Shown here: in pieces, positions 1 through 32,676 of the stretch
Numbering within the stretch: the first letter of the stretch is position 1
Layout: every line of letters begins with the position of its first letter
Assembly (NCBI GenBank): GCA_025358945.1
Contig: JANYHS010000295.1
Span: forward strand, 1-32,676
Direction: 5' to 3'
DNA: 32,676 nt
Source of the DNA: Acidobacteriota bacterium
GTDB lineage: Bacteria > Acidobacteriota > Vicinamibacteria > Vicinamibacterales > CAVVIG01
Notes under the pieces: model-generated
Seen by the model: the letters and a program-made list of their open reading frames with translations, nothing else
Databases searched by the model: none
Told to the model about the DNA's origin: nothing
Position numbers and translations under genes: made by a program

Positions 1-498
1 CTTCTTGGTGCCGCGGAGACGTTCGGCCGCTGCGCGCAGCCGTCCTCCGACGCCCTTGCTCTTCGGCTTCGCCGCTTCGGCGTCAGGCGTCTCGACGTTG
101 GCGTTCGGATCGAACTCGCTGCCGACCAGCTCGACCTGCGCGGTTTCCGCGCCGTCGCCCTTGCGGAAGCCGATGCGGAGGAGCCGCGTGTAGCCGCCGG
201 CACGGGTCGCGAAACGCGGCGCGATCGTGTCGAACAGCTTGCTCACCACTTCGCGATCCTGCAGGTCTTGCATGACCAGCCGGCGCGCGTTCAGCACCTT
301 CCCGTTCGCTTCGCCGGCCGCGAGGCCGCGCTTGGCAACGGTGATCAGGCGCTCGACAAACGGCCGAAGCTCTTTTGCCTTCGGGACCGTCGTGGTCAGG
401 TGCTCGTACTTGAGCAGGGCCGTCGCCTGATTCCGCAGCATCGACATGCGATGCTCCGTGACGCGTCCCAGCTTTCTGTGTGCGACTCGGTGTCTCAT
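1..498 (-). CDS. rplQ: 50S ribosomal protein L17 (3' end outside window)
   Basis: L17 is a large-subunit protein and classically the last gene of the alpha operon. The protein opens MRHRVAHRKLGRVTEHRMSM, the conserved L17 start, and continues through LLKYEHLTTTVPKAKELRP. From the ATG at 498 there are 166 codons open to base 1 with no stop, so the C-terminus is cut by the window edge. Most L17 proteins are about 120-140 residues; the excess is a Lys/Arg/Ala-rich tail beyond about residue 125. The start lies 6 nt after the rpoA stop, with AAAAGG almost touching the ATG, so coupling to rpoA is likely. Confidence 0.96.
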   Translation of the reverse strand, partial: MRHRVAHRKLGRVTEHRMSMLRNQATALLKYEHLTTTVPKAKELRPFVERLITVAKRGLAAGEANGKVLNARRLVMQDLQDREVVSKLFDTIAPRFATRAGGYTRLLRIGFRKGDGAETAQVELVGSEFDPNANVETPDAEAAKPKSKGVGGRLRAAAERLRGTKK

Positions 499-504
499 AA
501 CCTT

Positions 505-1491
505 TTAGTCCTGCGACGAGGACGCGGGCTGATCGACGCGCATGCCGAGCCCGAGCCCCATCGTCTGCAGGATTTCCTTGATCTCGTTCAGGCTCTTGCG
601 CCCGAAGTTCTTGGTCTTGAGCATCTCGGCTTCGGTCTTGAGCACCAGCTCGCGGATCGTCCGGATGTTCGCGTTCTTCAGGCAGTTGTATGACCGCACG
701 GACAGCTCGAGCTCCTCGACCGACTTGTCGAGGTTCTCGTTGCTCGCACCCGAGCGCGGGGCGTCGGCGGCGGCTTCGGCCGTCGTCTCCGGGCCCTCTT
801 CGAGGTTGATGAAGATGTTCAGGTGATCGCGGACCAGCTTCGAGGCCAGCGAGACGGCGTCGCGCGGGTTGATCGAACCGTTGGTCCAGACGTCGACCGT
901 CAGCTTGTCGTAGTCGGTGGTCTGTCCGAGACGCGCCGCCTCGACCAGGTAGTTGACCTTCTTGACCGGCGAGTGAACCGAGTCGATCGGGATCCAGCCG
1001 ATGCCGAGATCCTCATCGAAGTTCTTGTCGGCCGAGACGTAGCCGCGGCCGCGCTTCATGCGCATCTCCATGTGCAGCTTGCCGTGCTCGGAGACGGTCG
1101 CGATGTGGGCATCCGGCTCCAGGATCTCGACGTCGCCGTCGGCCTGAATGTCGCGCCCGCGCACTTCGCCGGCCTTGTCGATTTTGATGGTCAGGGTCTT
1201 GATCTGATCCGTATGCAGCTTCAGCGGAATCTGCTTCAGGTTCAGGATGATGTCCGTCGCGTCCTCGACCACGCCTGGAATCGGCGAGAACTCGTGCAGC
1301 ACGCCGTCGATCTTCACCGCGGTGATCGCCGCGCCTTCAATCGAGGAGAGCAGCACGCGGCGCAGGGCGTTGCCGATCGTCGTGCCGAAACCGCGCTCGA
1401 ACGGCTGCGCGTAGAACCGGCCGAACCGATCGGTGAGCGTCTCGCGTTCGAACTCGAGCCGCTTGGGTCGCTGAAAACCTTTCCACAACAT
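505..1491 (-). CDS. rpoA: DNA-directed RNA polymerase subunit alpha
   Basis: This is the alpha subunit, the assembly platform of RNA polymerase and contact site for UP elements and activators. The 328 residues match the normal length. The N-terminal domain (about 1-230) holds [21 protein letters not shown], the dimerisation and beta-contact region. An acidic, Ala-rich linker (about 233-250) follows, then the C-terminal domain (about 255-315) with [20 protein letters not shown] and the helix-hairpin-helix [15 protein letters not shown]. It sits between rpsD and rplQ as in most bacteria. It is preceded by a 139-nt structured gap, whereas most genes in this operon have almost no spacer, so its expression may be tuned separately. 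GAAAGGA ahead of the ATG serves as ribosome-binding site. Confidence 0.98.
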
Positions 1492-1630
1492 CCTGATATC
1501 CTTTCGCGTTGGGCCCGCAGACGGGCCTCCAGACCTGCAATTGACCGCCGACCTCCCGCCGCAGGTCTGAAAAGGCTGCGGGCCGACAGTTACGAAAGCG
1601 AAAACTTAAAAGACCAAAGCTTTTAGGTTT
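1492..1630 (-). promoter_or_regulatory. Structured rpoA leader with nested and alternative hairpins
   Basis: The gap between rpsD and rpoA holds several perfect inverted repeats. Positions 1512-1520 (GGCCCGCAG) pair with 1576-1584 (CTGCGGGCC). Nested inside, 1530-1538 (CAGACCTGC) pairs with 1561-1569 (GCAGGTCTG). The 1512-1517 half can instead fold locally with 1522-1527 around a 4-nt loop, just upstream of the rpoA ribosome-binding site. A third, AT-rich stem spans 1602-1630, directly after the rpsD stop (TAAAAG/CTTTTA plus AAAC/GTTT). The long and local pairings exclude each other. A control function is inferred; only the symmetry is seen. Confidence 0.5.
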
Positions 1631-2260
1631 TTACTTTGAGTACAACTCGACGATGAGCTGTTCCTGCACCGGCAGATTGATCTGCTCGCGCGTCGGAATC
1701 GCGTTGACGCGGCCGGTGATCGCCGTCTGGTCGAACGACAGCCATTCGGGGACACCGCGACCCTTCACTTCTTCCATCGCGTGCTCGATCGTCGTGTTCT
1801 TCTGCGTGCGGCCGAGGACCGTGATCACGTCGCCTTCCTTCACCTGGAAGGACGGGATGTCGACCTTCTTGCCGTTGACGAGGAAGTGGCCGTGGCGGAC
1901 GAGCTGCCGCGCCTGCGGCCGCGACGTCGACAGACCCAGCCGATAGATGACGTTGTCCAGCCGGCGCTCGAGCAGCTGCAGCAGCGTCACGCCGGTGATC
2001 CCGCGCGCGCGCTCCGCCGCTTCGAAGTAGCCGCGGAACTGATCCTCGAGCACGCCGTAGATGCGCTTGACCTTCTGCTTCTCGCGCAGCTGCAGGCCGT
2101 AACCGGCGAGCTTCGCCTTCCGCGTCTTGCCGTGCTGGCCGGGCGGGAAGTTCCGCTTCTCGATGGCGCACTTCTCCGTGTAGCAGCGCTCTCCCTTGAG
2201 GAACAGCTTCATCGCCTCGCGGCGGCAGAGCCGGCAGACCGGACCGATATAACGAGCCAT
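1631..2260 (-). CDS. rpsD: 30S ribosomal protein S4 (zinc-binding type)
   Basis: S4 is a primary 16S rRNA binder that nucleates 30S assembly; in several bacteria it also represses its own operon. The 209-residue protein starts [20 protein letters not shown] and carries four cysteines (C9, C12, C26, C31), the zinc-binding C+ form. The S4 RNA-binding fold appears at [18 protein letters not shown] onward. The ATG at 2260 abuts the rpsK stop with no spacer, and a GGAGGAG ribosome-binding site lies inside the end of rpsK, implying coupling. Confidence 0.98.
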
Positions 2261-2716
2261 TTACACTCTCCTCCGCTTCGGCGGACGGCATCCGTTGTGC
2301 GGGATGGGCGTCACGTCGCGGATCGACTTCACTTCGAGACCGACCGTCTGCAGAGCGCGGATCGCCGACTCACGGCCGGACCCGGGCCCCTTCACGCGCA
2401 CGTCCAGCGACCGCATGCCGACCGTCTTGGCGACGTTGCCGGCCGCGAGCGCCGCCTGGGTCGCCGCGAACGGCGTACCCTTGCGCGAACCCTTGAAACC
2501 GATGCCGCCGGCGCTCGACCACGCCACGACGTTGCCTTCGGTATCGGTGATGGTCACCGTGGTGTTGTTGAACGAGGCGTGAATGTGCGCCAGGCCATGG
2601 TGCACGATCCGCTTCTCGCCGCGCTTCTTGAAGGTTTTCTTGCGCTTGCCGGCGCCTTCCTTCTTTTCTTTCTCGGGAAGGCCCGAATCCGGGGCCGCTG
2701 CGTCACTCTTTGCCAT
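2261..2716 (-). CDS. rpsK: 30S ribosomal protein S11 with N-terminal extension
   Basis: S11 lies on the 30S platform near the mRNA exit. The core ([20 protein letters not shown] to the C-terminal [14 protein letters not shown]) is unmistakable. At 151 residues it is about 20 longer than usual. The excess is an N-terminal Asp/Glu/Lys-rich tail (residues 1-30) before [17 protein letters not shown]. The ATG at 2716 is only 2 nt after the rpsM stop, which supports the extended start. The order rpsM-rpsK-rpsD-rpoA is the standard alpha operon. Confidence 0.97.
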
Positions 2717-2718
2717 GG

Positions 2719-3093
2719 TTAGATAACCTTCTTCTTCGCGATGGCGCCTTTACGCGGACCCTTGCGCGTGCGCGCGTTGGTCTTCGTCCGCTGCCCGCGC
2801 ACGGGCAGATTGCGGCGATGCCGGAGCCCGCGGAAGCAGCCGATTTCCATCAACCGCTTGATGTTCATGGAGATCTCCTTGCGAAGATCGCCTTCCACGC
2901 CACCCTGCTCCTCGAGCACCTTGCTGATGTTCCGAACGTCGTCTTCGGACAGATCCTTGATGCGAATGTCGGGGCTGACCCCGGCCGCTTTCAGAATCGT
3001 GTTCGAGCGGAAGCGCCCGATGCCATAGATATAGGTGAGACCAATCTCGATACGCTTGGTCCTCGGGAGATCAACGCCTGCAATTCGCGCCAT
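2719..3093 (-). CDS. rpsM: 30S ribosomal protein S13
   Basis: S13 sits in the 30S head and contacts the P-site tRNA and 50S bridges. The protein starts [21 protein letters not shown] and keeps the helix-hairpin-helix and the basic C-terminal tail ([20 protein letters not shown], then [14 protein letters not shown]). Its 124 residues are of normal length. AGGGA ahead of the ATG lies in the end of rpmJ, whose stop is 4 nt upstream. Confidence 0.98.
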
Positions 3094-3097
3094 AGTC

Positions 3098-3211
3098 TTA
3101 TCCCTGCCGCTGCTTGTGTTTCTGATTCGAACAAATCACACGCACGACGCCCTTGCGCCGGACGATCTTGCACTTGTCGCAAATCCGTTTGACCGATGCT
3201 CTTACCTTCAT
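3098..3211 (-). CDS. rpmJ: 50S ribosomal protein L36 (zinc-ribbon form)
   Basis: A 37-residue gene read directly from the minus strand: [20 protein letters not shown], then [17 protein letters not shown] and a TAA stop. It is the smallest ribosomal protein, bound to 23S rRNA near the peptidyl-transferase base. C11, C14, C27 and H32 form the zinc knot of the C+ type. GAGG five bases before the ATG serves as ribosome-binding site. It lies in its usual place between infA and rpsM. A 25-nt palindromic linker copy precedes it and is described separately. Confidence 0.96.
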
Positions 3212-3217
3212 AGTCCT

Positions 3218-3242
3218 CGCTCGGCTGAAGCCTTCGCGCTAC
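3218..3242 (-). repeat. Palindromic linker between infA and rpmJ
   Basis: Read on the minus strand this is G then TAGCGCGAAGGCTTCAGCCG then AGCG. GGCT/AGCC and CGC/GCG form an imperfect hairpin. It differs from the copy at 3449-3473 by a single base (C for T in the loop). It lies 5 nt after the infA stop, which is itself a TAG followed by CGCAC, so two in-frame TAG codons lie 6 nt apart. The rpmJ ATG is in the same frame as infA. Confidence 0.75.
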
Positions 3243-3247
3243 GTGCG

Positions 3248-3448
3248 CTACAGCTTTTCTACTATCCGCCCTCGCCCGACGTCGCTCGGCGAGAGTTCCA
3301 ACCTCACTCGATCGCCGACCAGGATCCGCACGAAGTTGCGATCCATCCGATCCGCGATGTGCGCCGTCACCAGCGACCCTTCGTCAAGCCGCACTTTATA
3401 CAGCGCGCTCGGCAGCGTCTCGGTGACGACTCCGACAACCGCACTCAT
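3248..3448 (-). CDS. infA: Translation initiation factor IF-1 (short form)
   Basis: IF-1 occupies the 30S A site during initiation. The 66 residues contain the OB-fold signature LVTAHIADRMDRNFVRILVG and DRVRLELSPSDVGRGRIVEK, matching AHISGKMRxNFIRILPGDRV in the family. The usual MAKEDxIEVEG beginning is reduced to MSAVVGV, so the protein is about six residues short at the N-terminus. No longer start exists: seven open codons upstream lead straight to the map stop, with no start codon among them. No good ribosome-binding site precedes the ATG, since GAAGG is 13 nt away. It is probably coupled to map. Confidence 0.92.
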   Translation of the reverse strand: MSAVVGVVTETLPSALYKVRLDEGSLVTAHIADRMDRNFVRILVGDRVRLELSPSDVGRGRIVEKL

Positions 3449-3473
3449 CGCTCGGCTAAAGCCTTCGCGCTAC
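3449..3473 (-). repeat. Palindromic linker between map and infA, containing the map stop codon
   Basis: On the minus strand the element begins G-TAG, where TAG is the map stop codon, and continues to within one base of the infA ATG. Its core TAGCGCGAAGGCTTTAGCCG matches the infA-rpmJ linker at all but one position. GGCT/AGCC closes a tiny loop. The whole spacer between map and infA is this element and nothing else, and map and infA share a reading frame across it. Confidence 0.75.
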
Positions 3474-4240
3474 CTGACAGCGACCGGCACTTCCCTCGCC
3501 GTCAGAATCCATGTTCCGTCCGCCGTTACCGCCACCGTGTGTTCGAAGTGCGCCGACAGCGTGCCGTCGCGCGTCACCGCGGTCCACCCGTCCGCCAGCA
3601 CTTTCACCGCCGGCTTGCCGGCGTTGACCATCGGCTCGATCGCGAGCACCATGCCCTCAGCCAGGCGCGGCCCGCGGCCCGGCTCGCCGTAGTTCGGCAC
3701 CTGCGGCTCCTCGTGCATCTTCTGCCCGATGCCGTGGCCGACGAACTCGCGCACCACCGAAAACCCGAACGCTTCCACGTGGCGCTGCACCGCGTGGCCG
3801 ATATCCGAAATCCGCCCGCCCGGCTTCACCGCCTCGATCGCCTTGTAGAGCGATTCGTCGGTGACCCGCAGCAGCGTCGCTGCGGCTTCCGACACCTGAC
3901 CGACCGCCAGGGTAATCGCGCTGTCGCCGAAATACCCGTTCAATTCGGCGCCGACGTCGATCGAGATCACGTCGCCTTCGTTCAACACCCGGCGGCCCGA
4001 GGGAATCCCGTGGATCACCTCTTGGTTGACCGACGCGCAAATCGTCGCCGGATATCCGTGATACCCCTTGAACGCCGGCGTCGCTCCCGCCTTCCGAATC
4101 CGCGTCTCCGCCAGCTCGTCCAGATCCGCCGTCGTCACCCCTGGGGCGACGTGAGCGGCCAGTTCGGTCAGCACTTCACCCACCAGCCGGCCAGCTTCGC
4201 GCATTTTGGCGAGTTCCGCCGCCGAGCGGCAGACAATCAC
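3470..4240 (-). CDS. map: Methionine aminopeptidase, type I
   Basis: This enzyme removes the initiator Met from nascent proteins co-translationally, using a dinuclear metal site. The 256 residues show the type I pitta-bread fold with the usual landmarks: GYHGYPATICASVNQEVIHG, then GDVISIDVGAELNGYFGDSA (two metal Asp), the metal His in EFVGHGIGQKMHEEPQVPNY, EGMVLAIEPM (Glu) and SAHFEHTVAVT (Glu). The start is GTG at 4240, in a 4-nt GTGA overlap with the adk stop. The last codon and stop (AGG TAG) run into a palindromic linker. Confidence 0.97.
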   Translation of the reverse strand: MIVCRSAAELAKMREAGRLVGEVLTELAAHVAPGVTTADLDELAETRIRKAGATPAFKGYHGYPATICASVNQEVIHGIPSGRRVLNEGDVISIDVGAELNGYFGDSAITLAVGQVSEAAATLLRVTDESLYKAIEAVKPGGRISDIGHAVQRHVEAFGFSVVREFVGHGIGQKMHEEPQVPNYGEPGRGPRLAEGMVLAIEPMVNAGKPAVKVLADGWTAVTRDGTLSAHFEHTVAVTADGTWILTAREVPVAVR

Positions 4241-4908
4241 CCTTTGGCTCCTGGACGGACGGCCACGCTGCCGGCCGCTTCAATCGCCGCCGCCAGATCC
4301 GCCGCCACGCGATCGGGCGCCTGCGCGCCGTCAATCGATCGGAACGTCGGCCGCACGCGGTAGTACTCGACCAGCGGCTCCGACTGCCGGTGGTACACCT
4401 TCAAGCGCTCGAGCACGACCGCCTGGTTGTCGTCCGTGCGCTGCACCAGCGATCCGCCGCAGTTGGCGCACGCCGCGCCGACCGCGCTGCCAATCTGCCC
4501 ACCAGTGCCGCACTCGTCGCAAATCATCCGGCCGCCCAGCCGCCGCACGAGTTCGGCTTCCGGCACCACGATGTCCACGACGATCAGCGGACCGCGGCTG
4601 CTCATGATCCCGTCGAGCGCCGCCGCCTGCGCGACCGTCCGCGGAAACCCGTCGAGGACGAACCCGCCAACCGCATCCGCGCGCTCCAACCGTTCGCGCA
4701 CGATCCCGATCATCACGTCGTCGCCGACCAACTCACCGCGATCCATGACCGCTTTGGCCCGAAGGCCGATCTCGGTCCCCGTATGCACGGCTTCCCGCAG
4801 GATGTCCCCGGTCGAGATCTTGGGAATTCCCTTGACCCGCGCAAACCGTTCCGCCTGCGTGCCTTTTCCCGCGCCCGGCGGCCCGAGCATCAGCAGGTTC
4901 AGCGACAT
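4237..4908 (-). CDS. adk: Adenylate kinase with zinc LID
   Basis: It interconverts ATP + AMP and 2 ADP. The P-loop is GPPGAGKGT (9-17); the AMP-binding segment ISTGDILREA and GGFVLDGFPRT follow. The LID holds four cysteines (C130, C133, C147, C150), the zinc-stabilised form common outside enterobacteria. The length of 223 fits the long-LID family. The ATG at 4908 directly follows the secY TAA. The secY-adk-map-infA order is standard in many phyla. Confidence 0.97.
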   Translation of the reverse strand: MSLNLLMLGPPGAGKGTQAERFARVKGIPKISTGDILREAVHTGTEIGLRAKAVMDRGELVGDDVMIGIVRERLERADAVGGFVLDGFPRTVAQAAALDGIMSSRGPLIVVDIVVPEAELVRRLGGRMICDECGTGGQIGSAVGAACANCGGSLVQRTDDNQAVVLERLKVYHRQSEPLVEYYRVRPTFRSIDGAQAPDRVAADLAAAIEAAGSVAVRPGAKG

Positions 4909-6294
4909 TTACGCGCGCCGGCCGCGAATCCGCGACTTCTTCATGAAGCCGTCGTAGTGCCGCATGATCAGCTGCGACTCGACCTGCTGCACGGTGTCCA
5001 TCGCCACGCCGACGACGATGAGCAGCGAGGTGCCGCCGAAGAAGAACTGGACGTTCAGGCCTTCCGTGATGAACTTGGGCAGCGCCGCGTCGAGCCATTC
5101 GCCGATGAACGGGATCGGCGCCACGCGGAAGCCGCTGATCAGGAAGTTGGGCAGGATCGCGATGAGCGCCAGGTAGATGGCCCCCGCCAGCGTAATCCGC
5201 GCCAGGATCGTGTCGATGTACTCTGCGGTGCGCTTACCCGGCCGGATGCCCGGCACGAACCCGCCGTACTTGCGCATATTTTCCGCCACGTCATCCGGGT
5301 TGAAGATGATCGCGGTGTAGAAGTAGGCGAAGAAGATGATGCCGGCGACATACAGCAGGTTGTAGAGCGGCATGCCAAGGCCGAGCTGCTGCGACACCGC
5401 GTCGGCGTACTTACCAGGGAACGCCTGCGCGATGGTCGCGGGGAACGCGAGAATCGACGAGGCGAAGATCACCGGGATGACGCCGCCGGTGTTCACCTTC
5501 AGCGGAATGTGCGTACTCGACCCACCGTACATCCGCCGGCCGACGACGCGCTTGGCGTACTGCACGGTGACGCGCCGATGCGCGCGCTCGACGAACACGA
5601 TCGCCGCGATGACCAGCGCCATGAACACGATCAGGAACAGGACGCGCAGCAGTCCGAGCTGGCCGGTCCGCATCTGATCGATGGTCTGCAGCACCGCGCG
5701 CGGCAGCCCGACAACGATGCCCGAGTAGATGATCAGCGACATGCCGTTGCCGATGCCGCGCTCGGTGATCTGCTCGCCGAGCCACATGATGAAGCAGGTG
5801 CCAGTGGTCAGCGTCAGCACCGCCATCATCCGGAACGCGATTCCGGGGTGATAGACGAGCGGGAGTCCGCCGGCAATCTTGGTCTGCCGCTCGAGGAAGA
5901 TCGCGATGCCGAGCGCCTGCACGACGCTGAGCACGATCGTCCCGTAGCGGGTGTACTGGGTGATCTTGCGGCGGCCCAGTTCGCCTTCCTTCGACAGCTT
6001 CTCGAGGTACGGCCACACCACCGTCAACAACTGCAGGATGATCGACGCACTGATGTAGGGCATGATGCCCAGCGCGAAAATCGTCACCCGCGACAGGTTG
6101 CCGCCGGAAAACATGTCGTACAGCCCGAACATGTTGTTCTGCATCTGCCGCGCGAGCTCGTCGAGCGCAGCCAGGTTCACGCCCGGCACCGTGATGTGGT
6201 GCCCGACGCGATACACCGCCAGCATGCCCAGCGTGAACAGGATGCGGTTCCGCAGATCCGAGACGGTGAAGAGATTCTTCAGACTGTCGTTCAC
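4909..6294 (-). CDS. secY: Preprotein translocase subunit SecY
   Basis: This is the channel-forming subunit of the Sec translocon in the inner membrane. The 461 residues begin [20 protein letters not shown] and carry the family's ten hydrophobic segments. Signatures are GIMPYISASIILQLL (TM2 region), GNGMSLIIYSGIV, and the cytoplasmic loop KVNTGGVIPVIFASSI. The start is GTG at 6294, sharing GTGA with the end of rplO. The gene lies in its normal spc-operon place, so ribosome and export-channel output are linked. Confidence 0.98.
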   Translation of the reverse strand: MNDSLKNLFTVSDLRNRILFTLGMLAVYRVGHHITVPGVNLAALDELARQMQNNMFGLYDMFSGGNLSRVTIFALGIMPYISASIILQLLTVVWPYLEKLSKEGELGRRKITQYTRYGTIVLSVVQALGIAIFLERQTKIAGGLPLVYHPGIAFRMMAVLTLTTGTCFIMWLGEQITERGIGNGMSLIIYSGIVVGLPRAVLQTIDQMRTGQLGLLRVLFLIVFMALVIAAIVFVERAHRRVTVQYAKRVVGRRMYGGSSTHIPLKVNTGGVIPVIFASSILAFPATIAQAFPGKYADAVSQQLGLGMPLYNLLYVAGIIFFAYFYTAIIFNPDDVAENMRKYGGFVPGIRPGKRTAEYIDTILARITLAGAIYLALIAILPNFLISGFRVAPIPFIGEWLDAALPKFITEGLNVQFFFGGTSLLIVVGVAMDTVQQVESQLIMRHYDGFMKKSRIRGRRA

Positions 6295-6737
6295 GCGAGT
6301 TGCTCCGTTGCGCCGCCCGCCGCCGCGATCTTCTCCGCGGCCTTGCCGCTGAACTTGTGCGCGTGCACCGTCAGCGCCTTGCTGATCTCACCGCGGCCCA
6401 GCACCTTCAGCAGCTTCTTGGTCGAGCTGATCAGGCGATGTTCAGCGAGCAGTTCCAGGGTCACGACGGTGCCGGCTTCGAACCGCTCACCGAGCGTGTC
6501 GAGGTTCACCACTTCATACTCGACGCGGAACGGGTTGTGAAACCCGCGCTTGGGCACGCGGCGGTGCAGCGGCATCTGGCCGCCTTCGAAGCCGCGCTTG
6601 AAGGTGAAGCCCGATCGCGATTTCGCACCCTTGTGCCCGCGACCCGCGGTCTTGCCGTTGCCAGAACCCTGGCCGCGGCCGATCCGCTTCTTCGCGTGCT
6701 TCATGCCCTTGGGCGGGCGCAGATTATTCAATGCCAT
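6291..6737 (-). CDS. rplO: 50S ribosomal protein L15
   Basis: L15 is a late assembly protein of the 50S. It starts [20 protein letters not shown] and continues [20 protein letters not shown], the extended basic N-terminal arm that threads 23S rRNA. The globular part ends near [19 protein letters not shown]. Its 148 residues are normal. The stop overlaps secY by 4 nt, and the start is 2 nt after the rpmD stop. Confidence 0.98.
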
Positions 6738-6739
6738 GG

Positions 6740-6940
6740 TTACTGCACCTCCACGAGGTGACGCACTTTGTGAATCATGCCGCGCGTTTCCGGCGTGTCC
6801 TTCAGTTCCACCGAGTGGCGGATCCGCAGGAGGCCGAGGCTCTTCACGACGATCCGCTGGGTCCCGTTGAACCCGGTCGGGCTCTTGACGAGCGTCACCT
6901 TCACGGTGGCGCCCTTGGTGTCGGTTCGATGATTCGCCAT
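6740..6940 (-). CDS. rpmD: 50S ribosomal protein L30
   Basis: A small 50S protein of 66 residues. The family core is [20 protein letters not shown], followed by [20 protein letters not shown] and [13 protein letters not shown]. It is slightly longer than the E. coli protein because of a short [11 protein letters not shown] lead. The gene sits between rpsE and rplO, 2 nt from each, as expected. Confidence 0.97.
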
Positions 6941-6942
6941 GA

Positions 6943-7461
6943 TTACGCGCTCACGCCCGTCAGTTCCTCGAGCGTCTTCCCGCGCATCCGCGCGATCGTC
7001 GCCGGGTCCTTCAGTGAATCCAGCCCGACACAGGTCGCGCGCACCACGTTGTGCGCGTTGGCCGATCCGAGCGACTTGGTCACGATGTTGGCGATCCCCG
7101 CCGCTTCGACCACCGCGCGCACGGCGCCGCCGGCGATGATGCCGGTGCCGTCCGGCGCCGGCTTCAGCAGCACGCTGCCCGCGCCGAAGTTGCCGACGAT
7201 CCGGTGCGGAATCGTGTTGCCGGCCTGCGGCACGCGGATCAGATTCTTCTTCGCCGCCTCGATGCCCTTCTTGATGGCCGACGGCACTTCCTTCGCCTTG
7301 CCGATGCCGAAGCCGACCACACCGTGGCCGTCGCCGACCACGACCAGCGCGCTGAAGCTGAGGTTCTTACCGCCCTTGACCACCTTGGTCACGCGGCTGA
7401 TCTGCACCACGTTGTCCTTGAGGTCGAGCTGGCTCGGGTCGATTCGCTCGCGAGTTCGCAT
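6943..7461 (-). CDS. rpsE: 30S ribosomal protein S5
   Basis: S5 lines the mRNA entry channel and affects decoding fidelity. The 172 residues include [20 protein letters not shown] and [20 protein letters not shown] (double-stranded RNA-binding domain), then [20 protein letters not shown] and [20 protein letters not shown]. The length is typical. The start is 7 nt after the rplR stop. Confidence 0.98.
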
Positions 7462-7468
7462 AGTGCTC

Positions 7469-7843
7469 CTAGAATTCCAGTCCCGCTTTGCGCGCAGCGT
7501 CCGCCACGGCGCGGATGCGCCCGTGGTACAGGAACCCGCTGCGGTCGAAGACCACGCGCTTGATGCCTTTTTCGATCGAACGCTCGGCGATCACCTTGCC
7601 GATCGCCTCGGCGCCCGCCAGATTGCCGCCGCGCGCCGCCTTGTCGAGCGACCCCTTGACCGCGGGCTCGACGGTCGACGCCGAGACCAGCGTCTCGCCG
7701 CTCAAGTCGTCGATCACCTGCGCGTAGATGTGGGTGACGCTGCGGAACACGCTCAAACGCGGCCGCTCTTTCGTGCCCGAGATCCGCTTGCGCTGCCGCA
7801 GCTGAATCCGGACGCGCCGATCGTCTTTTGTCTTGATTCTCAT
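7469..7843 (-). CDS. rplR: 50S ribosomal protein L18
   Basis: L18 binds 5S rRNA in the central protuberance. The 124 residues show RIRKR-type openings ([20 protein letters not shown]), then [20 protein letters not shown] and the C-terminal [20 protein letters not shown]. The length is standard. It is separated from rplF by a 30-nt GGGCTGA-type spacer rather than the usual 0-10 nt. Confidence 0.98.
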
Positions 7844-7873
7844 GTCTTAGCCTTTTGCCCTCAGCCCTGAGCC
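7844..7873 (-). repeat. GGGCTGA-type spacer between rplF and rplR
   Basis: After the rplF TAG the minus strand reads GGCTCAGGGCTGAGGGCAAA followed by AGGCTAAGAC and the rplR ATG. It is built of degenerate GGGCTGA/GGGCTCA units. A related stretch (AGGGCTGAGGGCTG) precedes the hypothetical gene starting at 28652. The GAGGG and AAAGG motifs may double as ribosome-binding sites. Confidence 0.5.
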
Positions 7874-8413
7874 CTACTTGGCTCCGGTCTTTCCGGCCTT
7901 CTTCTTCAAGACCTCACCGGTATACCGGACGCCCTTCTGCTTGTACGGGTCGGGCTTGCGCAGCCGGCGGATGTTGGCCGCCACCTGCCCGACCAGCTGC
8001 CGGTCGACGCCGGTGACAGTGATGTGCGTCTGCTTGTCGATCGTCACGTCGATCCCGTTCGGGATGTCGAAGACGACCGCATGCGAGTAGCCGAGCGCGA
8101 AGATGACCTGCTTGCCCTTCAACTCCGCGCGGTAGCCGACACCGACGATGTCGAGTTCGCGCTTGAAGCAGTCGGTGACGCCGGTGACCGCGTTCGCAAC
8201 CAGGCTGCGCGCCAGGCCGTGGAACTTGCCCAACAGCTTGTCGTCGCTCGACAGCTTGGCGATGAGGGATCCGTCCACGAGCTCGAAGTTGATGCCGGCC
8301 GGATGCGCCTGCCGCAGCTTGCCTTTCGGGCCTTGGAGTTCCACAGCGCCGTCGACCACTTTCGCGGTGACGCCTTTGGGAACGGTGATGGGTTTTTTAC
8401 CGATTCGGGACAT
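7874..8413 (-). CDS. rplF: 50S ribosomal protein L6
   Basis: L6 lies near the GTPase-associated centre of the 50S. The 179 residues start [20 protein letters not shown] and contain two alpha/beta domains; the C-terminal signature [20 protein letters not shown] is typical. The length is normal. The start is 6 nt after the rpsH stop, and the stop TAG runs into a GGGCTGA spacer. Confidence 0.98.
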
Positions 8414-8419
8414 ATGCGT

Positions 8420-8830
8420 TTACCAGATGTTGCAGAGCACTTCGCCGCCGACGCCGGCTTTCACGGCGGCGCGGCCGGTCATGACGCCGCGCGACGTCGT
8501 CAGGATGCTCGTGCCGAGTCCAGCCAGCACTTCGGGCACTTCTTCCTTGCCGAAGTAGACGCGGCGGCCGGGGCGGCTGATGCGCTGCACACCGGTGATC
8601 AACCGCTCGCCGTGCGGACCGTATTTGAGGAACAGCCGCAGCGTCTTGGTCTGCGCGGTGGTCTTTTCGAGCGCACCGTCCAGCAGCTTGAAGCCCTGGA
8701 TGTAGCCCTCGTCCTGGAGGATGCGAGCGATCTCGGCCTTCAGGCGCGACGACGGCATGTCGACGCGCGTCCCGTTGGCGGTCACGGCATTGCGAATCCG
8801 CGTGAGCATATCTGCGATAGGGTCAGTCAT
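8420..8830 (-). CDS. rpsH: 30S ribosomal protein S8
   Basis: S8 is a primary 16S rRNA binder and, in E. coli, the spc operon repressor. The chosen start is MTDPIADMLTRIRNAVTANG at 8830, which matches the family N-terminus and is preceded by GAGAGA. An in-frame ATG at 8896 would add 22 residues translated from the AT-rich spacer and is rejected. The C-terminus (TSRGVMTGRAAVKAGVGGEV, then LCNIW) matches the family STSKGxMTDxxAREKxxGGEVLxxVW with small changes. It is 136 residues. Confidence 0.97.
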   Translation of the reverse strand: MTDPIADMLTRIRNAVTANGTRVDMPSSRLKAEIARILQDEGYIQGFKLLDGALEKTTAQTKTLRLFLKYGPHGERLITGVQRISRPGRRVYFGKEEVPEVLAGLGTSILTTSRGVMTGRAAVKAGVGGEVLCNIW

Positions 8831-8841
8831 ATCTCTCTCAG

Positions 8842-8923
8842 CCTTCAGATTTGGTAATTTGGTGACTTGGCAAATTGGTAATTTTGATCGAACCAATTAC
8901 TCAATTACCCACTTACCCGATTA
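8842..8923 (-). repeat. AT-rich GGTAAT/ATTACC spacer between rpsN and rpsH
   Basis: A stretch much poorer in GC than its surroundings. The transcript first has degenerate GGTAAT units (TTGGTAATCGGGTAAGTGGG, then TAATTGAGTAATTGG), then TTCGATCAAAA, then complementary ATTACCAAT/ACCAAATTACCAA units, so it can fold into one long imperfect hairpin. The TAA of the first unit is the rpsN stop. A second copy of the design lies between rpsC and rplP. Confidence 0.65.
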
Positions 8924-9106
8924 CCAACTACTCTTTGTCACCCCGGTCACGTCCCCGTCAAGCGCGAGCTTGCGGAAACAGAGGCGACACAGGGCGAACT
9001 TCCGCATGTAAGCGCGCGGGCGTCCACACAGACGGCAGCGGTTACGCAGCCGGACCTTGAACTTCGGGGTCTTTGCTTCTTTCGCGATCTTCGCTGTAGT
9101 GGCCAT
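8921..9106 (-). CDS. rpsN: 30S ribosomal protein S14, zinc (type Z) form
   Basis: A 61-residue S14 starting [20 protein letters not shown] and ending GVTKSSW. The cysteines C24, C27, C40 and C43 ([21 protein letters not shown]) form the zinc finger of the short S14 class. S14 is a late 30S head protein. The ATG at 9106 lies 5 nt after the rplE stop. The open frame extends further upstream but only through rplE in another frame, so the longer start is rejected. The stop TAA is the first element of the AT-rich spacer. Confidence 0.97.
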
Positions 9107-9111
9107 ATGCG

Positions 9112-9654
9112 TTAGTTCTGACGGAACGGCATGCCGATGAATTGCAGCAGCTTCCGTCCTTCTTCGTCCGTCCTCGCGGTCGTGACGACCGACACGTTCA
9201 TGCCGCGTGCCTTGTCGACCTTCATGTAATCGATCTCCGGAAACAGCAACTGGTCCTTCAGACCGAGCGTGTAATTCCCACGGCCGTCGAACCCTTTCGG
9301 CGACACACCCTTGAAGTCGCGCACGCGCGGCAGGGCGATGCTCACTAACCGGTCCAGGAATTCCCACATGCGCTCGCCGCGCAGCGTGACCATCGTCCCG
9401 ACCGGCTGGCCCTTGCGGACCTTGAACTGCGCGATCGATTTCTTCGACCGGCGCGACACCGGCTTCTGACCCGTGATGCGCGCGAGTTCGTCGGCGCCGG
9501 TGTCGATGATCTTCGCGTTGGACGTCGCCTCGCCAAGGCCCATGTTGACCACGACCTTGGAAACCTTGGGCACGGCCATGACGTTCTTGTAGCCGAACTC
9601 TTTGGTGAGCGCCGGCACGACTTCCTTCTGGTACTTCTCTTTCAGCCGATTCAT
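9112..9654 (-). CDS. rplE: 50S ribosomal protein L5
   Basis: L5 binds 5S rRNA and contacts P-site tRNA and the 30S head. The start at 9654 gives [20 protein letters not shown] and 180 residues, the usual length. Its ATG overlaps the rplX stop by 4 nt (ATGA). The upstream ATG at 9744 would add 30 Arg-rich residues unlike the family. Landmarks: [40 protein letters not shown] and the C-terminal [20 protein letters not shown]. Confidence 0.97.
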
Positions 9655-9980
9655 TTGTCGACCACTCCCTCGCACTTGCGGCACACGCGGACCTTGCGGC
9701 CGTCGCCGAGAATCTTGTGCCCGACGCGCGTCTGCGCGCCGCACTCAGGGCAGACCAGCTGCGCGTTCGATGCGTGCAGCGAGGCCTCGCGTTCGACGAT
9801 GCCGCCCTTGACGTTCTTGCCGGGGTTCGGCTTCGTGTGGCGCTTGATCATGTTCACGCCTTCGACGATCAGGCGGTTCTTCTCGGGCAGCACTTTCAGC
9901 ACGCGGCCTTTTTTGCCGCGGTCCTTGCCCGTGATAATCAGCACGTTGTCGTTCTTCCGTAGCGGTGTAGCGAGACGCAT
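9651..9980 (-). CDS. rplX: 50S ribosomal protein L24 with C-terminal four-cysteine motif
   Basis: L24 starts 50S assembly by binding the 5' end of 23S rRNA. The KOW motif is at [40 protein letters not shown] is the following conserved loop. The C-terminal part has C77-x2-C80 and C100-x2-C103, arranged as a possible zinc ribbon. It is 109 residues. The start at 9980 shares one base with the rplN stop (TAATG). Confidence 0.97.
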
Positions 9981-10348
9981 TACAGAACCTCTGGCGCCAG
10001 CGAAATAATCTTCATGAAGCGGCGCTCGCGCAGTTCGCGCGCGACCGGCCCGAACACGCGGGTGCCGATCGGCTCGTTGTTGTCGTTGATCAGCACGGCC
10101 GCGTTACGGTCGAAGCGAATGTAGCTGCCGTCGCGACGGCGCTCTTCCTTGACCGTTCGCACGATCACCGCCTTGACGACCTGACCTTTTTTCACAGTGC
10201 CTTCCGGCGTCGCTTCCTTCACCGACGCGGTGACCACGTCGCCGAGGCGCGCGTAGCGGCCGGTCGACCCGCCCAGCGCGCTGATCACCGCGATCTTGCG
10301 CGCGCCGGAATTGTCGGCGACGTCGAGGATCGATCGCATCTGAATCAT
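9980..10348 (-). CDS. rplN: 50S ribosomal protein L14
   Basis: L14 forms inter-subunit bridges and is a docking site for silencing factor RsfS. The 122 residues begin [20 protein letters not shown] and include the family signature [20 protein letters not shown] and the C-terminal [20 protein letters not shown]. It is the usual first gene of the spc block, following rpsQ by 9 nt. Confidence 0.98.
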
Positions 10349-10357
10349 GGTTGGCTC

Positions 10358-10612
10358 CTAGACTTCCGCCGTCTTGCGGACGACGCGGGCGAGGGCCCAG
10401 CGCTTCCGGCGGCTCATCGGCCGCGTCTCGGTGATCGCGACAGTGTCGCCGATCTTCGCGGCGTTCTCTTCGTCGTGCACCATGAACTTGGAGGAGCGCC
10501 GCTCGGTCTTGCCGTACAAACCGTGCCGCACCTGCCACTCGACCGCCACCACGATGCTCTTCTGCATCTTGTTGGAGACGACCACGCCGACCTTCTCTGA
10601 TTTCTGCGCCAT
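10358..10612 (-). CDS. rpsQ: 30S ribosomal protein S17
   Basis: S17 is an OB-fold primary binder of the 16S 5' domain. The start at 10612 gives [20 protein letters not shown], and 84 residues is the normal size. A further upstream in-frame ATG would add 16 residues inside rpmC and is rejected. The signature [20 protein letters not shown] is present. It begins 4 nt after the rpmC stop. Confidence 0.97.
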
Positions 10613-10616
10613 ATAT

Positions 10617-10808
10617 CTACGCCTGTCTCTTCTGTCGTTGCACCGTCTTGATGCGTGCAAGATCGCGGCGCACTGTGCGCATCTTGTCCGGCGCTTCCAG
10701 CTGTCCCATCGACTTCTGGATGCGCATCCGGAACAGCTGATCGGTCAGGTCGCGCTCCTTGGCGCCGAGCTCGTCGGCGCCGAGGTCGCGCAGTTCGGCG
10801 GCCTTCAT
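10617..10808 (-). CDS. rpmC: 50S ribosomal protein L29
   Basis: L29 is a two-helix protein at the peptide exit tunnel, near the signal recognition particle and trigger factor docking site. The 63 residues start [20 protein letters not shown]; the second helix is [20 protein letters not shown]. The ATG at 10808 overlaps the rplP stop by 4 nt (ATGA), which fixes the start; the frame is open further upstream, but only as an overlap of rplP. Confidence 0.96.
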
Positions 10809-11230
10809 AGCATCTTCTCCAGCGCGAACCGGGTCGCGAACTTCGTGAGAATCGGCAGCTTCGCCGCCGCCAGGCGCATCGCTTCGCGCGCGTCCTTCTC
10901 GCTCACGCCTTCCATCTCGAACATCACGCGGCCGGGACGGACGACGCACACCCACTGATCCGGCGCGCCTTTGCCCTTACCCATGCGGGTTTCCTGCGGC
11001 TTTTTGGTGATCGGCTTGTCCGGGAACACACGCACCCAGATTTTTCCGCCGCGCGCCACGAAGCGGGTCATCGCGATACGCGCCGCTTCGATCTGGCGAT
11101 CCGTCAGCCAGCAGGGTTCCAGCGCCTTCAGCCCGTAGTCGCCGAACGACACGTCGGACCCGCGCCAGGCCTTGCCGGCCATGCGCCCGCGCTGCTGCTT
11201 GCGGTATTTAACTTTCTTCGGCATCAACAT
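10805..11230 (-). CDS. rplP: 50S ribosomal protein L16
   Basis: L16 helps shape the A site and is required late in 50S assembly. It starts [24 protein letters not shown] is the common beginning, though the ATG six bases downstream is possible. [20 protein letters not shown] and the C-terminal [18 protein letters not shown] are typical. It is 141 residues. It overlaps rpmC by 4 nt and is separated from rpsC by the second GGTAAT-type spacer. Confidence 0.97.
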
Positions 11231-11240
11231 AACGATGAAT

Positions 11241-11338
11241 CCTGCATCTGGTAATCGGAGAATCTGGGAAGCGGGTAATTGTCTGGTCGATTGCTCAATC
11301 GATTACCCAGCTACCCAATCACTCGATTACCCAATCCG
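11241..11338 (-). repeat. AT-rich GGTAAT/ATTACC spacer between rpsC and rplP
   Basis: On the minus strand, directly after the rpsC stop, the left arm has GGTAAT-like units (GGATTGGGTAATCGAGTGAT, then TGGGTAGCTGGGTAATCG). The right arm carries complementary units (CAATTACCCGC and CCGATTACCAGATG). The two arms form a long, imperfect hairpin. This repeats the design at 8842-8923 but is not an exact copy. It is the largest spacer in the S10 block. Confidence 0.65.
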
Positions 11339-12028
11339 TCACGCCCGAGCCTGCGGACGCCGCGGCGCCCGCTCGCGATATTCCTCTTCACGGCCACGCT
11401 GCGGCACCAGGCGTTCGCCCTTGTAGAGCCACACCTTGATGCCGATCTGGCCGTAGGTCGTGCTGGCTTCCGCGAAGCCGTAGTCGATGTCCGCGCGCAG
11501 CGTCTGCAGCGGCAGCTGCCCGTGCAGATACCACTCGGACCGCGCGATCTCGGCGCCGTTCAGACGGCCGGAGACGCGCACCTTGATCCCGCGCGCGCCG
11601 AAACGCAGCGCCGACTCGACCGCCTTGCGCATCGCCCGGCGGAACGCGACGCGCTTCTCGAGCTGCATCGCCACCGACTCGGAGATCAGCTGCGCGTCCA
11701 ACTCCGGCTTCTGGATTTCCTGGATGTTGATGAAGACCTCGCGGTTGGTCTTCTTCTGGATTTCCTGCTTCAGCTTGTCGACTTCCGTGCCCTTGCGGCC
11801 GATGATGATCCCCGGACGCGAGGTGTAGATGTCGATCTTCAACCGGTTGACCGCGCGCTCGGTCTCGATCTTCGAGACGCCCGCGTGCATGAAACGCTTC
11901 TTGAGGGTCGAGCGCAGCGCCAGATCCTCGTGCAGCAGCTTCGCGTAGTCGCGGTCCGAGTACCAGCGCGACCGCCACGTCTTGTTGAACCCGAGCCGGA
12001 ATCCGATCGGGTGAACTTTCTGGCCCAC
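11339..12028 (-). CDS. rpsC: 30S ribosomal protein S3
   Basis: S3 forms part of the mRNA entry helicase. The start is GTG at 12028 ([20 protein letters not shown]), the invariant S3 opening, with AAGGAG in the last rplV codons 5 nt upstream. The KH domain includes [20 protein letters not shown], and the C-terminal domain [20 protein letters not shown]. The product is 229 residues with a basic tail. The same frame is open to 12268 but that stretch is rplV. Confidence 0.97.
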
Positions 12029-12030
12029 GG

Positions 12031-12495
12031 TTACTCCTTCGCCTTCTGTGTGTCGCGTTTCGACGGCGTCGTCGCGGACTTCTGGGCGCGCGCACGCTTG
12101 GGCCGCGGCGCCTCGGTGCCCGGCGTCGCCCCAACCGCCGCGATCTTCTTGCCCGGACGCTCGGCGACGTGCAGCGTGATGTGCGCGGTGCGCTTCAAGA
12201 CGCGGAACGCGCGGCCCATCGGCGCGGGACGCACCCGCTTGGCCGACGGCCCCTGGTTCGCGTAGCACGCCGACACGAACAGCTTGTCGACGTCGCCGCT
12301 GAAGCCTTCCTTGTTCGTCGCGTTCGCAATCGCCGACCGGAGCACCTTCGAGATGTCCGCAGCAATCGCCTTGCGCGTGAACTGGAGCGTCGCCAGCGCC
12401 TGATTGACGTCCTTGCCGCGGATCAGCGCGAGCACAAGGCCCGCTTTCTGGGCCGACGTCCGGACATACCGCGCGGTTGCCTCTGCCTGAATCAT
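12031..12495 (-). CDS. rplV: 50S ribosomal protein L22 with basic C-terminal tail
   Basis: L22's long beta hairpin lines the peptide exit tunnel and is a macrolide contact point. The core starts [20 protein letters not shown]; the hairpin is around [20 protein letters not shown], then [16 protein letters not shown]. At 154 residues it is about 40 longer than the E. coli protein. The excess is a Lys/Arg/Ala/Thr-rich C-terminal tail (residues 115-154) that looks disordered. It lies 10 nt after rpsS and 2 nt before rpsC. Confidence 0.97.
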
Positions 12496-12505
12496 GATGA
12501 CCTGC

Positions 12506-12820
12506 CTAGCTCTTCCCGCCCGCGGCGGCGCCCGGAGCGACCGTCGCGGCCTTTTCGGCCACCTTGGTCGTGTGTCCCTTGAACAGCCGCGTCGGCGCGA
12601 ACTCGCCCAGCTTGTGGCCGACCATGTTTTCGGTCACATACACCGGGATGAACTTACGCCCGTTGTGCACAGCCAGCGTGTGACCCACCATCTCGGGAAT
12701 CACAGTCGACCGGCGCGACCACGTCTTGATGATCTTCTTGTCCGCCGCGCGATTCATCACCTCGATCTTCTCGAGCAGGTGCGTATCGACGAACGGACCC
12801 TTCTTCAGTGAGCGGCCCAT
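12506..12820 (-). CDS. rpsS: 30S ribosomal protein S19
   Basis: S19 sits in the 30S head with S13. The 104 residues begin [20 protein letters not shown] and include [20 protein letters not shown] and [21 protein letters not shown] short Ala-rich tail extends the usual 90-95 residues. The ATG directly abuts the rplB stop. Confidence 0.98.
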
Positions 12821-13645
12821 TTACTTCTGTCTCCGCTGAACGATGTACCGATCGGTGGTCTTGCTGTTCCGCGTCTTGTAGCCCTTGGTCGGCATGCCCC
12901 ACGGCGTCACCGGATGACGGCCGCCCGAGGTCTTGCCTTCGCCGCCGCCCAGCGGGTGGTCGACCGGGTTCATCGCGACGCCGCGCACGTGCGGACGCTG
13001 GCCCTTCCAGCGGCTGCGGCCGGCCTTGCCGATCGAGACGTTCTCGTGGTCGATGTTGCCGACGGTGCCGATCGTCGCGAAGCACTCCATGTTGATCTTG
13101 CGGATCTCGCTCGACGGCATCTTCACCGACGCGTACTGGCCCTCTTTCGCCACCAGCTGCACCGACGAACCGGCGCTGCGCGCGATCTGGCCGCCCTTGC
13201 CGGGACGCAACTCCACGTTGTGCAGCAGCGTGCCGAGCGGGATGTTCTTCAGCGGCAGCGAATTGCCCGGCAGGATGTCGACGTTCTGCCCGGAGATAAT
13301 CGCGTCGCCTACCTTCATGCCAGCCGGCTGCAGAATGTAGCGCTTCTCGCCGTCCGCGTACGTCAGCAGCGCGATGCGCGACGACCGGTTCGGGTCGTAC
13401 TCAATCGTCGTGACCTTGGCCGGAATGTCGTACTTGTTCCGCTTGAAGTCGATGATCCGGTACATCCGCTTGTGCCCGCCGCCGCGCCACCAGGACGTGA
13501 GGTGTCCCTGGTTGTTGCGGCCACCGGTGCTGTGCAGCGGCTCGACCAGGGGCTTGTACGGCTCCTGCGTCGTGATCTCGTCGAAAATCGGGATCGTCTG
13601 AAAACGGGTCCCGGGCGACGTCGGTTTGAGTTTGCGAAATGGCAT
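12821..13645 (-). CDS. rplB: 50S ribosomal protein L2
   Basis: L2 is essential for subunit association and the peptidyl-transferase region. The 274 residues start [40 protein letters not shown] and, near the C-terminus, [20 protein letters not shown] carry the highly conserved functional loop with its His. The length is standard. It is 2 nt from rplW and abuts rpsS. Confidence 0.98.
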
Positions 13646-13647
13646 GA

Positions 13648-13938
13648 TTACGCGCCTTCCAGGAATTCAGGCATCTTCGCGCCTTCGCGCAGCTTGACGT
13701 AGGCCTTCTTCCAGTCCGAACGGCGGCCGGCGAACCGGCCCTGCCGCTTGATCTTGCCGTGCGAGATGGTCGTGCGAACGCTCTCGACCTTGGCGCCAAG
13801 CAGCGACTCGATCGCGCGCTTGACTTCGATTTTGTTCGCGCCGATCGCCACCTCGAACACAATCGTCCGGCCGTCTTCGCGCAGGAGCGACGTTTTCTCG
13901 GTGATGAGCGGGCGACGAATCACATCCGTGAGCTTCAT
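13648..13938 (-). CDS. rplW: 50S ribosomal protein L23
   Basis: L23 lies at the tunnel exit and docks trigger factor and SRP. The 96 residues start [20 protein letters not shown], with [20 protein letters not shown] and the [16 protein letters not shown]-terminal strand. The ATG overlaps the rplD stop by 4 nt. Confidence 0.97.
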
Positions 13939-14555
13939 GCGAGCGCCTCCTGCAACTTCTCAAGCGCGCCCTGCGTCGTCACCACCCGGCCGGCGCCGAT
14001 CACGTCGCGCGCGGTGAGCCGCGAACTGACCACCAGCGTCACGCCCGGGATGTTGCGCAGCGAGCGCGACAGCTTGTCGTCCGCGGCGACGTCCACCAGG
14101 ACCGCCTTGCCGGTGATGCCGAGCCGCTTCAGCATCTCGACGGCCGCCTTGGTCTTGATCTCGCTCACGCTCAGCGCGTCGACCACCACCAGCTCGCCCG
14201 CCTTCATCTTCTCGGACAACGCCGAGCGGAGCGCGCCGCGTTCGACCTTCTTCGACAGCTTGAAGTCGTAGCTGCGCGGGCGCGGCGGGTGAGAAGTGCC
14301 GCCATGGCGCCACAGCGGCGTCCGGCTCGATCCGACCTGGGCGCGACCGGTGCCCTTCTGCTTCCACGGCTTCTTGCCGGTGCCGCTGACAAAGGCGCGC
14401 GTCTTCGCAGCATGGGTGCCGCTCCGCTCCGCCGCATTGGCGTGCACGACCGACTCCCACATCAGATCGCCGTTGATGCGTCCGCCGAACACCTCGTCGC
14501 GGACGTCGACGGTGCCGACTTTCTTGTTCTCGTTGTTCACGACATCGAGTTGCAT
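13935..14555 (-). CDS. rplD: 50S ribosomal protein L4
   Basis: L4 extends a loop into the exit tunnel; in E. coli it represses the S10 operon. The 206 residues include the loop motif [20 protein letters not shown] and [20 protein letters not shown]. The C-terminal half has the Rossmann-like core ending [20 protein letters not shown]. The length is normal. It lies 2 nt after rplC and overlaps rplW. Confidence 0.98.
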
Positions 14556-14557
14556 GG

Positions 14558-15238
14558 CTACTTCTTGCCCTTCTTGGGCTTCTCGACCTGCGCGACCTTC
14601 AGCTTCTTCATCGTGACGGCCTTGCGGACGATCACGTAGCTGGTGGGCGCGCCCGGAATGCCGCCTTCGACGACCAGGATGTGATTCTCCGGGTCGACGC
14701 GCAGGACCTTCAGGTTGTGAATCGTGATCCGCTTGCCGCCCATCCGTCCCGCGGCGCGCATGCCCTTGACGACACGCGACGGGAACGACGATGCGCCGAT
14801 CGATCCGGGAGCGCGGTGGAACATCGAGCCGTGGGTCGCCGCGCCACCCGCAAAGTGATGCCGCTTGACGACGCCCTGGAAACCCTTGCCGCGGCCGGTG
14901 CCGACGATGTCGACACGCTCGCCGTTGGCGAAGATCGACGCCAGCACCTGGTCGCCGACGTTCGGCTTCTCGGCGCCTGGCGCCAGACCAACTTCACGCC
15001 GGACGCGCGTCGCCGGCACATTCGACTTCTTGAAGTGCCCCGCCGTCGGCTTGTTGGTCTTCGCCGGCGTCTCTTCGACGAAGCCGAGCTGCACCGCTTC
15101 GTAGCCGTCCGTCTGCATGTCTTTCGACTGCACGACGACGCACGGGCCGACCTTAATCACGGTGGCCGGATGAACCGTGCCGTCCGCGTCGAAGATCTGG
15201 GTCATGCCGACTTTGCGGCCGATGATTCCAGTGACCAT
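14558..15238 (-). CDS. rplC: 50S ribosomal protein L3
   Basis: L3 is an early assembly protein whose loop reaches the peptidyl-transferase centre. It starts [20 protein letters not shown]. The conserved loop is [20 protein letters not shown], followed by [20 protein letters not shown]. Its 226 residues are slightly longer than usual, with a Lys-rich end. It begins 2 nt after the rpsJ stop. Confidence 0.98.
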
Positions 15239-15240
15239 GA

Positions 15241-15579
15241 CTATTTATGTTCCTTGCCGAAGGCTTTGATTTCGACGTCAACGCCAGCCGGCAGATCGAG
15301 CTTCATCAGCGCGTCCACCGTCTGCGGCGTCGGCTCGAAGATGTCGATGAGCCGCTTATGCGTCCGGATTTCGAACTGCTCGCGCGATTTCTTGTCGACG
15401 TGCGGCGAGCGCAGCACCGTCCACTTGTTCTTCGACGTCGGCAGTGGAATCGGTCCGGCCAGCCGCGCCCCGGTGCGCTTGGCCGTGTCCACGATCTCGG
15501 TCGTCGACTGGTCGAGCACCCGATAGTCGTACGCCTTGAGGCGGATGCGGATCTTCTCGTTGAAAGATGCGGTTGCCAT
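15241..15579 (-). CDS. rpsJ: 30S ribosomal protein S10 (NusE)
   Basis: S10 is both a 30S head protein and, as NusE, an antitermination partner of NusB and NusG. The 112 residues contain [20 protein letters not shown] and [20 protein letters not shown], and end with [17 protein letters not shown]. The MATASFNEK start is a few residues longer than usual. It follows fusA by 2 nt; tuf, often found between the two, is absent. Confidence 0.97.
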
Positions 15580-15581
15580 CG

Positions 15582-17714
<2,133 letters not shown>

Positions 17715-17721
17715 TCGTCAG

Positions 17722-18195
17722 TTACCAGCGGTAGTGGGCGAACGCTTTGTTGGCTTCGGCCATGCGATGCGTATCTTCGCGCTTCTTGACGGCGCCGCCG
17801 CGGAGGTTGGAGGCGTCGAGTAGCTCGTTGGCCAGCTTCTCCTGCATCGTCTTGCCGTCGCCGCGCGATGTCGCGAAACCGACGATCCAGCGGATGCTGA
17901 GCGAGAGGCGGCGGTTCGGGTTCACTTCCACCGGCACCTGGTAGTTCGAGCCGCCGACGCGGCGCGACTTCACTTCAAGGCTCGGCTTGACGTTGTCGAT
18001 CGCCTTCTTGAAGACCTTGAGCGGGTCGTCCGAGGTCTTCTCCTTGATGATGTCGAAGCTCTTGTAGAAAATGCGCTCCGCCGTGCTGCGCTTGCCGTCG
18101 CTCATCACGCAGTTGATGAACTTGGTGACCAGCGCGCTCTGATAGAGCGGGTCGGCGGGGATTTCGCGTTTTGAAACAACTCGTCTACGTGGCAT
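17722..18195 (-). CDS. rpsG: 30S ribosomal protein S7
   Basis: S7 nucleates the 30S head and in E. coli represses the str operon. The 157 residues start [20 protein letters not shown] and include [20 protein letters not shown], the RNA-binding beta ribbon. The C-terminus ends [12 protein letters not shown] as in most bacteria. It starts 15 nt after the rpsL stop. The short spacer and first codon lie within a 6-bp inverted repeat (GCATAG 18192-18197 with CTATGC 18211-18216). Confidence 0.98.
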
Positions 18196-18210
18196 AGCTA
18201 GTTCCCTGCC

Positions 18211-18588
18211 CTATGCTTTCTTGGGGCGCTTCGCGCCGTACTTCGATCGACCCTGCATCCGGCCCTGCACGCCGACGGCGTCAAGCGTGCCGCGGACGAC
18301 GTGGTAGCGAACGCCCGGCAGATCCTTGACGCGACCGCCGCGGATGAGCACCAGCGAGTGCTCCTGCAGGTTGTGGCCCACGCCCGGAATGTAGGTCGTC
18401 ACCTCGATGCCGTTGGTCAGCCGCACGCGTGCAACCTTGCGCAACGCGGAGTTCGGCTTCTTCGGGGTCTGGGTGAAGACGCGGACGCAGACGCCGCGCT
18501 TCTGCGGGCTGTTCTGCAACGCGGGGCTCTTCGTCTTGCTGACGATCTTCTTGCGCCCGGCGCGGACGAGTTGACTGATAGTCGGCAT
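18211..18588 (-). CDS. rpsL: 30S ribosomal protein S12
   Basis: S12 sits in the decoding centre. The 125 residues include [20 protein letters not shown] and [20 protein letters not shown]. Lysines K43/K44 and K88, positions whose change gives streptomycin resistance in other bacteria, are all present, so the protein looks drug-sensitive. D89 next to K88 is the family's methylthiolation site. It is the first gene of the super-operon. No clear Shine-Dalgarno precedes the ATG; the last 25 nt of the leader are AT-rich. Confidence 0.98.
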
Positions 18589-18809
18589 AAATACAAATCG
18601 CTAAATGCAATTCACAACGCGCCGCGCACTGGCGCGACGCCTGTCGCTTCAGGCCTAGAAGCCTTGCGGCTTGGCGCCTGAAAACCCTATGACCTTCACA
18701 AATGAGTTGGTCGCGACGGATGGTCTGCCCCCGCCCGTATTGCCGATCGGGGACGCTTTTGAAGCGGCGGGGCTAGATAGGGTGATCCTAGCCCCAACAG
18801 AACTTTGCG
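18589..18809 (-). promoter_or_regulatory. Long structured rpsL leader
   Basis: About 220 nt lie between the predicted transcription start and the rpsL ATG. They contain: a perfect 8-bp stem at 18769-18776/18788-18795 (GGGGCTAG/CTAGCCCC) near the 5' end; AAGCC/GGCTT (18659-18663/18668-18672) inside CAGGC/GCCTG (18650-18654/18676-18680); and CGCGCC/GGCGCG (18618-18623/18631-18636). CAGGC 18650-18654 can also pair with GCCTG at 18639-18643, excluding its other pairing. The symmetry is observed. A control role, such as binding of S7 or S12, is only inferred. Confidence 0.45.
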
Positions 18810-18839
18810 AATATAGCACGACGGTCTCGAAAGGCGCAA
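18810..18839 (-). promoter_or_regulatory. Likely sigma-70-type promoter of the translation super-operon
   Basis: On the minus strand, TTGCGC (18834-18839) is separated by 18 nt from TATATT (18810-18815). It lies immediately downstream of the pilT stop and about 220 nt ahead of rpsL, in the only sizeable gap before this 34-gene run. The -10 is close to consensus and the -35 keeps TTG. The start would be near 18803, just before an 8-bp stem. Confidence 0.5.
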
Positions 18840-18852
18840 CAGGCCATGTGGT

Positions 18853-19953
18853 TCAGGTGCGCGGGGCCACTTTGGGCGGCTCGAACCCGAACTTTCTGAG
18901 CCCCACCTCCATGCTGCCCTTGTCGATCGCCTTGAGGTAGGCCTCCTCGGGGGCCACGAGTTTCCTGGCCACCAGGTCCAGCAGGGAATCGTTCAGCGTG
19001 ACCATGCCGATGGCCTTGCCGACCTGCATCATCGACTGGATCTGAAACGTCTTCGATTCGCGGATCAGATTGCTGATCGCCGAGGTCACGATCAGGATCT
19101 CGAGCGCCGCAACGCGGCCGCCGCCAATCTTCTTGCACAACGTCTGCGAGATGACGCCCTTCAGCGACTCGGACAGCATCACGCGGATCTGCGCCTGCCG
19201 GTCGGCCGGAAACTGATCGATGATGCGATCCACGGTGGACGCCGCGGTCGTCGTGTGCAGCGTGCCGAACACCAGGTGCCCCGTCTCCGCTGTCTCGATC
19301 GCGATTGCCACGGTCTCGAGGTCGCGCATCTCGCCGACCAGGATGATGTCGGGATCCTCGCGCAGCGCTGCACGCAGCGCGTTCTTGAACGACAGCGTGT
19401 GGTTGTGCACCTCGCGCTGGTTGATCGCGCACTCCTTGTTCTCGTGCACGAACTCGATCGGGTCTTCAATCGTGATCAGATGATCCTTGCGCGTGCGGTT
19501 GATGTAGTCGATCATCCCGCACAGCGTCGTCGACTTGCCGGAGCCGGTGGGGCCGGTGACCACCACAAGGCCCTTGTTCAACTTGCACAGGTTGAGAATC
19601 GCCGGGGACAGCCCCAACTGCTCGGCCGTGAGGATCTTGCTCGGGATGACGCGGAACACCGCGCCCCTGCCTTTGCGATCCATGAAGATGTTGGCGCGGA
19701 AGCGCGCGAGGCCGGGAATCTCGTACGCGAAGTCGGTGTCCATCCGCTCGGCGAATTCCGCCTTGTTCCTCTCGGGCGTGATCGGATCGAGCAGCCGGAT
19801 CACGGTGTCGCCGTCGAGCACCGGCGCGGCCGGATCGAGCGGCGTCATGCCGCCATCCTTGCGGATGAGAGGCGGTGTGCCGACCGACAGATGCAGGTCG
19901 GAGGCGCCGGCCTCACACATCAACCGGAAGAGTCCATCAATCTGAGCGCTCAT
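18853..19953 (-). CDS. pilT: Type IV pilus twitching motility ATPase PilT
   Basis: PilT is the hexameric cytoplasmic ATPase that retracts type IV pili. The 366 residues open with the PAS-like N-terminal domain (ASDLHLSVGTPPLIRKDG). Next come Walker A GPTGSGKST (134-142), the Asp box DHLITIEDPIEFVH, Walker B PDIILVGEMRDLET (201-214) and the His box GTLHTT (230-235). SAISNLIRESKTFQI corresponds to the PilT AIRNLIRE retraction motif, with Ser in place of the Arg. The gene overlaps its upstream partner by 4 nt and lies alone before the ribosomal operon; no other pilus genes are in the window. Confidence 0.96.
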   Translation of the reverse strand: MSAQIDGLFRLMCEAGASDLHLSVGTPPLIRKDGGMTPLDPAAPVLDGDTVIRLLDPITPERNKAEFAERMDTDFAYEIPGLARFRANIFMDRKGRGAVFRVIPSKILTAEQLGLSPAILNLCKLNKGLVVVTGPTGSGKSTTLCGMIDYINRTRKDHLITIEDPIEFVHENKECAINQREVHNHTLSFKNALRAALREDPDIILVGEMRDLETVAIAIETAETGHLVFGTLHTTTAASTVDRIIDQFPADRQAQIRVMLSESLKGVISQTLCKKIGGGRVAALEILIVTSAISNLIRESKTFQIQSMMQVGKAIGMVTLNDSLLDLVARKLVAPEEAYLKAIDKGSMEVGLRKFGFEPPKVAPRT

Positions 19954-20432
19954 GCTTCGGTCGTCTCCCGGAGTTCCACGATATGTTGCGCGTTCACGAT
20001 GAGCGTGCCCTCCGCGGTCTCGAGGTACCGAAACATCTCGGGCGCGCGCGCGTAGTCGCTCAGGCGGTCGCGACCGGTTGGACGATACACCCGGACGACG
20101 CCTTCAAGTGCGCGGCCGCTCGAGAGCAGCATGCGCACGCGGCGTTCCGTCGCCACGCTGTAGCCGGGGTCGAGCGTCGCTTCAACGGCCTTCCCGACCA
20201 GCGTGACGAGGACGACTTGTCGCCGGTTGTAAAGAACCGTGTGCGCGGCGCCGCCATCCGTCAGTTCAAACGGAAAAAACCCGGTCTCCGCGTTCAACAG
20301 GTCGGCGACCCGCTCCGGACCGGAATGGCTGGCGTTCGCGCTGGAGAGGAAAAAACAGCCGCGAACGGCAGTTCCCGTCGCCAGGGTCAGGTCGGCTTCG
20401 GCGCGGCGCTTCTCGATGCGGAATTCAGACAC
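19950..20432 (-). CDS. Two-repeat DUF6812-like protein coupled to pilT
   Basis: 160 residues with a GTG start and no signal peptide. It seems to contain the same small beta-rich unit twice. Residues 12-78 (LTLATGTAVRGCFFLS, then DLLNAETGFFPFEL, ending RRQVVLVTL) parallel residues 98-155 (RVRMLLSSGRALEGVVRV, then RLSDYARAPEMFRYLET, ending NAQHIVEL). The second half resembles what I recall as DUF6812. The function is unknown. The 4-nt overlap with pilT suggests joint translation and a possible link to pilus retraction or surface sensing. No ribosome-binding site is evident. Confidence 0.75.
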   Translation of the reverse strand: MSEFRIEKRRAEADLTLATGTAVRGCFFLSSANASHSGPERVADLLNAETGFFPFELTDGGAAHTVLYNRRQVVLVTLVGKAVEATLDPGYSVATERRVRMLLSSGRALEGVVRVYRPTGRDRLSDYARAPEMFRYLETAEGTLIVNAQHIVELRETTEA

Positions 20433-20508
20433 GTCAAGACAGATATCGGTCTCCGGCGGCCATCCCGATATATATTCAGTTCCGGTATTCAGACCCTGGA
20501 GAGAGCTA
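20433..20508. promoter_or_regulatory. Divergent promoter region for pilT pair and ilvE
   Basis: These 76 bases separate the divergent DUF6812-pilT pair and ilvE. The centre is AT-rich, with a near-palindromic GATATATATTC (20467-20477). TATATT (20471-20476) could be the ilvE -10, although no convincing -35 is 16-18 nt upstream. GGAGAG (about 20498-20503) is the ilvE ribosome-binding site. Confidence 0.35.
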
Positions 20509-21453
20509 ATGGGCTACACCCCGACTGACACAATCTGGTTCAACGGTAAACTGGTCCCCTGGGCCGACGCGACGGTGCATGTGCTGGCGCATGGCCTGCA
20601 GTACGGCACGGGCGTCTTCGAAGGCATGAAATCGTACCCGACCGCCGACGGTCCGGCGATCTTCCGGCTCGACGCGCACCTCGAGCGCTTCTACAAGTCC
20701 GCCGAGTTGTACGACATCGCCATTCCCTATTCGCAGCACACCATCGCCGAGGCGAGCCTCGAGGTCGTGCGGGCGAACAAGCTGGACGCCTCGTATCTGC
20801 GCCCCGTCGCGTTCTTCGACGCCGGCACACTCAGCGTGTGGACGAAAGAATGCCCGGTCACCGTGGCGATTGCCGCCGTACCGACTGGCAAGTACCTCGC
20901 CGATGCCGACAACGGCGTCCGGGTCACCGTGTCGCCCATCCGCAAGTTCGACAACAGCGCGATCCCGGCGTGGGCCAAAGCGTGCGGGCAGTACATCAAC
21001 TCGGCGCGCGCCGTGAACGAGGCGCAGAAGCGCGGGTTCGACGAAGCCCTGCTGCTGAACTCGCAGGGACTGGTGGCGGAAGGGTCCGGCGAGAACCTCT
21101 TCGTCGTGAAGGACGGCGCGCTCGTCACCAACGACAAGGACGCCAGCATCCTGATGGGCGTCACGCGCGCGTCGATTCTCGACATCGCGAAGGACCTCTG
21201 CATCCAGGCGACCGTCTCGCCCATCTCGGTCGAGGACGTCCTCGGCGCCGACGAGCTCTTCTTCACGGGAACCGCCGTCGAAGTGACCGCGATCCGCGAG
21301 GTCGACGGCCGCGTGATGAGCGGTGGTAAACCGGGACCCATCACCCGTCGTATTCAGGACACCTACAACCAGGCCGTCCGGGGACAGCTGCCGCAATACC
21401 GGCACTGGCTCTCGTTCGTCCGCCAACTCGTCGGCAAAGAGGTTCGCGCATGA
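20509..21453 (+). CDS. ilvE: Branched-chain amino acid aminotransferase
   Basis: A fold-type IV PLP aminotransferase for the last step of Val, Ile and Leu synthesis. The start at 20509 (MGYTPTDTIWFNGKLVPWAD) matches the family and follows GGAGAG; the open frame upstream overlaps the divergent gene and is rejected. Signatures: HVLAHGLQYGTGVFEGMKSY, catalytic K157 in IPAWAKACGQYINSA, GLVAEGSGENLFVV and the phosphate-binding FFTGTAVEVTAIREVDGR. It is 314 residues and overlaps the next gene by 4 nt (ATGA). A D-amino-acid or aminodeoxychorismate family member is less likely, given the strong IlvE motifs. Confidence 0.92.
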   Translation: MGYTPTDTIWFNGKLVPWADATVHVLAHGLQYGTGVFEGMKSYPTADGPAIFRLDAHLERFYKSAELYDIAIPYSQHTIAEASLEVVRANKLDASYLRPVAFFDAGTLSVWTKECPVTVAIAAVPTGKYLADADNGVRVTVSPIRKFDNSAIPAWAKACGQYINSARAVNEAQKRGFDEALLLNSQGLVAEGSGENLFVVKDGALVTNDKDASILMGVTRASILDIAKDLCIQATVSPISVEDVLGADELFFTGTAVEVTAIREVDGRVMSGGKPGPITRRIQDTYNQAVRGQLPQYRHWLSFVRQLVGKEVRA

Positions 21454-22232
21454 CGCGTCTGTCCACACTCGCGCTCGCCACTGTGCTGCTGACCGCCTCG
21501 ATCGCCGCGGCGCAGCAGCCGCCCGCTCCTGGCGGCGTCACCGGAACGGTCACCGGCGCGCGTGCCGGCGGCCCGCCGCCGATGTCCAACCTCCTGATCT
21601 TCCCGAAAGACACGCCGCGCGAAACGGTCATCACGACGATGCAGGCGTTCACCGCGGCGCTTGGCGTCCAGTGCAACTACTGCCACGTTCAGGAAGGACG
21701 CGGCGGCCGCAACGACATGGCGTCGGACGAGAAGCCGGCGAAGAAGGCGGCGCGCGGCATGATGACGCTGGCGCGCGAGATCAACGCCAAGCTGCCCGAG
21801 GCCGTGGGCAAAGGCGCGGCTGCGACCACGCGCGTCGGCTGCGCCACCTGCCATCGCGGCGTGCCGATTCCGAAACAGATCACCGACATCATGACCGAGG
21901 CCGGCAGCACGGGCGGCGCGGCAGCGGGCCTGGCGACATTCAAGCAACTGCGCGAGAAGTTCTACGGCGGCCAGAGCTACGACTTCAGCGAAGGCGCGCT
22001 GATCACGATGGCGCAACGCGCCAACACCGCCACCAAGTACGACGATGCGCTGGTGTACCTGCAGGCGAATCTCGAGTACTACCCGAAGTCGGCGCGCAGC
22101 TACTCGGCCGTCGCGCAGATGAAGACCGCGAAGGGCGACAAGCCCGGCGCGATTGCGGCAATGGAGAAAGCGGTAGAACTCGACCCGAACAACGCGCAAA
22201 TGAAAGCGCAGCTTGAAGCGCTCAAGAAGTAA
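21450..22232 (+). CDS. Exported diheme c-type cytochrome with TPR tail
   Basis: 260 residues. A signal peptide (1-21, ending IAAAQ) is followed by two heme sites, CNYCH (75-79) and CATCH (131-135). M64 before the first site fits the Met-x10-CxxCH layout of the photosynthetic-reaction-centre cytochrome family (PF02276), which non-photosynthetic Acidobacteriota also carry. A TPR-like pair follows (about 195-258: DDALVYLQANLEYYPKSARS, then GAIAAMEKAVELDPNNAQMK). It probably carries electrons in the periplasm, possibly docking an enzyme through the TPR part. It is translationally coupled to ilvE, although no metabolic link is obvious. Confidence 0.85.
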   Translation: MTRLSTLALATVLLTASIAAAQQPPAPGGVTGTVTGARAGGPPPMSNLLIFPKDTPRETVITTMQAFTAALGVQCNYCHVQEGRGGRNDMASDEKPAKKAARGMMTLAREINAKLPEAVGKGAAATTRVGCATCHRGVPIPKQITDIMTEAGSTGGAAAGLATFKQLREKFYGGQSYDFSEGALITMAQRANTATKYDDALVYLQANLEYYPKSARSYSAVAQMKTAKGDKPGAIAAMEKAVELDPNNAQMKAQLEALKK

Positions 22233-22273
22233 GACGTTAGAACTTGGAAGTTAGAAACTCAAAGGAGCAAAGT
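22233..22273 (+). repeat. TTAGAA-type low-complexity spacer with creatininase-gene ribosome-binding site
   Basis: After the cytochrome TAA comes GACGTTAGAACTTGGAAGTT then AGAAACTC, a degenerate tandem of GTTAGAA/GTTGGAA-like units, AT-rich against its surroundings. AAAGGAG (22260-22266) then serves the ATG at 22274. It resembles in style the AT-rich spacers of the ribosomal operon. Confidence 0.4.
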
Positions 22274-23206
22274 ATGCGTCGACTGCTATTCACGATTCCG
22301 GTGCTCGCGCTGTCCGCCGCGACCGCGTTCGCCCAAACCCCAGCCGCCAAAGCCGCCGCGAAACCTGCCTCCGCCAAGCAGGCCGCGACCGGCGCGAAGG
22401 CGCCGCTCGTCGAGTTCGACATGATGACGTGGCCCGAAGTGAAGGCCGCGCTCGCCGCGGGCAAGACCACCGCGTTGGTCTACACGGGCGGGACCGAGCA
22501 GCGCGGCCCCCAGAACGTCAATGGCGGCCACACGCTGATGGCGCGCGCGACGGCCAAGGCCATCGCGCTCAAACTCGGCAACGCGATCGTCATGCCGACG
22601 CTCGCCTACTCGCCCAACCGCGCGAGCGCGGATCTCCCCGGCACGATCGGCCTCAGCAACGAGGTCTTCGGCCAGATGCTGACCGAGATCTCCGAGCAGG
22701 CGATCATCACCGGTTTCAAGAACGTGATCATCATGGGTGACCACGGCGGCGGACAGCCGGGCGTGTTCACGGACGTCGCCAAGAAGCTCGACGAGAAGTA
22801 CGCCCCCAAGGGCGCGCACGTCTACTTCTGCGACGAGGTCTACGCGAAGGCGCAGGGTGATTTCGACAAGTGGCTGACCGCCAACGGTTATCCCACCAGC
22901 TCGCACGCCGGCATCCCCGACACGTCGACGATGATGTACCTGGGCGGGGACAAGGGTTGGGTCCGTAAGGAACTGATCGCGACGGCGGAAGGCGACCCCG
23001 CTCCGCCGCCCGGCTCGCGCGGCCAGGGACGCGGCACACCCGATCCGAACGCACCGCCGCGCAAGAACAACGGCATCACCGGCGACGCGCGCCGGTCGTC
23101 CGTGGCGCTCGGCAAGCAGGCGTTCGACATCAAGGTCAGTTACGCGGTGAAGCAGATCACCGGCTTCCTCGCGAGTCAGCCCAAGGCAACCGCCGCGCAG
23201 CAGTAG
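22274..23206 (+). CDS. Exported creatininase-family protein
   Basis: 310 residues from the ATG at 22274, chosen because AAAGGAG precedes it and the signal peptide MRRLLFTIPVLALSAATAFA follows directly. The creatininase fold is shown by YTGGTEQRGPQNVNGGH, ADLPGTIGLSNEVFGQMLTE, NVIIMGDHGGGQPG and SSHAGIPDTSTMMYLGG. Candidate metal ligands are E75, H86, H157, H211 and D216. The classical EQHG is EQRG here, with R77 in place of His. The family hydrolyses cyclic amides such as creatinine or deformylates Fapy compounds; the substrate of this exported group is not known to me. A Pro/Gly/Arg-rich insert lies near 245-265. Confidence 0.82.
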   Translation: MRRLLFTIPVLALSAATAFAQTPAAKAAAKPASAKQAATGAKAPLVEFDMMTWPEVKAALAAGKTTALVYTGGTEQRGPQNVNGGHTLMARATAKAIALKLGNAIVMPTLAYSPNRASADLPGTIGLSNEVFGQMLTEISEQAIITGFKNVIIMGDHGGGQPGVFTDVAKKLDEKYAPKGAHVYFCDEVYAKAQGDFDKWLTANGYPTSSHAGIPDTSTMMYLGGDKGWVRKELIATAEGDPAPPPGSRGQGRGTPDPNAPPRKNNGITGDARRSSVALGKQAFDIKVSYAVKQITGFLASQPKATAAQQ

Positions 23207-24462
23207 TGCATCAGCTGATTCTCGGCGGTACGCGCGGCCAACGACTCCAGGTCGCGCGTGCGGCCGGGATCACCGCGCCGATCCTCACGCTCGACGCACT
23301 GACGCTCCCCTTCACCGTCCCCGCTCTCCCCCAGCCGCATCCCCGGATCATCCGCATCGACGACATCGAGCACGCGTTCCCGGACGCGCAGACCGGCGGC
23401 ACACGCCTGGTCCTCACGCAGTCCACATACGTGATGCAGAAGTGGATCGACCTGCTCGATGGAGGCGATCACATGATCGTCACCGCCGATCGCGCAGCGC
23501 TCGAGCGATGCGCACCCGAGGTGCTTCAGCGGCGGGGGCCGTGGGGGAGCTTCGAGATCGTCGATGCCACGAAGCTCTCCACCACGGCGGACACGGAGGA
23601 GAGTTCCGTGGTGGAGAGCGTTCCTGGCGTGGAGGGCTTACTCGCGCGAGCATTTGCCGCGCGCGATCACACCGAGCGTCTTCACCTCTGTCACGAGGCG
23701 GTTTCTCTCGATCCTGACTCTGCGGTGGCGCACCTCGCCCTGGCAAGCGCATACCGGGAAACTCGCGACGGCGCGTCCGCGCGCGCGGCGCTCGATCGCG
23801 CGCTGGCGCTGGCGCCGGACTGGGAAGCCGCACATTACGAGAGCGCCAAGCTGTGGCTGGTCTACGACGACACGGAGCGGGCGCGCGATGCGTTCCAGCG
23901 CGCCGCCGACTGCATGCCGACCTTCTCCGCCGCCTTCAGCAATCTCGGCGCGACACTGGGCGAACTGGACGAACCCGCCGCCGCGCTGCGGGCGTTCCGC
24001 CAGGCGCTGGCGCACGACCCGCGCAGCTTCACCATCCTCAACAACATCGGCGTCGTCTGCCGCGAACTGGGACGCCCCGACGAATCCGAGGCGGCGCTTC
24101 GCCGCGTGATCGCCATCAACCCCGCGTTCGTGTTCGGCTACTACAACCTCGGGCACACGCTGTTCCTCGGTGGCAGGTTCGCGGACGCGCTGGCGGCGTA
24201 TGAAGAAGGCCAGCAGCGGGATCCCGAGAAGAACTGTCGCCAGGGATGCCGCCTGGCCGTGGTGCGATTCGCCAACGGCGACGCGGCAGGCGCTGAACGC
24301 GATCTGTGGCGGTGTGCGAACACGGCGCCGCCGGATGAGCGGGAGGATCTGCTGCTCGAGGCCTACGAGATCGTGCATGCCCTGCTCTCGCAGCATGCGG
24401 CGCTGTCGGCGCACCGGCCGTTTCTGGATCGCATCGGCGCCGAAATCGCCAAATCCGAGTAA
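23206..24462 (+). CDS. TPR protein with degenerate ATPase-like N-terminus
   Basis: 418 residues from a GTG that shares one base with the previous stop (TAGTG). Residues 165-345 hold about five TPRs (for example EAVSLDPDSAVAHLALASAY and LRRVIAINPAFVFGYYNLGH). Residues 1-120 look like a worn P-loop domain: GGTRGQRLQVARAAG sits where a Walker A would be but lacks the GK[S/T]; PRIIRIDDIEHAF resembles Walker B, and TRLVLTQSTYVMQKW resembles the sensor region. There is no signal peptide or membrane segment, so it is cytoplasmic. The function is unknown; an adaptor role is plausible. Confidence 0.8.
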   Translation: MHQLILGGTRGQRLQVARAAGITAPILTLDALTLPFTVPALPQPHPRIIRIDDIEHAFPDAQTGGTRLVLTQSTYVMQKWIDLLDGGDHMIVTADRAALERCAPEVLQRRGPWGSFEIVDATKLSTTADTEESSVVESVPGVEGLLARAFAARDHTERLHLCHEAVSLDPDSAVAHLALASAYRETRDGASARAALDRALALAPDWEAAHYESAKLWLVYDDTERARDAFQRAADCMPTFSAAFSNLGATLGELDEPAAALRAFRQALAHDPRSFTILNNIGVVCRELGRPDESEAALRRVIAINPAFVFGYYNLGHTLFLGGRFADALAAYEEGQQRDPEKNCRQGCRLAVVRFANGDAAGAERDLWRCANTAPPDEREDLLLEAYEIVHALLSQHAALSAHRPFLDRIGAEIAKSE

Positions 24463-24473
24463 GCTTGACCCCG

Positions 24474-26246
24474 ATGGAACCCCGGAATGCGGGTCTGCCG
24501 ATGGGGCGCGGCATCGGCCCGTCTGTCGTCGGCCATCTCCTGCGCGATCGCAGCCTGCGGCTGGCGGCGGGACTCGCGGTCGCCGTCGCCATTCCCGTCA
24601 CGGTCCTCTTCTATTTCCAGTTCCGTTCCATCGCCGACCTCGGACGATCGTCCGCCGTCGTCTTGGGGCAGCTTAGTCAGGAAACGGCTGAGGGCCTCAC
24701 CAAGAACGTCGAAGACGCGCTGAAAATGCCCTACATCAACACCATGCTGGGCGTGCCGCAACAGCAGACCGAACCGTTCAACCTGCCGGCGATCGCCAAG
24801 ACGTTCGATGAAGGACTGATCGCGCAGCCGTATGTCAGCCGTTACTACGTCTGGTCAGACGTGACCGTGGAGCACCGCGACGAACTGCTCTCCTACGATC
24901 GCGACACGCACCGGTTCCGCGCAGGCGTGCCTGAAGCCGGCCTGCTCGTACAGCGGTTCAAGGCGCTCGCGCCGGAGAAGCGGGCGATCAGCATTTTCGA
25001 GGCGACGCTCGACGGCCACCGCTCCTACTTCCAAGCGCAGTTGCGCTGGGCGTCTCCCGCGCGCGAGGTGTTGACCAGCTTCGTCGCGTTTCGCGTGGAC
25101 GCGGAACGCCTGCGCCGCGATTACTTCCCCGCGTTCATCACGGCCAAGTTGGCGACGGTCGAAGGACCCACGGGCTTCCCGCCGCTGTCGGTCACCGTGC
25201 TCGACAGCGACAACCGCGTCATCGTGCCGGCAAGCGGAGTCGCGCCCACCACGTTCGTCGACGAGCGGACGTTCCAGCTGGCATTTTTCGACCCCGAGCT
25301 CCAGCGCTTCATCGCGCCGGAAGGGCTCGAGCATGAAACGTGGCGCATCCGTACCGGGTACGGCAACCAGACCATCCCGGACATCATCGCCGCGCGCGCC
25401 CGACCGCAGCGCGCGATGATGGCGATGCTCGCCGGCGTGATGGCCATTGGGGTGTTCTTCGTCGCGCGCGCCGCGGCGCGCGAGGTGCGCGTCGCCGAGA
25501 TGAAGTCGTCGTTCGTGTCGAGCGTGTCGCACGATCTGAAGACGCCGCTCGCGCTGATCCAACTGTTCGCGGAAACGCTGGAACTCGGGCGCTTGAAAAA
25601 TACCGACCGCGCACAAGAGTACTACCGCATCATCAACAGCGAAGCGCGCAAACTGACGCGGCTGATCAACAACCTGCTCGACTTCTCGAAGATCGAAGCC
25701 GGGCTGCGCAGCTACAAGACGGTGCCCGTCGATCTCACCGCCGTGACACGCGGTGTCCTCCAGTCGCTCGAGAGCCAGTTCACGCACAATCAGTTCACGG
25801 TCCGACCGCATCTGGGCCAGCACGTGCCGGTGCTGCTGGACAGCGAAGCCGCGGTCCAGGCGATCGAGAATCTGATTTCAAACGCGATGAAGTATTCGCC
25901 CGAGCACCGGGAGATCATTGTCGGCGTCGACCGCGAGGGCGACTACGGCGTGATCCGCGTGACGGATCACGGAATCGGCGTGCCGCCGCGACTCCAGAGT
26001 AAAATCTTCCGCAAGTTCTACCGTATTCAGACCGACGCCGGATCGGGTCCGCAAGGCACCGGCCTCGGACTCGCCATCGTCGATCACGTGATGCGGGGCC
26101 ATGGCGGCTTCGTGCGCGTCGACAGCGAGCCGGGGCGCGGCAGCACATTCACGCTTCATTTCCCGTTGTACGCAGGAGAAATTTCCGGTGACAAAACGCA
26201 TTCTGGTGATCGAGGACGAACCCCAGATGTTGCTCGGTCTGCGTGA
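24474..26246 (+). CDS. Membrane sensor histidine kinase
   Basis: 590 residues from the ATG at 24474; a TTG 9 nt upstream is possible. TM1 (about 29-50) and TM2 (about 314-333) flank a periplasmic sensor domain of about 260 residues with no signature I recognise. HisKA has SVSHDLKTPLALI with phospho-acceptor H353; then NLISNAMKYSP (N box), DHGIGVPP (G1), KIFRKFYR (F) and GTGLGLAIV (G2). The last 19 residues after FTLHFPLYAG are encoded within the start of the regulator gene, a 59-nt overlap. It pairs with the OmpR-type regulator that follows. Confidence 0.93.
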   Translation: MEPRNAGLPMGRGIGPSVVGHLLRDRSLRLAAGLAVAVAIPVTVLFYFQFRSIADLGRSSAVVLGQLSQETAEGLTKNVEDALKMPYINTMLGVPQQQTEPFNLPAIAKTFDEGLIAQPYVSRYYVWSDVTVEHRDELLSYDRDTHRFRAGVPEAGLLVQRFKALAPEKRAISIFEATLDGHRSYFQAQLRWASPAREVLTSFVAFRVDAERLRRDYFPAFITAKLATVEGPTGFPPLSVTVLDSDNRVIVPASGVAPTTFVDERTFQLAFFDPELQRFIAPEGLEHETWRIRTGYGNQTIPDIIAARARPQRAMMAMLAGVMAIGVFFVARAAAREVRVAEMKSSFVSSVSHDLKTPLALIQLFAETLELGRLKNTDRAQEYYRIINSEARKLTRLINNLLDFSKIEAGLRSYKTVPVDLTAVTRGVLQSLESQFTHNQFTVRPHLGQHVPVLLDSEAAVQAIENLISNAMKYSPEHREIIVGVDREGDYGVIRVTDHGIGVPPRLQSKIFRKFYRIQTDAGSGPQGTGLGLAIVDHVMRGHGGFVRVDSEPGRGSTFTLHFPLYAGEISGDKTHSGDRGRTPDVARSA

Positions 26247-26871
26247 CAACCTCGAGCTCGAAGGCTACGAGGTGGTTACGGCTGCTGATGGCGAAGATGG
26301 ACTCGCGAAAGCGATCTCCACGGCGCCGGACCTGGTAATACTGGATATCACGCTGCCCCGCAAAAACGGGTTCGAGGTGTGCCGCGAACTCCGCGCACGC
26401 GCGAACGCGACGCCGATCGTCATGCTGACCGCACGCTCGCAGGACACCGAGAAGGTGCTCGGCCTCGAGCTTGGGGCGGACGACTACGTCACCAAGCCGT
26501 TCAGCATCACCGAACTGCTCGCCCGCGTCCGCGCCGTCCTGCGGCGCGGCGGCGGTCGGCCGTCGGGACTCGAGACCTGCCGCATCGGCGATATCGAGAT
26601 CGACTTCCGCACACACCAGGCGCACCGCGCCGGTCAGCGCATCGATTTCACAGCCCGTGAGTTCGACCTGTTGAGGTACCTGGTGGCGCACACGGGCGAG
26701 GTGGTCACGCGCGAGCAGATCCTCAATCAGGTCTGGGGATACGAGGAGTCGCCCACCACGCGCACAATCGACAACTTCGTGGCCAAGCTCAGGCAGAAGA
26801 TCGAGCGCGCCCCCCACGAGCCGGAGCACATTTTGACGGTCCACGGGGCCGGCTATAAGTTCGTCGGCTGA
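26188..26871 (+). CDS. OmpR/PhoB-family response regulator
   Basis: 227 residues from GTG at 26188 (read as Met-TKRILVIEDEPQMLLGLRD), with AGGAGA upstream. The open frame extends further 5' inside the kinase gene but does not match the family. The receiver domain has the acid pair E9/D10, phospho-acceptor D53 in LVILDITLPRKNGF, T81 and K103 (GADDYVTKPFS). The C-terminal winged helix (about 130-227) includes FTAREFDLLRYLVAHTGEVV and TRTIDNFVAKLRQKIE, and ends VHGAGYKFVG. It is a transcription factor driven by the upstream kinase; its targets are not evident here. Confidence 0.94.
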   Translation: MTKRILVIEDEPQMLLGLRDNLELEGYEVVTAADGEDGLAKAISTAPDLVILDITLPRKNGFEVCRELRARANATPIVMLTARSQDTEKVLGLELGADDYVTKPFSITELLARVRAVLRRGGGRPSGLETCRIGDIEIDFRTHQAHRAGQRIDFTAREFDLLRYLVAHTGEVVTREQILNQVWGYEESPTTRTIDNFVAKLRQKIERAPHEPEHILTVHGAGYKFVG

Positions 26872-26941
26872 GATCCGCCTTCGCCCTCAGGGCTTCGGCG
26901 CGCAAAGACAAACATTTACCGGGCCCCGGCACTGGACCGTC

Positions 26942-26947
26942 TATATT
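26942..26947 (+). promoter_or_regulatory. Possible -10 box of the Tat zinc-ribbon gene
   Basis: TATATT 7 nt before the ATG at 26955. A start 6-7 nt downstream would fall on or next to the initiation codon, and there is no Shine-Dalgarno. The best -35-like sequence (TTTACC, 26915-26920) is 21 nt away, longer than usual, so this is tentative. Confidence 0.3.
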
Positions 26948-26954
26948 GAAACCA

Positions 26955-27314
26955 ATGCACGACGACATTCTGCGAAAGCTCGAGGCAAGACTCGACCGCC
27001 GAAGCTTTCTCCGAGGCTACGGTGTGGGTGTGGCTGCACTGTTGGGCGTCGCCGCCGCTTCTCCGCTCGTCGTCTTCGCGCAGTCGCCGCAGGACACGCA
27101 GGCCGACGACAAGAAGAAGACCGGCGAGAAGAAAGATCCGGCCACGGACGCGCCCAGGGCCGACGAGAAGCCGTACCGCGTGGAAGGCAAGGAAGGCAAG
27201 TTCTTCGACCGCGAAGGCGTCGAGGTCCGCGAGTGCCCCGAATGCGGGCACAACATGTATCAGCAGGGCCGCACCTGGACCTGCGAAAACTGCGGCTACA
27301 GCTACATCGAATAG
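26955..27314 (+). CDS. Small Tat-exported zinc-ribbon protein
   Basis: 119 residues from the ATG at 26955. The N-terminus has a twin-arginine signal (LDRRSFLRGYGVG, RR at 15-16) and a hydrophobic stretch ending VVFAQ. A charged Lys/Asp/Glu linker (45-90) follows, then a rubredoxin- or zinc-ribbon-like end, CPEC (94-97) and CENC (110-113) in a GYSYIE tail. Tat export suggests the metal is loaded before transport. I recognise no named family. TATATT sits only 7 nt before the ATG, so the mRNA may be nearly leaderless. Confidence 0.75.
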   Translation: MHDDILRKLEARLDRRSFLRGYGVGVAALLGVAAASPLVVFAQSPQDTQADDKKKTGEKKDPATDAPRADEKPYRVEGKEGKFFDREGVEVRECPECGHNMYQQGRTWTCENCGYSYIE

Positions 27315-27338
27315 AAGTGGCGCACGACTGGCCAGTGG

Positions 27339-27358
27339 CGCACGACTTCAGTCGTGCG
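27339..27358. repeat. Perfect 20-bp palindrome holding the PP2C stop codon
   Basis: CGCACGACTTCAGTCGTGCG, two 9-bp arms around TC. On the minus strand its ACG CAC GAC TGA is the end of the PP2C gene (Thr-His-Asp-stop). An upstream partial copy of its left arm (GTGGCGCACGACTGG) lies at 27317-27331. A decayed relative lies at 30072-30093. It is also between convergent genes and may act as a bidirectional terminator, but it lacks a T-run. Confidence 0.65.
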
Positions 27359-28163
27359 TGTACCGCGCGACAACTGCCGTGCAGTTGTCGTGGCTGCCCC
27401 GAGCCAGCGCAGCCTTGATCACCCCGTGCGCGATCGCGCGCGGTTCCTCATCCTCCAGCATCATCCGCGCGATCCGGTTCTCATCCAGCACGCCGTGCAC
27501 GCCGTCCGTCGTCAGCAGTAGTAACTCACCGCCCGCCAACGCCTGCTCGGCCACATGCACATCGGTGCGCGCTCTGGCGCCGACGACGTTGGTCAGCGCG
27601 TTGCGCATGGGGTGATGCTGCAGGAGCATGGGGTCCGCAATCGGATCGTGCGCCAGCATCGACACCATCCACGAGTCGTCTTGCGTCACCTGCCGGATGT
27701 GCCGATCGACGACCAGATACAGCCGGCTGTCGCCGACGTGGGCCACCGACAGGCGCCCGCCGATCGCCCGCGCGGCGACGATCGTCGTCCCCATTCCGGC
27801 GTAGTCGTTGGAGGCGATCGCCGCTTCGAGAATCTGGACGTTGGCGAGCAGGATGGCGGTGCGCAGCAGGTTGCCGTCGGCGGAGAGCGAGGGATCGAGG
27901 CCGAACGGCCACTTGGGCCAGTTGGGGTCTGACCCTATTCCGACCCCAGTCTGACCCCAGTCTGCCCCCTGTCGGACCCACGCGTGTTCGGTGACGTAGT
28001 CGACGACGGCGTCCACCGCGAGGCGCGCGGCGACCTCGCCCGCGTTGTGGCCGCCCATGCCGTCGGCGATCACGCAGAGCCCCAGCTCTTCCTGAATCGC
28101 GAAGCAGTCTTCGTTGGTTGGCCGAACGCGGCCTTTATCGGTGAGTCCGTAAGCCTGTAGCAC
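27348..28163 (-). CDS. PP2C-family serine/threonine phosphatase
   Basis: 271 residues with GTG start. The metal-site motifs are present: TDKGRVRPTNEDCF (E18, D19), CVIADGMGGHNAGEVAA (D34), GMGTTIVAA, SVAHVGDSRLYL, LLLLTTDGVHGVL and SHDNCTAVV. It is a stand-alone, soluble enzyme of the type that reverses Hanks-type kinase phosphorylation; no kinase gene is near. Residues 69-80 (WGQTGVGIGSDP) are encoded by a tandem 11-bp repeat. The C-terminal THD and stop derive from a dispersed palindrome. Both are signs of repeat invasion of the reading frame. Confidence 0.92.
   Translation of the reverse strand: MLQAYGLTDKGRVRPTNEDCFAIQEELGLCVIADGMGGHNAGEVAARLAVDAVVDYVTEHAWVRQGADWGQTGVGIGSDPNWPKWPFGLDPSLSADGNLLRTAILLANVQILEAAIASNDYAGMGTTIVAARAIGGRLSVAHVGDSRLYLVVDRHIRQVTQDDSWMVSMLAHDPIADPMLLQHHPMRNALTNVVGARARTDVHVAEQALAGGELLLLTTDGVHGVLDENRIARMMLEDEEPRAIAHGVIKAALARGSHDNCTAVVARYTHD
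27924..27970 (-). repeat. 11-bp tandem repeat within the PP2C gene
   Basis: On the minus strand about four units run in series: GGGGGCAGACT, GGGGTCAGACT, GGGGTCGGAAT and AGGGTCAGACC, followed by CCAAC. The consensus is GGGGTCAGACT, and GGGTCAGACCC is palindromic. Because 11 is not a multiple of three, each unit is read in a different frame, giving a Gly/Asp/Trp-rich segment without a stop. Confidence 0.7.
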
Positions 28164-28214
28164 GCACTATCGTCCCGGAGGAAGTATCGGACGGGTACGC
28201 GTGGGTACGTAGAG

Positions 28215-28652
28215 CTACTTGTCGAAAGTCGAGAGGTCGAGCGAGGCCGTTTCGATCTGCAGCGCCTTCAGCTTGGTGCCGTCGGGTATCCGAAATGGGA
28301 AAGTGCAGGAATATTCGGGCACGCTGCCGACGTCCACAAACTGAGAAGGCGTGTTGTATTTCTTGTCCGCCCCGTCGGTGACGGTCGGGCGCTTCATCGG
28401 AGAGGCCTTGAACGTTGCCGATACCTTGAAGGCGACGGTAACCATCGCGAACGTCTCGCCGGGACGCGTGACCGCGCTCACCGTGTTGGTGCCTGGCGGG
28501 CAATCGCGCAGCGACGCGCTGGCCGCGTGCTCCACCTTGGTGACCGTGGCGTCGAGCCCCGGAAGAGGTTGAGCCTTGCTGGCGGCCTGACCCGCGGCCA
28601 CCACCGCCAGCAATCCTGAGATACCGAAACCCGCGAGCAGTCTTTTTGCCAT
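28215..28652 (-). CDS. Exported hypothetical protein
   Basis: 145 residues from the ATG at 28652. The signal peptide (MAKRLLAGFGISGLLAVVAA, cut near AASKA) leaves a mature part of about 120 residues. It looks beta-rich: alternating strands such as TFAMVTVAFKVSA and FPFRIPDGTKLKALQI, with two cysteines (DCPPG and YSCTF) that could form a disulfide. It loosely recalls DUF4352-type immunoglobulin-like domains, but I am not sure. The 51 nt upstream of PP2C on the same strand make co-transcription possible. Confidence 0.7.
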   Translation of the reverse strand: MAKRLLAGFGISGLLAVVAAGQAASKAQPLPGLDATVTKVEHAASASLRDCPPGTNTVSAVTRPGETFAMVTVAFKVSATFKASPMKRPTVTDGADKKYNTPSQFVDVGSVPEYSCTFPFRIPDGTKLKALQIETASLDLSTFDK

Positions 28653-28680
28653 CAGCCCTCAGCCCTGTTGTGGCCCGACC
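28653..28680 (-). repeat. GGGCTGA-type spacer before the exported hypothetical gene
   Basis: Between the HD-protein stop and the next ATG the minus strand reads GTCGGGCCACAACAGGGCTG then AGGGCTG-ATG. The AGGGCTGAGGGCTG core matches the rplF-rplR spacer. GAGGG, 4 nt from the ATG, probably acts as ribosome-binding site. Confidence 0.45.
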
Positions 28681-29493
28681 TTAGAGTGGATTGTCCGGCC
28701 GCGCCAGCGTCCGCCACATGTGCGCGCTCGGGCTGTTGTCGTAGCCGAGGCCTTCTTTCGGCTGCTTGAAGTGGCGGCCGATGATGTCCTGGAACGGCTC
28801 GATCGAAACTTTGGCGTTCGGGTCGAACGCGTAGAGGTCGTTCACCGTCACCAGGCGCGGCTCCATGTACCACTTGTGGTTCTTGAGCATCTTGTAGGTG
28901 TCGGCGATGTACTGCGGCGGCTGATAGTCGTGCCCGAAGATCCGGTAATACTGATCCGGGTACTCGTAGCCCGCGTCATCGTCTGCGTAGAAACGCAGCG
29001 TCTGGTGATAGCGGATCGCGAACGCGCTCTTCTCCGGGATGTACGGCTCGAAGAGTTGCGCGCCCCACCAACCGTGATCCGGCTTGATGAGCGACAGCAC
29101 GCAGTCGTGCAGGAGGCACGCGAGGATGATCTCCTCGGACATGCCGGTCTTCATCGCGCGCGTCGCGCTCTGGAGCACGTGGTTCGCGGGCGCGAAGCGA
29201 AGGCGGAAGAAATCGTGGATCGTCGGCTTGTCCGGCATCTTCTCGAGGATCTTGACGTTCTTGCCGCGGCCGGTGAACACATCGCCCGCGCCGCGCCGGT
29301 AGGGGCGCGTCTCGATCTGGGCTTCGATTTCGGCGACCGTGGGGAACTTCTCGGGCTGCTGGGCGGCAACCATCTCGTCCAGCTTGTCTTCCATGTAATG
29401 TTCAAGCGCTTCGGCCTTGGCCTCATGGTCCATGAGGTTCACGGCCGCAACGCCGCCCAAGCTCGCGATGAAGACTCTCCGATCGACTTCCAT
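28681..29493 (-). CDS. Tat-exported HD-fold protein with MIOX/PhnZ-like ligands
   Basis: 270 residues from the ATG at 29493, preceded by AGGAGG; an ATG 39 nt upstream lacks this. The N-terminus (MEVDRRVFIASLGGVAAVNL) looks like a Tat signal. The HD-fold ligands are H105, H129-D130, H140, H163 and D219. Their order and spacing (24 residues from H105 to H129, 23 from H140 to H163, 56 to the last Asp) resemble the six-ligand diiron sites of PhnZ and myo-inositol oxygenase, and the local IRYH and NDLY echo MIOX IRFH and FDLY. An oxygenase is therefore possible rather than a phosphohydrolase. The substrate is unknown. Confidence 0.75.
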   Translation of the reverse strand: MEVDRRVFIASLGGVAAVNLMDHEAKAEALEHYMEDKLDEMVAAQQPEKFPTVAEIEAQIETRPYRRGAGDVFTGRGKNVKILEKMPDKPTIHDFFRLRFAPANHVLQSATRAMKTGMSEEIILACLLHDCVLSLIKPDHGWWGAQLFEPYIPEKSAFAIRYHQTLRFYADDDAGYEYPDQYYRIFGHDYQPPQYIADTYKMLKNHKWYMEPRLVTVNDLYAFDPNAKVSIEPFQDIIGRHFKQPKEGLGYDNSPSAHMWRTLARPDNPL

Positions 29494-29582
29494 GCTGACC
29501 TCCTGGGAACGGTCAGAGAATAGGCCCTTCATCCTCCGGTTTCAACGAAAAAAGGTTACATTTATGGGAGAGGGCTCAACTG

Positions 29583-30074
29583 ATGCTTGGAGTATTTCTC
29601 GCCGCAACGTTCACGATTACCAGTGCTGCGTTCACCGACGGCGGCAACATCCCGTCCAAATTCACGTGCGACGCGGGGCAGGCGAGCCCGTCGCCCGCGC
29701 TGTCCTGGAAGGACGCGCCGGCCGGGACCAAGTCGTTCGCGCTGGTGATGGACGACCCGGATGTCACGCAGGTCCCCGGCGGCTTCGTCCACTGGGTGGT
29801 GATGGACATCCCCGGAAAGACGATGGAGCTGCCGGAGGGTTTCCAGGTTGGCTCCGTCGGCGTCTCGGGTAGCACCGGCATGCGCCGCCCCGGCTACATG
29901 GGCCCGTGCCCGCCGACCGGCGCGCACCACTATCACTTCAAGCTCTACGCCCTCGACGTCGAGACGCTCGGTCTCGTGCAAGGCGCGTCGCGCGCGGATG
30001 TCGAGAAGGCGATGACGGAACACGTCCTCGCAACCACCGAAACGATCGGTCTCTATCAGAAACAGGCAAAGTAG
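29583..30074 (+). CDS. YbhB/YbcL-family (PEBP) protein
   Basis: 163 residues from ATG at 29583, with GGGAGAGG upstream. Phosphatidylethanolamine-binding protein fold: FTDGGNIPSKFTCDAGQASP, SPALSWKDAPAGTKSFALVM, DDPDVTQVPGGFVHWVVMDI and GPCPPTGAHHYHFKLYALDV, the anion-pocket motifs of the bacterial Raf-kinase-inhibitor-like group. The first nine residues (MLGVFLAAT) are hydrophobic but too short for a full signal peptide. The biochemical role of the bacterial family is poorly known. The TAG stop is the first part of a dispersed repeat. Confidence 0.92.
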   Translation: MLGVFLAATFTITSAAFTDGGNIPSKFTCDAGQASPSPALSWKDAPAGTKSFALVMDDPDVTQVPGGFVHWVVMDIPGKTMELPEGFQVGSVGVSGSTGMRRPGYMGPCPPTGAHHYHFKLYALDVETLGLVQGASRADVEKAMTEHVLATTETIGLYQKQAK

Positions 30075-30093
30075 CGCACGACTTCAGTCCTGT
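30072..30093 (+). repeat. Decayed palindromic element containing the PEBP-gene stop
   Basis: TAGCGCACGACTTCAGTCCT then GT. The first 18 bases share CGCACGACTTCAGTC with the perfect palindrome at 27339-27358, but the right arm has changed (CTGTG for GTGCG). The initial TAG is the stop codon of the PEBP gene, as TAGCGC is for map and infA. Confidence 0.6.
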
Positions 30094-30147
30094 GACGCAA
30101 GACGGCTGGCGGCGCTGGCACCGCCTCGAGAAGAGCTCGGAGAAAGG

Positions 30148-31233
30148 CTAGTACCGCTCGACGTCGGTCTTCGGCGTCAACGGCCAGACCGCTGACTTCT
30201 CGCCATTCACCGTCGTCCCGGCCTGCGCGAATGCACCTGCGAACGCCAGGAACTGGTGCGGGAAGCTGAGCGTCGGCTTCGACAGCGCTTCGAGCCGCGC
30301 GATCTGGTCGGTGCTCAGCGCGAGGTCGAGCGCCGCCAGATTCTGATCGAGCTGATCCATCCGCCGCGCGCCAATGATCGTCGACGCGACAGCCGCCTGA
30401 CCCTGGACCCACGCGAGCGCCACGGACGCGGGGCTCGCCTTCAGCTCCTTGCCGATCGCGACCAGCACGTCGACAAGCGCGTACACTTTCTCGCCCAGAT
30501 TCTGCGTCACGCGCTCACCGCGATCGGCCTTCACCGTTGCCGCGTTGTCTCGCGTGTACTTGCCAGAGAGCAGGCCGCCCTTCAACGGTGACCAGGGCGT
30601 CACGCCGAGGCCCATCTCGACCGCCATCGGCAGCAGGTCGCCTTCGACCGTCCGCTCGAGCAGCGAGTACTCGATCTGCAGCGCGACCAGCGGCGCCCAG
30701 CCGCGGAAGCGCGCAATCGTCTGCGCCTGCGCCACCTTCCACGCCGGCGTGTCCGACAGCCCGATGTAGCGCACCTTCCCCGCCGTCACCAGATCGTCCA
30801 GCGCGCGCATCGTCTCTTCGATCGGCGTGTGACGATCCCAGCAGTGCATCCAGTAGAGATCGATGTAATCGGTCTGCAGCCGACGCAGCGACTGCTCGCA
30901 GGAGGCGACAATGTTCTTACGGCCGGCGCCGCCGCCATTCGGGTCGCCCGGGTAGAGGTTGCCGAAGAACTTCGTCGCGAGCACGACGCGGTCGCGCTTG
31001 TGCGGATCGCGGCCGATGAAGTCGCCGATGATTTTCTCGGAGTGGCCCTTGGTGTAGACGTTGGCGGTGTCGATGAAATTGCCGCCGCGGTCCATGAAGC
31101 GCGCCATGATCGCTTCGGACTCGGCGACACTCGATCCCCAGCCCCAGTCCTCACCGAAGGTCATCGCGCCCAGACAGAACGGGCTGACGCGCAGCCCGGA
31201 ATTTCCAATTGTGACGTAATCATTGAGCGCCAT
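30148..31233 (-). CDS. Aldo/keto reductase
   Basis: 361 residues, a TIM-barrel NADP(H)-dependent oxidoreductase. The catalytic tetrad is D55 (FIDTANVYTKG), Y60, K88 (VLATKFF) and H130 (DLYWMHCWD). The cofactor-binding end is VASTIIGARRMDQLDQNLAA. It resembles the YajO/Tas/MocA-like group rather than AKR1-type reductases. It has no signal peptide. The C-terminus after about residue 320 is longer than usual. It has the same orientation as the upstream MBL gene, 16 nt away, so an operon is likely. The substrate is not predictable. Confidence 0.93.
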   Translation of the reverse strand: MALNDYVTIGNSGLRVSPFCLGAMTFGEDWGWGSSVAESEAIMARFMDRGGNFIDTANVYTKGHSEKIIGDFIGRDPHKRDRVVLATKFFGNLYPGDPNGGGAGRKNIVASCEQSLRRLQTDYIDLYWMHCWDRHTPIEETMRALDDLVTAGKVRYIGLSDTPAWKVAQAQTIARFRGWAPLVALQIEYSLLERTVEGDLLPMAVEMGLGVTPWSPLKGGLLSGKYTRDNAATVKADRGERVTQNLGEKVYALVDVLVAIGKELKASPASVALAWVQGQAAVASTIIGARRMDQLDQNLAALDLALSTDQIARLEALSKPTLSFPHQFLAFAGAFAQAGTTVNGEKSAVWPLTPKTDVERY

Positions 31234-31249
31234 AAACAGTCTCCGCCTT

Positions 31250-32326
31250 CTAGTGATGATTCGGCATGGTCCGCTTGCCGTCCACGACGGGTGGAAAGTC
31301 CTTCACTTCGTCGTACGCTTCGGTGATGAAACGATCCTTGCTCTGCTGCGTATCGCCCTGCGTGGTCTTGTCGTACGGCGCGGTCAGGTTCGCGGCAAGT
31401 ACGTCCTTCAGCGACGTGCCCTGCTCGCGCATCGCTTTCACTTTCGCCAGAATGTCCACCAGCATGGCGCGATACGGCAGGAGATCGTTCTTCTTGATCA
31501 GCGTGCCGTGACCAGGTACGAGCGTCGTGTCGGCGCCGGCCAGCTTCATGATGAGATCGGTCGCCTCGATCATGCCCCTGACCGAACCGCCGTTGGCCTG
31601 ATCGGCGAACGGATAACCGAAGTTGCGGTAGAAATCCTCGATGTAGATCACGTTGGCCTTGCGAAAGCGCACGATCGTGTCGCCGGCAGTGTGCGACGGC
31701 ATCATCGGGATGAAGTCCACCGTTTCGCCGTTCATCGTGAACGTCGTCGTGGCCTCGCCAGGCGCCGCAGGGTTGTAGCGATAGATGCCCACTGGAACGC
31801 TGGCCATCTCGGGCGTCGGGGCCGGCTGACCGTTGGCGCGCGCCGGCGGACGCAGCATCTCGCTTTGCAGATTTTCCTGCGAGAAGATCAACGCGCCCTG
31901 CTGGGCGAAGAACGCGTTGGCGCCGGTGTGGTCGGAGTGCACATGCGTGTTGACCAGCACCCTGATGGGCGCGCTGGTAAACGATCGGATCGCCTTCAGC
32001 GTTTTTTCGGCTACCTGCCGGTTCTCGGTATCCACCAGCAGGACGCCGTCCGGTCCGAAGAGCGCCATGGCCCGGCCGCCGGACGCATCGGGATGCGCGG
32101 GATCAAGGCCCTGCGAGCCATGGAGCACGAAGAGATTCGGCGACATCTTCTCCGTCACCATGATCTCGATCCGCTCCCAGGGCGTCTGGTAGCCGTCAGG
32201 AAACGTGAACGGGCCCTTGCCGGTCGCAATGACCGTGATGGGATATTCCGTTCGCTGCGCCAGAACCATCGCGGGAACAGCCGCCACCGCGGCCAAGCCC
32301 AATAACAACCACGCCCGTTTTTTCAC
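31250..32326 (-). CDS. Exported metallo-beta-lactamase-fold hydrolase
   Basis: 358 residues from GTG at 32326, with signal peptide MKKRAWLLLGLAAVAAVPAM (cut near VLAQ). All zinc ligands of the fold are visible: H128, H130, D132 and H133 in THVHSDHTG, H212 in SHTAGD, D231 in YIEDFYRN and H273 in PGHGT. It is longer than true beta-lactamases because of a lead strand (about 50-100) and a C-terminal helical part. Closest in style are the periplasmic quinoprotein-relay/SoxH-like enzymes. A lactamase activity is not implied. Confidence 0.9.
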   Translation of the reverse strand: MKKRAWLLLGLAAVAAVPAMVLAQRTEYPITVIATGKGPFTFPDGYQTPWERIEIMVTEKMSPNLFVLHGSQGLDPAHPDASGGRAMALFGPDGVLLVDTENRQVAEKTLKAIRSFTSAPIRVLVNTHVHSDHTGANAFFAQQGALIFSQENLQSEMLRPPARANGQPAPTPEMASVPVGIYRYNPAAPGEATTTFTMNGETVDFIPMMPSHTAGDTIVRFRKANVIYIEDFYRNFGYPFADQANGGSVRGMIEATDLIMKLAGADTTLVPGHGTLIKKNDLLPYRAMLVDILAKVKAMREQGTSLKDVLAANLTAPYDKTTQGDTQQSKDRFITEAYDEVKDFPPVVDGKRTMPNHH

Positions 32327-32346
32327 GATCCCTGCTCCCTATTCGA

Positions 32347-32676
32347 CTATTTCTGCTCGACCACCACCAGCTCGATGGCCTTGCCGGTCTCGTTGACGTC
32401 CTTATGTGTCGCGCCGGCGGGCATCGGCTCCTGCCAGTACGCCTTCCCTGTCTCGTAGTGCGTCACGGTCTTGTGCCCCGCCGGATCCATCGTCGTCAGA
32501 TCGCCCCCGACGATGCCGATGACCGTGCGGAAGCGATCGTGGCGATGGAAGGTGGACTCGGTGTGCGGCGGGATGACGCTCTTCCACGACACCGCGCGAT
32601 CGTTCTCGAATTGCGGCACGCGCGTCATCTCCGCCTTCGGAGCCTGCAGCACCAACGCCAGAATCAACCCGGCCCG
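32347..32676 (-). CDS. Exported cupin-domain protein (5' end outside window)
   Basis: At least 109 codons, open to the window edge; the visible N-terminus (RAGLILALVLQAPKAEM) looks like the end of a signal peptide, so the true start is outside. The cupin core shows FHRHDRFRTVIGIVGGDLTT with HxH, and later HYETGKAYWQEPMPAGATHK. It is a small single-domain beta-barrel, often metal-binding. It lies 20 nt before the MBL gene on the same strand. The function is not assignable. Confidence 0.8.
   Translation of the reverse strand, partial: RAGLILALVLQAPKAEMTRVPQFENDRAVSWKSVIPPHTESTFHRHDRFRTVIGIVGGDLTTMDPAGHKTVTHYETGKAYWQEPMPAGATHKDVNETGKAIELVVVEQK

Follow-up and report, generated by a model that had tools for sequence, protein, structure and literature searches.

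An acidobacterial HD-domain protein with a Tat-like N-terminus, and its family close to the PhnZ and TmpB diiron oxygenases

The window, by which we mean the whole 32,676-nucleotide stretch of acidobacterial DNA that was analysed, carries on its minus strand, at 28681-29493, a gene for a 270-aa HD-fold protein. Its ATG at 29493 is preceded by an AGGAGG Shine-Dalgarno sequence and all homologues that share its N-terminal segment align from the Met at this position, which together indicate that the open reading frame is real. A 145-aa gene without a Pfam match (28215-28652, minus strand) starts 28 bp downstream. The two genes and their features are:

28681..29493, minus strand: 270-aa HD-domain protein of a PhnZ/TmpB-related family, a probable diiron enzyme by sequence, profile and predicted fold
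29431..29493, minus strand: residues 1-21, Tat-like RRxF segment MEVDRRVFIASLGGVAAVNLM, with no TIGR01409 or PF10518 match at E<=1
29365..29430, minus strand: residues 22-43, a conserved helix that bears the A-[DE]-A-L-E motif, a predicted folded part kept in homologues without RR
29179..29181, minus strand: predicted metal ligand H105, invariant in 101/101, aligned with PhnZ H34
29104..29109, minus strand: predicted metal ligands H129-D130, invariant in 101/101, aligned with PhnZ H58-D59
29074..29076, minus strand: predicted metal ligand H140, invariant, aligned with the TmpB/PhnZ HE..GA His
29005..29007, minus strand: predicted metal ligand H163 (IRYHQ), invariant, aligned with the TmpB RYHVAAKRY His
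28837..28839, minus strand: predicted metal ligand D219 (VNDLY), invariant, aligned with the PhnZ-family RRWDE Asp
28215..28652, minus strand: conserved protein of 145 aa whose N-terminus is Sec-like and which carries CPPG...C, a likely operon partner that adjoins the HD gene in 8 lineages

Elsewhere in the window, 26946-27314 (plus strand) encodes a small protein with a Tat signal and, at its C-terminus, a four-cysteine motif of the zinc-ribbon/rubredoxin-like kind (CPECGHNMYQQGRTWTCENCGY), and a reaction-centre-type multihaem cytochrome c domain, a creatininase-family ORF and repeat-containing ORFs lie in a row at 21450-24462 (plus strand).

The original prediction placed six metal ligands at H105, H129, D130, H140, H163 and D219, in the order H...HD...H...H...D. 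The translation carries these residues at these positions, and both the residues and their order proved invariant in all 101 aligned homologues. The core contains 33 His, Asp or Glu positions, of which seven are invariant, and six of these seven are the proposed ligands (hypergeometric P ~6e-6). Their spacing is H105-24-H129/D130-10-H140-23-H163-56-D219, which we take to be the order and spacing of the PhnZ structure except for the HD-to-H segment, of ~21 residues there versus 10 here. Residues 80-131 align without gaps to PhnZ residues 9-60 (52 residues), setting H105, H129 and D130 on H34, H58 and D59; the TmpB alignment sets H140 on the His of HE..GA and H163 on that of RYHVAAKRY, and the PhnZ-family profile sets D219 on the Asp of RRWDE. 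Three residues beyond the Asp of the HD pair, the homologues have mostly Q, L, N, H or A. The complete and invariant ligand set indicates that the predicted dimetal site of the HD protein is intact.

Profile and fold searches pointed to the same relatives. TmpB (9e-7) and PhnZ (1e-5 to 3e-5) ranked first in the PDB profile search, where the sole other chain below 0.001 was 7ue2 (RPB_PLP3_R6), and TmpB and PhnZ alone fell below E 0.001 (probability 1.0) when two AlphaFold models (pLDDT 83.7 and 89.6) were used as Foldseek queries; MIOX followed at 0.12-0.69 and hydrolases at 0.37 or above. The TM-scores to PhnZ and TmpB were modest (~0.40 by query, 0.57 by target). Comparison of profiles by hhalign gave 97.4% and E 1e-11 for the PhnZ family, 53% and E ~1e-4 for MIOX, and 38% and E ~1e-4 for HD-GYP, and the closest family outside its own was a short HD family (L141-L150; 98.7%, E 4e-16). 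At the E<=1 threshold all 87 scanned members matched the models of TmpB and Phn-HD, the lowest E being 5e-9, and the window protein lies below the family cutoff of both, with 22 bits versus 214.6 for TIGR03276 and 21.5 versus 300 for NF049941. By sequence, profile and predicted fold, the diiron oxygenases PhnZ and TmpB lie nearest to the HD protein, with MIOX and ordinary HD phosphohydrolases further off; a best match to such hydrolases, which would have spoken against an oxygenase, was not found, as PhnZ and TmpB score better by both profile and fold. The proposed likeness to PhnZ and MIOX therefore holds for PhnZ and is weaker for MIOX. Similarly, the original picture of an exported HD protein with diiron-oxygenase-like ligands stands in its oxygenase-like half, PhnZ and TmpB being the top matches, whereas the export half is unproven.

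The HD protein was present in 31 of 100 relatives, mostly of the same order, and some of these genomes contained up to four matches. Across the phylum, 32 of 396 genomes were positive at E<=1e-6, some of them through weak matches to the shorter HD family, and 6 of 289 genomes were positive in one alphaproteobacterial class. A scan of species genomes returned 261 relatives, and those kept were mainly labelled Acidobacteriota or Proteobacteria, with the addition of Mycobacterium szulgai and M. angelicum. The copies of these two species (L063 3034-6807 and L064 632-1438, respectively) are ~75% identical to acidobacterial ones, lack the RR and have a charged N-terminus. This identity, together with a single positive genome among 250 of the Mycobacterium order, suggests horizontal acquisition by Mycobacterium. 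One homologue (L018 1495-2319, minus strand) is broken by an in-frame TAA that separates the N-terminal segment from the core, and is perhaps a pseudogene. No Pfam or NCBIfam model covers the family: the best matches were sub-threshold ones to HD, Phn-HD and TmpB, with generic HD models only in Pfam. Among open-licence papers, none was found that deals with this family or with an HD oxygenase that is exported. Judged from its sequences, it is a real, previously unmodelled and uncharacterised branch on the PhnZ/TmpB side of the HD superfamily.

The 145-aa partner adjoins the HD gene in 8 lineages, whose HD proteins are all of the RR type, and lies downstream on the same strand in seven of them; its Sec-like N-terminus indicates that it is probably secreted. 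No conserved catabolic neighbourhood was found around the HD gene, which usually stands alone, and Pfam enrichment among the neighbours gave nothing recurrent, the commonest family being MFS at 4 of 90. Since the neighbours are otherwise not conserved, the genomic context names no substrate. Two candidates suggested by individual loci were set aside. The M. szulgai gene follows a mannitol/arabinitol-type dehydrogenase and a xylulokinase, as might fit a polyol oxygenase; this idea was abandoned since the corresponding place in M. angelicum is taken by a glycine-rich PE_PGRS-like frame. A link to oxalate rested on a single lineage, which has a formyl-CoA transferase together with a ThDP enzyme resembling oxalyl-CoA decarboxylase/acetolactate synthase, but these genes are divergent and specific to that lineage. 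One family of the order (L045 3138-16339, L046, L047 and L050), whose members can have as many as four HD matches in a genome, has the HD gene flanked by PQQ-repeat proteins on one side and, on the other, by a divergent cluster of formyl-CoA transferase, ThDP enzyme and acyl-CoA synthetase.

Our best guess, in which we place slightly better than even confidence, is that this HD-domain family is sister to PhnZ/TmpB and comprises mixed-valent diiron oxygenases acting on a new substrate. By the mechanistic analogy available for HD oxygenases (PMC8177086), the six ligands would hold a dinuclear iron centre bridged by D130; in the mixed-valent Fe(II)/Fe(III) state, one iron would bind a hydroxylated substrate and the second iron O2, leading to cleavage of a C-C or C-X bond without an external reductant, as in PhnZ, TmpB and MIOX. 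An aminophosphonate such as those used by PhnZ and TmpB is probably not the substrate, and the invariant R99, R167 and R213, with an unusual set of invariant tyrosines, would be the likeliest substrate-pocket residues.

The same architecture could instead belong to a dinuclear HD phosphohydrolase with YqeK-like ligands that is nearest PhnZ merely by descent, which we consider unlikely. Two features of the superfamily lend it substance: the Fe-dependent Ap4A hydrolase YqeK carries two additional His in the stretch from HD to D, and the chemistry cannot be predicted from which metal is bound (PMC8177086). The ligand set alone is thus no proof of oxygenase chemistry, because YqeK has a similar one, and the restriction of Pfam matches to generic HD models would also be compatible with a hydrolase. 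PhnZ and TmpB nevertheless score far above every hydrolase in the fold and profile searches; furthermore, phosphohydrolases typically carry an Arg three residues before the first His (PMC8177086), whereas this position is P102 here and the nearest invariant Arg is R99, at -6. The YqeK family, wanted as a hydrolase control, had no member in 60 genomes of the phylum. A protein that retained its dimetal site for metal binding or for sensing, without catalysis, would be consistent with a gene that usually stands alone, outside any conserved metabolic operon, but seems very improbable given the 31 invariant core residues across the 101 homologues, which include Arg and Tyr beyond the metal ligands and are typical of a catalytic pocket.

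The location of the putative oxygenase depends on the reading of its N-terminus. The segment MEVDRRVFIASLGGVAAVNLM looks Tat-like by eye, with RRxF and 15 consecutive residues whose hydropathy averages 1.98, and the genome encodes two TatC genes above cutoff. A search with the N-terminus found this segment essentially only ahead of the HD domain of the window family. Among the 90 members with a native segment, RR is present in 67 and missing from 23, including M. szulgai, and at most one charged residue occurs at positions 8-21 in 66 of the 67 RR members versus 6 of the 23 others. RR changes at least eight times on the tree, and charge, when it moves, always does so in the same direction at the threshold of at most one charge, with too few supported pairs for significance. 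One reading of this co-switching is a repeated switch between exported and cytoplasmic forms; another is an exchange between hydrophobic and salt-bridged packing of a folded element.

Export of the window protein is, in our estimate, an even call. That its N-terminus only resembles a Tat signal, being a folded helical part of an enzyme that stays in the cytoplasm, is a substantial possibility that we would stop just short of calling probable. Signal peptides usually diverge faster than this segment: identity between RR members is 64.5% over residues 1-21, close to the 70% of the HD core, versus 33% in the linker, and the N-terminal block keeps its length of 43 residues in 62 of 68. Helices are predicted at 5-11, 15-19 and 23-45 with pLDDT ~90, position 22 is S, D or T in 86 of 101, like a helix N-cap, and the putative AxA site (A27-E-A29) falls inside a predicted helix. 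The 23 members without RR share the same framework, and the A-[DE]-A-L-E motif of helix 23-45 persists even in proteins that lack the RR segment entirely. Matches to Tat models are also few, with none for the window protein to TIGR01409 or PF10518 at E<=1, and 13 to PF10518 and 2 to TIGR01409 among 87 members at the same threshold. Against a look-alike stands the covariation of RR with low charge, never opposed over those switches, within the statistical limit given above. A divergent homologue (L139 1501-2298, minus strand), in which a classical-looking Tat signal with an AMA-EE AxA site (MNRRMFVTTALGAIAVTASGSRSAMA-EE) replaces the conserved N-terminal segment, likewise speaks for export, and the occurrence of a partner with a Sec-like N-terminus beside RR-type HD genes mildly favours an envelope location. 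Members with RR and low charge, the window protein included, may be Tat-exported or held at the membrane, and those without RR are probably cytoplasmic. The combined proposal of a periplasmic, Tat-exported, mixed-valent diiron HD oxygenase for a new substrate class, its signal having evolved on a pre-existing N-terminal helix and been repeatedly lost, with close relatives on both sides of the membrane, is speculative and, taken as a whole, rather improbable.

A 2020 review listed three characterised HD-domain oxygenases, namely MIOX, PhnZ and TmpB only (PMC8177086). A large family on the PhnZ side with all ligands intact and a different substrate gate is a direct candidate for a fourth chemistry and, if it were periplasmic, would test whether a folded protein can carry this mixed-valent cofactor along when it is exported.

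Among known systems, MIOX (2huo; PF05153) has the same ligand order and the local IRYH and NDLY likeness, but both its HDLGK lysine and its long HD-to-H insert are missing from the window protein; PF05153 was matched at E<=1 by one A2 member (E 0.29), and the window protein had no match. The HD-GYP pattern (H...HD...H...HH...D with the GYP triad) differs in that the family has a single H163, followed by Q, S or A, and the predicted NAD-metabolism HD hydrolase 3ccg reached only E 0.37 in Foldseek. The uncharacterised short HD family L141-L150 (~190 aa) has no comparable N-terminal extension and is nearer to Phn-HD; in profile comparisons it falls between Phn-HD and the window family.

The closest characterised enzyme is TmpB, the (R)-1-hydroxy-2-trimethylaminoethylphosphonate oxygenase (6npa; NF049941), which was the best PDB match by profile and fold, shares the first five ligands in the HMMER alignment and has the RYH and GA..LE motifs in common with the window family. 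In comparison with TmpB, this family adds an N-terminus of ~60-80 residues and a C-terminal GLG.D.SP..MWR block, and its HD-to-H spacing is shorter. The YxxE loop gates the active site in PhnZ and TmpB (PMC8177086) and is absent from all 101 homologues, of which 91 have F and 10 have Y at position 95 and none has E or D at position 98; TmpB Y30/E33 is thus replaced by F or Y and a non-acidic residue, and Y24 and E27 of PhnZ (4mlm, 4n71; TIGR03276 Phn-HD) are not conserved. The HDxGH/K of PhnZ and MIOX is mostly HDxxQ/L in this family. No PhnY/TmpA-like alpha-ketoglutarate hydroxylase (PhyH-type) was recognised, either among the neighbours in the window or in a scan of 10 of its ORFs; at other loci, the neighbour families covered were the commonest 25 of 116. 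The missing YxxE loop, the spacing of 10, the HDxxQ/L motif and the lack of such a hydroxylase near the window gene place the protein, as far as its sequence indicates, outside the characterised PhnZ/TmpB group; it would at most be an HD oxygenase that acts on another substrate, outside the phosphonate subgroup.
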